This document shows, piece after piece, positions 1-64,000 of a stretch of DNA of 64,000 nt. The notes below the pieces were generated by a model, which searched no databases, had not been told where the DNA came from, and saw nothing but the letters and a program-made list of their open reading frames with translations. This DNA is from Pseudorhodoferax aquiterrae (lineage in GTDB: Bacteria; Pseudomonadota; Gammaproteobacteria; Burkholderiales; Burkholderiaceae_C). Position 1 is the stretch's first letter, and each line of letters begins with the position of its first letter. Location: contig NZ_BMYK01000025.1 in the NCBI RefSeq assembly GCF_014652235.1, positions 32,509 to 96,508 of the forward strand, read 5' to 3'. Both the position numbers and the translations under genes were made by a program.

Positions 1-23
1 GGCCGCCCGCAGAACCGCACAGT

Positions 24-1256
24 TCAACCCGGCCGCTTCATCTGGCAGCTGGTGGGGGTGCTGGACACGTAGGACTCGAAGGTCTGCACCGGTGCCAGCG
101 TCATGCCGGTGTTCTCGGGGCTGTAGGGGAACTTGGCGTCGGCCTTCTGCCAGACGCTGAGGTACAGCGGCTGCTGCAGCTGGTGGTCGGCCTTGCGGAT
201 CTCCACGTCGCCGTTGAAGCTCTTGAACTTCAGACCCTCCATCGCCGCCGCCACCTTGACCGGGTCGGTGGACTTGGCCTTGGCCATGGCTGCACCCAGC
301 GCGTTGTAGATGTGGATCACCGAGCCCGTGTAGAAGTCGTCCTTGAACTTGGTCTGGAACTCCGTCATCCACTGGCCCATCTGGCCGCCCATGTTGTAGT
401 GGTTGTAGGCGACCTGGTAGACGCGGCCCGCGCCGCCCTGGCCCAGGGCCGTGGGCGTGCCGGTGACGCCGGCGTAGTAGGTATAGAACTTGCCGTTGTA
501 GCCGCCCTCGTTGGCGGCCTTGATCAGCAGCGCGAGGTCGGAGCCCCAGTTGCCCGTGATCACGGTGTCGGCGCCCGAGGCCTTGATCTTGGCGATGTAG
601 GGCGCGAAGTCGCGCACCTGGGCCAGCGGGTGCAGGTCCTCGCCCACGAACTGCACGTCGGGCCGCTTGCGCGCCATGATCTCCTTGGCGAACTTGGCGA
701 CCTGGTGGCCGTGCGAGTAGTTCTGGTTGAGCAGGTAGACCTTCTTGACGTCGGGCTGTTCCTTCATGTAGCTCGTCAGCGCCTCCAGCTTCATGGAGGT
801 GTCGGCGTCGAAGCGGAAGTGCCAGTAGTTGCACTTGCTGTTCGTGAAGTCCGGGTCCACGGCCGAATGGTTGAGGTAGATCACCTCCTTGCCCGGGTTG
901 CGCGCGTTGTGCTTGTCGATCGCGTCGATCAGCGCGGCGGCGACAGAGGAGCCGTTGCCCTGGGTGACATAGCGCACGCCCTGGTCGAGCGCGGCCTTCA
1001 GCGCGTTGAGGCTCTCGGCCGGGCTCAGCTTGTTGTCGAAGGGCACGACTTCGAACTTCACGCCGGCCGGGTTGTTCTGGTTGAACTTCTCGGCGAAGAA
1101 CTGGAAGCTCTTGACCTGGTTGTTGCCCACCGGGCCCATCAGGCCGGACAGCGGGTCGATCCAGGCAATCTTGACCGTCTCGCCCTTCTGGGCGAAGGCG
1201 CCCACGGCACAGGCCATCAGCACGGAGGCTGCAACGAGTCGTACAACTGGCTTCAT
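24..1256 (-). CDS. ABC transporter substrate-binding protein, branched-chain amino-acid (LivK) type
   Basis: This 410-residue protein is a periplasmic solute-binding component of an ABC importer. Residues 1-23 form a clear signal peptide with hydrophobic core and an AFAQ cleavage region. The mature part begins with KIAWIDPLSGLMGPVGN, the type I periplasmic-binding fold start seen in LivK/Leu-Ile-Val-binding proteins, and continues as a two-lobed Peripla_BP_6 domain. An AGGAGA Shine-Dalgarno lies about eight bases before the ATG. No permease or ATPase is adjacent inside the window; the gene ends close to the left edge, so transport partners may lie beyond it. The ligand cannot be read from sequence: relatives bind amino acids, amides, urea or aromatic acids. 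The neighbouring acyl-CoA ligase hints at a carboxylate, which is inference only. Confidence 0.88.
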   Translation of the reverse strand: MKPVVRLVAASVLMACAVGAFAQKGETVKIAWIDPLSGLMGPVGNNQVKSFQFFAEKFNQNNPAGVKFEVVPFDNKLSPAESLNALKAALDQGVRYVTQGNGSSVAAALIDAIDKHNARNPGKEVIYLNHSAVDPDFTNSKCNYWHFRFDADTSMKLEALTSYMKEQPDVKKVYLLNQNYSHGHQVAKFAKEIMARKRPDVQFVGEDLHPLAQVRDFAPYIAKIKASGADTVITGNWGSDLALLIKAANEGGYNGKFYTYYAGVTGTPTALGQGGAGRVYQVAYNHYNMGGQMGQWMTEFQTKFKDDFYTGSVIHIYNALGAAMAKAKSTDPVKVAAAMEGLKFKSFNGDVEIRKADHQLQQPLYLSVWQKADAKFPYSPENTGMTLAPVQTFESYVSSTPTSCQMKRPG

Positions 1257-1365
1257 TCGGTCGTCTCCTGGTGGTCTCTAAAAAAAGTGGGGGCAGGTTA
1301 CAAGTCTTCGTTTCGCGCCCCGTGAGGGATTGCCCTAGGCGCTGTCGTGCGCGGCTCACCCCGCA

Positions 1366-3009
<1,644 letters not shown>

Positions 3010-3102
3010 GGCCATGGCTCCCGGTAACGCTTGTTTTGAACGGCGAGCATCGTAATCGCACGACCGTTCGGTATTTACCCCTACGCCTTGCTGCGCGGAT
3101 GG

Positions 3103-4836
3103 TCACTGTGCCCTGGTGTTGAGCGCGGTCGGCGTGGCGTCCAGCAGCAGCTTGGATGGCCAGGGCGACCAGGTGGCGCCGAGCGCCGCAGTGTTCGGAT
3201 TGCCCGTGCGCATGAAGGCGCCCAGGCTGGCCATCATGGAGTTGGACAGCGCGAGCCGGCCCGCGCGGTTGGCGTTGCCGCCGATCACCTGGCCGACCAC
3301 CGAAGGACCGAAGTTGCCGAACAGGAAGGCCAGGTCGAAGGCATGGGCGGCGCCGTAGACCTCGTTCCAGGGATAGGCCTCCTGCGCCCAGTCGAAGCGG
3401 TACTGCCACAGCTGGGGCTGCTGCGTGGCCAGCGTGGACAGCAGGTTCTGGCTGTTGGCCTCGAACAGCAGTTTGGTGATGAGGCCGGTCCGCGCGTCGT
3501 AGCCCGTCGTCGGTGTGGCCACGGGCAGGTAGGCGGCGTGGACGATGTCGGCGGTGGTGAGCGTGGTGGCGGCGTCGGGGTCGAAGCGCGCCATCATGAG
3601 GAAGCGCGTCGCGTCGTCGACGATGTAGCCCGCGGGCAGCCCGAACAGCGGCAGCAGGCCGCCGAACAGCTTGCCCTCGTCGCGCGTGTTGCCGATCAGC
3701 GCGGGCACGTTGACATGCTGGCCGGCCGCGATGGTGGCGATTGGGTCGGTCGGCACCACCGTGCCGTCGGGGATGGGGTTGCCGGTGTTCAGGCCCTTGG
3801 CCAGCGCGGTGGTCAGCACGGTCGCGCCGTCCTTGGCGCGCAGGTAGTCGGCGATCTGCGCGGCCGTGCGCGTGGCCACGTAGGCACGCGCGGCGGCCAG
3901 GTCGGCAGCCGTGCCGTCGGCCACCAGCAGGTTCAGCAGCACGGCCTCGCCCTGCGCCTGCCAGCTCGCCAGCGGGCTCAGCGCGGGCGATGTGCCGGAC
4001 GGCAGATTGCCGGCCAGCGAGATGCCGCCGCTCAGCGCCACGATCTTGTGGAACAGGCCGCGGGCCATGGGCGAGGTCATGACGGCCAGCACGTTGTTGG
4101 CGCCAGCGGATTCGCCCGAGACCGTGATGTTGTCGGCGTCGCCACCGAAGGCCGCAACGTTGGTGCGCAACCAGCGCAGCGCCGCCATGTTGTCCAGCAG
4201 CGCGAAGTTGCCCGAATCGTCGCCGGCGCTGCCGCCCACATGGAGTTGCGCGAGGTTCAGGAAGCCCAACACGCCGAGCCGGTAGTTGGCCGTGACCACC
4301 ACGGCGTTGGCGGCCTTGGCCAGCGCGGCGCCGTCGTAGAGCGGGTCGGCCGTGTAGCCCGAGATGTTGCTGCCGCCGTGGATGAACAGCAGCACGGGCA
4401 GCTTGCTGTCGCTGGTGGCCGGGCGCCAGATGTTCAGCGTGAGGCAGTCCTCGCTGCCCAGCGGCTGCCCCATGGTGGTGGCGATGGTCTCGTCGAAGCG
4501 GTTGTTGGCGCCGGGGCCGAACATGCGGCCGATCTGCAGGCAGGCCGGGCCGAAGCTGTCGGCCGCGCGCACGCCGGTCCAGGGCGCGGGATCGAGCGGC
4601 GCACGCCAGCGCAGCGCGCCCACGGGCGGCTGGGCGTAGCGCACGCCCTTCCAGGCCCAGGTGCCGTTGCGCGCGCTGTCGTCCACGCCCTGCAGTTTGC
4701 CGGCCGCGGTGCGGCGCACGGTGGGGGCGTCGTCGTCGGAGCCGCCGCAGCCGGCCAGCGCCGCGCAGGCGCCCAGAACCAGCACCGCGGTGGTGCGTTG
4801 CACACTCGGGAATGCCGCCAAAAAGCCTGTCCGCAT
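3103..4836 (-). CDS. Type B carboxylesterase, predicted lipoprotein
   Basis: The 577-residue product is an alpha/beta-hydrolase of the carboxylesterase type B family, hydrolysing ester bonds. The N-terminus has a hydrophobic stretch ending in a lipobox (ALAGC, Cys near residue 29), so it should be lipidated and membrane-anchored on the periplasmic side or exported. Family marks are visible: the SEDCLTLNIWRP block, the oxyanion region FIHGGSNISGY, the nucleophile elbow GESAGANN, and a likely catalytic histidine in GAAHAFDLAFLFG. The gene stands alone, convergent with nothing and divergent from the AraC regulator at 4982, which makes that regulator a candidate controller. The natural substrate cannot be told; relatives act on aryl, short-chain or polyester substrates. 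Confidence 0.88.
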   Translation of the reverse strand: MRTGFLAAFPSVQRTTAVLVLGACAALAGCGGSDDDAPTVRRTAAGKLQGVDDSARNGTWAWKGVRYAQPPVGALRWRAPLDPAPWTGVRAADSFGPACLQIGRMFGPGANNRFDETIATTMGQPLGSEDCLTLNIWRPATSDSKLPVLLFIHGGSNISGYTADPLYDGAALAKAANAVVVTANYRLGVLGFLNLAQLHVGGSAGDDSGNFALLDNMAALRWLRTNVAAFGGDADNITVSGESAGANNVLAVMTSPMARGLFHKIVALSGGISLAGNLPSGTSPALSPLASWQAQGEAVLLNLLVADGTAADLAAARAYVATRTAAQIADYLRAKDGATVLTTALAKGLNTGNPIPDGTVVPTDPIATIAAGQHVNVPALIGNTRDEGKLFGGLLPLFGLPAGYIVDDATRFLMMARFDPDAATTLTTADIVHAAYLPVATPTTGYDARTGLITKLLFEANSQNLLSTLATQQPQLWQYRFDWAQEAYPWNEVYGAAHAFDLAFLFGNFGPSVVGQVIGGNANRAGRLALSNSMMASLGAFMRTGNPNTAALGATWSPWPSKLLLDATPTALNTRAQ

Positions 4837-4981
4837 GCTGGTCTCCTTGTCCCGTGCTTCGGGGTTATTCGGAATGCGCGTGCAGCGGACCCTCGTCCAT
4901 ACTGCGCCGCCTCGGGCCGTCGCCAGCGAAAAGTCTAGGAGGGCCCTGCTCGAACACCGCTATCGCAAGCGCGCCAAACCG

Positions 4982-6025
4982 ATGACTTCAGGAACCACGC
5001 GGACCGCTCTCCCCTACCTGCCCGTGCGCACGAGTTCGGCCGCCTGGCTGGCCGGCGTGCTGACCATGTTCGCGTCCGAAGGGCTGGACGTGCCCGCGCT
5101 GCTGCGCGACGCCGGGTTCGACGCGGCCACGCTGCACCGGCACAACGCCCGCATCCCGGTGGACCAGGTCTCGCGGCTGTGGCAGCTGGCGGTGACGCGC
5201 TCCGGCAAGCCCACGCTGGGACTGCAGCGCAGCCTGGCCGCCACGCACAGCAACACCGGCACCGTCGGCCATGTGATGAGCTGCAGCCCGGACCTGGGCC
5301 GGGCGCTGGGGCATCTGGCCCGCTACATGGCCGTGATCTCGGACGCCACGGCCTTCGCACTGCAGCCCGACGCGCGGGGCTGCTGGCTGACGACCGCCCA
5401 CACGGGCGGCACGCTGCCGATCCCGCGCCAGCGCGTGGAATACGCCATGCTGGCCACGCTGATGCTGTGCCAGTGGCTCACGCGCAAGGAGTTCGATCCG
5501 CTGAGCGTGGAATTGGCCGATCCGGCGCCCGCGGACGACCGGCCGCAGCGTGCCGCCTTCGGTTGCGCGCCCCGTTTCGGTGCGCCCGCCAACCGCATGC
5601 TGATCGCGCACAGCGATCTGGCCCGGCCGATCCCGACCTACGACGCCGAGCTGGCCGGCATGCTGGAAGGCTTGCTCGACAAACAGCTGGCCCAACTCGG
5701 CCAGACGAGCACGGCCAGCCGCGTGCGTGCCGAGATCGCGCGTCTGCTGAACCAGGGCGAGCCCCGGCGTGAGGTGGTGGCCAAGGGCCTGGGCCTGGCC
5801 GAGCGCACGCTGCAGCGCCGGCTGCAGGAAGAACAGGTCTCCTACCAGGCCCTGCTGGACAGCACGCGCCACGAGCTGGCGCAGCAGTATCTGGCCGAGC
5901 AGCGCCACAGCCTGGCCGATGTGTCCGACCTGCTGGGCTATGGCGACAGCAGCAATTTCCACCGCGCCTGCAAGCGGTGGTTCGGCGTGCCACCGGCCCA
6001 GTACCGCGCGCAGATCGGCTGTTGA
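4982..6025 (+). CDS. AraC-family transcriptional regulator (Arabinose_bd N-domain)
   Basis: The 347-residue protein has an N-terminal ligand-sensing domain of the Arabinose_bd type (roughly residues 20-210) and a C-terminal pair of helix-turn-helix motifs (about 240-345). The second recognition region reads [20 protein letters not shown] followed by [10 protein letters not shown], the standard AraC signature end. The frame stays open upstream to 4661, but that would overlap the divergent esterase; ATG 4982 gives the usual family length and start. It is divergent from the carboxylesterase gene across about 145 bp, so control of that gene or of an ester/fatty-acid pathway is a reasonable guess. 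The effector is unknown. The downstream selO gene follows after 68 bp on the same strand and may have its own promoter. Confidence 0.85.
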
Positions 6026-6081
6026 GCGGCTGTGGAGGCTGGCGCGGTAGCCCCTGGCATCCGGGGTTACCCGGCGTCACC

Positions 6082-6087
6082 GACAAT
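6082..6087 (+). promoter_or_regulatory. Possible -10 element directly before selO
   Basis: The hexamer GACAAT ends six bases before the selO ATG, and no Shine-Dalgarno sequence lies in the usual place. If used, transcription would start at or next to the start codon, giving a leaderless message. No convincing -35 hexamer is visible, so this is tentative. Confidence 0.25.
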
Positions 6088-6093
6088 CGGCCC

Positions 6094-7581
6094 ATGCGCT
6101 CTCCTTCCGACGCCGCCCTGGCCGACCCCGCGCCCATCGCCTGGCGCGAAGGCTTTGCCGCCCTGGGCCCGGCCTTCCTCACGCGCCTGCAGCCCACGCC
6201 ATTGCCCGCGCCCTACTGGGTCGGCCGCAATCCCGAGCTGGCCGCACAGCTGGGCCTGGATGCCGACTGGTTCGCCTCGGACGCCGCACTGCAGGCCTTC
6301 ACGGGCAACGCGCTGCTGCCCGACAGCGCCCCCTATGCCACGGTCTACAGCGGCCACCAGTTCGGCGTCTGGGCCGGCCAGCTCGGCGATGGACGCGCCA
6401 TCGTGCTCGGCGAGACCGCCGCAGGCCAGGAGCTGCAGCTCAAGGGCGCCGGACGCACGCCCTACTCGCGCATGGGCGACGGCCGCGCCGTGCTGCGCTC
6501 GTCGATCCGCGAATTCCTCTGCAGCGAGGCCATGGCCGGCCTCGGCATCGCGACCACGCGCGCGCTGTGCGTGACCGGCTCGGACGCGCCGGTGCGCCGC
6601 GAGACGCTGGAGACCGCGGCCGTGGTCACGCGCGTGGCGCCCAGTTTCATCCGCTTCGGCCATTTCGAGCATTTCGCGGCCAGCGGCGACCATGCGTCGC
6701 TGCGCGCGCTGGCCGACCATGTGATCGACCGCCACTACCCGGCGTGCCGTGACCAGGCGGCGGACTTCGACGGCAACGCCTATGCCGCGCTGCTGCGCAC
6801 CGTGACGCAGCGCACCGCGGCCCTGCTCGCGCAATGGCAGGCCGTGGGTTTCTGCCACGGGGTCATGAACACCGACAACATGAGCATCCTGGGCCTGACC
6901 ATCGACTACGGGCCATTCCAGTTCCTCGACGCCTTCGACCCCGGCCACATCTGCAACCACAGCGACAGCCAGGGCCGCTACGCCTACAACCGCCAGCCCA
7001 ACGTGGCCTACTGGAACCTGTTCTGCCTGGGCCAGGCGCTGCTGCCCTTGATCGAAGACCAGGACCGGGCCCTGGCCGCGCTGGAGACCTACAAGACCGA
7101 TTTCCCGCAGGCTCTCGAAGCGGCCATGCGCGCCAAGCTGGGGCTGGCACGGGCGTTGGACGAGGACCGCGCGCTGGTCGAATCCACATTGCAGCTGCTG
7201 GCCCGCCAGCGCGTGGACCACGCCATCTTCTGGCGCCGCCTGTCGGACGCCGTGGCCGCCGGCATGGTGCTGACACCCGTGCGCGACCTGTTCCTGGACG
7301 GCGCGGCCTTCGACGACTGGGCCGTGCTGTACCAGCGCCGCATGGCCGGCCAGGATCTGGCGCAGGCCGGCGCGCGCATGCGGGGCGTCAACCCCAAGTT
7401 CGTGCTGCGCAACCACCTGGCCGAACAGGCCATCCGGCGTGCGCAGCAGAAAGACTTCTCCGAGGTCGAACGCTTGCATCGCCTGCTGCGGACCCCATTT
7501 GACGAGCATCCCGGCTTCGATGCCGATGCCGACTTCCCGCCCGACTGGGCTTCTTCCATCGAGATCAGCTGCTCCTCATGA
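6094..7581 (+). CDS. selO: Protein adenylyltransferase SelO (YdiU/UPF0061 family)
   Basis: The 495-residue product is a pseudokinase-fold enzyme which in the characterised family transfers AMP to Ser/Thr/Tyr of redox proteins. Characteristic blocks are present: [18 protein letters not shown], the [20 protein letters not shown] block with nucleotide-binding lysine, and [14 protein letters not shown] with NTDN near the active site, followed by [10 protein letters not shown]. It ends in ISCSS, matching the conserved C-terminal Cys that is selenocysteine in eukaryotic SelO. The start is taken at ATG 6094, which begins [17 protein letters not shown], rather than the upstream in-frame start at 5977 that would overlap the AraC gene. 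It overlaps msrB by an ATGA junction, so oxidative-stress functions appear coupled. Confidence 0.95.
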
Positions 7582-7985
7582 CCCGACCCGTTGAAAAGAC
7601 CGACGCCGAATGGCGTGCATTGCTGGCCGAGAAGGGCGCCGAACCGGCGGCCTACCAGGTGACCCGCCACGCGGCGACCGAGCGGCCCTACACCGGCAAG
7701 TACGAGCAGCACTGGGCCGACGGCAGCTACCACTGCGTCTGCTGCGGCGCCAAGCTGTTCGATTCCGGCACCAAGTTCGACGCCGGCTGCGGCTGGCCCA
7801 GCTTCTCGCAGGCGGTGCCCGGAGCGATCGAGGAGATCGTGGACCGCAGCCACGGCATGGTGCGCACCGAGACGGTCTGCACCAACTGCGGCGCGCATCT
7901 GGGCCATGTGTTCCCGGACGGCCCCGCCCCCACCGGCCTGCGCTACTGCATGAATTCGGCCTCGCTGCAGTTCGAGGACAAATGA
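7578..7985 (+). CDS. msrB: Peptide-methionine (R)-S-oxide reductase MsrB
   Basis: The 135-residue enzyme reduces the R epimer of methionine sulfoxide in proteins. Zinc-binding cysteines are in two pairs, C53/C56 (HCVCCG) and C101/C104 ([10 protein letters not shown]). The catalytic cysteine is C124 in RYCMNSASL, and the GCGWPSF block for substrate binding is intact. Length is normal for a stand-alone MsrB. The start codon overlaps the selO stop (ATGA), which indicates translational coupling. No signal peptide is seen, so it is cytoplasmic. Coupling with SelO, which in other bacteria modifies redox proteins, suggests a common response to oxidative damage, although this joint role is inferred from position only. 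Confidence 0.97.
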
Positions 7986-7989
7986 GCCC

Positions 7990-8556
7990 ATGAAGATCCT
8001 GCTCGATTTCCTGCCGATCCTGCTGTTCTTCGGCGCCTACAAGCTTTACGGCATCTACGTGGGCACGGCGGTGCTGATGGCCGCCACCGTGGTGCAGATG
8101 GGCGTCACCTACGCGCTGGAACGCAAGCTGCAGACCCTGCAGAAGGCCACGCTGGCGCTGGTGCTGGTGTTCGGCACCCTGACCTTGGTGCTGCAGGACG
8201 AACGCTTCATCAAGTGGAAGCCCACCGTGCTGTATGCGGCCATGGCGATCGCGCTGGCGGTCACGGTCTGGGCGTTCAAGAAGAACTTCCTCAAGATGGT
8301 GCTGGGCAGCCAGCTGGAACTGCCCGACGCGGTCTGGATGCGGCTGAACTGGGCCTGGGTGAGCTATTGCCTCTTCATGTCGGTCATCAACGGCTACGTG
8401 GCCTATGCCTTCAGCACCGACGCCTGGGTCGATTTCAAGCTCTGGGGCTATGTGTTCCCGCTGGCCTTCATCGTGGGCCAGGGCCTGTACGTCTCGCGCT
8501 ACCTCAAGTCGGACAGCGAGGTCGTCGAGGTCCAATCCAAGGAGCGCGGCCGATGA
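7990..8556 (+). CDS. yciB: Inner-membrane septation protein YciB (IspZ family)
   Basis: The 188-residue protein is a polytopic inner-membrane protein. The opening block [20 protein letters not shown] is a family hallmark, and about five or six hydrophobic segments follow, with [20 protein letters not shown] near the C-terminus. YciB proteins are linked to cell-envelope synthesis and septation, with phenotypes in Shigella and E. coli, but their biochemical activity is not settled. It lies four bases after msrB and overlaps bolA by ATGA. The yciB-bolA-peptidylprolyl isomerase order is common in Burkholderiales and supports the call. Confidence 0.95.
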
Positions 8557-8873
8557 CGGTCACGGCCGCGGAGATGGCACAGGCGCTGCGCGCGGCGCTG
8601 GCGCCCACGCAGCTCGAGGTGCTGGACGAGAGCGCAGCCCATGCCGGCCATGCAGGGGCAGGCCCGCAGCCCTGGGGCACGCATTTCCGGGTGCGCATCG
8701 CCTCGCCGAAGTTCGCCGGACTGTCGCGCGTGGCGCAGCACCGCCTTGTGTATGATCCGCTGCGCCAAATGATCACCCAGGGCGTGCACGCCATAGCCAT
8801 CGACATCCTCCCTTCCGTGCACCCGGCCGCGACCCCGTCGCCATCCCAGGCCCTGCCCTCGCAAAACCCTTAA
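8553..8873 (+). CDS. BolA family protein
   Basis: The 106-residue product matches the BolA/IbaG class, small proteins which work with monothiol glutaredoxins in iron-sulfur handling and influence cell shape. The conserved core is [26 protein letters not shown], with the pattern H(x)R near HRLVYDPL and a C-terminal GVHAIAIDI strand. The tail after residue 90 is rich in Pro, Ser and Ala and carries no visible motif. The start ATG at 8553 overlaps the yciB stop. It precedes the parvulin gene by nine bases, so it belongs to the msrB-to-ppiC operon. Confidence 0.93.
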
Positions 8874-8882
8874 GGAAGCAAC

Positions 8883-9674
8883 ATGAAGAAGTCCCTGTAT
8901 TCCGCAGTTGCGGCTGCGCTCGTGCTGGGTGCCGCAAGCCTGCCCGCGCTGGCGCAGAACGTGGCCATCGTCAACGGCAAGGCCGTGCCCAAGGCGCGCG
9001 TGGACGCGCTGGCCGAGCAGATGGCCCGCGCCGGCCGCCCGGTCACGCCCGACCAGGAAGGCCAGCTGCGCGAAGAGATCATCATGCGCGAGATCTTCAT
9101 GCAGGAAGCCCAGAAGCGCGGCCTGGACGCCACGCCCGACTTCCAGGCCCAGATGGAGTTCGCGCGCCAGTCGCTGCTGGTGCGTGAGCTGCTCGTGGAC
9201 TACCAGAAGACCCATCCGGTGACCGATGCCGAGATCCAGGCCGAGTACGACAAGGTCAAGGCCGCCAACGCCAGCGACGGCAAGGAGTACAAGGCTCAGC
9301 ACATCCTGGTCGAGAAGGAAGCCGACGCCAAGGCCATCATCGCCAGCCTCAAGAAGGGCGCGAAGTTCGAAGACATCGCCAAGAAGCAGTCCAAGGACCC
9401 CGGATCCGGCGCCAACGGCGGCGACCTGGGTTGGGCCAATCCGGCCGGCTACGTGAAGGAGTTCGGCGACGCGCTCGTGGCGCTCAAGAAGGGCCAGACC
9501 ACCGAGGTGCCGGTCAAGACCCAGTTCGGCTACCACATCATCCGCCTGAACGACGAGCGCCAGCAGGAGTTCCCGCCGCTCGAGCAGGTCAAGCCGCAGA
9601 TCGCCCAGCAACTGCAGCAGCAGAAGATGGCCCAGTTCCAGCAGGAGCTGCGGTCCAAGGCCAAGGTCGAGTAA
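8883..9674 (+). CDS. Periplasmic parvulin-type peptidylprolyl isomerase
   Basis: The 263-residue protein carries a signal peptide (MKKSLYSAVAAALVLGAAS, cleavage after ALA near residue 24), an N-terminal SurA-like helical region (about 25-130) and a PpiC parvulin domain (about 135-230) with KAQHILVEKEADAK, GGDLGWANP and TQFGYHIIRL. It should catalyse cis-trans proline isomerisation or chaperone outer-membrane proteins in the periplasm. Gly-Gly and the histidines of the parvulin core are present. AAGGAAG is a good ribosome-binding site three to six bases before the ATG. The C-terminus is rich in glutamine and lysine. It is the last gene before a strong terminator. Confidence 0.93.
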   Translation: MKKSLYSAVAAALVLGAASLPALAQNVAIVNGKAVPKARVDALAEQMARAGRPVTPDQEGQLREEIIMREIFMQEAQKRGLDATPDFQAQMEFARQSLLVRELLVDYQKTHPVTDAEIQAEYDKVKAANASDGKEYKAQHILVEKEADAKAIIASLKKGAKFEDIAKKQSKDPGSGANGGDLGWANPAGYVKEFGDALVALKKGQTTEVPVKTQFGYHIIRLNDERQQEFPPLEQVKPQIAQQLQQQKMAQFQQELRSKAKVE

Positions 9675-9694
9675 ACGCCCTGCCCCGCCAACGC

Positions 9695-9720
9695 AAACGG
9701 CCTCCCGCGGGAGGCCGTTT
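9695..9720. terminator. Bidirectional intrinsic terminator between ppiC and leuA
   Basis: The 26 bases form a perfect palindrome, AAACGGCCTCCCGCGGGAGG continued by CCGTTT, with A-tract on one side and T-tract on the other. It lies 20 bases after the parvulin stop and 17 bases before the convergent leuA stop, so it can end transcription from both sides. Confidence 0.9.
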
Positions 9721-9737
9721 TGTTGGGGACTCTGCGC

Positions 9738-11276
9738 TCAGCCCTGGGCGGCCACGCGCTCGGCCTTGCTGTGCAGCTTGTTCAGCGCCGACAGGTAGGC
9801 CTTGGCCGAGGCCACCACGATGTCCGGGTCGGCCCCCACGCCGTTGACCACGCGGCCACTGTTCTGCAGCCGCACCGTGACCTCACCCTGGCTCTCGGTC
9901 GAGCCGCTGATCGCGTTGACCGAGTACAGCACCATCTCGGCGCCGCTCTTCACGTGCGACTCGATGGCCTTGAGGGAGGCATCGACCGGGCCGTTGCCGT
10001 CGGAGCTGCCGCGCACCTCCTTGCCCTGGGCTGTGAACACGACCTCGGCCTGCGGCCGCTCGCCGGTTTCGCTGTGCTGCTTGAGCGACACGAAGACGTA
10101 TTGCTCCTGCTCGTGCGCCACGCTCTCCTCGCTGACCAGGGCCAGGATGTCCTCGTCGAAGATCTCGCTCTTGCGGTCGGCCAGGTCCTTGAAGCGCGCG
10201 AAGGCGGCGTTGATGTCGGCTTCGCTTTCCATCTGCACGCCCAGGTCCTGCAGGCGTTGCTTGAAGGCGTTGCGGCCCGACAGCTTGCCCAGCACGATCT
10301 TGTTGGCGCTCCAGCCCACGTCTTCGGCGCGCATGATTTCGTAGGTGTCGCGCGCCTTGAGCACACCGTCCTGGTGGATGCCCGAAGCATGGGCGAAGGC
10401 GTTGGCGCCGACCACGGCCTTGTTGGGCTGCACCACGAAGCCCGTGGTCTGGCTGACCATGCGGCTGGCCGGCACGATGTGCTCGGTGGCGATGTTGACG
10501 TCCAGGCCGAAGTAGTCGCGGCGCGTCTTCACGGCCATCACGATCTCTTCGAGCGAGCAGTTGCCGGCGCGCTCGCCCAGGCCGTTGATCGTGCACTCGA
10601 CCTGGCGCGCGCCGCCGATCTTCACGCCAGCCAGCGAGTTGGCAACCGCCATGCCCAGGTCGTTGTGGCAGTGCACGGACCAGATGGCCTTGTCGCTGTT
10701 GGGAATGCGCTCGCGCAGGTTCTTGATGAAATTGCCGTAGAGCTCGGGAATCGCGTAGCCCACGGTGTCGGGCACGTTGATCGTGGTCGCGCCCTCCTTG
10801 ATGACCTCCTCGATCACGCGGCACAGGAAGTCGGGCTCGCTGCGGTAGCCGTCCTCGGGGCTGAACTCGATGTCGCCGACCAGGTTGCGCGCGAAACGCA
10901 CCGACTGGCGCGCCTGCTCGAACACCTGGTCGGGCGTCATGCGCAGCTTCTTTTCCATGTGCAGCGGCGAGGTCGCGATGAACACATGGATGCGCGCGCG
11001 GGCCGCGTCCTTGAGCGCCTCGGCCGAGCGCGCGATGTCGCGGTCGTTGGCGCGCGAGAGCGAGCAGATGGTCGACTCGCGCACCGTGCGCGCGATCGCC
11101 TGCACGCACTCGAAGTCCCCGTTGGAACTGGCCGCGAAACCGGCCTCGATCACGTCGACCTTGAGCCGCTCGAGCTGGCGCGCAATGCGCAGTTTCTCGT
11201 CGCGCGTCATCGAGGCGCCCGGCGATTGCTCGCCGTCGCGCAAGGTGGTGTCGAAAATGATCAGTTGCTCGCTCAT
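9738..11276 (-). CDS. leuA: 2-isopropylmalate synthase, LeuA type 1 family
   Basis: The 512-residue enzyme condenses acetyl-CoA with 2-ketoisovalerate in the first committed step of leucine synthesis. The start [20 protein letters not shown] is the HMGL/LeuA signature of the short (type 1) family, and [17 protein letters not shown] is the second signature with the metal-binding HxH. A C-terminal LeuA regulatory (allosteric) domain spans about residues 370-510. It lies 29 bases after another, longer isopropylmalate synthase of a different family. Relatives of type 1 include citramalate synthases, so a role in isoleucine precursor synthesis cannot be excluded. It is probably transcribed with the upstream leuA gene under the leucine leader. 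Confidence 0.93.
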
Positions 11277-11305
11277 CGTGGTCTCCTTGTCGTGCAGGCC
11301 CGGGC

Positions 11306-13018
11306 TCAGCGCGCCGTTGCGGCTTCGGGCTCCGCGGCCACATTGTCCGCGCCGCGCGTGCCACGCTGCAGTCCGGACAAGATGGCCTTGAGCGAGGCCG
11401 ACACGATGTTCGCATCGATGCCCACGCCGAACAGGGTGCGGCCATCGTCCACGCGCAGTTCGAGGTAGGCCACGGCCTTGGCGTTGGCGCCGGCACCGAT
11501 GGCGTGCTCGTGGTAGTCCATCACGCGCACGCTGCGGCCCGTGGCCTGCTGCAAGCCGTCGACGAAGGCGTCGATCGGGCCGGTGCCGCGGCCCTGGACC
11601 CGCACCGCTTTGCCGCCGTAGACCAGGTCGGCCGAGAGCTCGACCTCGGTCGCGCCGTTGGCACCGCGCTGCTCGTGGAGACGATGCTGGGGTGCGGCCA
11701 CGTCGTGCAGGCCGTACTCCTTCTCGAACAGCGTCCAGAGGTCGTGCGCCGTGAGCTCCTTGCCCTCGGCGTCCATGACGCCCTGCACCACCTGGCTGAA
11801 CTCGATCTGCAGGCGGCGCGGCAACTCCAGGCCGAACTCGCTCTCGAGCAGGTAGGAGATGCCGCCCTTGCCCGACTGGCTGTTCACGCGGATCACGGCC
11901 TCGTAGGTGCGGCCGAGGTCCTTGGGGTCGATCGGCAGGTAGGGCACGTTCCAGACGTCGCCTTCCTTGCGTGCGGAGAAGACCTTCTTGATCGCGTCCT
12001 GGTGCGAGCCCGAGAACGAGGTGTAGACCAGGTCACCCACATAGGGATGGCGCGGGTGCACGGGCAGCTGGTTGCAGTGCTCGACCACGCGGCGGATCTC
12101 ATCGATTTCCGAGAAGTCCAGGCCCGGCGACACGCCTTGCGTGTAGAGGTTCAGCGCGACGTTGACCACGTCGAGGTTGCCGGTGCGCTCGCCATTGCCG
12201 AACAGGCAGCCTTCCAGGCGGTCGGCACCGGCCATCACGGCGAATTCGGCGGCCGCCGTGCCGGTGCCGCGGTCGTTGTGCGGGTGCACGGACAGCACGA
12301 TGGCATCGCGGCGCGCGAGGTTGCGGTGCATCCACTCGATCATGTCCGCGAAGATGTTGGGCGTGGAGTGCTCCACGGTGGACGGCAGGTTGATGATGCA
12401 CTTGCGCTCGGGCGTGGGCTGCCAGACTTCCGTCACGGCATCGACGACGCGCTTGGAGAACGCGAGCTCGGTGCCGGAGAACATCTCGGGCGAGTACTGG
12501 AAGGTCCACTGCGTTTCGGGCTGGCGCGCCGCCAGTTCCTGGAACAAGCGGGCCTGCGACGTGGCGAGCTCAACGATGCCGTCCTCGTCCGTGCCCAGCA
12601 CCACGCGGCGCATGATGGGTGCGCAGGCGTTGTACAGGTGAACGATGGCGCGCTTGGCGCCTTTCAGTGATTCGAAGGTGCGCTCGATGAGGTGCTCGCG
12701 CGCCTGGGTCAGCACCTGGATCGTGACGTCCTCGGGGATCAGGTCTTCCTCGATGAGCTTGCGCACGAAGTCGAACTCGGTCTGCGAGGCCGAGGGGAAG
12801 CCGACCTCGATCTCCTTGAAGCCGATCTTCACGAGCGCCTGGAACATCTGCAGCTTGCGCGCACCGTCCATGGGCTCGATCAGCGCCTGGTTGCCATCGC
12901 GCAGGTCGGTGGACAGCCAGATCGGCGCCTGGGTGATGACGGCATCGGGCCAGGTGCGGTCCGTCAGACGCACCGGTTGAAAGGCGGCGTACTTGCTGGC
13001 GGGGTTCTTCAACATCAT
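11306..13018 (-). CDS. leuA: 2-isopropylmalate synthase, LeuA type 2 (long) family
   Basis: The 570-residue protein is the long-form isopropylmalate synthase, as in actinobacteria and many proteobacteria. It shows [17 protein letters not shown] with catalytic Arg-Asp, [21 protein letters not shown], and [24 protein letters not shown] as the second signature. The C-terminal allosteric domain follows from about residue 430. It begins MM, with GAGGA at correct spacing before the first ATG. The gene sits downstream of a leucine-rich leader peptide and an attenuator hairpin, the clearest evidence that leucine supply controls it. Having two unlike LeuA enzymes in a row suggests different feedback sensitivity or a division between leucine and another alpha-keto acid chain extension; which one does what is not decidable here. 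Confidence 0.94.
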
Positions 13019-13057
13019 GCGGATCCTCGAGAGTGGTCAAAAGGCACCAGCAAACCC

Positions 13058-13098
13058 AAAAAGAAAAACGGCCCGATGCTGGTGCAAACGGGCCGTTT
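13058..13098 (-). terminator. leu attenuator terminator hairpin
   Basis: On the minus strand AAACGGCCCG (13098-13089) pairs perfectly with CGGGCCGTTT (13075-13066) around a 13-base loop, followed by TTCTTTTT. It starts 20 bases after the stop of the leader peptide and ends 40 bases before leuA. A competing pair, ACGGGC (13135-13130) with GCCCGT (13093-13088), could act as antiterminator. The loop GCACCAGCA is also complementary to TGCTGGTGC just downstream (13052-13044). Confidence 0.85.
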
Positions 13099-13118
13099 CG
13101 ACAAAAGGTGCGCGCGCG

Positions 13119-13172
13119 CTACCGTCTCCGCCCGTGGGGGATGATTAGTAGGGCTAGCGCGAGCTTTTGCAT
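13119..13172 (-). CDS. leuL: Leucine operon leader peptide
   Basis: A 17-codon reading frame encodes MQKLALALLIIPHGRRR and stops at TAG. It has four leucines in six positions, three of them CTA, a codon that is rare in such G+C-rich genes, followed by two isoleucines. It stands immediately before a terminator hairpin and the two leuA genes, the arrangement of ribosome-mediated attenuation: with scarce charged leucyl-tRNA the ribosome should stall on the CTA codons and favour antitermination. There is no Shine-Dalgarno site; a TAGAGT hexamer ends seven bases before the ATG, so the leader may be translated from a leaderless transcript. The assignment comes directly from the sequence; the regulatory behaviour is inferred from well-known leu, trp and ilv leaders. 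Confidence 0.82.
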   Translation of the reverse strand: MQKLALALLIIPHGRRR

Positions 13173-13179
13173 GGCGCGC

Positions 13180-13188
13180 ACTCTAGCA
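13180..13188 (-). promoter_or_regulatory. Extended -10 promoter for leuL-leuA-leuA
   Basis: The minus strand reads TGC-TAGAGT, an extended -10 form, ending seven bases before the leuL ATG. It lies just after the end of pssA. No good -35 box is visible, which extended -10 promoters tolerate. Confidence 0.45.
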
Positions 13189-13220
13189 CAGATGCGCGCG
13201 GCGCTGCGCGAGCGGCTGTC

Positions 13221-14036
13221 TCATTTGTGCAGGCCGCGCTCGTCGGGCTCGTCGGTCGAGGTGCTGATCACACTGGTCGGCCGGCCCTTGGCCTTGCGCC
13301 AGGCGTAAACGGCATAGCCGCTGAGCCCGTACAGCACGAACAGGCCGAACATCACGATGGGCGGGTGGATGTTGACGATGGCGATGCCCAGCGCGATCAG
13401 CACGATCACGACGAAGGGCACGCTCTTTTTCATCTGCACGTCCTTGAAGCTGTAGAACGGCACATTGGTCACCATGGTCAGGCCCGCATACAGCGCGAGC
13501 ACGAACATGATCCAGGTCACGTCGGCGCGCGGGATCTCAAGTTCGGTCATGAGCCAGATGAAGCCTGTGACGAGGGCCGCCGCTGCCGGCGACGGCAGGC
13601 CCTGGAACCAGCGCTTGTCGACCACGCCGGTGTTGACGTTGAAGCGCGCCAGGCGCAGCGCGGCGCAGGCACAGTAGACGAAGGCCGCGATCCAGCCCCA
13701 GCGCCCGGCCTCGCGCAGCGTCCATTCGTAGGCGATCAGGGCCGGTGCGGCGCCGAAGGACACCATGTCGGACAGCGAGTCCATCTGCTCGCCAAAGGCG
13801 CTTTGGGTGTTGGTCATGCGCGCCACGCGGCCGTCCAGGCTGTCCAGCACCATGGCGCAGAACACGCCGACCGCTGCCAGGTCGAAGCGATTGTTCATGG
13901 CCATCACGACGGCATAGAAACCACCGAACAGGGCCGCCAGCGTGAACAGGTTCGGCAGGACGTAGATGCCCTTGCGCCGCTTGCGCGGCATGGGCTCGTC
14001 CTGAACCACCAGCGCGGATTCATTGCCATCATGCAT
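13221..14036 (-). CDS. pssA: CDP-diacylglycerol--serine O-phosphatidyltransferase
   Basis: The 271-residue integral membrane enzyme makes phosphatidylserine from CDP-diacylglycerol and serine, the first step to phosphatidylethanolamine. The CDP-alcohol phosphatidyltransferase motif is exact: DGRVARMTNTQSAFGEQMDS then LSD, i.e. DG-x2-AR-x8-G-x3-D-x3-D. About eight hydrophobic segments follow each other, first around VLPNLFTLAALFGGFYAVVM. ATG 14036 (MHDGNES) is preferred; a GTG at 14063 would add nine residues and overlap the ilvC terminator region. Its place between ilvC and leuA is a known Burkholderiales arrangement with no obvious metabolic reason. Confidence 0.93.
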   Translation of the reverse strand: MHDGNESALVVQDEPMPRKRRKGIYVLPNLFTLAALFGGFYAVVMAMNNRFDLAAVGVFCAMVLDSLDGRVARMTNTQSAFGEQMDSLSDMVSFGAAPALIAYEWTLREAGRWGWIAAFVYCACAALRLARFNVNTGVVDKRWFQGLPSPAAAALVTGFIWLMTELEIPRADVTWIMFVLALYAGLTMVTNVPFYSFKDVQMKKSVPFVVIVLIALGIAIVNIHPPIVMFGLFVLYGLSGYAVYAWRKAKGRPTSVISTSTDEPDERGLHK

Positions 14037-14068
14037 AGGGCCGCAAGTGTAGTGGACGGCCACGCATG

Positions 14069-14091
14069 AAAAAGGCCACCGAAGTGGCCTT
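14069..14091 (-). terminator. Terminator after ilvC
   Basis: On the minus strand AAGGCCAC and GTGGCCTT form an 8-bp stem closed by a TTCG tetraloop, followed directly by TTT. It begins 21 bases after the ilvC stop and should end most ilvBHC transcripts before pssA. Confidence 0.85.
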
Positions 14092-14112
14092 GCGAGACGC
14101 GTGCAATCGCGC

Positions 14113-15147
<1,035 letters not shown>

Positions 15148-15231
15148 TCAGGCGAATTGCCGACGGCAGCCTCGCAATGTCGCGATCCGCCCACGCCGAG
15201 CCTGCCAGCAGGCGCGCGCGGATGCGTGATG

Positions 15232-15723
15232 TCAGACGCGCAGGATGCGCTCGCCGCGGCCGATGCCGCTGGCGCCGGTGCGCACGGTCTCCAGGATGGC
15301 GCTGCGCTCGATGGCTTCGAGGAAGGCGTCGTTCTTGCCCTGGTCGCCGGTGAGCTCGATGGTGTAGCTCTTTTCGGTCACGTCGATGATGCGGCCGCGG
15401 AAGATGTCGGCCATGCGCTTCATCTCCTCGCGCTCCTTGCCGACCGCGCGCACCTTGACCATCATGAGCTCGCGCTCGGTGTAGGCGCCCTCGGTCAGGT
15501 CGACGACCTTGACGACCTCGATGAGCCGGTTCAGGTGTTTGGTGATCTGCTCGATCACGTCGTCCGAACCCGTGGTCTGGATGGTCATGCGCGACAGGCT
15601 GGCGTCCTCGGTCGGCGCCACGGTCAGCGATTCGATGTTGTAGCCGCGGGCCGAAAACAGGCCGACGACGCGGGAAAGTGCGCCGGCTTCGTTCTCCAGC
15701 AGCACTGCGATGATGTGTTTCAT
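15232..15723 (-). CDS. ilvH: Acetolactate synthase small (regulatory) subunit
   Basis: The 163-residue protein is the regulatory partner of IlvB. It has an N-terminal ACT domain (residues 1-75) starting MKHIIAVLLENEAGALSRVV, with GLFSARGYNIESLTVAPTED as the valine-binding region, and a C-terminal ALS_ss domain (about 85-160). It confers valine feedback and full activity on the large subunit. ATG 15723 is chosen over an upstream in-frame start because relatives begin MKHII and AGAGGA lies at proper spacing. A 122-bp gap with an 8-bp hairpin separates it from ilvB. Confidence 0.97.
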   Translation of the reverse strand: MKHIIAVLLENEAGALSRVVGLFSARGYNIESLTVAPTEDASLSRMTIQTTGSDDVIEQITKHLNRLIEVVKVVDLTEGAYTERELMMVKVRAVGKEREEMKRMADIFRGRIIDVTEKSYTIELTGDQGKNDAFLEAIERSAILETVRTGASGIGRGERILRV

Positions 15724-15753
15724 GGATGCAGATTCCTCTTTTCGCCGCCCTCC

Positions 15754-15775
15754 CCCGCGCACGGTAATGCGCGGG
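15754..15775. other. Stem-loop in the ilvB-ilvH gap
   Basis: CCCGCGCA and TGCGCGGG form a perfect 8-bp stem with a six-base loop. There is no T-tract, so it is more likely an RNA processing or stability element than a terminator. Its role is unknown. Confidence 0.45.
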
Positions 15776-15845
15776 CTCGGCGGGCAATAGATTCGTCGTT
15801 TGAAAAAGTGGTCGCGCCTGCGCAGCAGGCCGACTTATCGCCTGG

Positions 15846-17633
15846 TCAAAGGTCTTCCGAGCCCAGCAGCATCTCGGTGATGCCCTTACCGGCCTGGACC
15901 ATGGGGAACACGTTCTCCGTCGGGTCGGTCCGGAAGTCCATGAACACCGTGCGGTCCTTGAGCTTGCGCGCCTCGCGCAGCGCCGGTTCCACGTCCTGCG
16001 CGCGCTCGATCAGCATGCCCACGTGGCCGTAGGCCTCGGCCAGCTTCACGAAGTTGGGCAGCGCATCCATGTAGCTGCTGCTGTAGCGGCTGGAGTACTC
16101 GATCTCCTGCCACTGGCGCACCATGCCCAGGTAGCGGTTGTTGAGCGAGAGGATCTTGATCGGCGTGTTGTACTGCAGGCAGGTCGAGAGTTCCTGGATG
16201 CACATCTGCACCGAGCCTTCGCCCGTGACGCAGAACACCTCGGCCTCGGGCTTGGCGAGCTTGATGCCCATGGCATAGGGAATGCCCACGCCCATGGTTC
16301 CGAGCCCCCCCGAATTGATCCAGCGGCGCGGCTCGTCGAAACGGTAGTACTGCGCGGCCCACATCTGGTGTTGGCCGACGTCGGAGGTGACGTAGGTTTC
16401 CACGTCCTTGGTCATGTTCCACAGCGTCTCGATGACGAACTGCGGCTTGATGACGTCGGTGGCGCCACGGTTGTACTTGAGGCAGTCGCGCTTGCGCCAG
16501 ACCTCGATCTGTTCCCACCAGCTGGCCAGCGCGCCGCTGTCGGGCTTGGTCTCGGACTCGCGGATCATGGCGATCAGCTCGGTCAGCACGTCCTTGACAT
16601 CGCCCACGATGGGAATGTCCACGCGCACGCGCTTGGAGATGCTCGACGGGTCGATGTCGATGTGGATGATCTTGCGTTCGTTCTGCGCGAAGTGCTTGGG
16701 GTTGCCGATCACGCGGTCGTCGAAGCGCGCGCCCACGGCCAGCAGCACGTCGCAGTTCTGCATCGCGTTGTTGGCTTCCAGCGTGCCGTGCATGCCCAGC
16801 ATGCCCAGGAACTTGCGGTCCGATGCCGGGTAGGCGCCCAGGCCCATCAGCGTGTTCGTGACGGGGTAGCCCAGCATGTCGACCAGCGTGCGCAGTTCGT
16901 TGGTCGCGTTGGACAGCAGCACGCCGCCGCCGGTGTAGATGTAAGGACGCTTGGCCGTCAGCAGCAGCTGCAAGGCCTTGCGGATCTGGCCGCCGTGGCC
17001 CTTGCGCACGGGGTTGTACGAGCGCATCTCCACGGTTTCGGGATAGCCGCTGTACAGCGCCTTCTTGAACGAGACGTCCTTGGGGATGTCGACCACGACC
17101 GGGCCGGGCCGCCCGGTGCGCGCGATGTGGAAGGCCTTCTTGACCGTCGCGGCTAGATCGCGCACGTCCTTGACCAGGAAGTTGTGCTTGACGATGGGGC
17201 GCGTGATGCCGACCGTGTCGCACTCCTGGAAGGCATCGAGGCCGATCGCCGGCGTCGGTACCTGGCCCGTGATGATCACCATCGGGATGCTGTCCATGTA
17301 GGCCGTGGCGATGCCGGTCACGGCATTGGTCACGCCAGGGCCCGAGGTCACGAGGGCGACGCCCACGTCGCCCGTGGCGCGTGCATAGCCGTCGGCCGCA
17401 TGCACGGCGGCCTGCTCATGGCGCACCAGGATGTGCTGGATGCTGTCCTGTTTGTAGAAGGCGTCGTAGATGTAGAGCACCGCGCCACCGGGGTAGCCCC
17501 AGACGTGCTTGACGTTCTCGGCCTGCAGGGCCTTGACGAGGATTTCGGCGCCCATGAGTTCCTGGGGGCCGGATTGCGCGAGCGGGGAGGATGCGGCGGC
17601 GGCCGACTTCATTTCGGCTTTGGAGATTTCCAT
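15846..17633 (-). CDS. ilvB: Acetolactate synthase large (catalytic) subunit
   Basis: The 595-residue thiamine-diphosphate enzyme makes acetolactate or acetohydroxybutyrate. The N-terminal TPP domain contains GYPGGAVLYIYDAFY and the catalytic glutamate in RHEQAAVHAADGYARA; the central FAD-binding domain spans about 220-370; the C-terminal TPP domain has the GTMGVGIPYAMGIKLA and GEGSVQMCIQELSTCLQYN (GDG-like) metal-binding motif followed by NNRYLGMVRQWQE. The frame is open far upstream, but ATG 17633 (MEISKAEM) fits the family length. A 29-codon upstream frame (17636-17725) ends two bases before the ATG; it is not rich in branched-chain residues. The gene is divergent from the ECF sigma gene. 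Confidence 0.96.
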   Translation of the reverse strand: MEISKAEMKSAAAASSPLAQSGPQELMGAEILVKALQAENVKHVWGYPGGAVLYIYDAFYKQDSIQHILVRHEQAAVHAADGYARATGDVGVALVTSGPGVTNAVTGIATAYMDSIPMVIITGQVPTPAIGLDAFQECDTVGITRPIVKHNFLVKDVRDLAATVKKAFHIARTGRPGPVVVDIPKDVSFKKALYSGYPETVEMRSYNPVRKGHGGQIRKALQLLLTAKRPYIYTGGGVLLSNATNELRTLVDMLGYPVTNTLMGLGAYPASDRKFLGMLGMHGTLEANNAMQNCDVLLAVGARFDDRVIGNPKHFAQNERKIIHIDIDPSSISKRVRVDIPIVGDVKDVLTELIAMIRESETKPDSGALASWWEQIEVWRKRDCLKYNRGATDVIKPQFVIETLWNMTKDVETYVTSDVGQHQMWAAQYYRFDEPRRWINSGGLGTMGVGIPYAMGIKLAKPEAEVFCVTGEGSVQMCIQELSTCLQYNTPIKILSLNNRYLGMVRQWQEIEYSSRYSSSYMDALPNFVKLAEAYGHVGMLIERAQDVEPALREARKLKDRTVFMDFRTDPTENVFPMVQAGKGITEMLLGSEDL

Positions 17634-17879
17634 GATCAACCTTTGCGAATTTCTCTGACGAAATACCTTGGGTGCCCCTTCGCGCCCTCTTGTGAAGAGC
17701 CGTCGGGACTTAAGGCCAGGACCATGGGCGAGATGCTTGCAACGCCGGATCGTGGCCCGTTTGCTTTTTTGACGAGCGCGGGGATTATCAACGATTTTTC
17801 GGGCCATCCTGCGTCGATGCCATAATCTTTGGCTTTCCTCGCGGCCCCTCCGCGATTGCGCAGCCTCACCACAGTCGTC

Positions 17880-18446
17880 TTGGCCACCGACAAAGAACTG
17901 TCCGACTTCCTCAAAGAGGTGGAGAAACGCGCTTTCAAGCGTTGCCTCTACCACGTGCGCAACGAGGAAGCTGCGCTCGACATCGTGCAGGACAGCATGA
18001 TGAAGCTTGCCGAGCACTACGGCGACAAGCCGCCGGGCGAACTGCCCCTCTTGTTCCAGCGCATCCTGTCGAACTGCACACTGGACTGGTTCCGGCGCCA
18101 GAAGACGCGCAACGCCCTGTTTTCCAACCTCAGCGACTTCGAGTCGGCCGGCGAAGACGGCGATTTCGACCTGCTGGAAGCCTTGACGCCGCAGGACGGC
18201 AGGGAAGGTCACGAGAGCGCGGAGGACAGCACGCGCCGGGCACAGATCCTGCGGGAGATCGAAAGCGAGATCCAGAGACTGCCGGGACGTCAACGCGAGG
18301 CATTTTTGCTGCGTTACTGGGAAGAAATGGACGTCGCGGAGACGGCCGCTGCCATGGGCTGCTCCGAAGGGAGTGTCAAAACCCATTGCTCGCGTGCCGT
18401 CGCCAGCCTGAGTCGCGCCCTGACGGCCAAAGGAATCCACCTATGA
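17880..18446 (+). CDS. ECF-type RNA polymerase sigma factor
   Basis: The 188-residue protein has the two-domain architecture of ECF sigma factors: sigma-2 (about 5-75, with AALDIVQDSMMKLAEHY and LLFQRILSNCTLDWFRRQK for -10 recognition) and sigma-4 (about 130-185, LPGRQREAFLLRYWEEMDVA then MGCSEGSVKTHCSRA as helix-turn-helix). The start is a TTG at 17880, since relatives begin (M)ATDKELSDFLK; another TTG at 17829 would add 17 residues that look non-coding and lie next to a CATAAT -10-like hexamer. It overlaps the next gene by ATGA, whose product has the topology of an anti-sigma factor. Its regulon is unknown. Confidence 0.9.
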   Translation: MATDKELSDFLKEVEKRAFKRCLYHVRNEEAALDIVQDSMMKLAEHYGDKPPGELPLLFQRILSNCTLDWFRRQKTRNALFSNLSDFESAGEDGDFDLLEALTPQDGREGHESAEDSTRRAQILREIESEIQRLPGRQREAFLLRYWEEMDVAETAAAMGCSEGSVKTHCSRAVASLSRALTAKGIHL

Positions 18447-18889
18447 AGCAAGCACCTTCCATCACCATGTCGACCGACCGCCTCGGCAGCTTGATTGCGG
18501 GCCGTCTGTCGGAATCCTGCACCAATCTGGACCACGACATCGCGGAGCGTCTGCGCGTGGCCCGGCAGCAAGCCGTGGCGCGTCGCAAGGTGGCGGCGTT
18601 CGCGCCGGCGGTGAGCACGGTGAGCAGCGTGCGGTCGGGGCGCGCAGGCGCGCTCCAATTGGGTGGACAGGATGAGCCCGGGCTGTGGGCCCGGCTGGGT
18701 GCCATGCTGCCGTTGCTGGCTCTGGTGGCCGGGCTGCTGGCCATTTACGTCGTGCAGAACGACAACCGCGCCAGCGAACTGGCTGAAGTCGACGCCGCAT
18801 TGCTCACCGACACCTTGCCGACCGACGCCTACACGGACCCCGGCTTCCTGCAGTTCCTCAAGACTGGTGACAACGCACCGCAAAACTGA
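18443..18889 (+). CDS. DUF3619 family single-pass membrane protein, possible anti-sigma factor
   Basis: The 148-residue protein has a cytoplasmic N-terminal part (about 1-85), one transmembrane segment (LGAMLPLLALVAGLLAIYVV, about 88-107) and a short acidic periplasmic tail. The N-terminal DHDIAERLRVARQQAV block is typical of DUF3619. No activity is known for this family. Its start overlaps the stop of the ECF sigma gene, and the layout of soluble sigma-facing domain plus one membrane span matches many anti-sigma factors, although no zinc-binding HxxxCxxC motif is present. The anti-sigma role is therefore an inference from gene order and topology. Confidence 0.8.
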   Translation: MKQAPSITMSTDRLGSLIAGRLSESCTNLDHDIAERLRVARQQAVARRKVAAFAPAVSTVSSVRSGRAGALQLGGQDEPGLWARLGAMLPLLALVAGLLAIYVVQNDNRASELAEVDAALLTDTLPTDAYTDPGFLQFLKTGDNAPQN

Positions 18890-19556
18890 CACGGGGCGTC
18901 CCGCTTTGCTCCCATCCCGCCCCATCCGCTGGTCCCGTGTCGCTGCAAGCGCAAGTCTGTGTTGCGCGGCGGCGCTGGCCTTTGCGCAGCCTGCCACCAA
19001 GGCCGCCAGCGGCCCGTCCACGGAGAAAGCCGAAGCGCCCAGTCCGCGCTGGGGGGGGCTGAGCAGCGCGCAGCGCCAGGCCCTCAAACCGCTGGGGCCG
19101 AGCTGGAACAGCCTTGGCGAAGGCCAGCGCCGCAAGTGGATTGCGCTGTCGCGTAACTTCGACAAGCTTCCGCCCGAAGAGCAGCAGAAGCTGCACCAGC
19201 GCATGCTTGAATGGGTCAAGCTCAGTGCCGCGGAGCGCAGCCGCGCGCGGCTGAACTTCGCGGAAACCGAACGCCTTGCCAGCGACGACAAGCAGGCCAA
19301 GTGGGAGGCCTACCAGGCGCTCAGCGAAGAGGAGCGTCGCAAACTGGCAGAACAGGCGCCGCGCCGCGCCCTGCCTGGCGCAGCCACAGCGGTCCGCCCG
19401 ATTCCGCGTCAACGCCTGGCCACCATGCCCGTTGCACCCGAGAATCAGCGCACCATGCCGCGCATCAGCACCGCCCCCCACCTGATCAATCCGCAGACCT
19501 TGCTGCCCCAGGTCGACGCCCACGCCACCGAGCCGGACACGGCCCCACACCAATGA
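18867..19556 (+). CDS. DUF3106 family exported protein
   Basis: The 229-residue product has a signal-like N-terminus (ASASLCCAAALAFAQP) and a helical, highly charged body. Two or three related segments follow: ALKPLGPSWNSLGEGQRRKW, LPPEEQQKLHQRMLEWVKLS and LASDDKQAKWEAYQALSEEE, with a W-x-L-S pattern shared between them. The C-terminal third is rich in Pro, Arg and Thr and looks disordered. GTG 18867 is used here, overlapping the previous gene by 23 bases; a TTG at 18906 is an alternative and would leave a shorter leader before the hydrophobic stretch. Function is unknown; the helical body recalls periplasmic stress or metal-sensing proteins such as the CpxP/Spy class, without motif proof. 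Confidence 0.75.
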   Translation: MTTHRKTDTGRPALLPSRPIRWSRVAASASLCCAAALAFAQPATKAASGPSTEKAEAPSPRWGGLSSAQRQALKPLGPSWNSLGEGQRRKWIALSRNFDKLPPEEQQKLHQRMLEWVKLSAAERSRARLNFAETERLASDDKQAKWEAYQALSEEERRKLAEQAPRRALPGAATAVRPIPRQRLATMPVAPENQRTMPRISTAPHLINPQTLLPQVDAHATEPDTAPHQ

Positions 19557-20068
19557 ACGCCGCGGGACCCGAGCCGGCCGCCCCCCTGCAGGCGCCCGGC
19601 CTGTGGCGCCGCATGGCCTGCTGGCTCTACGAAGGCATGCTGATGTTCGGCGTGGTCTTCATCGCCGGCTACCTGTTCGGCACGCTGAGCCAGACCCGCA
19701 ACGCGCTGGACAACCGCACGGGCCTGCAGGCCTTCCTGTTCGTGGTGTTCGGCATCTACTTCACCTGGTTCTGGTCCAAGGGCCAGACCTTGGCGATGAA
19801 GACCTGGCACATCCGCCTGGTCGACCGCGCGGGCCGCCCCGCCAGCCAGGCCAGGGCCTTCGTGCGCTACCTGCTGAGCTGGCTCTGGTTCCTGCCGCCG
19901 CTCGTGCTGATCGCACCGTTCCGGCTGCCGGCCGGCGAATCCTTCGTGCTGCTGCTGGGCTGGGTCGCGGTGTGGGCCATCGCCAGCCGCTTCCATCCCC
20001 AATCCCAGTTCTGGCATGACGCGCTGGCGGGCACCCGCCTGGTCACGGCCTTGCCCCGTACCCGATGA
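19553..20068 (+). CDS. RDD family membrane protein
   Basis: The 171-residue protein carries the RDD domain: GLWRRMACWLYEGML with the first Arg, three to four hydrophobic segments (for example LMFGVVFIAGYLFGTL and GLQAFLFVVFGIYFTWFW), KGQTLAMKTWHIRLVDRAG in the middle, and the closing FWHDALAGTRLV. In this copy the canonical aspartate of R-D-D is partly changed at the first site. RDD proteins are small integral membrane proteins; some are proposed Na+/H+ antiporters, most are uncharacterised. It overlaps both neighbours by ATGA, so it is firmly part of the five-gene sigma-factor operon. Confidence 0.87.
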   Translation: MNAAGPEPAAPLQAPGLWRRMACWLYEGMLMFGVVFIAGYLFGTLSQTRNALDNRTGLQAFLFVVFGIYFTWFWSKGQTLAMKTWHIRLVDRAGRPASQARAFVRYLLSWLWFLPPLVLIAPFRLPAGESFVLLLGWVAVWAIASRFHPQSQFWHDALAGTRLVTALPRTR

Positions 20069-20649
20069 AGCCTGCTTTCTCGCTCTGTGTTTATTGCGGC
20101 TCCCGTCCTGGAGCGCACCCGGGCTATGCCGCTGTGGCGCAGCAGGTCGGCCGCTGGATCGGCGAACATGGCGGCCAGCTCGTGTACGGCGGCGGCCACA
20201 ACGGCCTCATGGGCATGGTCGCCGACGCCACGCTGGCCGCAGGCGGCCGGGTCATCGGCGTGATTCCGCAGGCGCTCGTCGAGAAGGAATGGGCCCACCG
20301 CGGCTGCACCGAGCTGCACGTGGTCGACACCATGCACGACCGCAAGCGCATGATGGCCGAACGCGCCGACGCCTTCCTGGCCCTGCCGGGCGGCATCGGC
20401 ACCTTCGAGGAGTTCTTCGAAGTCTGGACCTGGCGCCAGCTCGGCTACCACGACAAGCCCGTGGGACTGCTCAACGTCGAGGGCCTGTACGACGGGCTCC
20501 AGAGCTTTCTGCAGGCCACCGTGCGGGCAGGTTTCGTCAACGATTGGCAGATGGACCTGATCCGCATCGGCCGCGATGCGGAGGAGTTGCTCAAGAGCCT
20601 GGTCAACGATGCGGGCCTGGCGCCCGCGCCGCAGCTGGACCAGATCTGA
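20065..20649 (+). CDS. LOG family protein (cytokinin riboside 5'-monophosphate phosphoribohydrolase-like)
   Basis: The 194-residue protein has a Rossmann-like fold with the LOG signature PGGIGTFEEFFEVWTW and the upstream block VYGGGHNGLMGMVADATLAA; YCGSRPGAHPGYAAVA is the typical beginning. Characterised members split nucleoside monophosphates into base and ribose phosphate, including activation of cytokinins; many bacterial members have no known physiological substrate. It is the last gene of the sigma-factor operon, joined to the RDD gene by ATGA, and ends 21 bases before the convergent glnB stop. Confidence 0.92.
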   Translation: MKPAFSLCVYCGSRPGAHPGYAAVAQQVGRWIGEHGGQLVYGGGHNGLMGMVADATLAAGGRVIGVIPQALVEKEWAHRGCTELHVVDTMHDRKRMMAERADAFLALPGGIGTFEEFFEVWTWRQLGYHDKPVGLLNVEGLYDGLQSFLQATVRAGFVNDWQMDLIRIGRDAEELLKSLVNDAGLAPAPQLDQI

Positions 20650-20670
20650 GGGCGCGGCCTTGAACGGCCC

Positions 20671-21063
<393 letters not shown>

Positions 21064-21172
21064 TCATTCACCCGCGATCACGCGGGATGTCACCCGAATT
21101 CGCCTGGCGCACCGGGGCCAAGCCAGCAAGCGCAACGGCAAGCCGCCGCTCCGTGCATCATTCGAACACCAC

Positions 21173-22345
21173 ATGGCAGACGACGACACCACCTTCCGCA
21201 TCGTGGCGGACATTTCCGAGATCGACGCTGCCGCCTGGGATGGCCTGCTCGCAACGCAGGCGGACGCCAGCCCGTTCATGCGCCATGCCTACCTGCGCGC
21301 CATGCAGACGAGCGGCAGCGCAGTGACCGGCACCGGCTGGACGGCCCGCATCCTCAGCCTGTGGCAGCAGGACGCACTCCTGGCCGCCTGTGCGCTGTAC
21401 CTCAAGACGCACTCGTACGGCGAGTACGTGTTCGACTGGGCCTGGGCCGATGCCTACCAGCGCCACGGTCTGCCCTACTACCCCAAAGCCGTCATCGCCC
21501 CGCCCTTCACGCCCGTGCCGGGTGCGCGGCTGCTGGCGCGCGATGCGAGCAGCCGGGCCATGCTGCTGAGCGCGACCGTGGCCTGGTGCGAGGCGCAGGA
21601 GTTGTCTTCACTTCACCTGCTGTTCGGCAACGAGGCCGACATGGCCGCCTGTGCCGACGCCGGGCTGATGCTGCGGCATCAAGTGCAGTTCCATTGGCAA
21701 AACGCCCGCGCCGATGGACGGCCGTTCGCGGACTTCGACGATTTTCTGGCCAGCCTGGCCCAGGACAAGCGCAAGAAGATCCGCCAGGAGCGGCGCAAGG
21801 TGGCGGAGGCCGGCGTGCGCTTTCGCTGGGCGCAAGGCCGCGACATCGCCGCGGCGGACTGGGGCTTCTTCTACCGCTGCTACGAGCGCACCTACCTGGA
21901 ACACGGCAACGCGCCCTACTTGTCGCGCAGCTTCTTCGCGTCGATGGCGCAGGACATGCCCGAGCACTGGTTGTTGTTCATCGCCGAACGGGATGGCCAG
22001 GCCATCGCCTGCAGCCTCGTGGCGTTGCAGCCCGACCAGGGTGTGGCCTATGGCCGCTACTGGGGTGCTCTGGCACGTGTGGACTGCCTGCATTTCGAGG
22101 CCTGCTACTACCAGCCCTTGGCGTGGTGCATCCAGCACGGCTATCGGCGCTTCGAGGGCGGCGCCCAGGGCGAGCACAAGATGGCGCGCGCGCTGATGCC
22201 GGTGCGCACCAGCAGCGCGCACTGGCTTGCGCATCCGGCCTTCGCCGAGGCGGTGGAGCGTTTCCTGGAGCGCGAAGGCCAGGGCGTGGAGCACTACCTG
22301 GAGGAACTGGCGCAGCGCACGCCGTTCCGCCAGACTGTTTCTTAA
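21173..22345 (+). CDS. FemAB-like GNAT-fold acyltransferase (DUF482 / PF04339 family)
   Basis: The 390-residue cytoplasmic protein matches the COG3146 group of FemAB-like proteins. Recognisable blocks are ASPFMRHAYLRAMQTSGSA, DWAWADAYQRHGLPYYPKA, SLAQDKRKKIRQERRKV and LHFEACYYQPLAWCIQHGYR, followed by EGGAQGEHKMARALMPV near the C-terminus. Two tandem GNAT-like lobes are expected. The family name suggests a link to peptidoglycan, but no reaction is established. No clear ribosome-binding site is visible before the ATG. Its stop codon overlaps the convergent gene at 22342 by four bases (TTAA shared by both stops). Confidence 0.85.
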   Translation: MADDDTTFRIVADISEIDAAAWDGLLATQADASPFMRHAYLRAMQTSGSAVTGTGWTARILSLWQQDALLAACALYLKTHSYGEYVFDWAWADAYQRHGLPYYPKAVIAPPFTPVPGARLLARDASSRAMLLSATVAWCEAQELSSLHLLFGNEADMAACADAGLMLRHQVQFHWQNARADGRPFADFDDFLASLAQDKRKKIRQERRKVAEAGVRFRWAQGRDIAAADWGFFYRCYERTYLEHGNAPYLSRSFFASMAQDMPEHWLLFIAERDGQAIACSLVALQPDQGVAYGRYWGALARVDCLHFEACYYQPLAWCIQHGYRRFEGGAQGEHKMARALMPVRTSSAHWLAHPAFAEAVERFLEREGQGVEHYLEELAQRTPFRQTVS

Positions 22346-23574
22346 CGCAAGGCCTGTTCGAAGTCGGCGAGCAGATCGGCGCTGTCTTCCAGACCGACCG
22401 AGAGCCGGATCAGACCATCGGCGATGCCCATGGCGGCGCGCACCTGCGGGCCCGCTTCCCAGAAGATCGTCGGCGCGACCGGGATCACGAGCGTGCGCGT
22501 GTCGCCCAGACCGGTGGCCTTGACAGCCAGTTGCAGCCGGTTGATGAACGCCATGCAGGCGGCCGTGTCGGCCAGCTCGAACGACAGCAGCCACGAGCCC
22601 GCGCTGAACAGTTGTTTGGACAGCGCGTGCTGCGGGTGGGATTCCAGCATCGGGTAGCGCACCGACACCACCGAAGGATGCGACTCCAGATAGCGCGCCA
22701 GCGCCAGCGCCGTGGCGCTGGTGTGCGCCACGCGCAGCGCCAGCGTCTCGGCGCCCACGCTGATGTGGTGCGCGTGCTCGGACGACAGCGTCGCACCCAT
22801 GTCGCGCAGCCCCTTCTTGCGCACCTGCGCCAGGCCCCATTGCCTGGGGTCGCCCTTGCGGTAGGCCGCGAAGATGTTGGGATGGTTCTGCCAGTCGAAG
22901 CGGCCCGTGTCCGTGACCGCACCGCCCAGTGCATGGCCGTGGCCCGAGATGGTTTTGGTCAGCGACTGCACGACCAGGCCCGCGCCCACGTCCGTGGGAC
23001 GGAACAACGCCGGCGAGGTGATGGTGTTGTCGACCACGAACAGCAGGCCGCGCTCGGCGCAGAGCTGGCCGATGGCCGGCATGTCGGCCACCTGCGTGCC
23101 GGGATTGGCGATGGTTTCGACGAAGACCATGCGCGTGTTCGGCCGCAGCGCCGCCGCGACCTGGGCCGCGTCGGTGGCGTCCACCGTCGTGATCTCGATG
23201 CCGAAATCGCGCAGCGTGCCGAACAGGCTGTTGGTGTTGCCGAACACGAACTGGCTGGCCACCAGGTGGTCGCCCGCGCGCAGCAGCGTGAAGAACACCG
23301 CGCTGATGGCACCCATGCCCGTGGCGAAGCAGACCGTGCCCACGCCCCGCTCCAGCCGCGTGATCTGCGCCTCCAGGGCGGCCGTGGTCGGTGTGCCCTG
23401 GCGGGCGTAGCTGAAGCCCCCCTTGGTCGTGCCCTGGAACACCCCGATCAGGTCCTCGACCTTGTCGAAGCCGTACTGCACCGAGGTATGGATCGGCTTG
23501 TGCACCCCACCGTGCTCGATGCCGAGCCGGCGGTCGGAGTGCACGATGCCCGTGCTGATGCCTTCAGAGCCCAT
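22342..23574 (-). CDS. Cystathionine gamma-synthase / methionine gamma-lyase family PLP enzyme
   Basis: The 410-residue protein is a Cys/Met-metabolism PLP-dependent enzyme. FSYARQGTPTTAALEAQITR is the N-terminal family block, and the PLP-binding lysine is in QSLTKTISGHGHALGG. Residues FATGMGAISAVFFTLLRAGD and VVDNTITSPALFRPTDVG are typical of the fold. The subgroup, called simply cystathionine gamma-synthase family, has unusual SLTKTISGHG spacing compared with MetB. Its reaction could be gamma-synthase, O-acetylhomoserine sulfhydrylase or lyase. It lies seven bases after the pyrophosphatase gene on the same strand and may be cotranscribed. Confidence 0.88.
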   Translation of the reverse strand: MGSEGISTGIVHSDRRLGIEHGGVHKPIHTSVQYGFDKVEDLIGVFQGTTKGGFSYARQGTPTTAALEAQITRLERGVGTVCFATGMGAISAVFFTLLRAGDHLVASQFVFGNTNSLFGTLRDFGIEITTVDATDAAQVAAALRPNTRMVFVETIANPGTQVADMPAIGQLCAERGLLFVVDNTITSPALFRPTDVGAGLVVQSLTKTISGHGHALGGAVTDTGRFDWQNHPNIFAAYRKGDPRQWGLAQVRKKGLRDMGATLSSEHAHHISVGAETLALRVAHTSATALALARYLESHPSVVSVRYPMLESHPQHALSKQLFSAGSWLLSFELADTAACMAFINRLQLAVKATGLGDTRTLVIPVAPTIFWEAGPQVRAAMGIADGLIRLSVGLEDSADLLADFEQALR

Positions 23575-23581
23575 GGGCAGA

Positions 23582-24121
23582 TCAGGCCCCGGTCTTGTTC
23601 TTGTAGTTGGCGACGCCGTCCAGCACTTCCTTCTTGGCCGCGTCGATGCCTTCCCAACCCAGCACCTTGACCCATTTGCCCTTCTCGAGATCCTTGTAGT
23701 GCTCGAAGAAGTGCGTGATGGCCTTCAGGCGCATGGGGTTGACATCGTCCACGCTCTTCCAGTGGCTGTAGATGGGCAGCACCTTGTCGGTCGGCACGGC
23801 CAGCACCTTGCCGTCCACGCCGGCTTCGTCTTCCATCATCAGGATGCCCAGGGGGCGGCAGGGCACGACCACGCCCGGAAACAGGGGATACGGAGTGATG
23901 ACCAGCACGTCGACCGGGTCGCCGTCGCCCGACAGCGTCTGCGGCACATAGCCGTAGTTGCTCGGGTAGTGCATGGCGGTGGTCATGAAGCGGTCCACGA
24001 AGATCGCGCCGGAGTCCTTGTCCACCTCGTACTTGATCGGGTCGGCGTTCATCGGAATCTCGATGACCACGTTGAACGCATCGGGAATGTTCTTGCCGGG
24101 GGAGACTTTGTCGAGGGACAT
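23582..24121 (-). CDS. ppa: Inorganic pyrophosphatase (soluble, family I)
   Basis: The 179-residue cytoplasmic enzyme hydrolyses pyrophosphate to phosphate. Catalytic motifs are in place: [40 protein letters not shown] with the metal-binding DGDPVDVLV block, and [16 protein letters not shown]. Length agrees with proteobacterial family I enzymes. ATG 24121 (MSLDKVSPG) is used because relatives start MSLDKV; an earlier in-frame start exists 14 codons upstream. It is divergent from the membrane pyrophosphatase gene hppA across 236 bp, so both pyrophosphate-consuming systems share one control region. Confidence 0.96.
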
Positions 24122-24287
24122 GGTGCTTTCGGAGCAGTTGAGAAAAGGGAACGCCTGGGACAAACCCGGATTTTAGGGGGCACGCCCACAGCCGAGGCTG
24201 CGATGCAACAGTCATTGCGAGATTTGCTTATATATTGCCCCGGTTGGCCAATCGTCATTCGCACGAGTTCTGAGCACGACGAGGAAG

Positions 24288-24314
24288 CAACGCAGCGGGG
24301 CACCGCGTGCGTTG
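24288..24314 (+). other. 5' untranslated stem-loop ahead of hppA
   Basis: CAACGCAGCGG pairs with CCGC-G-TGCGTTG around a four-base loop, a strong hairpin with one bulged G. It ends 43 bases before the hppA start, well clear of its AGGAGAG ribosome-binding site. There is no T-tract. An A+T-rich stretch (24221-24236, GATTTGCTTATATATT) about 55 bases upstream is the likely promoter area. Confidence 0.4.
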
Positions 24315-24357
24315 TGCCCTTTCGAGCAACGAGAACGAGCGTGAGGAGAGACGTTTT

Positions 24358-26421
<2,064 letters not shown>

Positions 26422-26433
26422 TGCATGGCGTAA

Positions 26434-26459
26434 GATTCTTACTTGCAAAAGTAAGAATC
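26434..26459. promoter_or_regulatory. Inverted-repeat operator before the AbrB/PIN toxin-antitoxin genes
   Basis: GATTCTTACTT and AAGTAAGAATC are perfect 11-bp inverted repeats separated by GCAA, ending nine bases before the antitoxin start codon. The A+T-rich dyad over the expected promoter region fits autoregulation by a dimeric AbrB/MazE-type protein. It could also form a hairpin at the end of hppA transcripts, but no T-tract follows. Confidence 0.65.
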
Positions 26460-26468
26460 GAGGTCGCC

Positions 26469-26708
26469 ATGAAAATCACCAGCAAGGGGCAGGTCACGAT
26501 CCCGCAGGCCGTGCGCGAACAGGCCGGCCTGCATCCCCACCACGAGGTCGAGTTCGAAGTCCGTCCCAACGGCGACGTGCTGCTGCGCCGCGTGCAGCCG
26601 CGCATGTCGCCGGTGCGCGCGGCATTCCAGGCCGTGCGGGGCAGCGCCACCGCGGCGCAGTTCAAGGGCATGGGCACCGACGAATTCATGCGTTGGCTGC
26701 GTGGCTGA
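26469..26708 (+). CDS. AbrB/MazE-family antitoxin
   Basis: The 79-residue protein has a SpoVT-AbrB swapped-hairpin DNA-binding domain at residues 1-45 (MKITSKGQVTIPQAVREQ), followed by a C-terminal part expected to wrap around the toxin (RAAFQAVRGSATAAQFKGM then EFMRWLRG). ATG 26469 is preceded by GAGG at correct spacing and begins exactly at the family start. It overlaps the PIN-domain gene by eight bases. The upstream 11-bp inverted repeat is a likely self-binding site. Pairing with a PIN toxin rather than a MazF toxin is common for AbrB-type antitoxins of the VapB class. Confidence 0.88.
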   Translation: MKITSKGQVTIPQAVREQAGLHPHHEVEFEVRPNGDVLLRRVQPRMSPVRAAFQAVRGSATAAQFKGMGTDEFMRWLRG

Positions 26709-27168
26709 ACACACGCCGCGCGTCGCCGAGCCCGACGCGCGTTACCTCGCCCCACCCGCCACCCTGATCGACAGCAATGTGCTGATCGACGTTCTGGCCG
26801 ACGACCCGCAATGGGCCGACTGGTCGCTCGAGCAGTTGGCCCGGCTCGGCGACGAGGCCGCCCTCGTCATCAATCCGCTGGTGCTGGCCGAGCTGAGCCC
26901 GCGCTTCGAGCGCGCCGCCGAACTGGAGGCCGCGCTGGCCGGCCTGCCGCTACGGCGCGATGCCCTGCCCTGGGATGCGGCTTTCCTGGCCGGCCAGGCC
27001 TTTCGCGCCTACCGTGCTGTGCCGGGTGCCGCCGATGGCCGCGCGCGTTCGCCGCTGCCCGACTTCTACATCGGCGCCCACGCCACGGTCGCCGGTTTGC
27101 GTCTGCTCACACGCGATGCCAGGCGTTACCGCCACTACTTCCCTCGGCTCGACATCATCTGCCCCTGA
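26701..27168 (+). CDS. PIN-domain ribonuclease toxin (VapC-like)
   Basis: The 155-residue protein shows the four acidic residues of an active PIN nuclease: D24 (LIDSNVLIDVL), E64 (VLAELSPRF), D121 (LPDFYIGAHA) and D139 (LLTRDARRY). VapC-type toxins cleave initiator tRNA or rRNA. The start is a GTG at 26701 that overlaps the antitoxin stop, giving translational coupling. The first 20 residues precede the usual PIN start, so a later start is possible but no better codon is seen. It is followed after 22 bp by an aldehyde dehydrogenase that is probably unrelated. Confidence 0.87.
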   Translation: MAEHTPRVAEPDARYLAPPATLIDSNVLIDVLADDPQWADWSLEQLARLGDEAALVINPLVLAELSPRFERAAELEAALAGLPLRRDALPWDAAFLAGQAFRAYRAVPGAADGRARSPLPDFYIGAHATVAGLRLLTRDARRYRHYFPRLDIICP

Positions 27169-27190
27169 TCCGTTTCTCGCTCCAGACGCC

Positions 27191-28624
27191 ATGCCCCTGA
27201 ACTACATCGCCAACGCCTTCGTCCCCTCCTCGTCCGGCCGCACCATCCCGATGATCGACCCGTCCGACGGCCAGCCCTTCGACGAGATCCAGCGCAGCAA
27301 TGCGCAGGACATCGATGCCGCCGTCCGCGCGGCCCGCCAGTGCTACGACGGGGTCTGGTCCAAGCTGGCGGCGGCCGAACGCAGCCGGCTGCTGATGCGG
27401 CTGGCCGAGAAGATCGCCGAGCATGGCGAGGAACTCGCGGCGCTCGAGCAGCGCGATTGCGGCAAGCCGACCAAGCAGGCGCGCGCCGACGCCATCGCGC
27501 TGGTGCGCTATTTCGAGTTCTATGCCGGTGCCTGCGACAAGCTGCACGGCGAGACGATTCCCTACCAGAACGGCTACAGCGTCTTCACCTGGCGCGAGCC
27601 GCACGGCGTGACCGGGCACATCGTGCCCTGGAACTACCCCATGCAGATCTTCGGCCGCTGCGTCGGCGGCGCGCTGGCGGCGGGCAACGTCTGCGTGGTC
27701 AAACCCTCGGAGGACGCCTGTTTGTCGCTGCTGCGCGTGGCCGAACTGGCGGCCGAGGCCGGCTTTCCGGCCGGCGCCATCAACATCGTGACCGGCTACG
27801 GCCACGAGGTCGGCGACGCACTGGCGCGCCATCCCGGCATCGACCACCTCAGCTTCACAGGCAGCCCCAAGGTCGGCACGCTGATCCAGCAAGCGGCCGC
27901 CGAGCGGCACTGCCCGGTCACGCTGGAACTGGGCGGCAAGAGCCCGCAGATCGTGTTCGCCGATGCCGATCTGGACCAGGCGATCCCGGCCATCGTCAAC
28001 GCCATCGTGCAGAACGCGGGGCAGACCTGCTCGGCCGGCTCGCGCCTGCTGGTCGAGCAGTCGATCTACGAGCCGCTGCTCGAGCGCCTGGCGACCGTGT
28101 TCGAAGACCTGCGCGTGGGCCCTGCGTCGATGGACCTGGACCTGGGCCCGCTGATCCGCGCCACGCAGCAGCAGCGCGTGTGGGACTTCCTGTCCGACGC
28201 CCATTCGGCCGACATTCCCATCGTGGCCCAGGGCCGCGTGGTCGAGGAAGCGCCCGAGACCGGCTATTACCAGGCGCCCACGCTGCTGCGCGACGTGCCC
28301 GTGCAGCACCGGCTGGCGCAGGAAGAGGTCTTCGGCCCGGTGCTGGCCTCCATGGCATTCCGCGACGAGGAACACGCCGTCGAACTGGCCAATGCCACCC
28401 AGTTCGGCCTCGTGGCCGGCGTCTGGACGCGCGACGGCGCACGCCAGTTCCGCATGGCGCGCAACGTGCGCAGCGGCCAGGTGTTCATCAACAACTACGG
28501 TGCCGGCGGCGGCGTGGAATTGCCTTTCGGTGGCGTCAAGAGCTCCGGCCATGGCCGCGAAAAGGGTTTCGAGGCGCTGTACGGCTTCACCGTGCTGAAG
28601 ACCGTGGCCGTGCGCCACGGCTGA
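27191..28624 (+). CDS. Aldehyde dehydrogenase (NAD(P)+-dependent)
   Basis: The 477-residue enzyme oxidises an aldehyde to its acid. The catalytic cysteine is in NAGQTCSAGSRLLV and the general-base glutamate in VTLELGGKSPQIVF; the coenzyme-binding SFTGSPKVGTLIQ loop and the WNYPMQIFGR block are normal. It resembles the betaine-aldehyde/gamma-aminobutyraldehyde branch, but the substrate is uncertain. ATG 27191 (MPLNYIANAF) is used; the frame is open upstream through the toxin gene and those residues look non-coding. It ends six bases before the convergent ZIP transporter gene. Confidence 0.92.
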   Translation: MPLNYIANAFVPSSSGRTIPMIDPSDGQPFDEIQRSNAQDIDAAVRAARQCYDGVWSKLAAAERSRLLMRLAEKIAEHGEELAALEQRDCGKPTKQARADAIALVRYFEFYAGACDKLHGETIPYQNGYSVFTWREPHGVTGHIVPWNYPMQIFGRCVGGALAAGNVCVVKPSEDACLSLLRVAELAAEAGFPAGAINIVTGYGHEVGDALARHPGIDHLSFTGSPKVGTLIQQAAAERHCPVTLELGGKSPQIVFADADLDQAIPAIVNAIVQNAGQTCSAGSRLLVEQSIYEPLLERLATVFEDLRVGPASMDLDLGPLIRATQQQRVWDFLSDAHSADIPIVAQGRVVEEAPETGYYQAPTLLRDVPVQHRLAQEEVFGPVLASMAFRDEEHAVELANATQFGLVAGVWTRDGARQFRMARNVRSGQVFINNYGAGGGVELPFGGVKSSGHGREKGFEALYGFTVLKTVAVRHG

Positions 28625-28630
28625 AGCGGC

Positions 28631-29599
28631 TCAACCCAGGGCCGTGTCCAGCAGCATCATGAGCACGAAGCCCAGCATCAGCCCGCCCGTGGCCCAGGCC
28701 TCGTGGCCCTTGCGGTGCGACTCGGGAATGATCTCGTGGCTGATGACGAACAGCATGGCGCCGGCCGCGAAGCCCAGGCCCCATGGCAGCAGCGCGGCCG
28801 AGTAGCTGATGACGGCCGCGCCCAGCACGGCACCGACGGGCTCGATCAATCCGGACGCCATGCCCAGGCCGACGGCCACGCTGCGCCGGTAGCCCGCCGC
28901 CAGCAGCGCCACGGCGACCACCAGGCCCTCGGGCACGTCCTGGATCGCGATGCCGGTGGCCAGCGCGCCGGCCCGCATCGGGTCGGTGCCGGCAAAGCCG
29001 ACGCCGATCGCCAATCCCTCGGGCAGGTTGTGCAAGGCGATCGCGAAGACGAACAGCCAGGTGCGCTTGAGCGTGCGGGCTTCAGGCCCCTCCTTGCCCT
29101 TGATGAAGTGCTCGTGCGGCAACCAGCGCTCCAGCGCGAGCAGCACGATGCCGCCGAGCAGGATGGCAGCGCCCACCGTCATGCCCGCACGCCAGGGCCC
29201 GGCGCCGCCCGCGTTGGCGGCGGCCACGCCGGGAATGACCAAGGAGAACGCGCAGGCCGCCAGCATGACGCCTGCGCCGAAGCCGAACAGCGTGTCCTGC
29301 GCCCGGTCCGAGAGGCGCTGCGACAACAGCACCGGCACCGTGCCCAGGGCCGTGGCCAGCGCCGCCAGCGCTCCGGCCTGCAGGGCCGCGGTCAGCACCG
29401 GGTCGGCCAGGATGCGCTGGAACAAGTGCACGCCGGGCAAGGCCACGCCGGCCAGCAGGATGGCCCACCCTAGCAACCTGCGCCAGAGCACACGGCTTTG
29501 GCGGGGCGCGGCTGCGCCGCGCGACATGGCGGACCGCCAGGGCGACAGCGGGTCGCCACCGGTCGTTCGAGAAGTGAGGGGTTCGACGTCCACGCGCAT
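28631..29599 (-). CDS. ZIP family divalent metal transporter
   Basis: The 322-residue membrane protein has eight or so hydrophobic segments and the ZIP metal-site motifs in TM4 and TM5: [17 protein letters not shown] and [18 protein letters not shown] histidine-bearing loop ([15 protein letters not shown]) precedes TM4. Relatives import zinc, iron or manganese. ATG 29599 is taken; a second in-frame ATG at 29527 would skip a polar 24-residue leader and is a fair alternative, because the GGAGG near the first ATG is unusually close. A Fur-like sequence lies about 52 bp upstream, which points to iron, though this is not proof. Confidence 0.9.
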
Positions 29600-29651
29600 G
29601 CCTCCAACTGGGGTGCGCCCTTTGCGTGGACCATGCGTACTCGGGCACCCA

Positions 29652-29671
29652 GATGATAATGACTCGCAATA
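29652..29671 (-). promoter_or_regulatory. Possible Fur box before the ZIP transporter gene
   Basis: Read on the minus strand the site is TATTGCGAGTCATTATCATC, whose CATTATCAT half resembles the GATAATGATAATCATTATC Fur consensus, the other half being degenerate. It covers a possible -10 element (TATCAT) of the transporter promoter and is also within reach of moaA on the other strand. Confidence 0.35.
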
Positions 29672-29723
29672 CCCTTGTCCACACGCGGGCCGACTCCCAC
29701 GCAGGCTGCTGCACAATCCCGGG

Positions 29724-30827
29724 ATGGTCCGCCGCGTCATCCCCCTCGTTGCCCAGACCGCGCCCCTGCCGGTGCCGATGCATGCCGTGGGCGAGGCGCC
29801 CGGCCCGCTGCACGACCAGCTGCAGCGCCCGCTGCGCGACCTGCGTATCAGCGTGACCGACCGCTGCAACTTCCGCTGCAGCTACTGCATGCCCAAGGAA
29901 GTCTTCAACAAGGACTACCCCTACCTGCCCCACAGTGCGCTGCTGAGCTTCGAGGAGATCGCCCGGCTGGCCCGGCTGTTCGTGGCCCAGGGTGTGCGCA
30001 AGATCCGCCTGACCGGCGGCGAGCCGCTGCTGCGCAAGAACATCGAGGTGCTGGTGGCGCAACTCGCCGCGCTGCGCACGCCCGACGGTGCGCCGCTGGA
30101 CCTGACGCTCACGACCAACGGCTCATTGCTGGCGCGCAAGGCCGCCAGCCTCAAGGCGGCCGGGCTGAACCGCGTGACCGTGAGCCTGGACGGGCTGGAC
30201 GACACCGTGTTCCGGCGCATGAACGACGTGGACTTCCCGGTCGCCGACGTGCTGCACGGCATCGACGCCGCTCAGCGGGCCGGGCTGGGCCCGATCAAGG
30301 TCAACATGGTCGTCAAGCGCGGCACGAACGAGCAGGAGATCGTGCCCATGGCCCGGCACTTCCGCGGCACGGGCGTGGTGCTGCGCTTCATCGAGTACAT
30401 GGACGTGGGCGCCACCAACGGCTGGCGCATGGACGAGGTGCTGCCCTCGGCCGAGGTCGTGCAGCGCCTGTCGGCCGAGTTGCCGCTGGTGGCGCTTGAC
30501 CCTTCTGCGCCCGGCGAGACGGCCGAGCGCTGGGGCTATGCCGACGGCTCGGGCGAGATCGGCGTGATCAGCAGCGTCACCCAGGCCTTTTGCCACGACT
30601 GCAACCGGGCCCGCCTGTCGACCGAAGGCCAGGTCTACCTGTGCCTGTTCGCGAGCCGCGGCCACGACCTGCGCGGCCTGCTGCGCGGCGGGGCGTCGGA
30701 CGCGGACATCACGCAGGCCATCGCCGGCATCTGGCAGCAGCGCAGCGACCGCTATTCGCAGCTGCGCGGTGCCGGCATGCTGGCACCGCGCGAGAAGCGC
30801 ATCGAGATGAGCTACATCGGCGGCTGA
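29724..30827 (+). CDS. moaA: GTP 3',8-cyclase MoaA (molybdenum cofactor synthesis)
   Basis: The 367-residue radical SAM enzyme converts GTP to 3',8-cyclo-GTP for molybdopterin. The first 4Fe-4S cluster cysteines C48, C52 and C55 are in CNFRCSYC, the SAM-binding [13 protein letters not shown] follows, and the second cluster is bound by [11 protein letters not shown] with the third cysteine in YLCLFASRG. The C-terminal double glycine, needed for activity, is present (SYIGG). The long upstream extension of the frame is antisense to the ZIP gene and is excluded. CACAAT lies six bases before the ATG with no ribosome-binding site. No other moa or moe gene is near. Confidence 0.97.
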
Positions 30828-30843
30828 ACCGCCGTCGCTGCGC

Positions 30844-33800
30844 TCAACCCACCCAGCGCCGCGCGTTGTGCCACAGCTCCATCCAGGGGCTCATGGCGCT
30901 CTTGTCGCCCGACGTCCAGCTCATCTGGATGTTGCGGAACACGCGCTCGGGGTGCGGCATCATGGCCGTGAAGCGGCCGTCCGCCGTGGTCACGGCCGTG
31001 AGGCCTCCCGGGCTGCCGTTGGGGTTGAACGGATAGGCCTCGGTCGGCTGGCCATGGTGGTCGGTGAAGCGCATGGCCGCGATGGCCCTGGCTGCATTGC
31101 CGCGCCGCGAAAAGTTCGCGAAACCCTCGCCGTGCGCCACCGCGATCGGCAGCCGGCTGCCGGCCATGCCCTTGAAGAACAGGCTGGGGGACTCCAGCAC
31201 CTCCACCTGCGACAGGCGCGCCTCGAAGCGCTCGCTGCGGTTGGCCGTGAAGCGCGGCCAGTCCTGCGCGCCCGGGATGATGTCGGCCAGCTCGGCGAAC
31301 ATCTGGCAGCCATTGCACACGCCCAGGCCGAAGGTGTCGCCGCGGCCGAAGAAGGCCTGGAACTGGGCCGACAGGCGCTCGTGGAAGGTGATGGAACGCG
31401 CCCAGCCGATGCCGGCGCCCAGCGTGTCGCCATAGCTGAAGCCGCCGCAGGCCACCACGCCCTGGAAGTCGGCCAGATCGAAACGGCCGGCCTGCAGGTC
31501 GGTCATGTGCACGTCGAAGGCTTCGAAGCCCGCCTGCGTGAAGGCATAGGCCATCTCCACATGGGAGTTGACGCCCTGCTCGCGCAGCACGGCGACCCTG
31601 GGCCGGCGCTGCAGCAATGCCGGCGCCACGGCCTGCGTCGGCGTGAAGCGCAGGGCGACCTGCAGGCCCGGATCCTCGGCCGCGCCAGCGGCCGTATGCT
31701 CGGCATCGGCGCCGGCCGGGTTGTCGCGCTGCTGGCAGATCTTCCAGCTCACGCTGTCCCAGACCTGGTGCAGGTCCGACAGCTTGGCAGAGAACACCGA
31801 CTTGGTGTCGCGCCAGACCTGGACCTCGCCCACGCCCACCTCGATCGCGCCGCCCGCGGGCCGCGTCTTGCCGATGAAGTGGCTCCACTTGGACAGGCCG
31901 TGTGCGCGCAGCACCTGCATGACCTCGTTGCGCTCGGCCGTGCGCACCTGCAGCACCACGCCCAGCTCCTCGCTGAACAAGGCCTTGAGCGTCAGCTCTT
32001 CGCGGCGTGCCGAGACCTGGGTCGCCCAGTTCTTGGCGTCGCCGTATTCGGCGCGGCTGTCGCTGATGCCGTCGCCTTCGGTCACCAGCAGGTCGACATT
32101 GAGCGCCACGCCCACATGGCCTGCAAAGGCCATCTCGCAGACCGTTGCCAGCAGCCCGCCGTCGCTGCGGTCGTGGTAGGCCAGGATGCGGCCCTGGGCG
32201 CGCAGTTCATTGACCGCGTTGACCAGGTTCACGAGGTCCTGCGCTTCGTCCAGGTCCGGTGCGGCATCGCCCACCTGGCCCAGCGTCTGCGCCAGGATGC
32301 TGCCACCCATGCGGTGCTTTCCGCGGCCCAGGTCGATCAGCACCAGCGTGCTGTCGGCCTCCGTGGCGTCGAGTTGCGGCGTCAGCGTGCCGCGCACGTC
32401 GGCCAGCGTCGCGAAGGCCGAGACGATCAGGCTCACGGGTGCGCTGACCTGCTTCTTCTCGCCGCCGTCCTGCCACTGCGTGCGCATGGACAGCGAATCC
32501 TTGCCGACCGGGATGGAAATGCCCAGGGCCGGGCACAGCGCCATGCCGACGGCTTTGACCGTCTCGTACAGCGCGGCGTCTTCGCCCGGCTGCCCACAGG
32601 CCGCCATCCAGTTGGCCGACAGCTTCACGCGCGGCAACTCGATGGGTGCAGCGAGCAGGTTGGTGATGGCTTCGGCCACGGCCATGCGGCCCGACGCCGG
32701 CGCGTCGATGACCGCCAGCGGCGTGCGCTCGCCCATGGACATGGCCTCGCCCGCGAAGCCGGCATAGTCGGCCAGCGTCACGGCGCAGTCGGCCACCGGT
32801 ACCTGCCAGGGGCCGACCATCTGGTCGCGGTGCGACAGGCCACCCACGGTGCGGTCACCGATCGTGATCAGGAAGCGCTTGGAGGCCACGGTCGGGTGCG
32901 CCAGCACGTCGATCACGGCCTTCTGCAGCTCCACACCGTTCAGGTCCAGCGGCGCGAACCGGCGCGCCACCGTCTCGACGACGCGGTGCATCTTGGGCGG
33001 CTTGCCCAGCAGCACTTCCATGGGCATGTCGACCGGGTTGTCCTCGGCCGCCAGCACCAACTGGCGCTCCTCGGTGGCCCGTCCGACCACGGCGAACGGG
33101 CAGCGCTCACGTGCGCAGAAGGCCGCGAAGCGGTCCAGCGACTCGGGTGCAATGGCCAGCACATAGCGCTCCTGGCTCTCGTTGCACCAGATCTCCTTGG
33201 GCGCCATGCCCGACTCCTCGAGCGGCACGGCCGACAGCTCGAAGCGCGCGCCGCGGCCCGCGTCGTTGGTCAGCTCGGGGAAGGCATTGGACAGACCGCC
33301 CGCGCCCACATCGTGGATGGCCAGGATGGGGTTGTCTGAGCCCTGCTCCCAGCAACGGTTGATGACCTCCTGCGCCCGGCGCTCGATTTCGGGGTTGCCG
33401 CGCTGTACCGAGTCGAAGTCGAGCTCGGCCGCATTGGCGCCCGTGGCCATGGAACTGGCGGCGCTGCCGCCCATGCCGATGCGCATGCCCGGGCCGCCCA
33501 GCTGGATCAGCAGCGCGCCGGCCGGGAACGCGATCTTTTTCGTCTGCTCGGCCGCGATGGAACCCAGGCCGCCCGCGATCATGATGGGCTTGTGGTAACC
33601 GCGGCGCTGGCTGTCCACGTCGGAGGCCGCGGTCTGCTCGTACTCGCGGAAGTAGCCCAGCAGGTTGGGCCGGCCGAACTCGTTGTTGAAGGCCGCGCCG
33701 CCCAGCGGGCCCTCGGTCATGATCTGCAAGGCGCTCGCGATGTGGGCCGGCTTGCCGTAGGCCGCGTCGGCAGCGTCGGGCCAGAGCTTGGAAACCGTGA

Positions 33801-34827
33801 AGCCGGTCAGGCCGGCCTTGGGTCGGGAGCCACGGCCCGTGGCGCCCTCGTCGCGGATCTCGCCGCCCGCGCCCGTGGACGCGCCCGGGAACGGCGAGAT
33901 GGCGGTCGGGTGGTTGTGCGTCTCCACCTTCATGAGCACATGGTGCAGTGCCTGCTGGCCCGCGTAGCCGCCGCCCTCGCCCGCTACGAAGCGCTCGACC
34001 TGGCCGCCCTCCATGACCGAGGCGTTGTCGGCATAGGCGGTCACGGTGTGCTGCGGCGCCAGCTGGTGGGTGTTGCGGATCATGCCGAACAGGCTCAGCG
34101 CCTGGTCCTGGCCGTCGATCGTGAACTTGGCGTTGAAGATCTTGTGGCGGCAGTGCTCGCTGTTGGCCTGCGCGAACATCATGAGTTCCACGTCGGTCGG
34201 GTTGCGGCCGAGCCGGGTGAAGGCGTCCAGCAGGTAGTCGATCTCGTCGCTGGCCAGGGCCAGGCCGAATTCGCGGTTGGCCGTCTCCAGCGCCGTGCGG
34301 CCGCCGCCCAGCACGTCGACGCGGGCCATGGGCGCGGCCTGCAGCGTGGCGAACAGGCCTTCGGCCTGCTGCCGGTCGGCCAGCAGGCTTTCGGTCATGC
34401 GGTCGTGCAACAGGTCGCCGACGGCCAGCAACTGCTCTGCGCTCAACTGCGGTTTGCCGCCCAGCAGACCGGCCTTGAGCACCAGCCGGTACTCGGTGAT
34501 GCGCTCCACGCGGCGCACGGGCAGGCCGCAGTTGTGGGCGATGTCGGTGGCCTTGGACGCCCAGGGCGAAACCGTGCCCAGGCGCGGCGTGACCACCAGC
34601 ACCGGGCCGTCCGTGGGGCCCTGGTACGGATCGCCATAGTCCAGCAGCGCGGCCAGACGCTCGGCGGCGGCCGGCTCCAAGGGTGCGTCGGCCAGCACCA
34701 GGTGCACATGGCGCGCCGCCAGGCCCGTGATCTTGTCGTGGACCGCCTGCAGGCGGGGGAGCAGTTGCTGGACGCGGAAGTCGCTCAGGGCGTTGCCGCC
34801 TTCGAGCTGGATCGGGTGCGAGGTCAC
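30844..34827 (-). CDS. purL: Phosphoribosylformylglycinamidine synthase (large single-chain form)
   Basis: The 1327-residue enzyme makes FGAM from FGAR, glutamine and ATP in purine synthesis. Order of domains: PurS-like N-domain (1-150), linker, two AIRS-like synthetase halves (about 210-1000) with [37 protein letters not shown] and [16 protein letters not shown], and a C-terminal class I glutamine amidotransferase with [16 protein letters not shown], the catalytic Cys in [12 protein letters not shown] and a final His-Glu region ([10 protein letters not shown]). The start is GTG. Length is slightly above the E. coli enzyme. It is divergent from map. Confidence 0.97.
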
Positions 34828-34927
34828 GTTGTGGCGGCCTGTGGGTGGTGGGCGGGCGGGCCGGGCAAGCGCTGACTGGGCTTGGTGGCCCGCCTGGGGC
34901 GGGGAAAGCCCGCAATTTTAGCGGCGC

Positions 34928-34956
34928 CGGACAATGGAAAACCCGAGTGGGATAAT
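34928..34956 (+). promoter_or_regulatory. Promoter of map
   Basis: CGGACA and GATAAT are separated by 17 bases. The -10 hexamer ends eight bases before the ATG, and no Shine-Dalgarno site is present, so the message may be leaderless. On the other strand TAAAAT (34921-34916) may serve purL. Confidence 0.5.
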
Positions 34957-34964
34957 TCGGCCCC

Positions 34965-35798
34965 ATGAGCATCACCATCAAAGACGCCGCCGGGATCGCG
35001 GGCATGCGCGAAGCCTGCCGTCTGGCGTCCGAAGTCCTCGACTACCTGACGCCGCACATCGCGGCCGGCGTCACCACCAAGGAAATCGACCGGCTCGCCC
35101 ATGACTACATGGTCAACGTGCAGGGCACGCGTTCGGCCACCGTGGGCTACCAGCCGCCCGGCTATCCGCCCTACCCGGCCGCGCTGTGCACCTCGCTGAA
35201 CCACGTGGTCTGCCACGGCATCCCGAACGAGAAGCCGCTCAAAAAGGGCGACATCATGAACGTCGATGTCACCGTGATCACCAAGGACGGCTGGTACGGC
35301 GACAACAGCCGCATGTACATCATCGGCGAAGGCTCGATCGCTGCGCGCCGGCTGGTGCAGGTCACGTACGAGGCCATGTGGCACGGCATCGTCAAGGTCA
35401 GGCCCGGCGCGCGCCTGGGCGACATCGGCCACGCCATCCAGAAGTTCGCCGAGGGCCAGGGCTACTCGGTGGTGCGCGAGTTCTGCGGCCACGGCATCGG
35501 CCAGCGCTTCCACGAAGAGCCGCAGGTGCTGCACTACGGCCGCCCCGGCACCATGGAGGTGCTGGAGCCCGGCATGACCTTCACGATCGAGCCCATGATC
35601 AACGCCGGCCGGCGCGAGATCAAGGACGGCCCCGAGAAGGACGGCTGGACCATCGTGACCAAGGACCATTCGCTGTCGGCCCAGTGGGAGCACACCGTGC
35701 TCGTGACCGAAACCGGCTACGAGGTGCTGACCCTGTCGGCCGGCAGCCTGGCGCCGCCGGCCTTCGTGCAGCCCCAATCGAGCACCGCCGCCGCTTGA
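34965..35798 (+). CDS. map: Methionine aminopeptidase, type I
   Basis: The 277-residue metalloenzyme removes initiator methionine from nascent proteins. The metal ligands of the pita-bread fold are visible: [18 protein letters not shown] with two aspartates, [20 protein letters not shown] with the His, and [10 protein letters not shown] and [14 protein letters not shown] with the glutamates. The [20 protein letters not shown] block near the catalytic His is typical. The C-terminus has a short non-conserved extension. The last base pairs overlap the TTG start of glnD. No ribosome-binding site is seen; the promoter lies close to the ATG. Confidence 0.97.
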
Positions 35799-38419
35799 GC
35801 AGCCTGCCCGCCCCCTGCGGTGTCGCACCGGCGGTTGATCTGCCGACCCTGCGCGCCCACTACCAGCAGCGCAAGAACGCGCTGCTGCAGACGCTGCGCG
35901 ACTGCGGCGCCAGCACGCGCAATCTGCACGGGGTGCTGCTGCAGCTGGGGCGGCTGGCCGACGAGACCCTGTGCCAGCTCTGGCAGCGTGCCGACATGCC
36001 GGCCTCCTGTGCGCTGCTGGCCGTGGGCGGCTTCGGTCGCGGCGAGCTGTTCCCGCATTCCGATGTCGACGTGCTGATGCTGCTGCCCGAGGCCGAGTCG
36101 CCCGAACAGGACGCCGGCCTCAAGGCGCGCATCGAGGGGTTCATCGGCAGTTGCTGGGACGCGGGCCTGGAGATCGGCTCCTCGGTGCGCAACATCCGCG
36201 AATGCCTGGCCGAGGCCGAGAAGGACGTGACGGTGCAGACCTCGCTGCTGGAAGCGCGGCTGATCGCCGGCCATGCGGCCCTGTTCACGCTGTTCAGCAA
36301 CCAGTTCCGCAAGGCCCTCGATCCGCAGGCCTTCCTGGTCGCCAAGACGCTGGAGATGCGCCAGCGCCACAACAAGTTCGACAACACGCCCTATGCGCTG
36401 GAGCCCAATTGCAAGGAGTCGCCAGGCGGACTGCGCGACCTGCAGCTGATCCTGTGGATCACCAAGGCCGCCGGCCTGGGCAACAGCTGGGACGAGCTGG
36501 CCCGCACCGGCCTGGCCACGCCGCACGAGGCGCGCCAGATCAAGCGCAACGAGGCGCTGCTGAGCCTGATCCGAGCGCGGCTGCACCTGATCGCCGGCCG
36601 ACGTGAAGACCGCCTGGTGTTCGACCTGCAGACCGCCGTGGCCGAATCCTTCGGCTGGCGCAACGACAGCGCGGTGCGTGCCAGCGAGCAGCTGATGCGC
36701 CACTACTACTGGGCCGCTAAGGCGGTCACCCAGCTCAACCAGGTCCTCTTGCTCAACATCGAGGAGCGGCTGAACCCCACGACGCACGCGCTGCGACCGA
36801 TCAACGAACGCTTCTTCGAGAAGGCCGGCATGATCGAGGTCGCCAGCGACGACCTGTACCACCGCAACCCGCACGCCATCCTCGAGACCTTTCTGCTGTA
36901 CGAGAGCACGGTCGGCATCCGCGGCCTGTCGGCGCGCACGCTGCGCGCGCTGTACAACGCACGCTCGCTGATGACGGCGCGCTTTCGCAACGACCCCGTC
37001 AACCGCGAAACCTTCCGCCGCATCCTGATGCAGCCGGCCGGCATCACGCACGCCATCCGGCTCATGAACCAGACCTCGGTGCTGGGCCGCTACCTGTGGG
37101 TGTTCCGCAAGATCGTGGGCCAGATGCAGCACGACCTGTTCCACGTCTACACGGTGGACCAGCACATCCTGATGGTGCTGCGCAACGTGCGGCGCTTCTT
37201 CATGGCCGAGCATGCACACGAGTACCCGTTCTGCTCGCAGCTGGCGGCCGGCTGGGACAAGCCCTGGATCCTGTACATCGCCGCGCTGTTCCACGACATC
37301 GCCAAGGGCCGCGGCGGCGACCATTCCGAACTCGGCGCGCGCGACGTGCGGCGCTTCTGCCTGCAGCACGGCATCGGCCGGCAGGACAGCAAGCTCATCG
37401 AGTTCCTGGTGGAGGAACACCTCACGCTGTCGCGCGTGGCGCAGAAGGCCGACCTGTCCGACCCCGACGTGATCGCCAGCTTTGCCAAGCGCGTGGGCAA
37501 CGAGCGCTACCTCACGGCCCTGTACCTCTTGACCGTGGCCGACATCCGCGGCACCTCGCCCAAGGTCTGGAACGCCTGGAAGGGCAAGCTGCTCGAAGAC
37601 CTGTATCGCTACACGCTGCGCGTGCTGGGCGGCCGCGCGCCCGACCCGGATGCCGAGATCGAGGCGCGCAAGCGCGAGGCCCTGACGCAGCTGGCCCTGC
37701 ATGCCGAGCCCTTCGAATCGCACAAGCAGCTGTGGTCCACGCTGGACGTGAGCTACTTCATGCGCCACGAGGCCGGCGACATCGCCTGGCATGCGCGCCA
37801 GATCGCGCGCCATTTGGGCCCCGAGGGCCTGGACCCGGACCAGCCGGCGCTGGTGCGCGCACGCCGCTCGCCGGTCGGCGAAGGGCTGCAGGTGATGGTC
37901 TACACGGCCGATCGGGCCGACTTGTTCGCGCGCATCTGCGGCTACTTCGACCACGCGGGCTTTTCCATCGTCGACGCCAAGGTGCACACGGCCAAGAACG
38001 GCTATGCGCTGGACACCTTCCAGGTCGTCACCTCCATGCTGCCCGAGCACTACCAGGAGCTCATGCACATGGTGGAGGCCGACCTGGCCCTGGCCCTGGC
38101 CGCGGCGGGGCCGCTGCCCACGCCGGGCCGCGGCCGCGTGTCGCGCCGCGTCAAGAGCTTCCCGATCGCCCCGCGCGTGGATCTGCAGCCCGACGAAAAG
38201 GCCCAGCGCTGGCTGCTGTCGATCTCGGCCAGCGACCGGCCCGGCCTGCTGTACCTCGTGGCCCGCGTGCTGGCACGCAACGAGATCAGCGTGCAACTGG
38301 CCAAGATCTCCACGCTGGGCGAGCGCGTGGAAGACACCTTCCTGGTCCAGGGCCCGGCGCTGCAGCAGAACCGGCTGCAGATCGCCGTCGAGACAGAGCT
38401 GCTGGAAGCGCTGGCCTGA
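35795..38419 (+). CDS. glnD: Bifunctional uridylyltransferase/uridylyl-removing enzyme GlnD
   Basis: The 874-residue sensor adds UMP to PII when glutamine is low and removes it when high. Domains in order: nucleotidyltransferase with [17 protein letters not shown] (78-94), GlnE-like helical linker, HD phosphohydrolase with [18 protein letters not shown], and two C-terminal ACT domains that bind glutamine ([20 protein letters not shown] and [20 protein letters not shown]). The start is TTG at 35795, overlapping the map stop (TTGA); no ATG or GTG suits the family N-terminus. The map-glnD pairing is frequent in proteobacteria. Its substrate GlnB is encoded at 20671. Confidence 0.96.
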
Positions 38420-38434
38420 AGGCCGAGATCCAGG

Positions 38435-39430
38435 ATGCCGCCATCAGCTTCCTGGATCGGTCCTTCGGCACTGGCGCTGCTGCTCGGCGGCTGCGCCGCA
38501 CCGCCTCCGACCGGTGGAGCCAGGCCGGTCAACACGCTGGGCATGGTATTCGTGCGCATCCCGGCCGGCAGCTTTCGCATGGGCACGGCGGCGTCGGTCG
38601 AGGAACTCCAGGCGCTCTATCCCCAGGCCGACGCGGGCCGCCTGCGTGGCCTGGACGATGAACGGCCAGCGCACACCGTGCGCATCACACGGCCGTTCTA
38701 CCTGGGGCAGCACGAGGTCACGGTCGGCCAGTTCCGGGCGTTCCTCGCGCGCTCGGGCTACGTGCCTGAATCCATCGCCGACGGCACGGGCGGCTACGGC
38801 TGGAACCCGGCCTACGATCCTGCCACCACGGTGCGCGGCGACGCCTTCGAGGGCCGCGCACCGCGCTACTCCTGGCGCGACCCGGGTTTCGCGCAGGGCG
38901 ACGACCATCCCGTCGTCAACGTGACCTGGAACGATGCCCAGGCGCTCGCCCAGTGGCTCTCGCGCACCGAGGGGCAGCGCTACCGGCTGCCGACCGAGGC
39001 CGAATGGGAATACGCCTGCCGCGCCGGCCAGCAGGGCGCCGAGCCGCCCCCCGCCGCGCTGCAGGGCCATGCCAACGTGTTCGACCGCGACGCGGCCGTG
39101 CATTGGCCGCGCTGGGCCGAGCAGGCCTTCCCGTTCCGTGACGGCTTTGCCTTCACCGCCCCCGTGGGCAGCTTCGCGCCCAATGCCTTCGGCGTGCACG
39201 ACATGCTGGGCAACGTCTGGGAATGGACTGCCGACTGGCATGCAGACGACTACTATGCCCACGCGCCCGCGGACGATCCGCAGGGACCCGCCAATGGCGA
39301 GGTCAAGGTGCGCCGCGGTGGCTCCTGGCACACCTGGCCGCTCTATGCGCGCTGCGGTTTCCGCAACTGGAACACGCCCCAGACACGCTACACGCTGGTC
39401 GGCATCCGGCTGGTGCGCGAGGCACCGTGA
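38435..39430 (+). CDS. Formylglycine-generating-enzyme-like (SUMF1 domain) lipoprotein
   Basis: The 331-residue protein has a lipoprotein signal peptide (ALALLLGGC, Cys about residue 20) and a single SUMF1/FGE-sulfatase domain with RIPAGSFRMGT, FYLGQHEVTVGQFRAFL, YRLPTEAEWEYACRAGQQG, FGVHDMLGNVWEWTADW and RRGGSWHTWPLYARCGFRNW. In true formylglycine-generating enzymes a Cys pair lies in the GGSxxCxxxxC region; here the first cysteine position is Thr and the second is displaced, so oxidase activity is unlikely. Such variants often bind ligands or act with two-component or c-di-GMP systems. It follows glnD by 15 bp and abuts the convergent gntR stop. Function is unknown. Confidence 0.85.
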   Translation: MPPSASWIGPSALALLLGGCAAPPPTGGARPVNTLGMVFVRIPAGSFRMGTAASVEELQALYPQADAGRLRGLDDERPAHTVRITRPFYLGQHEVTVGQFRAFLARSGYVPESIADGTGGYGWNPAYDPATTVRGDAFEGRAPRYSWRDPGFAQGDDHPVVNVTWNDAQALAQWLSRTEGQRYRLPTEAEWEYACRAGQQGAEPPPAALQGHANVFDRDAAVHWPRWAEQAFPFRDGFAFTAPVGSFAPNAFGVHDMLGNVWEWTADWHADDYYAHAPADDPQGPANGEVKVRRGGSWHTWPLYARCGFRNWNTPQTRYTLVGIRLVREAP

Positions 39431-40090
39431 TCAGTTGTCGATCACGCGCCGCGTGAAGGCCTCCAGGTAGTCCATCAGCGCATCGGCGCCCTGCACGGCC
39501 TGCGCCTCGCTGCCCTTGGCGATGCCGCTGGCCAGCAGTGCATGGCAACGCGCGCCCTCGGCGATCTCGCCCGCATGCTGGTAGGCATACCAGAAGCGCC
39601 GGCACTGCGTGACCAATGGCACCACGGCCGTGACGGCCGAGGCGTTGCGGCTGGCGGCATGGTTGGCGGCGTCCAGATCGTGGTCGGCGCGCATGTAGGC
39701 CTTGAGGTCGTCGCGCGCAGCGGCAGCCACCATGCGCTCGGCGCAGTCGGCGATCTGCTGGCGCTCGGCCGCGTTGGCGCGGCGCGCCGAACAGGAGGCG
39801 ATCACGCGTTCGAGCACGCGCCGCGTCAGGATGGCGTCCAGGTGGTTGGCCAGGTCGATCGGCGAGACCAGCAGGCCGCGCCGCGGCTGCTGCACGATCA
39901 GCCCGATCGACATCAGCCGCATCAGCGCCTCGCGCACGGGCGTGCGGCCCAGGCCGATGCGCTCGGAGATCTCGGCCTCCACGATGGGGCCACCCGGCGG
40001 CAGGCCCAGGGTGGAGATCATGGCCTCGATGGCTTCGTAGGCGATGTCGGCATCGCGCCGCTTGGGCGCCGCGCCCTTCTTCAGCATCAC
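39431..40090 (-). CDS. GntR-family transcriptional regulator, FCD (FadR) subfamily
   Basis: The 219-residue repressor-type protein has an N-terminal winged helix-turn-helix (about 12-80, AEISERIGLGRTPVREALMR then LMSIGLIVQQPRRGLLVSPI) and an all-helical FCD effector domain (about 90-215) with the metal/ligand histidines in MRADHDLDAANHAA. It is divergent from the TRAP transporter and lyase genes at 40196-44047, with an A+T-rich dyad in the gap, so it very probably controls that cluster and itself. FCD regulators usually respond to small organic acids or keto-sugar acids. Confidence 0.9.
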   Translation of the reverse strand: MMLKKGAAPKRRDADIAYEAIEAMISTLGLPPGGPIVEAEISERIGLGRTPVREALMRLMSIGLIVQQPRRGLLVSPIDLANHLDAILTRRVLERVIASCSARRANAAERQQIADCAERMVAAAARDDLKAYMRADHDLDAANHAASRNASAVTAVVPLVTQCRRFWYAYQHAGEIAEGARCHALLASGIAKGSEAQAVQGADALMDYLEAFTRRVIDN

Positions 40091-40161
40091 GTCAGATCCT
40101 CAGGGTAAGCACGGACGATAACCCGTGGCACCAAGCTTGCTTTGCACTCTAGCATACGGCT

Positions 40162-40178
40162 AATATATTTTAAATATT
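40162..40178. promoter_or_regulatory. A+T-rich dyad between gntR and the TRAP operon
   Basis: AATATATTTTAAATATT stands out in an otherwise G+C-rich context; its AATAT/ATATT arms make an imperfect inverted repeat. It is 18 bases before the dctQ start, with AAAGGAG (40181-40187) between. It is a plausible GntR operator and promoter -10 region. Confidence 0.45.
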
Positions 40179-40195
40179 CCAAAGGAGTACCCAAG

Positions 40196-40816
40196 ATGCA
40201 GCAGCCCGCCCCACCCCGGCGCAACGCATGGTCCAGTCTGGTGCTCGATGCCTCCGGCGCGGTGCTGCGCCTGGAGCGTTGGTTGATCCTGGTCCTGATG
40301 GCCTTGCTCATGCTGCTGATCCTCGTCAACGTGGCCACGCGCTACACGGGCATGCCGATCTACTGGATCGACGAGGCGGCGGTCTACTCCGTGGTCTGGC
40401 TGACCTTCGTGGGCGGCTCGGCCATGACGCGGCTGCGCATGGATTTCGCCGTCACACTGCTGACCGACAAGCTCGGCGCCGGCGCGGCCCGCGTCTTCAA
40501 GCTCGCGGCCGGTGCCGGCGTGCTGGTGTTCGGCATCGCCATGCTCTGGATGTGCTGGATCTGGATGGACCCGGTGGGCATCGCGCGGGCCGGTTTCGAC
40601 GCCAAGGCGTTCGCCGCCAGCTCGTTCAATTTCCTCTACACCGAGCGCACGCAGACGCTGAACTGGCCGACCTGGGCCCTGCAGACCATCCTGCCGCTGT
40701 TCGCGTTGACGCTGAGCCTGCACGCCGCAGCCAACCTGGTCGAGGACCTGGGCTGGCAGCCCAAACGCCGCCATGCCGGCTTCCCCGTCTCCGACGCCGA
40801 AGCCGTGGTGAACTGA
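40196..40816 (+). CDS. TRAP transporter small permease subunit (DctQ type)
   Basis: The 206-residue protein has four transmembrane helices, first at LILVLMALLMLLILVNVATR, with IYWIDEAAVYSVVWLTFVGG as the DctQ family core. It is the small membrane subunit of a tripartite ATP-independent periplasmic importer. A strong AAAGGAG site precedes ATG 40196 by eight bases. The next gene, encoding the large subunit, starts two bases after its stop. The C-terminal cytoplasmic tail is short. Confidence 0.93.
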   Translation: MQQPAPPRRNAWSSLVLDASGAVLRLERWLILVLMALLMLLILVNVATRYTGMPIYWIDEAAVYSVVWLTFVGGSAMTRLRMDFAVTLLTDKLGAGAARVFKLAAGAGVLVFGIAMLWMCWIWMDPVGIARAGFDAKAFAASSFNFLYTERTQTLNWPTWALQTILPLFALTLSLHAAANLVEDLGWQPKRRHAGFPVSDAEAVVN

Positions 40817-40818
40817 AC

Positions 40819-42084
40819 ATGCTCACCAGCCTGTTCTTCCTGGCCATCCTGTTCGTGGGCGTGCCCATCGGCATCTGCCTGTGCCTGGCCGGCATGTTCT
40901 ACATCTGGGACAGCGGCAACCCGCTGCTGTTCCAGTCCTTCCCGATGCAGATGTTCGGCGGTGTCGACAGCTACGGCCTGATCGCGATCCCGCTGTTCAT
41001 CCTGATCGGCGAGATCATGAACGGCGGCGGCATCACGCGCCGGCTCGTGGAGCTGTCCATGGCCTTCGTCGGCGCCGTCAAGGGCGGCCTGGCCTACGTC
41101 AACACCCTGGCCAACGCGCTGGTCTCGTCCATCATCGGCTCGGCCACGGCCCAGGTGGCCATCATGTCGCAGATCATGGTGCCGGAGATGGAGAAGCAAG
41201 GCTACGACCGGACCTTCGCGGCCGGCGTCACGGTCTACGGCGGCATGCTGGGCCCCATCATCCCGCCTTCGGTCATGTTCGTGGTCTACAGCGTGCTGGC
41301 CCAGGTGGCCGTGGGCGACATGCTGATCGCGGGCATCCTGCCCGGCATCCTGCTCACGGTGATGTTCTTCGTCGTGATCGCGCTGATGGGCCTCATTTAC
41401 GAGTACCCGCGCAGCGAGCGCCGCACACTGCGCCAGCGTGCTCGATCGGTGCTGGTGTGCAGCCCCACGCTGCTGATTCCCGTCGTGATCGTGGGCTCCA
41501 TCCTCTCGGGCCTGGCCAATCCGACCGAGGCTGCGGCCGTGGGCGCCGTCGCGTCCGCACTGGTCGGCCGCTACATCACCAAGGAATTTCGCTTCAGCCA
41601 GATCCCCGAGATGCTGGTGCGCGCAGGCATCTACTCGGCCATCGTGCTGTTCCTGGTGGCGGCCGCCGCGGTGTTCTCGTGGATCCTGATCTTCGGCAAG
41701 GTGCCGCAGGCCACGGCGGCCTGGGTGCAGACCGTGGCCAGGGACCCGGTCACCTTCCTGCTGTTGTCCAACGTGATCCTGCTGGTCATCGGCACCGTGA
41801 TCGATGGCATTCCCGGCCTGATCATGACCGTGCCCATCCTGCTGCCGATCGCCACCGAGGTCTACGGCATCGACCCGCGCCACTTCGGCGTGGTGGTGGT
41901 CGTCAACCTCGTGCTGGGCCTGATGTCCCCGCCCGTGGGGCTGAGCTTCTTCGTCGCCGCCGCCGTGACCGGGGCCAAGCCCGGAAAGATGTTCGTCGTG
42001 ACGCTGCCGTTCTTCCTGGTCTGCTGCGTGGCGCTGGTGCTGTTGTCGATCTTCCCCTGGCTGTCGCTGGGGCTCATCAAGTAG
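40819..42084 (+). CDS. TRAP transporter large permease subunit (DctM type)
   Basis: The 421-residue protein has about twelve hydrophobic segments and family blocks SYGLIAIPLFILIGEIMNGG, SIIGSATAQVAIMSQIMVPE, GGMLGPIIPPSVMFVVYSVL and LANPTEAAAVGAVASALVGR, the Na+-binding and substrate-gating regions of DctM. It drives substrate uptake with the Na+ or H+ gradient. It lies two bases after dctQ and 23 bases before the binding-protein gene, in the usual order. Confidence 0.96.
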   Translation: MLTSLFFLAILFVGVPIGICLCLAGMFYIWDSGNPLLFQSFPMQMFGGVDSYGLIAIPLFILIGEIMNGGGITRRLVELSMAFVGAVKGGLAYVNTLANALVSSIIGSATAQVAIMSQIMVPEMEKQGYDRTFAAGVTVYGGMLGPIIPPSVMFVVYSVLAQVAVGDMLIAGILPGILLTVMFFVVIALMGLIYEYPRSERRTLRQRARSVLVCSPTLLIPVVIVGSILSGLANPTEAAAVGAVASALVGRYITKEFRFSQIPEMLVRAGIYSAIVLFLVAAAAVFSWILIFGKVPQATAAWVQTVARDPVTFLLLSNVILLVIGTVIDGIPGLIMTVPILLPIATEVYGIDPRHFGVVVVVNLVLGLMSPPVGLSFFVAAAVTGAKPGKMFVVTLPFFLVCCVALVLLSIFPWLSLGLIK

Positions 42085-42107
42085 CTTTTCTCAACCTGGA
42101 GCCTTCC

Positions 42108-43094
42108 ATGAACGTTTCCCGCCGCTCGTTCGTCGCCGGCAGCGCCGCTGCCGCCTCGCTCGCCTTCAGTCCCGTGCTGCGCGCCCAGAACAAGGAGTTC
42201 CGCATCGGCCTCATCACGCCGGCCGGCCATTCCTGGAACCGCGCCGCCGTGGCTTTCGGCGAGACGCTCAAGAAGGAGACCGGCGGGCGCCTGTCGGCCA
42301 CGGTGTTCCACTCGGGCCAGCTCGGCAACGAGTCGGCCATGATGCAGCAGCTGCAGTCCGGCGCGCTGGACATGGGCTGGATCCAGGCCGCCGAACTCGG
42401 CTCGCGCGTGGCCACGGTGGCCGCCATCAACGCGCCCTACCTGGTGCGCTCCACGGCGGCCGTCGCCAAGCTGGTCAAGACACCGGCCGCGCTCAAGCTG
42501 CTGGAGGTGCTGCCGCGCGAGACGGGCTGCATCGGCCTGGGCTGGGGCATCACGGGCATGCGCTCGGTGTTCTCGACCAAGGACCTCGCCAGCTCGGCCG
42601 ACCTCAAGGGCCTGAAGCTGCGCATCAACCCGACCCCGGTCTACCGCGACTTCTACCAGTCGATGGGTGCTGCGCCCACGCCGATTCCCACACCCCAGGT
42701 CTTCGACGCCATGGCCAACGGCCAGGTCGATGCTCTGGAGGCCGACATCGAGTTCTCGTGGAATGCGCGCTTCGACAAGGTCTCCAAGGTGATCCTGCAG
42801 ATGAACGCGCTGTTCATGCCGTTCGCGCCGCTGGTCTCGGGCCGGGTCTGGGCCTCCTTGCCCGACAAGGACAAGGAATTGATCCGCGAGCAGGTGGCCA
42901 GGTCGCTCGATGCGCAGATCGCCGAGATCGCGGGCACCGAGCCCGGCCTGCTGGCCAAGTTCAAGGAGACCGGCATCGCCATGAAGGCCGAGCCGGCCGC
43001 GAACGTGGAAGCGTCCATCAAGGCCTTCGACGCCATTTGGCTGCCCAAGGCACCGGCGATCGCCGAGCTGCGCGCCACCGGCGCCAAGCTCTAA
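42108..43094 (+). CDS. TRAP transporter substrate-binding protein (DctP type)
   Basis: The 328-residue periplasmic protein begins with a Tat-like signal (SRRSFVAGSAAAASLAFSPV, cleavage near LRAQ at about 27). The mature part contains FRIGLITPAGHSWNRAAVAF, GQLGNESAMMQQLQSGALDM and DLKGLKLRINPTPVYRDFYQ, where the Arg of LRIN forms the salt bridge with the carboxylate of the ligand in characterised DctP proteins. The ligand is therefore likely an organic acid or amino acid. Position between the permease and the lyase ties transport to that enzyme. Confidence 0.93.
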   Translation: MNVSRRSFVAGSAAAASLAFSPVLRAQNKEFRIGLITPAGHSWNRAAVAFGETLKKETGGRLSATVFHSGQLGNESAMMQQLQSGALDMGWIQAAELGSRVATVAAINAPYLVRSTAAVAKLVKTPAALKLLEVLPRETGCIGLGWGITGMRSVFSTKDLASSADLKGLKLRINPTPVYRDFYQSMGAAPTPIPTPQVFDAMANGQVDALEADIEFSWNARFDKVSKVILQMNALFMPFAPLVSGRVWASLPDKDKELIREQVARSLDAQIAEIAGTEPGLLAKFKETGIAMKAEPAANVEASIKAFDAIWLPKAPAIAELRATGAKL

Positions 43095-43120
43095 CCCATC
43101 TCAACCACAGGAGGCAAACC

Positions 43121-44047
43121 ATGAGCCCCAAAGTCAGCTGGCAGGGCGTGTTCCCGGCCGTCACCACCCAGTTCCGCGAAGACATGTCGGTCGACGTGGA
43201 CGCCACGGCCAAGGTCATGGACGCCTTGATCGCCGACGGCGTGTCCGGCCTGATCGTCTGCGGCACCGTGGGCGAGAACTGCTCGCTCAGCACCCGCGAG
43301 AAGGTCGCCATCATGGAGGCCGGCCGTGCCGTGGCCAAGGGCCGTGTGCCCGTGATCTGCGGCATCGCCGAGTTCACGACCGCCTTCGCCTGCGAAACGG
43401 CCAGGGAGGCCGCCCGCATCGGCGTGGACGGCATCATGGTCATGCCGGCCCTGCTCTACTCGTCCAAGCCGCACGAGACGGCGGCGCACTTTCGCACCGT
43501 GTCCAAGGCGACCGACCTGCCGGTCATGGTCTACAACAACCCGCCGATCTACAAGAACGACGTGACGCCGGACATCCTGGCCTCGCTGGCCGATTGCGAG
43601 ACCATCGTCTGCTTCAAGGACAGCTCGGGCGACACGCGCCGCTTCATCGACACGCGCAACATGGTCGGCGACCGCTTCGTGCTGTTCGCGGGTCTGGACG
43701 ACGTGGTGGTCGAAAGCGTGGCCATGGGCGCCGTGGGCTGGGTCTCGGGCATGTCCAACGCGTTTCCCAAGGAGGGCGAGACGCTGTTCCGCCTGGCGAA
43801 GGCCCGCCGCTTCGACGAGCTCATGCCGCTCTACGAGTGGTTCATGCCGCTGCTGCACCTCGATGCGCGGCCCGACCTGGTGCAGTGCATCAAGCTGTGC
43901 GAGCACATCATGGGCCGCGGCACCTTCCGCACGCGCCCGCCGCGGCTGGAGCTGCCAGCGGCGGACAAGGCGCATGTGGAGGCCATCATGAAGAAGGCCC
44001 TGGACAACCGGCCGGTGCTGCCGGACGTGGGGATCGCCAGGGGCTGA
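43121..44047 (+). CDS. Dihydrodipicolinate synthase family lyase/deaminase
   Basis: The 308-residue protein is a class I aldolase-fold enzyme of the DapA superfamily. The Schiff-base lysine is K166 (VCFKDSSGD) and the catalytic tyrosine Y138 (MVYNNPP); GTVGENCSLSTREK is the substrate-carboxylate loop. GVFPAVTTQFREDMSVDVDA and the downstream FAGLDDVVVESVAMGAVGWV recall 1-pyrroline-4-hydroxy-2-carboxylate deaminases of hydroxyproline breakdown more than true DapA. AGGAGG precedes the ATG. It is the last gene of the TRAP unit. Keto-deoxy-sugar-acid aldolase or N-acetylneuraminate lyase activity remains possible. Confidence 0.88.
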   Translation: MSPKVSWQGVFPAVTTQFREDMSVDVDATAKVMDALIADGVSGLIVCGTVGENCSLSTREKVAIMEAGRAVAKGRVPVICGIAEFTTAFACETAREAARIGVDGIMVMPALLYSSKPHETAAHFRTVSKATDLPVMVYNNPPIYKNDVTPDILASLADCETIVCFKDSSGDTRRFIDTRNMVGDRFVLFAGLDDVVVESVAMGAVGWVSGMSNAFPKEGETLFRLAKARRFDELMPLYEWFMPLLHLDARPDLVQCIKLCEHIMGRGTFRTRPPRLELPAADKAHVEAIMKKALDNRPVLPDVGIARG

Positions 44048-44067
44048 GCGTTCCCCCGTTTCCGCGG

Positions 44068-44646
44068 TCAGCCGCGGCGGCGGCGTCGTGCTGCGCCGGC
44101 CAAGCCCAGGCCGGCCAGCACCAGGGCCAGCGTGGCCGGCTCGGGCACTTCGCGCGCGTCCTGGAAGCTGAAGTCGTCCATCACGTAGAACGCGTGCAGG
44201 TTGCTCGACACCACCACTGCGTCGATGGTGCCGGTCCAGCCGCTGGCCAGGAAGGCCGGCGTGTCCGACATCCCCAGCGTCTCGGAGCTGCCGACCAGCG
44301 CGCCGGCCAGGTACAGGTCGAAACGCACCGTGGCCTCGCCGTAGCCGGCGAACCAGGCACCGTCGAACACCGTGGGCGCCAGGAAGCGGATGGTGCTGGT
44401 GGCGTCCGTGCCGTCCCAGCCCATGACGATGCGGCCATCGCCCGAATGCGCCGTGAACGGCGCTTCCGGTGCGGTGATGACCGACCAACTGCTGCCCGAC
44501 CAGTCCAGGCCGCCGTAGCCGGCGGGCACGGCGGCGTAGCCGTTCGGGCCCACGATGTCGTCGAAGCGCAGCACGGTGGCCGAGGCGAAGGAGGTGCACA
44601 GCGCCAAGGCCGTGCCGGCGATCACGCCGCGAAGAATGGAATGCAT
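44068..44646 (-). CDS. PEP-CTERM sorting-domain protein
   Basis: The 192-residue exported protein has a signal peptide (MHSILRGVIAGTALALCTSF, cleavage after ASA) and a C-terminal PEP-CTERM tripartite tail: VPEPATLALVLAGLGLAG followed by the Arg-rich end AARRRRRG. Such tails are cut by an exosortase, and the proteins go to the surface or extracellular matrix. The body has beta-rich, Gly/Ser/Thr-rich character without another recognisable domain. It lies 20 bases after the phospholipase gene, so the two are probably cotranscribed. The exosortase gene is not in the window. Confidence 0.88.
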   Translation of the reverse strand: MHSILRGVIAGTALALCTSFASATVLRFDDIVGPNGYAAVPAGYGGLDWSGSSWSVITAPEAPFTAHSGDGRIVMGWDGTDATSTIRFLAPTVFDGAWFAGYGEATVRFDLYLAGALVGSSETLGMSDTPAFLASGWTGTIDAVVVSSNLHAFYVMDDFSFQDAREVPEPATLALVLAGLGLAGAARRRRRG

Positions 44647-44666
44647 GTCGGTTCTCGTGAAGGGGG

Positions 44667-46910
44667 TTAGCGCAGGCCCAGCGCGGGGTCGCTGACGGTG
44701 TGGCGGCCCGTCTCGACGCGGCCGGCAAAGCGCCGCAGGTAGTCGGGCTGGCCCGACACCGTGGCGCTGAAGTCGTACCAGTAGCCGTTGCCGGCCGTGG
44801 GCAGGCGCAGCGCGAACTCGCTGCGCGGCGCCAGCGTGTGGCTCTGGCTCAAGGCGGCATAGGCGTTCGCGGCGATGTTGAAGGTGCACGGCGCGGTGCC
44901 GGTGTTGACCAGGCGCAGCACGAGCTCGCCGGTGGCGGCGTCGCAACGCACCTGCACGTCGGGCCGCGGCTGGCCGGCAGCGATCGCGCGCAGCGCGCTG
45001 CCGGTGAAGTGGCGGTGGTAGCCGTTGGGGCCCAGCACCCAGAGATCGTAGGCACCGCCCACGGCCGGCGTCCACAGGTCCGACAGCGTCTTGCCGGGCT
45101 CCACCATGTAGCGGCGCGGCACGGCGGCCAGGTCCTTGCGGTCGTAGACATGGAACACGGCGGCCTGGCGGCCCGTGTTGGCGAACTCCAGCGCCACGCG
45201 CACGGCCGCCATGGTGGCGCCTGGCTGCACCGCGCAGGTGGTCGCCAGCTCATAAGGCAGCGCGCGCGAGGGGCGCGTGCCTTCGGCCTGCACCGGGACC
45301 TGCTGCGACGACGGCGGCGCGATCTGTGCCAGCCGCTGCTGGGCAGCGCGCAGCGCATCGGCCTCGCCGCGGCTCTTGCGGCCTTGCAGCTGGGGCAGCG
45401 TCTCGCTGTTGGGCGTGGCGAAGTTGAAGGCGCTGGTCAGGTCGCCGCAGACGGCGCGGCGGAACGGGCTGATGTTGGGCTCGGCCACGCCGAAGCGGGC
45501 CTCCAGGAAGCGGATCACAGAGGTGTGGTCGAACACCTGCGAGTTGACCCAGCCACCGCGGCTCCAGGGCGAGATCAGGTACATGGGCACGCGCGGGCCG
45601 GGGCCGTAGACCCGGCCGTCGGCGGCCGGCTGGCTCGTGCTGCCCAGCGGCCTGCCGTGCGTGTAGTACTCCGGCGTGAGGTCGGCCGGGGCCAGCGTGG
45701 TCTTGCCGGCGTAGCCGCCCTTGCCGTCCGGCGAGGGGGCCGATGGCGAGGGCACATGGTCGAAGTAGCCGTCGTTCTCGTCGAAGTTGACGATCAGCAC
45801 GGTCTTGCTCCACACCTCGGGCACGGCGGTCAGCGCGTCCAGCACCTCCTGCAGGAACCAGGCGCCCTGGACCGGGCTCGAGGGCCCCGGGTGTTCGCAG
45901 TAGGCCGAGGGTGCGTTCATCCAGGACACCGCGGGCAACTTGCCTTCGCGGATGTCGCGTCTGAACGCGTCCAGGTAGTTCTCGGGCGAGGTGCCGGGCA
46001 GCGTATTGGCGATGCCCTTGTAGAGCGGGTTGTTGACGTTGTCGGTGGCGGCGTCGTAAGCCTTGTACGGCAGGGCCTGGCCCGAGTTGCTGTAAGCGCT
46101 GTTCGGTGCGCCGCCGCTGGAGACGGGGTAACCCGAGGCCAGGTTGGCGCGGCGGAACTGGCGGAATGCGCCCAGCATGTTGTCGCCCCACTCGTCCGGC
46201 ATGTTCTGGTAGCTGATCCAGCTGATGCCGGCCGCTTCCAGGCGCTCGGCGTAGGTGGTCCAGGTGTAGCCCGTGTTGACGGCGCTGGCGCGGCCGTCCA
46301 GCCAGTCCCACTCGTTGGAGACGAAGGCCGTGCCGGTGGGCACGGCGCCGTTGGTGCCGGTCAGGAAGAAGGAGCGGTTGGCATCCGTGCCCGTGTGCAT
46401 CGCGCAGTGGTAGGCGTCGCACAGCGTGAAGGCGTTGGCCAGCGCGAACGGGAACGGGATCTCGGCTTCCTTGAAGTAGCCCATGGAGATAGGGTTCTTG
46501 TAGCGCGGCCACTGGTCCATGCGGCCGTTGTCCCAGGCCAGCTGGCTGTCGTTCCAGTCGTGCGGCGTGCCGTTGGCGCGCTGGGCGTTGCCACGGCTGC
46601 CGTCCAGGTGGAAAGGCATGAGCACGTTGCCATTGGCCAGGCGCTGCTGCCAGACGTTGCGGCCTTCGGGCAGTGGAATGGGGAAGCGGTCGCCGAAGCC
46701 GCGCACGCCGTGCAGCGTGCCGAAGTAGTGGTCGAAGGCGCGGTTCTCCTGCATCAGGATCACCACGTGTTCGACGTCGCGGATGGTGCCGGTGGCGTTG
46801 TGGGCCGGGATGGCCAGCGCCCGCTGGATGGCGGGTGGGAAGGCTGCGTAGGTCGCGGCGGCGATGCCCGCGTGGGCACTGCCGCGCAGGAAGCTGCGTC
46901 GTGAGGTCAT
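44667..46910 (-). CDS. Phosphocholine-specific phospholipase C
   Basis: The 747-residue enzyme splits phosphatidylcholine or sphingomyelin. It carries a twin-arginine signal (TSRRSFLRGSAHAGIAAATY) and the catalytic phosphoesterase domain of the AcpA/phospholipase C family (about 40-510), with VVILMQENRAFDHYFGTLHG, YHCAMHTGTDANRSFFLTG and VNFDENDGYFDHVPSP. Two C-terminal DUF756 domains follow (about 560-740: FANTGRQAAVFHVYDRKDLA and LVNTGTAPCTFNIAANAY). Length matches PlcN/PlcH-type enzymes. No plcR chaperone gene is adjacent. It is followed by a PEP-CTERM gene. Role: phosphate scavenging from lipid or attack on host membranes. Confidence 0.93.
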   Translation of the reverse strand: MTSRRSFLRGSAHAGIAAATYAAFPPAIQRALAIPAHNATGTIRDVEHVVILMQENRAFDHYFGTLHGVRGFGDRFPIPLPEGRNVWQQRLANGNVLMPFHLDGSRGNAQRANGTPHDWNDSQLAWDNGRMDQWPRYKNPISMGYFKEAEIPFPFALANAFTLCDAYHCAMHTGTDANRSFFLTGTNGAVPTGTAFVSNEWDWLDGRASAVNTGYTWTTYAERLEAAGISWISYQNMPDEWGDNMLGAFRQFRRANLASGYPVSSGGAPNSAYSNSGQALPYKAYDAATDNVNNPLYKGIANTLPGTSPENYLDAFRRDIREGKLPAVSWMNAPSAYCEHPGPSSPVQGAWFLQEVLDALTAVPEVWSKTVLIVNFDENDGYFDHVPSPSAPSPDGKGGYAGKTTLAPADLTPEYYTHGRPLGSTSQPAADGRVYGPGPRVPMYLISPWSRGGWVNSQVFDHTSVIRFLEARFGVAEPNISPFRRAVCGDLTSAFNFATPNSETLPQLQGRKSRGEADALRAAQQRLAQIAPPSSQQVPVQAEGTRPSRALPYELATTCAVQPGATMAAVRVALEFANTGRQAAVFHVYDRKDLAAVPRRYMVEPGKTLSDLWTPAVGGAYDLWVLGPNGYHRHFTGSALRAIAAGQPRPDVQVRCDAATGELVLRLVNTGTAPCTFNIAANAYAALSQSHTLAPRSEFALRLPTAGNGYWYDFSATVSGQPDYLRRFAGRVETGRHTVSDPALGLR

Positions 46911-47055
46911 GGCTGTCGGCTGAGGTATTGGATGAGGCGCGCGTGCAGCGGACCGCTGCGTGAGCGCACCATGCCAGCGTAGGCCGCGCGCATGACGCGG
47001 CCGTGACCTCGGACAGCGAAGCGCCGCGGCGGCGCCTAGCCGAGACCGGCGGTGC

Positions 47056-47601
47056 TCAGTCGTCCTCGCTGGCGGCGATGCCAGGGAACAGCACGTCGGT
47101 GAAGCCGAAGCGTGTGAAGTCGCGCACGCGCATCGGATAGAGCTTGCCGATCAGGTGGTCGCACTCGTGCTGCACCACGCGGGCGTGGAAGCCCTCGACC
47201 GTGCGGTCGATCGCATCACCGTACTGGTCGAAGCCCGTGTAGCGGATCTTCGCGAAGCGCGGCACCACGCCGCGCAGGCCGGGCACCGACAGGCAGCCTT
47301 CCCAGTCTTCTTCCTCGTCGGCCGACAGCGGCGTGATGACGGGGTTGCACAGCACCGTGACGGGCACGAGTGGGCGGTCCGGATAGCGTGGGTTGCGGTC
47401 CTTGCTGCCGAAGATCACGAGCTGCAAGTCCACGCCGATCTGCGGCGCGGCCAGGCCCGCACCGTTGACGGCATGCATGGTATCGAACAGATCGGACACG
47501 AGCAGGTGCAGCGCGTCGGAGTCGAAGGACGTGGCGGGCACGGGCTGGGCCACGCGCAGCAGGCGCGGATCGCCCATCTTGAGGATGTCGCGTACGGTCA
47601 T
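47056..47601 (-). CDS. def: Peptide deformylase
   Basis: The 181-residue metalloenzyme removes the formyl group from new proteins. All three motifs are intact: [10 protein letters not shown] (motif 1), EGCLSVPG (motif 2, metal-binding Cys) and [12 protein letters not shown] (motif 3, two His and the catalytic Glu). ATG 47601 overlaps the stop of the hepT gene by four bases, so it is coupled to the toxin-antitoxin pair. This type with C-terminal [10 protein letters not shown] ending is a secondary deformylase form in many beta-proteobacteria; another def beside fmt is to be expected elsewhere in the genome. Confidence 0.95.
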
Positions 47602-47960
47602 GGGGAATCGGGCTCGTTGCGCAGCGCGCGCAGTTGGTGGGCAAGCCTGGGCACTTCGACCTGGATCAGGCTCCACAGGATGTCGTTGTCGATGCCCAGG
47701 TAGCCGTGGATGAGCCGGTTGCGCGTCGCCGCGATGAGACGCCACGGCACCTCGGCGTGGGCGGTGCGCACGGGCTCGGGGATGCGCATGGCGGCTTCGC
47801 CCAGCAGTTCGAGATTGCGCACCGTGGCGTCGTAACGCATGGCGTCGGCCACGAATGCCGCCTGTCCGATGCCGGCCGTATAGCTCTGCACCTTCCTGCA
47901 GAACTGCAGCATGTCGTCGACGTAGAAGCGCCACTCGCGCGCCGCGGCGGGCTCAGACAT
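47598..47960 (-). CDS. hepT: HepT-family ribonuclease toxin
   Basis: The 120-residue helical protein (DUF86) has the HEPN RNase motif RX4HXY: R80-N-R-L-I-H85-G-Y87. In the characterised MntA-HepT systems the Tyr is AMP-modified by the antitoxin, silencing the toxin. It overlaps the antitoxin gene mntA by eight bases at its 5' end and the def gene by four bases at its 3' end. The active residues are all present, so the toxin is probably functional. No signs of different base composition are visible by eye. Confidence 0.9.
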
Positions 47961-48243
47961 GGATGGCGTCGCGCTCCACGTGGGGGCGCAACTCCGGCCG
48001 CAAGGCCTTGTCGGTCACGAGGTCCACGGGCCGCCCCAGCAGGTCCTCCAGGTAGAACATGAGGCCGAAGTAGCGCTCCGATGTGGCGGGGCCGTCGAAG
48101 CGCACAAGCAGATCGACGTCGCTGCGCTCCGAAGCCTGGCCGCGCGCGACCGAGCCGAACAGGGCCAGGTCGAGCACGCCGAAGCGCTCGGCCATGGCAC
48201 GCTTGTGCAGCGCCAGCAATTGGAGAACGGCCGCCGGGTCCAT
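47953..48243 (-). CDS. mntA: MntA-family nucleotidyltransferase antitoxin
   Basis: The 96-residue minimal nucleotidyltransferase shows the complete GSX10DXD motif: G30-S31 in LFGSVARGQASERSDVDLLV, with D42 and D44 as metal ligands. The known role is to transfer AMP to the tyrosine of HepT and so neutralise it. ATG 48243 lies eight bases after the ligA stop, and the gene overlaps hepT, giving the order ligA-mntA-hepT-def on one strand. Confidence 0.9.
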   Translation of the reverse strand: MDPAAVLQLLALHKRAMAERFGVLDLALFGSVARGQASERSDVDLLVRFDGPATSERYFGLMFYLEDLLGRPVDLVTDKALRPELRPHVERDAIHV

Positions 48244-48251
48244 GGCGGCAA

Positions 48252-54886
<6,635 letters not shown>

Positions 54887-55029
54887 GGGAGTTCTTGGGT
54901 TGAAGCCGCAGCGGTGGATGCGCTGCCGGAATGCGCCGCGCGAGCTGGCGTTCACCCTGCCGCATCGGCTGGCGCTCGAAAATTTTATCTGAGCCGTCAG
55001 CCCGCTTTTTCCACGGCGCGCCAGGCCGG

Positions 55030-55068
55030 AAAAAGCAATGCCCGGCAGGGCGACCTGCCGGGCATTGC
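55030..55068 (-). terminator. Terminator of the PEP-CTERM gene
   Basis: GCAATGCCCGGCAGG and CCTGCCGGGCATTGC form a perfect 15-bp stem with a four-base loop, followed on the minus strand by TTTTT. It begins 43 bases after the stop of the PEP-CTERM gene. Confidence 0.93.
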
Positions 55069-55110
55069 GACTGCGGAACTGCGTGTGCTGGACCGCTTGG
55101 GGAGAGGCCT

Positions 55111-55833
55111 TTACTTGGCCTGCTTGCGGCGGCTCGCAGCGAGGCCGATCAGGCCCAGGCCTGCCAGAGCCAGCGATGCAGGCTCGGGCACTTCGGTCAC
55201 GCGGGTCTTGCTCGTGAAGGTGCCGGAACCGAAGGCGTCCCTGGCGCTGAGGATCGTCGTGAACACGGTGCCGAAGGTGAAGTCCGCACCGTCGGTCATG
55301 GTGTTGGTGTCGAAGTAGCTGGCGGCCAAACCGCCGACCACGTCGAGCTGACCGCCGCCGAACATCGAGCGGACGGTGCCGTTGCGGGTCACGATGGTGC
55401 CGTCGAGCGAGCTGCCGTCCACTTCATGGCCGACCATCCCGAGCCACAGCACGGAAGGCGCATTGGCGTAGTTCACCATCACGTTGACCCACCCACCGGA
55501 GTAGCTCGGCAGGAAGGTGCCCGTGACGTTGCCGGACGGCAGGCTGCCACTGGCCAGCTGGAAACCGCCGAAGCTGAAGGTCAGCGTGCAGCCGGTGCAG
55601 AAGTTCGTGTTGTCGTTGATGCCCGAGATCGTACCGGTGCCGCTCAACACGCCTTGCGCGTTGATCGTCTGGTGGACGGAGGCGGTGTTGCCGGAAAAGT
55701 CGAGAGAAAAGCCATTGGCATCCACGGCGGCGGTGTCCCACGTGACACCACCGACGTTGACGATGGCGGCTTGGGACACGGCTGCTGCGGCGGCGAGCGC
55801 GGCGCCTGCGAGGGTCTTCTTGAGCACGTTCAT
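55111..55833 (-). CDS. PEP-CTERM sorting-domain protein behind a sigma-54 promoter
   Basis: The 240-residue exported protein has a signal peptide (MNVLKKTLAGAALAAAAAVS, cleavage after QAA) and a C-terminal VPEPASLALAGLGLIGLAAS followed by RRKQAK, the exosortase-recognised tail. A Cys pair (FCTGCTLTFSFGGF, about residues 81-84) and many Gly, Ser, Thr and Asn residues suggest a secreted beta-rich matrix protein. ATG 55833 has AAGGA seven bases upstream; the in-frame extension to 55881 is not needed. A -24/-12 promoter lies 55-70 bases upstream and a perfect terminator follows, so this is a single-gene unit. No other domain is recognised. Confidence 0.9.
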   Translation of the reverse strand: MNVLKKTLAGAALAAAAAVSQAAIVNVGGVTWDTAAVDANGFSLDFSGNTASVHQTINAQGVLSGTGTISGINDNTNFCTGCTLTFSFGGFQLASGSLPSGNVTGTFLPSYSGGWVNVMVNYANAPSVLWLGMVGHEVDGSSLDGTIVTRNGTVRSMFGGGQLDVVGGLAASYFDTNTMTDGADFTFGTVFTTILSARDAFGSGTFTSKTRVTEVPEPASLALAGLGLIGLAASRRKQAK

Positions 55834-55887
55834 ATGTAGTCCTTGCTGTTGTTGAGGGCGGCGTCTGCCGCTCCTCCACACCGAGGA

Positions 55888-55903
55888 AGCACATTCGGTG
55901 CCA
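55888..55903 (-). promoter_or_regulatory. Sigma-54 (-24/-12) promoter
   Basis: On the minus strand TGGCACCGAATGTGCT matches the RpoN consensus TGGCAC-N5-TTGCW at ten of eleven defined positions with exact spacing of the GG and GC pairs. Transcription should start about 43 bases before the PEP-CTERM gene. Confidence 0.72.
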
Positions 55904-55998
55904 GCAATTTGAAACTTTTTAACTTATTGATTTAATTCAACAAATCCATATTACAAATGCAACGCGTAAGGATGTGTAAATTTTGATGACAGTGGAGT

Positions 55999-56012
55999 GT
56001 GAATTTGTTCAC
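55999..56012. promoter_or_regulatory. Dyad upstream of the sigma-54 promoter, possible enhancer site
   Basis: GTGAATTTGTTCAC has perfect 5-bp arms around a four-base centre. It lies about 100 bp upstream of the -24 element, a normal distance for an NtrC-type activator site, within an A+T-rich stretch (55910-56010). Confidence 0.4.
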
Positions 56013-56044
56013 GGCTGCGCAGTCATCCGCCTTCATGCGCCTGA

Positions 56045-57637
56045 CTAGCGGTAACGCCCGGGCGAGAGGATGCCGTTGGGATCCAGGCAGTCGTGCAACC
56101 GGGCGTGAAAGGCCTTGGCCGTGTTCTGCAGGCCGACAACGGTCTGCATGCCGCCGATGCCAACGCGGTAAGGAAAGTAACCGGCCGCGCGCCCCGTCTG
56201 CACGAGCTCGTCATAGCAGGCCTTGGCGGCGGCCACGGCCTTGGGATCGTCCCGCTTGAACACGATGGGCACGGTGCTGTCCACGAGCTTGTCGCTGAGC
56301 GTCGTGAAGGTGATGAGCGGCTCGATGCCATGGCGTGCCGTGACCTCGTGCACCATCTTCACGTAGGCGCGCATGGTGGCCGGCCGCATCGGCACCAGTG
56401 GCGCATACCAGATCAGACCGCTGCCGTCGCGTGCCGGATCGCGGAACTTGCCCTTCGGGGGGTTCGGATTGCGCCAGTAGGCCAGCGGCAGCGCCGTTTC
56501 GTTGGGTCGGCCGGCCACGAGCTCCAGCGACAGCGCGAGGGTCTGCGCCGTGCTGCCGATGCGCTCACCGAGCCCGCCCGGCAACCGGGCCGCGGCCCTG
56601 GCGAGGGTCTTGGCCGTGGCCGGCGTCAGGAAGATGAGCCGGCTGGCGATGCCCGACAGCGCGCGCTTGATCTCCTTCTGCGCGGCCGCCACCACGCCCT
56701 TGGTGCCGTACAGCGTGCCGAAGCCGGTCCACGGGAAGAGTTGGTACTGGCTGCCGAGTTCGGAGATGACATTGGGCGGAATCAGTCCGTTCACAAGCCG
56801 GTCTTCGGGGTACGGCGCCGACATGGCCAGCGTGCGGTGCAGGTTCATGAGGTTGATCGCGCCCACCGTGCCCGGCAGCTTGGAGAGCACGTTGCGAATC
56901 GCGCCCGCGGCCGCCTCGAGCAGGCTGTCGTCCTTGAGGCTGAACAGGCAGACCTTGACGCATTCCGGCCGCCGGGCCAGCACGATGCTCATCTTGGTCA
57001 CGATGCCGAACGCGCTTTGGGTGAACAGACCGACCGAGTACGGGCCGATGCCGTACTTGAACAGGCGCGCGATCTCCTCGCCGCCCGCCTCGTGCATGGC
57101 TGTGCGGTAGATCGAGCCGTCGGCCAGCACGACTTCGACATCGGTCACGGCAGCGAAATGGTCGGTGATCGGCGTGACGCCGTAGCCGCGCTCCAGCGCA
57201 TTGGAGAGCAGGCTGCAGGTCGGCCCCGCACCCGTGACCGGTACCAGGAAGGGGTGTTGCCCCGCGTCGAGGAAGTCCGACAACATGCCCTGGGTCACAC
57301 CGGGCTCCACGGTCACGACACCGAACTCCGGGTCGAAATGCAGGATCCTCTGCAGCCCGCCCAGGTCGATCAGCACACAGCCGTTGCCGGGAGGGAGCGC
57401 CGTGCCATAGCCCCAGTTGTGGCCGGTGCTGATGGGATGCACAGGCACCTTGTGCTGTTGCGCGATACGCATCACTTCGGGCAGCAAGCCGCTGTCCAGG
57501 ATGCGCAGCGCGGCCGGTATCTCGCGCTCGTTGGCGGCCGTGTCCGCGCCATAGGCATCTTGTGCCTGCCGAGCCTGCAGCACCTGCTCCGCGCCCAGGA
57601 GCTCCCTCCATGCAACGACCGCTGCGTCGATGTCCAT
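56045..57637 (-). CDS. FAD-linked oxidase of the VAO / 4-cresol dehydrogenase type
   Basis: The 530-residue protein has an N-terminal FAD-binding PCMH domain (about 50-230: VPVHPISTGHNWGYGTALPP, GVVTVEPGVTQGMLSDFLDA, NALERGYGVTPITDHFAAVT) and a C-terminal substrate domain (about 240-530) ending DCLDPNGILSPGRYR, as in vanillyl-alcohol oxidase and the flavoprotein subunit of 4-cresol dehydrogenase. Expected action is oxidation of a para-hydroxylated aromatic or a related alcohol. The TGHNWGYG and NALERGYGVTPI blocks favour the VAO family over glycolate or lactate oxidases. No cytochrome subunit gene is adjacent. It follows the LysR gene by 95 bp on the same strand. Confidence 0.87.
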   Translation of the reverse strand: MDIDAAVVAWRELLGAEQVLQARQAQDAYGADTAANEREIPAALRILDSGLLPEVMRIAQQHKVPVHPISTGHNWGYGTALPPGNGCVLIDLGGLQRILHFDPEFGVVTVEPGVTQGMLSDFLDAGQHPFLVPVTGAGPTCSLLSNALERGYGVTPITDHFAAVTDVEVVLADGSIYRTAMHEAGGEEIARLFKYGIGPYSVGLFTQSAFGIVTKMSIVLARRPECVKVCLFSLKDDSLLEAAAGAIRNVLSKLPGTVGAINLMNLHRTLAMSAPYPEDRLVNGLIPPNVISELGSQYQLFPWTGFGTLYGTKGVVAAAQKEIKRALSGIASRLIFLTPATAKTLARAAARLPGGLGERIGSTAQTLALSLELVAGRPNETALPLAYWRNPNPPKGKFRDPARDGSGLIWYAPLVPMRPATMRAYVKMVHEVTARHGIEPLITFTTLSDKLVDSTVPIVFKRDDPKAVAAAKACYDELVQTGRAAGYFPYRVGIGGMQTVVGLQNTAKAFHARLHDCLDPNGILSPGRYR

Positions 57638-57712
57638 CGCCCTACTCCAGCTACATGAATCAGGGCATATTACGCAAAATTATTGATCCCACCGCATCAA
57701 TGGTGAGGCGCC

Positions 57713-57728
57713 GCGACAGAACTGTCGC
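57713..57728. promoter_or_regulatory. Dyad between lysR and the flavin oxidase gene
   Basis: GCGACAG and CTGTCGC form a perfect 7-bp inverted repeat with a two-base centre just after the lysR stop. It may be an operator or a short hairpin. TAATAT (minus strand, near 57670) is a possible -10 for the oxidase. Confidence 0.35.
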
Positions 57729-57732
57729 CAAT

Positions 57733-58623
57733 TCAGACCAGTGGTCGCAGTCTCTCATCTGTTTGCACAGATGAGCGCAACAAACTCCAGATGGCCTGGA
57801 TGCGCGCGATGGAGCGGTTCTCCTTGGGCATGGACATCCAGAAGGTGCGCACGAACTGCGCCTCGTCGGGCAGCACGGCGCACAGGCGCGTGTCGCCGTC
57901 TGCCAGGAATGCCGGCAGCACGCCGATGCCCGCCCCCTGGGCCACGGCCTGGTGCTGGGCCAGCACGCTGGTGCTGCGCAGCGCGTAGCGTTGCGGGCGG
58001 CACAGCTCCGCCAAATAGCGCAATTCTTTGCTGAACAAGAGGTCGTCGATGTAGCTGATGAAGCTGTGTTGCGGCAGGTCGTCGCGGCTGCGGATGGGCG
58101 GGTGCTGCGCCAGGTAGTCGGGCGAGGCATACAGCCGCAGCACGTAGTCGCACAGGCGCGCCGCGACGGCGTTGCCGCGCACTGGCCGCTCCAGCGAGAC
58201 CACGATGTCGGCCTCGCGCTGCGAAAGGTTGACGTTGCGCGGCAGCGGCAGCAGGTCGACCACGAGCTGCGGATGCGCCTGGGCGAAGCGCGCCAGCAGA
58301 GGCGCCAGCACCACGGTGCCGAAGCCTTCGGTCGCCCCCACACGCACCACACCCGAGAGTTCGCCGACGCGCGCCGGGGCGGTGCCCAGCACCGCGAGGC
58401 TGGCCGCCTCCATGGCCTCCACCTGTGGCAGCAGCCGCCGGCCTGCCTCGCTGACCAGGTATTCACCACCGGAGCGCGTGAACAGCGGCGCGCCCACGGC
58501 CTGCTCCAGCGCGCGGATGCGGCGCGACACCGTGGTGTGCTGCACGTCCAGCCGCCGCGCCGCAGCACTGAGCTTGCGCGTGCGCGCCAGCGCGAGGAAG
58601 TAGCGCAGATGGTCCCAGTCCAT
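57733..58623 (-). CDS. LysR-family transcriptional regulator
   Basis: The 296-residue protein has an N-terminal winged helix-turn-helix (MDWDHLRYFLALARTRKLSA, AARRLDVQHTTVSRRIRALE, residues 1-60) and a C-terminal periplasmic-binding-like effector domain (about 90-290). It is divergent from the valine-degradation operon across 130 bp containing matched inverted repeats, so it probably controls that operon, and perhaps the flavin oxidase downstream. The inducer may be a valine breakdown intermediate such as 3-hydroxyisobutyrate, by analogy with other mms operons. Confidence 0.92.
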   Translation of the reverse strand: MDWDHLRYFLALARTRKLSAAARRLDVQHTTVSRRIRALEQAVGAPLFTRSGGEYLVSEAGRRLLPQVEAMEAASLAVLGTAPARVGELSGVVRVGATEGFGTVVLAPLLARFAQAHPQLVVDLLPLPRNVNLSQREADIVVSLERPVRGNAVAARLCDYVLRLYASPDYLAQHPPIRSRDDLPQHSFISYIDDLLFSKELRYLAELCRPQRYALRSTSVLAQHQAVAQGAGIGVLPAFLADGDTRLCAVLPDEAQFVRTFWMSMPKENRSIARIQAIWSLLRSSVQTDERLRPLV

Positions 58624-58636
58624 GGGCCATGAGTAT

Positions 58637-58694
58637 TGTGCAAATTTGCAGAGCCGGACAGCTTGCTTTGCTATTGCCGATCGAAATTTGCACA
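58637..58694. promoter_or_regulatory. Paired operator sites between lysR and mmsA
   Basis: TGTGCAAATTT (58637-58647) and its exact reverse complement AAATTTGCACA (58684-58694) face each other, centres 47 bp apart. The first is part of the 12-bp palindrome TGCAAATTTGCA (58639-58650), which lies 16 bases before the lysR start. The layout suits binding of a LysR tetramer and self-control. Confidence 0.68.
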
Positions 58695-58753
58695 GGTAGC
58701 ATGGCTCGCGCTTCTCAGTCCCGAGACCCGAACCGATACCAGGAGACCTGCCC

Positions 58754-60277
58754 ATGTCCGCCCTCCCCCAATCCGAGCCCGCCGTCCCCACCGTCAAGCT
58801 GCTCATCGACGGCAAATTCGTCGAATCGCGCAGCACCGAATGGCGCGACATCGTGAACCCTGCCACCCAGGAGGTGCTGGCGCGGGTGCCCTTCGCCACG
58901 CCACAGGAGATCGACGCCGCCGTCGCTTCCGCCAAGACCGCGTTCAAGACCTGGCGCAAGACCGCCATCGGCGCACGCGCGCGCATCTTCCTCAAGTACC
59001 AGCAGCTGATCCGCGAGAACATGGCCGAGCTGGCCGCGATCCTGACGGCCGAACAGGGCAAGACCTTGCCCGACGCCGAGGGCGACGTGTTCCGCGGCCT
59101 GGAGGTCGTGGAGCACGCCGCCAGCATCGGCAACCTGCAGCTGGGCGAGCTGGCCAACAACGTGGCCAGCGGCGTGGACACCTACACGGTGCTGCAGCCG
59201 CTGGGCGTGTGCGCCGGCATCACCCCGTTCAACTTCCCGGCCATGATTCCCCTGTGGATGTTCCCGATGGCGATCGCCACCGGCAACACCTTCGTGCTCA
59301 AGCCCTCCGAGCAGGACCCGATGGTCACCATGCGCCTGTGCGAACTGGCGCTGCAAGCCGGCATCCCGCCCGGCGTGCTGAACGTGGTGCACGGCGGCGA
59401 GGCCGCCGTCAACGCGATCTGCGACCACAAGGACATCAAGGCCATCAGCTTCGTGGGTTCCACCAAGGTCGGCACCCACGTCTACAACCGCGCCAGCCTG
59501 GCCGGCAAGCGCGTGCAATGCATGATGGGCGCCAAGAACCACGCCATCGTGATGCCCGACGCCAACAAGGAGCAGACGCTCAACGCGCTGGCCGGCGCGG
59601 CCTTCGGCGCCGCCGGGCAACGCTGCATGGCCGTCTCGGTGGCCGTGCTGGTCGGCGAGGCCCGCAACTGGATCCCCGACCTCGTCGAGAAGGCCAAGTC
59701 GCTCAAGATCGGTGCCGGCACCGAGAAGGGCGTGGACGTGGGCCCGCTGGTGTCCTGCGCCGCCTACGAGCGCGTGACCGGCCTGATCGAGCGCGGCGTG
59801 GCCGACGGCGCCACGCTGGACCTCGACGGCCGCAAGCCCACGGTGCCCGGCTTTGAGAAGGGCAACTTCGTCGGTCCGACGATCTTCTCGGGCGTCAAGC
59901 CCGGCATGAGCATCTACGACCAGGAGATCTTCGGCCCCGTGCTGTGCCTGGCCGGTGCCGAGACCATCGACGAGGCCATCGAGCTCATCAACAGCAACCC
60001 CAACGGCAACGGCACGGCCATCTTCACGCAGTCCGGCGCCGCGGCGCGCCGCTTCCAGGAAGACATCGACGTGGGCCAGGTCGGCATCAACGTGCCGATC
60101 CCGGTGCCCGTCCCGCTGTTCTCGTTCTCGGGCTCGCGCGCCTCCAAGCTTGGTGACCTGGGCCCCTACGGCAAGCAGGTCATCCTGTTCTACACGCAGA
60201 CCAAGACCATCACCGAGCGCTGGTTCGACGATTCCACGGTCTCCCAGGGTGTGAACACCACGATCAGCTTGAAGTAA
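58754..60277 (+). CDS. mmsA: Methylmalonate-semialdehyde dehydrogenase (CoA-acylating)
   Basis: The 507-residue enzyme converts methylmalonate semialdehyde to propionyl-CoA in valine breakdown, and malonate semialdehyde to acetyl-CoA. The catalytic cysteine lies in [34 protein letters not shown] is the family-specific block, and the usual glutamate general base of ALDHs is replaced ([15 protein letters not shown]), as in all CoA-acylating MmsA enzymes. CCAGGAGAC precedes the ATG. First gene of the mmsA-acd-hibch-mmsB operon. Confidence 0.97.
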
Positions 60278-60287
60278 GTTCGGGTCC

Positions 60288-61442
60288 ATGGACTTCGAAC
60301 TTTCAGAGGATCAACAGGCCTTCGCCGAGACTGCCCGGGAATTCGCCGCGCACGAACTCGCGCCGCACGCGGCGCAGTGGGACCGCGAACAGACCTTTCC
60401 GCGCGCGGCCATCGCCAAGGCCGGCGACCTGGGCTTCTGCGGCCTGTATGCACCCGAGCACATCGGTGGCCTCGCCCTGCCGCGGCTGGACGCCACGCTG
60501 GTGTTCGAGCAGATGGCGGCCGTGGACCCTTCGACCACGGCCTTCATCACCATCCACAACATGGCGACCTGGATGCTGGGCAGCTGGGGCACATCGGCCG
60601 TCTGCGAGCGCTGGGGCGCGGACCTCACGAGCGGACGCAAGCTGGCCTCCTACTGCCTGACCGAGCCCGGCGCGGGTTCGGACGCGGGCAACCTCAAGAC
60701 GCGTGCCGAGCTGCAGGGCGGCGAATACGTCATCAACGGCGGCAAGGCCTTCATCTCGGGAGCCGGTTCCACCGATGTGCTGGTGCTCATGGCGCGCACG
60801 GGTGGCGGCGGCGCGGCCGGCGTCTCGGCCTTTGCGGTGCCGGCCGATGCGCCCGGCATCTCCTACGGCAAGAAGGAGCACAAGATGGGCTGGAACAGCC
60901 AGCCCACGCGCACCATCGCGTTCGACAACGTGCGCATCCCCGCGGACCACCTGCTTGGCGCCGAAGGCGAAGGCTTCCGCATCGCGATGAAGGGCCTGGA
61001 CGGCGGGCGCATCAACATCGCCACCTGCTCGGTGGGCGCGGCCCAGGGCGCGCTGGACGCGGCGCGGCGCTACCTGCACGAGCGCCAGCAGTTCGGCAAG
61101 CCGCTGGCCAGTTTCCAGGCCCTGCAGTTCAAGCTGGCCGACATGGCGACCGAACTCGTGGCCGCGCGCCAGATGGTGCGCCTGGCCGCCAGCAAGCTCG
61201 ACGCCGGCCACCGCGACGCGAGCACCTATTGCGCGATGGCCAAGCGCTTCGCGACGGACGCGGGCTTCAACGTCTGCAACGACGCGCTGCAACTGCACGG
61301 AGGCTACGGCTACCTGGGCGAATTCCCGCTGGAGCGGCTGGTGCGCGACACACGCGTGCACCAGATCCTCGAAGGCACGAACGAAATCATGCGCCTGATC
61401 GTGGCGCGCAAACTTCTCGAAAGCGACGTGGACATCCGATGA
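60288..61442 (+). CDS. Acyl-CoA dehydrogenase, probably isobutyryl-CoA dehydrogenase
   Basis: The 384-residue flavoenzyme has the three acyl-CoA dehydrogenase domains: N-terminal helical (1-120), middle beta domain with CLTEPGAGSDAGNLKTRAEL and FISGAGSTDVLVLMARTG, and C-terminal helical with YLHERQQFGKPLASFQALQF, QLHGGYGYLGEFPLERLVRD and the catalytic Glu in ILEGTNEIMRLIVARKLL. Substrate choice of isobutyryl-CoA is inferred from its position between mmsA and the hydrolase. It starts ten bases after mmsA and overlaps the next gene by ATGA. Confidence 0.94.
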   Translation: MDFELSEDQQAFAETAREFAAHELAPHAAQWDREQTFPRAAIAKAGDLGFCGLYAPEHIGGLALPRLDATLVFEQMAAVDPSTTAFITIHNMATWMLGSWGTSAVCERWGADLTSGRKLASYCLTEPGAGSDAGNLKTRAELQGGEYVINGGKAFISGAGSTDVLVLMARTGGGGAAGVSAFAVPADAPGISYGKKEHKMGWNSQPTRTIAFDNVRIPADHLLGAEGEGFRIAMKGLDGGRINIATCSVGAAQGALDAARRYLHERQQFGKPLASFQALQFKLADMATELVAARQMVRLAASKLDAGHRDASTYCAMAKRFATDAGFNVCNDALQLHGGYGYLGEFPLERLVRDTRVHQILEGTNEIMRLIVARKLLESDVDIR

Positions 61443-62554
61443 CCGAAGCCGTGGTTCTCTTCAACGAAATCCAAGCCGCCAATGGCAAGCGCTTCGGCGT
61501 GGCCACGCTCAATGCGCCAGCCTCGCTGAACGCGCTGTCGGTGGCCATGGTGCGGCTGCTCACACCGCAGCTGCGCACCTGGGCTGCCGACGCCGGCATC
61601 GCCGGCGTGCTGCTCGACGCGGCCGGCGAGAAGGCCTTCTGCGCCGGCGGCGACCTGCGCCAGCTGTACCAGACGCTGCTGGACTGCGGTCCGGCCCGCA
61701 ACGCGTACGCCGAGCGCTTCTTCGGCGAAGAGTACGAACTCGATTACCTGATCCACACCTTCCCCAAGCCCTTCCTGTGCTGGGGCCACGGCATCGTGAT
61801 GGGCGGCGGCATCGGCCTCTTGGCCGGCGCCTCGCACCGCGTGGTCACGCCCCAGAGCCGGTTGGCCATGCCCGAGATCCACATCGGCCTGTACCCCGAC
61901 GTGGGCGGCAGCTGGTTCCTGCGCCGCATGCCGGGCCGCACCGGCCTGTTTCTCGCGCTCACGGCTGCCAACTTCAACGCCAACGATGCGCTGTTCGTGG
62001 GCCAGGCCGACCACCTGGTGCCACACGAGCGCAAGCCGAAAGTGCTGGCCGACATCGCCACCGCCGACTGGGGCGACGATGCCGCGGCCAACCGCGCACT
62101 GCTCTCGCGCCTGCTCACCGCTGCCGGCGAAGGCGCGCAGGCGCCGGCCTCCAAGCTGCGTGAGCACTTCGACGCCATCAACGCGCTGATGGCCGGCGAC
62201 GACCTGCTCGAGATCGCCGCGCGCCTGAACGCGCTGCACAGCGAGGACGCCTGGCTGCAGGGCGCGGCCAAGGCCTTCGCCAAGGGCGCGCCGAGCTCCA
62301 TCGCGCTGAGCTTCGCGCTGTGGCAGCGTGTGCCGCGCATGTCGCTGGCCGAAGTGTTCCGGCTGGAGTACTGGGCCTCGCTGGGCTTTTGCGCACACAA
62401 GGACTTCGCCGAAGGCATCCGCGCCGTGCTGGTCGACAAGGACCGCAACCCGAAGTGGAGCCCGGCCAGCCTGGCCGAGATCACGCCGGCCTTCGTCGAG
62501 GACCACCTGCGCCCGCGCGGCGAGATGGCGCCCGAACTCGTCGGCCTCGTCTGA
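61439..62554 (+). CDS. 3-hydroxyisobutyryl-CoA hydrolase (crotonase family)
   Basis: The 371-residue protein has the crotonase fold with the extended length and motifs of HIBCH: ALNAPASLNALSVAMV, GEKAFCAGGDLRQLYQTLLD, WGHGIVMGGGIGLLAGASHR and MPEIHIGLYPDVGGSWFLRR, where the Glu and Asp are catalytic. The C-terminal helical region (FRLEYWASLGFCAHKDFAEG and VLVDKDRNPKWSPAS) is the HIBCH mark, not found in simple hydratases. It releases 3-hydroxyisobutyrate for MmsB. A separate methacrylyl-CoA hydratase is not seen in this window. Confidence 0.93.
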   Translation: MTEAVVLFNEIQAANGKRFGVATLNAPASLNALSVAMVRLLTPQLRTWAADAGIAGVLLDAAGEKAFCAGGDLRQLYQTLLDCGPARNAYAERFFGEEYELDYLIHTFPKPFLCWGHGIVMGGGIGLLAGASHRVVTPQSRLAMPEIHIGLYPDVGGSWFLRRMPGRTGLFLALTAANFNANDALFVGQADHLVPHERKPKVLADIATADWGDDAAANRALLSRLLTAAGEGAQAPASKLREHFDAINALMAGDDLLEIAARLNALHSEDAWLQGAAKAFAKGAPSSIALSFALWQRVPRMSLAEVFRLEYWASLGFCAHKDFAEGIRAVLVDKDRNPKWSPASLAEITPAFVEDHLRPRGEMAPELVGLV

Positions 62555-62579
62555 ACCAAGAACCTAAGGAGACAAGCAC

Positions 62580-63464
62580 ATGAAGATCGCCTTCATCGGC
62601 CTGGGCAACATGGGGGGCCCCATGGCCATGAACCTGCACAAGGCCGGCCACCAGGTCAGCGGCTTCGACCTTTCGGAAGCCGCTTGCAAGAAGTACGCGG
62701 CCGATGGCCTGGCCATCGCCGCCACGGCGGCCGCCACGCTGGACGGCGCCGAAGTCGTGGTCAGCATGCTGCCGGCCAGTCAGCATGTGGAAGCGCTGTA
62801 CCTGGGCGACAAGGGACTGCTGGCCCAGATCGCACCCGGCACGCTGGTCATCGACAGTAGCACCATCGCGGCCGCGAGTTCGCGCAAGGTGGCCGAGGAA
62901 GGCCGCAAGCGCGGCATCGCCGTGATCGATGCCCCGGTCTCGGGCGGCACCGGCGGCGCGATCGCCGGCACGCTGACCTTCATGGTCGGCGGCAGCACGG
63001 CCGATCTGGAGCGCGCGCGCCCCGTGCTCGAGAAGATGGGCGCCAACATCTTCCATGCGGGCGATGCCGGTGCCGGCCAGACCGCCAAGATCTGCAACAA
63101 CATGCTGCTGGGCATCCTCATGGTCGGCACCTCCGAGGCGCTGGCGCTGGGCGTGGCCAACGGGCTGGATCCCAAGGTCCTGTCCGAGATCATGCGCCGC
63201 AGCTCGGGCGGCAACTGGGCGCTCGAGAAGTACAACCCCATGCCCGGCGTCATGGAAACCGCGCCCGCCTCCAAGAACTACGCGGGTGGCTTCGGCACCG
63301 ACCTCATGCTCAAGGACCTGGGCCTGGCGCAGGAGAACGCGGCCGCCGTGCGCGCCTCCACGCCGCTGGGCGGCCTGGCGCGCAACCTGTACGCCGCGCA
63401 CAGCCTGGCCGGCCATGGCGCACTGGACTTCTCCAGCGTGCTGAAGATGTTCCAGAAGGGCTGA
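62580..63464 (+). CDS. mmsB: 3-hydroxyisobutyrate dehydrogenase
   Basis: The 294-residue enzyme oxidises 3-hydroxyisobutyrate to methylmalonate semialdehyde, the substrate of MmsA. GLGNMGGPMAMNLHKAGHQV is the Rossmann loop, DAPVSGGTGGAIAGTLTFMV the substrate loop, and the catalytic lysine lies in AGQTAKICNNMLLG. TAAGGAGA precedes the ATG. The stop TGA touches the left end of an inverted-repeat element. Last gene of the valine operon. Confidence 0.96.
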   Translation: MKIAFIGLGNMGGPMAMNLHKAGHQVSGFDLSEAACKKYAADGLAIAATAAATLDGAEVVVSMLPASQHVEALYLGDKGLLAQIAPGTLVIDSSTIAAASSRKVAEEGRKRGIAVIDAPVSGGTGGAIAGTLTFMVGGSTADLERARPVLEKMGANIFHAGDAGAGQTAKICNNMLLGILMVGTSEALALGVANGLDPKVLSEIMRRSSGGNWALEKYNPMPGVMETAPASKNYAGGFGTDLMLKDLGLAQENAAAVRASTPLGGLARNLYAAHSLAGHGALDFSSVLKMFQKG

Positions 63465-63685
63465 GAACGTGTGAACGAACCGCTCACATCCACGCGAGGC
63501 CCCCCATGAGCAGCCGTTTCCATCATATTCGTTGCGCTCGGGGCCTCGCCCTTCGGGCCGGGGCGCGCCAGGCCGCATGCGGGCGTTGCGGTCCTTGCCC
63601 GGGCACGAGCCCGGACTGCGGCCCGCGCCTACGCCTGCGGCCCGCCGCGCCCCGTCGTGGGCGCGATCGGTTCATTCACACGTTC
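63465..63685. repeat. 221-bp element with terminal inverted repeats (MITE-like)
   Basis: The ends GAACGTGTGAACGAACCG (63465-63482) and CGGTTCATTCACACGTTC (63668-63685) are inverted repeats, 17 of 18 bases identical. TGA stands directly outside both ends as a possible 3-bp target duplication; the left copy is the mmsB stop codon. The interior is very G+C-rich, with several short palindromes (for example TGCCCGGGCA at 63596-63605) and no credible gene. A non-autonomous mobile repeat is the simplest reading, but a transposase-bearing relative is not seen here. Confidence 0.6.
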
Positions 63686-63695
63686 TGAGGCCCGC

Positions 63696-64000
63696 TCAGC
63701 TGCCCGGCGCTTCCTCCGCGACCTTGCGCCAGGCCTCCAGGCCCAGCAGGCCGCGCAATGCGGCTGCGCCGCGCGCCGAGATGCACAGGGCTCGGCTGCC
63801 CGCTTCGCGACGCAGCCACCCCTGGTCCAGGCAGTGCGCGCAGACCATCGCACCGAGCCGGCCTGCAAGATGCGGCTTGCGCTCGCTCCAGTCCAGGCAG
63901 GGCCGGCAGTCGGGCCGGGCGCGCCGCGTCGGCGCCTGCTCCGGCGCCAGCGACAGGCCCCAGCGCGCAAGCACCGGCCCGGCCCGCTCCGTGACGAGGC
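63696..64000 (-). CDS. ArsR-like helix-turn-helix regulator, 3' part (gene runs off the right edge)
   Basis: Only the last 101 codons or so are in the window; the frame is open to the edge (LVTERAGPVLARWG near the cut). The visible part has a cysteine-rich segment, DCRPCLDWSERKPHLAGRLG, followed by VCAHCLDQGWLRREAGSRAL and a helical end. This C-terminal domain, with C-R-P-C-x-D-W-S-E-R-x-P-H-L-A-G, is found in ArsR-type regulators of proteobacteria, where the winged helix lies N-terminal. The cysteines may sense metal or redox state. It is convergent with mmsB across the inverted-repeat element. Confidence 0.7.
   Translation of the reverse strand, partial: LVTERAGPVLARWGLSLAPEQAPTRRARPDCRPCLDWSERKPHLAGRLGAMVCAHCLDQGWLRREAGSRALCISARGAAALRGLLGLEAWRKVAEEAPGS

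What the first reader, a model, noticed from the sequence alone, without database searches (positions are those of the whole stretch)
13044..13185. Leucine leader peptide and attenuator controlling two leuA genes
A 17-codon frame (MQKLALALLIIPHGRRR) with three rare CTA leucine codons is followed by a perfect 10-bp GC-rich terminator stem with T-tract, then leuA. ACGGGC in the leader can pair with GCCCGT of the terminator arm, giving an antiterminator. This is the classic logic of leu/trp attenuation, known in enterobacteria, but such small leaders are usually not annotated in beta-proteobacteria.
Basis: partly seen in the sequence, partly recalled or inferred. Interest (0 to 1): 0.75.

Follow-up and report, generated by a model that had tools for sequence, protein, structure and literature searches.

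The report
Leucine-sensing switch before leuA
A tiny leucine-rich reading frame and an RNA hairpin in front of the leucine-synthesis gene leuA most likely let the cell measure leucine by how fast a ribosome moves; the switch is conserved in a large bacterial family and has two unusual features worth testing.

Summary
A 17-codon frame with four Leu codons (three CTA), a 10-bp terminator stem with T-tract, and an ACGGGC/GCCCGT antiterminator precede two tandem leuA genes. A leader of this kind stands before leuA in the window and in 74 of 80 fetched loci (2 unusable, 4 with another leader). An RNA model finds the element in 176 of 200 genomes of the same family. CTA makes up 182 of 326 leader Leu codons, 2 of 273 in nine window genes. 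No Rfam family matches. It is best read as a classic ribosome-mediated leucine attenuator. The kind is known; the variant seems new, but an unread 2010 survey may overlap. All evidence is computational: no start-site or leucine-response data.

The parts
13180..13190 (-). Extended -10 promoter element TGTGCTAGAGT, ending 7 nt before the leader ATG; predicted start of transcription at 13173/13172
   Evidence: T, A and T of the hexamer invariant in the 75-sequence alignment; TAnnnT ends 5-10 nt before the ATG in 74 of 75
13119..13172 (-). Leader peptide frame (leuL), MQKLALALLIIPHGRRR, Leu codons CTC CTA CTA CTA
13130..13135 (-). Antiterminator 5' arm ACGGGC, inside the last codons of the leader frame
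13088..13093 (-). Antiterminator 3' arm GCCCGT, overlapping the terminator 5' arm
13089..13098 (-). Terminator 5' arm AAACGGCCCG
   Evidence: core GGCCCG/CGGGCC invariant in 75 of 75
13066..13075 (-). Terminator 3' arm CGGGCCGTTT
13058..13068 (-). T-tract TTTTTCTTTTT (overlaps the last three bases of the 3' arm)
13077..13085 (-). Helix P 5' arm GCACCAGCA, in the terminator loop
13044..13052 (-). Helix P 3' arm TGCTGGTGC, just after the T-tract; present only in read-through RNA
   Evidence: covariation score 0.221 against 0.105 in shuffles, 0 of 500
11306..13018 (-). leuA, 570 aa, 2-isopropylmalate synthase (TIGR00970, yeast-like type, above cut-off)
9738..11276 (-). second leuA, 512 aa, 2-isopropylmalate synthase (TIGR00973, bacterial type, above cut-off), 29 nt after the first
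   Evidence: a 512-type leuA follows in 68 of 80 loci

Best explanation
A ribosome-mediated leucine attenuator of the leuA-leuA operon. RNA polymerase starts at or next to the ATG of the leader frame. With leucine plentiful, the ribosome runs through the Leu codons to the stop and covers the antiterminator arm ACGGGC, so the terminator forms and transcription stops in the T-tract. When charged tRNA-Leu (mainly the one reading CUA) is short, the ribosome stalls on the Leu run, the upstream pairing is broken, ACGGGC pairs with the terminator 5' arm before the 3' arm is made, and polymerase reads into leuA. Without translation, the first half of the leader pairs with the segment after the stop and tends to hide ACGGGC, so termination is the default. 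In read-through RNA the loop of the would-be terminator can pair with the sequence after the T-tract (helix P); I think this keeps the read-through RNA structured and out of the terminator fold, but this step is the least certain. Shown here: conservation, codon bias, alternative foldings in silico, covariation of P. Inferred: transcription start, stalling, leucine response, function of P.
For: 75 aligned loci, 74 with two or more CTA; CTA 182/326 against 2/273 in nine window genes; controls 0 of 75 and 1 of 75. Terminator core invariant in 75 of 75; antiterminator 96.9% of cells paired. With the RNA cut at the end of the terminator 5' arm, the antiterminator forms in 130 of 132 when the part before it is taken as covered, and in 29 of 132 when the whole leader is free; in the finished leader the terminator forms in 131 of 132. 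Leader/after-stop pairing beats shuffles in 63 of 134, reversed control 9 of 134. The antiterminator arm lies 16, 13 or 12 nt before the frame's end in 128 of 134. Element in 176 of 200 genomes, 126 of 141 genera of the family. In all 80 fetched hits the gene after it is leuA: 512-type in 47, 570-type in 33.
Against: No expression data. At equilibrium the window's read-through RNA folds with the terminator, not with the antiterminator or P, even from the antiterminator arm on, so the switch must be kinetic. The antiterminator is too conserved for strong covariation. 14 of 146 sequences lack a plain CGGG arm. In 86 of 132 the last Leu codon is only 8-9 nt from the arm, so a ribosome stalled there would partly cover it; stalling on earlier Leu codons must do the work. 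The leader/after-stop pairing is significant in under half (63 of 134). Of 24 family genomes without a model hit, 17 were checked: 8 have the 512-type leuA, 7 of these were read, 3 lack the element and 4 have diverged leaders. Leader ATGs of the 75 were chosen by hand from ranked candidates.
Confidence: 0.92

Rival explanations
1. A plain intrinsic terminator ending the pssA transcript, with a chance small frame in front.
For: pssA lies upstream in the same direction, and the stem looks like a strong terminator.
Against: The CTA-biased frame recurs in the 75 aligned loci against 0 and 1 of 75 in controls. A -10 box sits at the frame's start, and the antiterminator arm keeps its place relative to the stop codon.
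Confidence: 0.03
2. Helix P is an H-type pseudoknot formed on top of the terminator stem in leaked or read-through RNA, acting on RNA stability or on leuA translation rather than as an alternative to the terminator.
For: P leaves the outer terminator pairs free, and a 16-30 nt spacer between its arms gives room for both. The MFE of the window read-through RNA keeps the terminator stem (that program cannot model pseudoknots).
Against: P uses the innermost terminator bases and the short inner stem of its loop. In the window the leuA Shine-Dalgarno is not in P. P is mostly missing when leuA follows the terminator within 40 nt (present in 1 of 8).
Confidence: 0.3
3. The terminated leader RNA acts in trans through its exposed loop, as rnTrpL does in Sinorhizobium, with the leuA 5' region or other mRNAs as target.
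For: The loop is complementary to a site in the leuA 5' region that covaries with it. An attenuator RNA acting in trans is known (PMC7298713, passages).
Against: The cis pairing should outcompete trans pairing. The 10-nt consensus complement TTGCTGGTGC occurs once in the window, at the cis site. No genome-wide target search was done.
Confidence: 0.08
4. Helix P arms are a DNA inverted repeat bound by a regulator.
For: They form an inverted repeat.
Against: The spacing varies from 16 to 30 nt, and the arms change together between clades.
Confidence: 0.03

Closest known systems
leu operon attenuator of Salmonella/E. coli (leuL)
   Same: Leader frame with a Leu run and CUA as control codon (Salmonella: three CUA codons; PMC1183508, passages). 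Intrinsic terminator and competing antiterminator before leuA (recalled).
   Different: No Rfam match at gathering for this site in the window or for 20 loci, one of them the window's own copy. Here the leader is apparently leaderless and has helix P. E. coli/Salmonella leader anatomy is recalled, not compared by a call.
trpL attenuator of Sinorhizobium meliloti
   Same: Transcript starts with the ATG of the leader frame (PMC7298713, passages).
   Different: Tryptophan, not leucine; alphaproteobacteria; no helix P that I know of.
LEU element before leuA in Actinobacteria
   Same: Leucine-run leader and a pseudoknot-type pairing before leuA (PMC1262725, passages).
   Different: There the Leu codons pair with the leuA Shine-Dalgarno, and the passages that I saw describe no terminator for it; here a terminator is central and helix P links its loop to the sequence after the T-tract.
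Leucine-rich attenuator peptide of branched-chain amino acid synthesis in Staphylococcus aureus
   Same: Leucine-rich attenuator peptide controlling branched-chain genes (PMC5794164, title and start of abstract in search listings).
   Different: Not compared in sequence; distant phylum.

Membership tests
Ribosome-mediated amino-acid attenuator | Leader frame rich in codons of the regulated amino acid | tested here: met
   75 of 75 loci with 3 or more Leu; 74 of 75 with 2 or more CTA
Ribosome-mediated amino-acid attenuator | Intrinsic terminator between leader and first structural gene | tested here: met
   stem plus T-tract; termination itself not measured
Ribosome-mediated amino-acid attenuator | Mutually exclusive antiterminator within reach of a stalled ribosome | tested here: met
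   In silico only: 130 of 132 with the 5' part covered, 29 of 132 without, RNA cut before the terminator 3' arm
Ribosome-mediated amino-acid attenuator | Default termination without translation (1:2 pairing) | tested here: inconclusive
   63 of 134 beat shuffles, reversed control 9 of 134
Ribosome-mediated amino-acid attenuator | Read-through changes with the amino acid | not testable with these tools
   No expression data
Rfam leucine operon leader | Match to the covariance model at gathering score | tested here: not met
   No such match in 12500-13600 at E up to 10, in 20 loci or in the whole-window scan
Leaderless mRNA | -10 box 6-8 nt before the ATG, no room for a Shine-Dalgarno | tested here: met
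   By alignment columns 6-8 nt in 55 of 75, 9-10 nt in 20 of 75; window 7 nt
Leaderless mRNA | Mapped transcription start at the ATG | not testable with these tools
   No start-site data at hand for this group
Actinobacterial LEU element | Leu codons pair with the leuA Shine-Dalgarno | tested here: not met
   Window only, MFE of the full leader: Leu codons pair within the leader and with the segment after the stop

The most novel reading that the evidence does not exclude
Leucine attenuation in Burkholderiales is built on leaderless leader mRNAs as a rule, across several families with unrelated leaders and hairpins, so that the ribosome loads on the very 5' end of the nascent RNA in step with polymerase. 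In the window's family it carries a second, read-through-only switch (helix P) that joins the terminator loop to the leuA 5' region and adds a post-termination layer of control.
Probability: 0.3. Interest if true: 0.7.

Novelty: new variant of a known kind. Interest (0 to 1): 0.48.

Why it matters
Attenuation depends on a ribosome and a polymerase starting the leader in step. A leader that begins at its own AUG makes that timing problem directly testable in a large bacterial family. A conserved helix that can exist only after the terminator has been passed has no role in the textbook model. In practice the element also gives an annotation handle (leader peptide, RNA model) where no Rfam family matched.

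Tried and rejected
Rfam: the sub-threshold hit at the site, Thr_leader (19 bits against a cut-off of 55), was rejected as a shared terminator shape. A trans function of the peptide was considered because of the often Arg-rich end, but the end varies (GRRR, GQRK, PRVR, GREE and others). A Leu-rich leader before ilvI in the window was looked for among its short frames and not seen. A rank test of helix P against other genomes' downstream sequences was weak (46 of 150 below 0.05), which I put down to related loops sharing related targets; it was followed by shuffles of each sequence's own target. RNAalifold on the full alignment returned only the terminator.

Rows dropped: L051 and L073 (no usable leuA start or upstream) and L078-L081 (Nevskiales, different leader) before the 75-locus counts. 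Leader ATGs of those 75 were picked by hand from the ranked candidates, choosing among nested ATGs; those of the 80 later loci were picked by script on Leu density alone. 53 of 75 sequences, the window included, went into the model, so matches of close relatives are partly by construction. Of 155 leaders, 150 had a GCCCG..CGGGC stem and 146 the stricter GGCCCG..CGGGCC stem, 132 of these with a CGGG arm. The 80 fetched hits were chosen towards the divergent end, mostly and a few. Of 24 family genomes without a hit (20 listed), 17 were searched, for the 512-type leuA only. The 15 other-family leaders were picked by eye from 26 other-family loci; for at least L138 the promoter was in view when I chose the start.

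Literature: ten searches showed no description of this element in their listings. The library holds open-licence papers only. A 2010 comparative survey of attenuation (Lopatovskaya and others) was seen only in a reference list and not read; it may already list betaproteobacterial leuA leaders.

Full report
Observation. On the minus strand, between pssA (14033-13221, TIGR00473 above cut-off) and two tandem 2-isopropylmalate synthase genes (13018-11306 and 11276-9738), lies a 17-codon frame, 13172-13119, with Leu codons CTC CTA CTA CTA, then a 10-bp terminator stem with an 11-base T-tract. The closest named loci are Pseudorhodoferax (LeuA 95-96% identical), NCBI family Comamonadaceae.

Conservation. 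Of 80 leuA loci found by similarity, two had no usable start and four Nevskiales loci have another leader. The remaining 74 plus the window carry a Leu-rich leader of 15-21 codons and the GGCCCG..CGGGCC stem; most are labelled Burkholderiales, a few metagenome bins bear other labels. CTA is 182 of 326 Leu codons there and 2 of 273 in nine window genes. Controls on the reverse strand and on shuffles give 0 and 1 of 75. The RNA model, built from 53 of these sequences, finds the element in 176 of 200 genomes (126 of 141 genera) of the window's family. In the order at large it finds 30 of 300 at E 0.01 or better: 8 of 9 in the family with the own genome counted, 3 strong hits (E about 1e-15 or lower) in one other family, the rest weak and not inspected. 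Of 17 family members without a hit that were checked, 8 have the 512-type leuA; of the 7 read, 4 show diverged leaders and 3 have lost the region. The other 9 were not searched for the 570-type leuA.

Gene context. In 68 of 80 loci the 570-type leuA is followed by the 512-type one, and in 75 of 80 pssA lies upstream. Among 80 further hits the gene directly after the element is the 512-type in 47 and the 570-type in 33, and one genome has one copy before each (L214, L215). The element therefore stays with leucine synthesis while the enzyme type behind it changes.

Switch. The terminator core is invariant in 75 of 75; the antiterminator is paired in 96.9% of cells with few changes. Its 5' arm CGGG lies at -16 (74), -13 (5) or -12 (49) from the frame's end among 134 sequences, so in one clade it is read (A)C-GGG and in another CGG-G; that is RNA constraint. 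Folding RNA that ends with the terminator 5' arm shows the antiterminator in 130 of 132 when the part before it is taken as covered and in 29 of 132 when it is free; the terminator forms in 131 of 132 finished leaders. Against this, the full read-through RNA of the window folds at equilibrium with the terminator and without antiterminator or helix P, so the choice must be kinetic, as in other attenuators (recalled). Pairing of the leader's first half with the segment after the stop beats shuffles in 63 of 134, reversed control 9 of 134.

Leaderless start. T, A and T of a -10 hexamer are invariant in the alignment, preceded by GTG at 90% or more per base. By alignment columns the hexamer ends 6-8 nt before the ATG in 55 of 75 and 9-10 nt in 20 of 75. 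With hand-chosen ATGs a TAnnnT ends 5-10 nt before the ATG in 74 of 75; with script-chosen ATGs in 61 of 80 further loci. The consensus promoter scan found none at this site in the window, which has an extended -10 but no recognised -35. Outside the family, 15 Leu leaders of quite different sequence were examined: the best-scoring -10 lies 6-9 nt before the ATG in 11 of 15, against a mean of 1.0 and a maximum of 5 in 500 shuffles; in 3 more a tied candidate lies there, in L130 none. These 15 and some of their starts were picked by eye. A start at the ATG, or at most a few bases before, follows from usual promoter spacing (recalled); it is not mapped. [quoted passage not shown] PMC4603805, passages).

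Helix P. The terminator loop is complementary to the bases after the T-tract. On the alignment, 84.1% of cells pair, 59 cells are changed on both sides (shuffles 20.1), and the covariation score is 0.221 (shuffles 0.105, 0 of 500; best slid version 0.082). Related sequences inflate such scores. Over 150 sequences the pairing beats shuffles of its own target at 0.05 in 115 and at 0.01 in 96: 69 of the first 75 and 46 of the 75 more divergent ones at 0.05; 48 of 79 distinct loops. A reversed-arm control gives 26 of 150, more than the 7.5 expected, so composition explains part. A stricter cross-genome rank test was weak, 46 of 150. P is mostly absent when leuA starts within 40 nt of the terminator (1 of 8), so it is not essential to the element. 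Since its 3' arm lies past the expected release point, it can form only in read-through RNA and cannot decide termination of the same transcript. My reading is that it stabilises the read-through fold; a pseudoknot on the terminator stem is nearly as likely.

Verdict. Known kind (ribosome-mediated leucine attenuation), without an Rfam match here, in a variant with an apparently leaderless leader and an extra covarying helix. Ten literature searches (listed under tried and rejected) showed no description, with the limit that only open-licence papers are held.

Noticed in passing
L078-L081, about 180-235 nt before leuA: Four Nevskiales leuA loci carry another Leu leader that ends in ...LP-stop, with the stop codon inside a CUGCC/GGCAG hairpin and a second GC-rich hairpin but no T-tract; possibly a different, arrest-like or Rho-linked attenuator.
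   Followed up: no
L127-L152 (other Burkholderiales families): A second class of leucine leaders (ends such as GLLLRLAR, SLLLTIGYRA) stands before leuA; in 11 of 15 examined the best -10 lies 6-9 nt before the ATG, and several show no clear T-tract.
   Followed up: partly
window 15730-15797 (-): Rfam ilvH RNA (RF02993, 97 bits) lies just before the acetolactate synthase small-subunit gene in the same gene cluster.
   Followed up: no
L214 and L215: One genome has two copies of the element, one before each leuA type.
   Followed up: partly
L226 and L229: Relatives in which the terminator stem itself is changed (GGCCCG..TGGGCC, GGCTCG..CGAGCC) while a loop with a partner after the T-tract is still recognisable by eye.
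   Followed up: no
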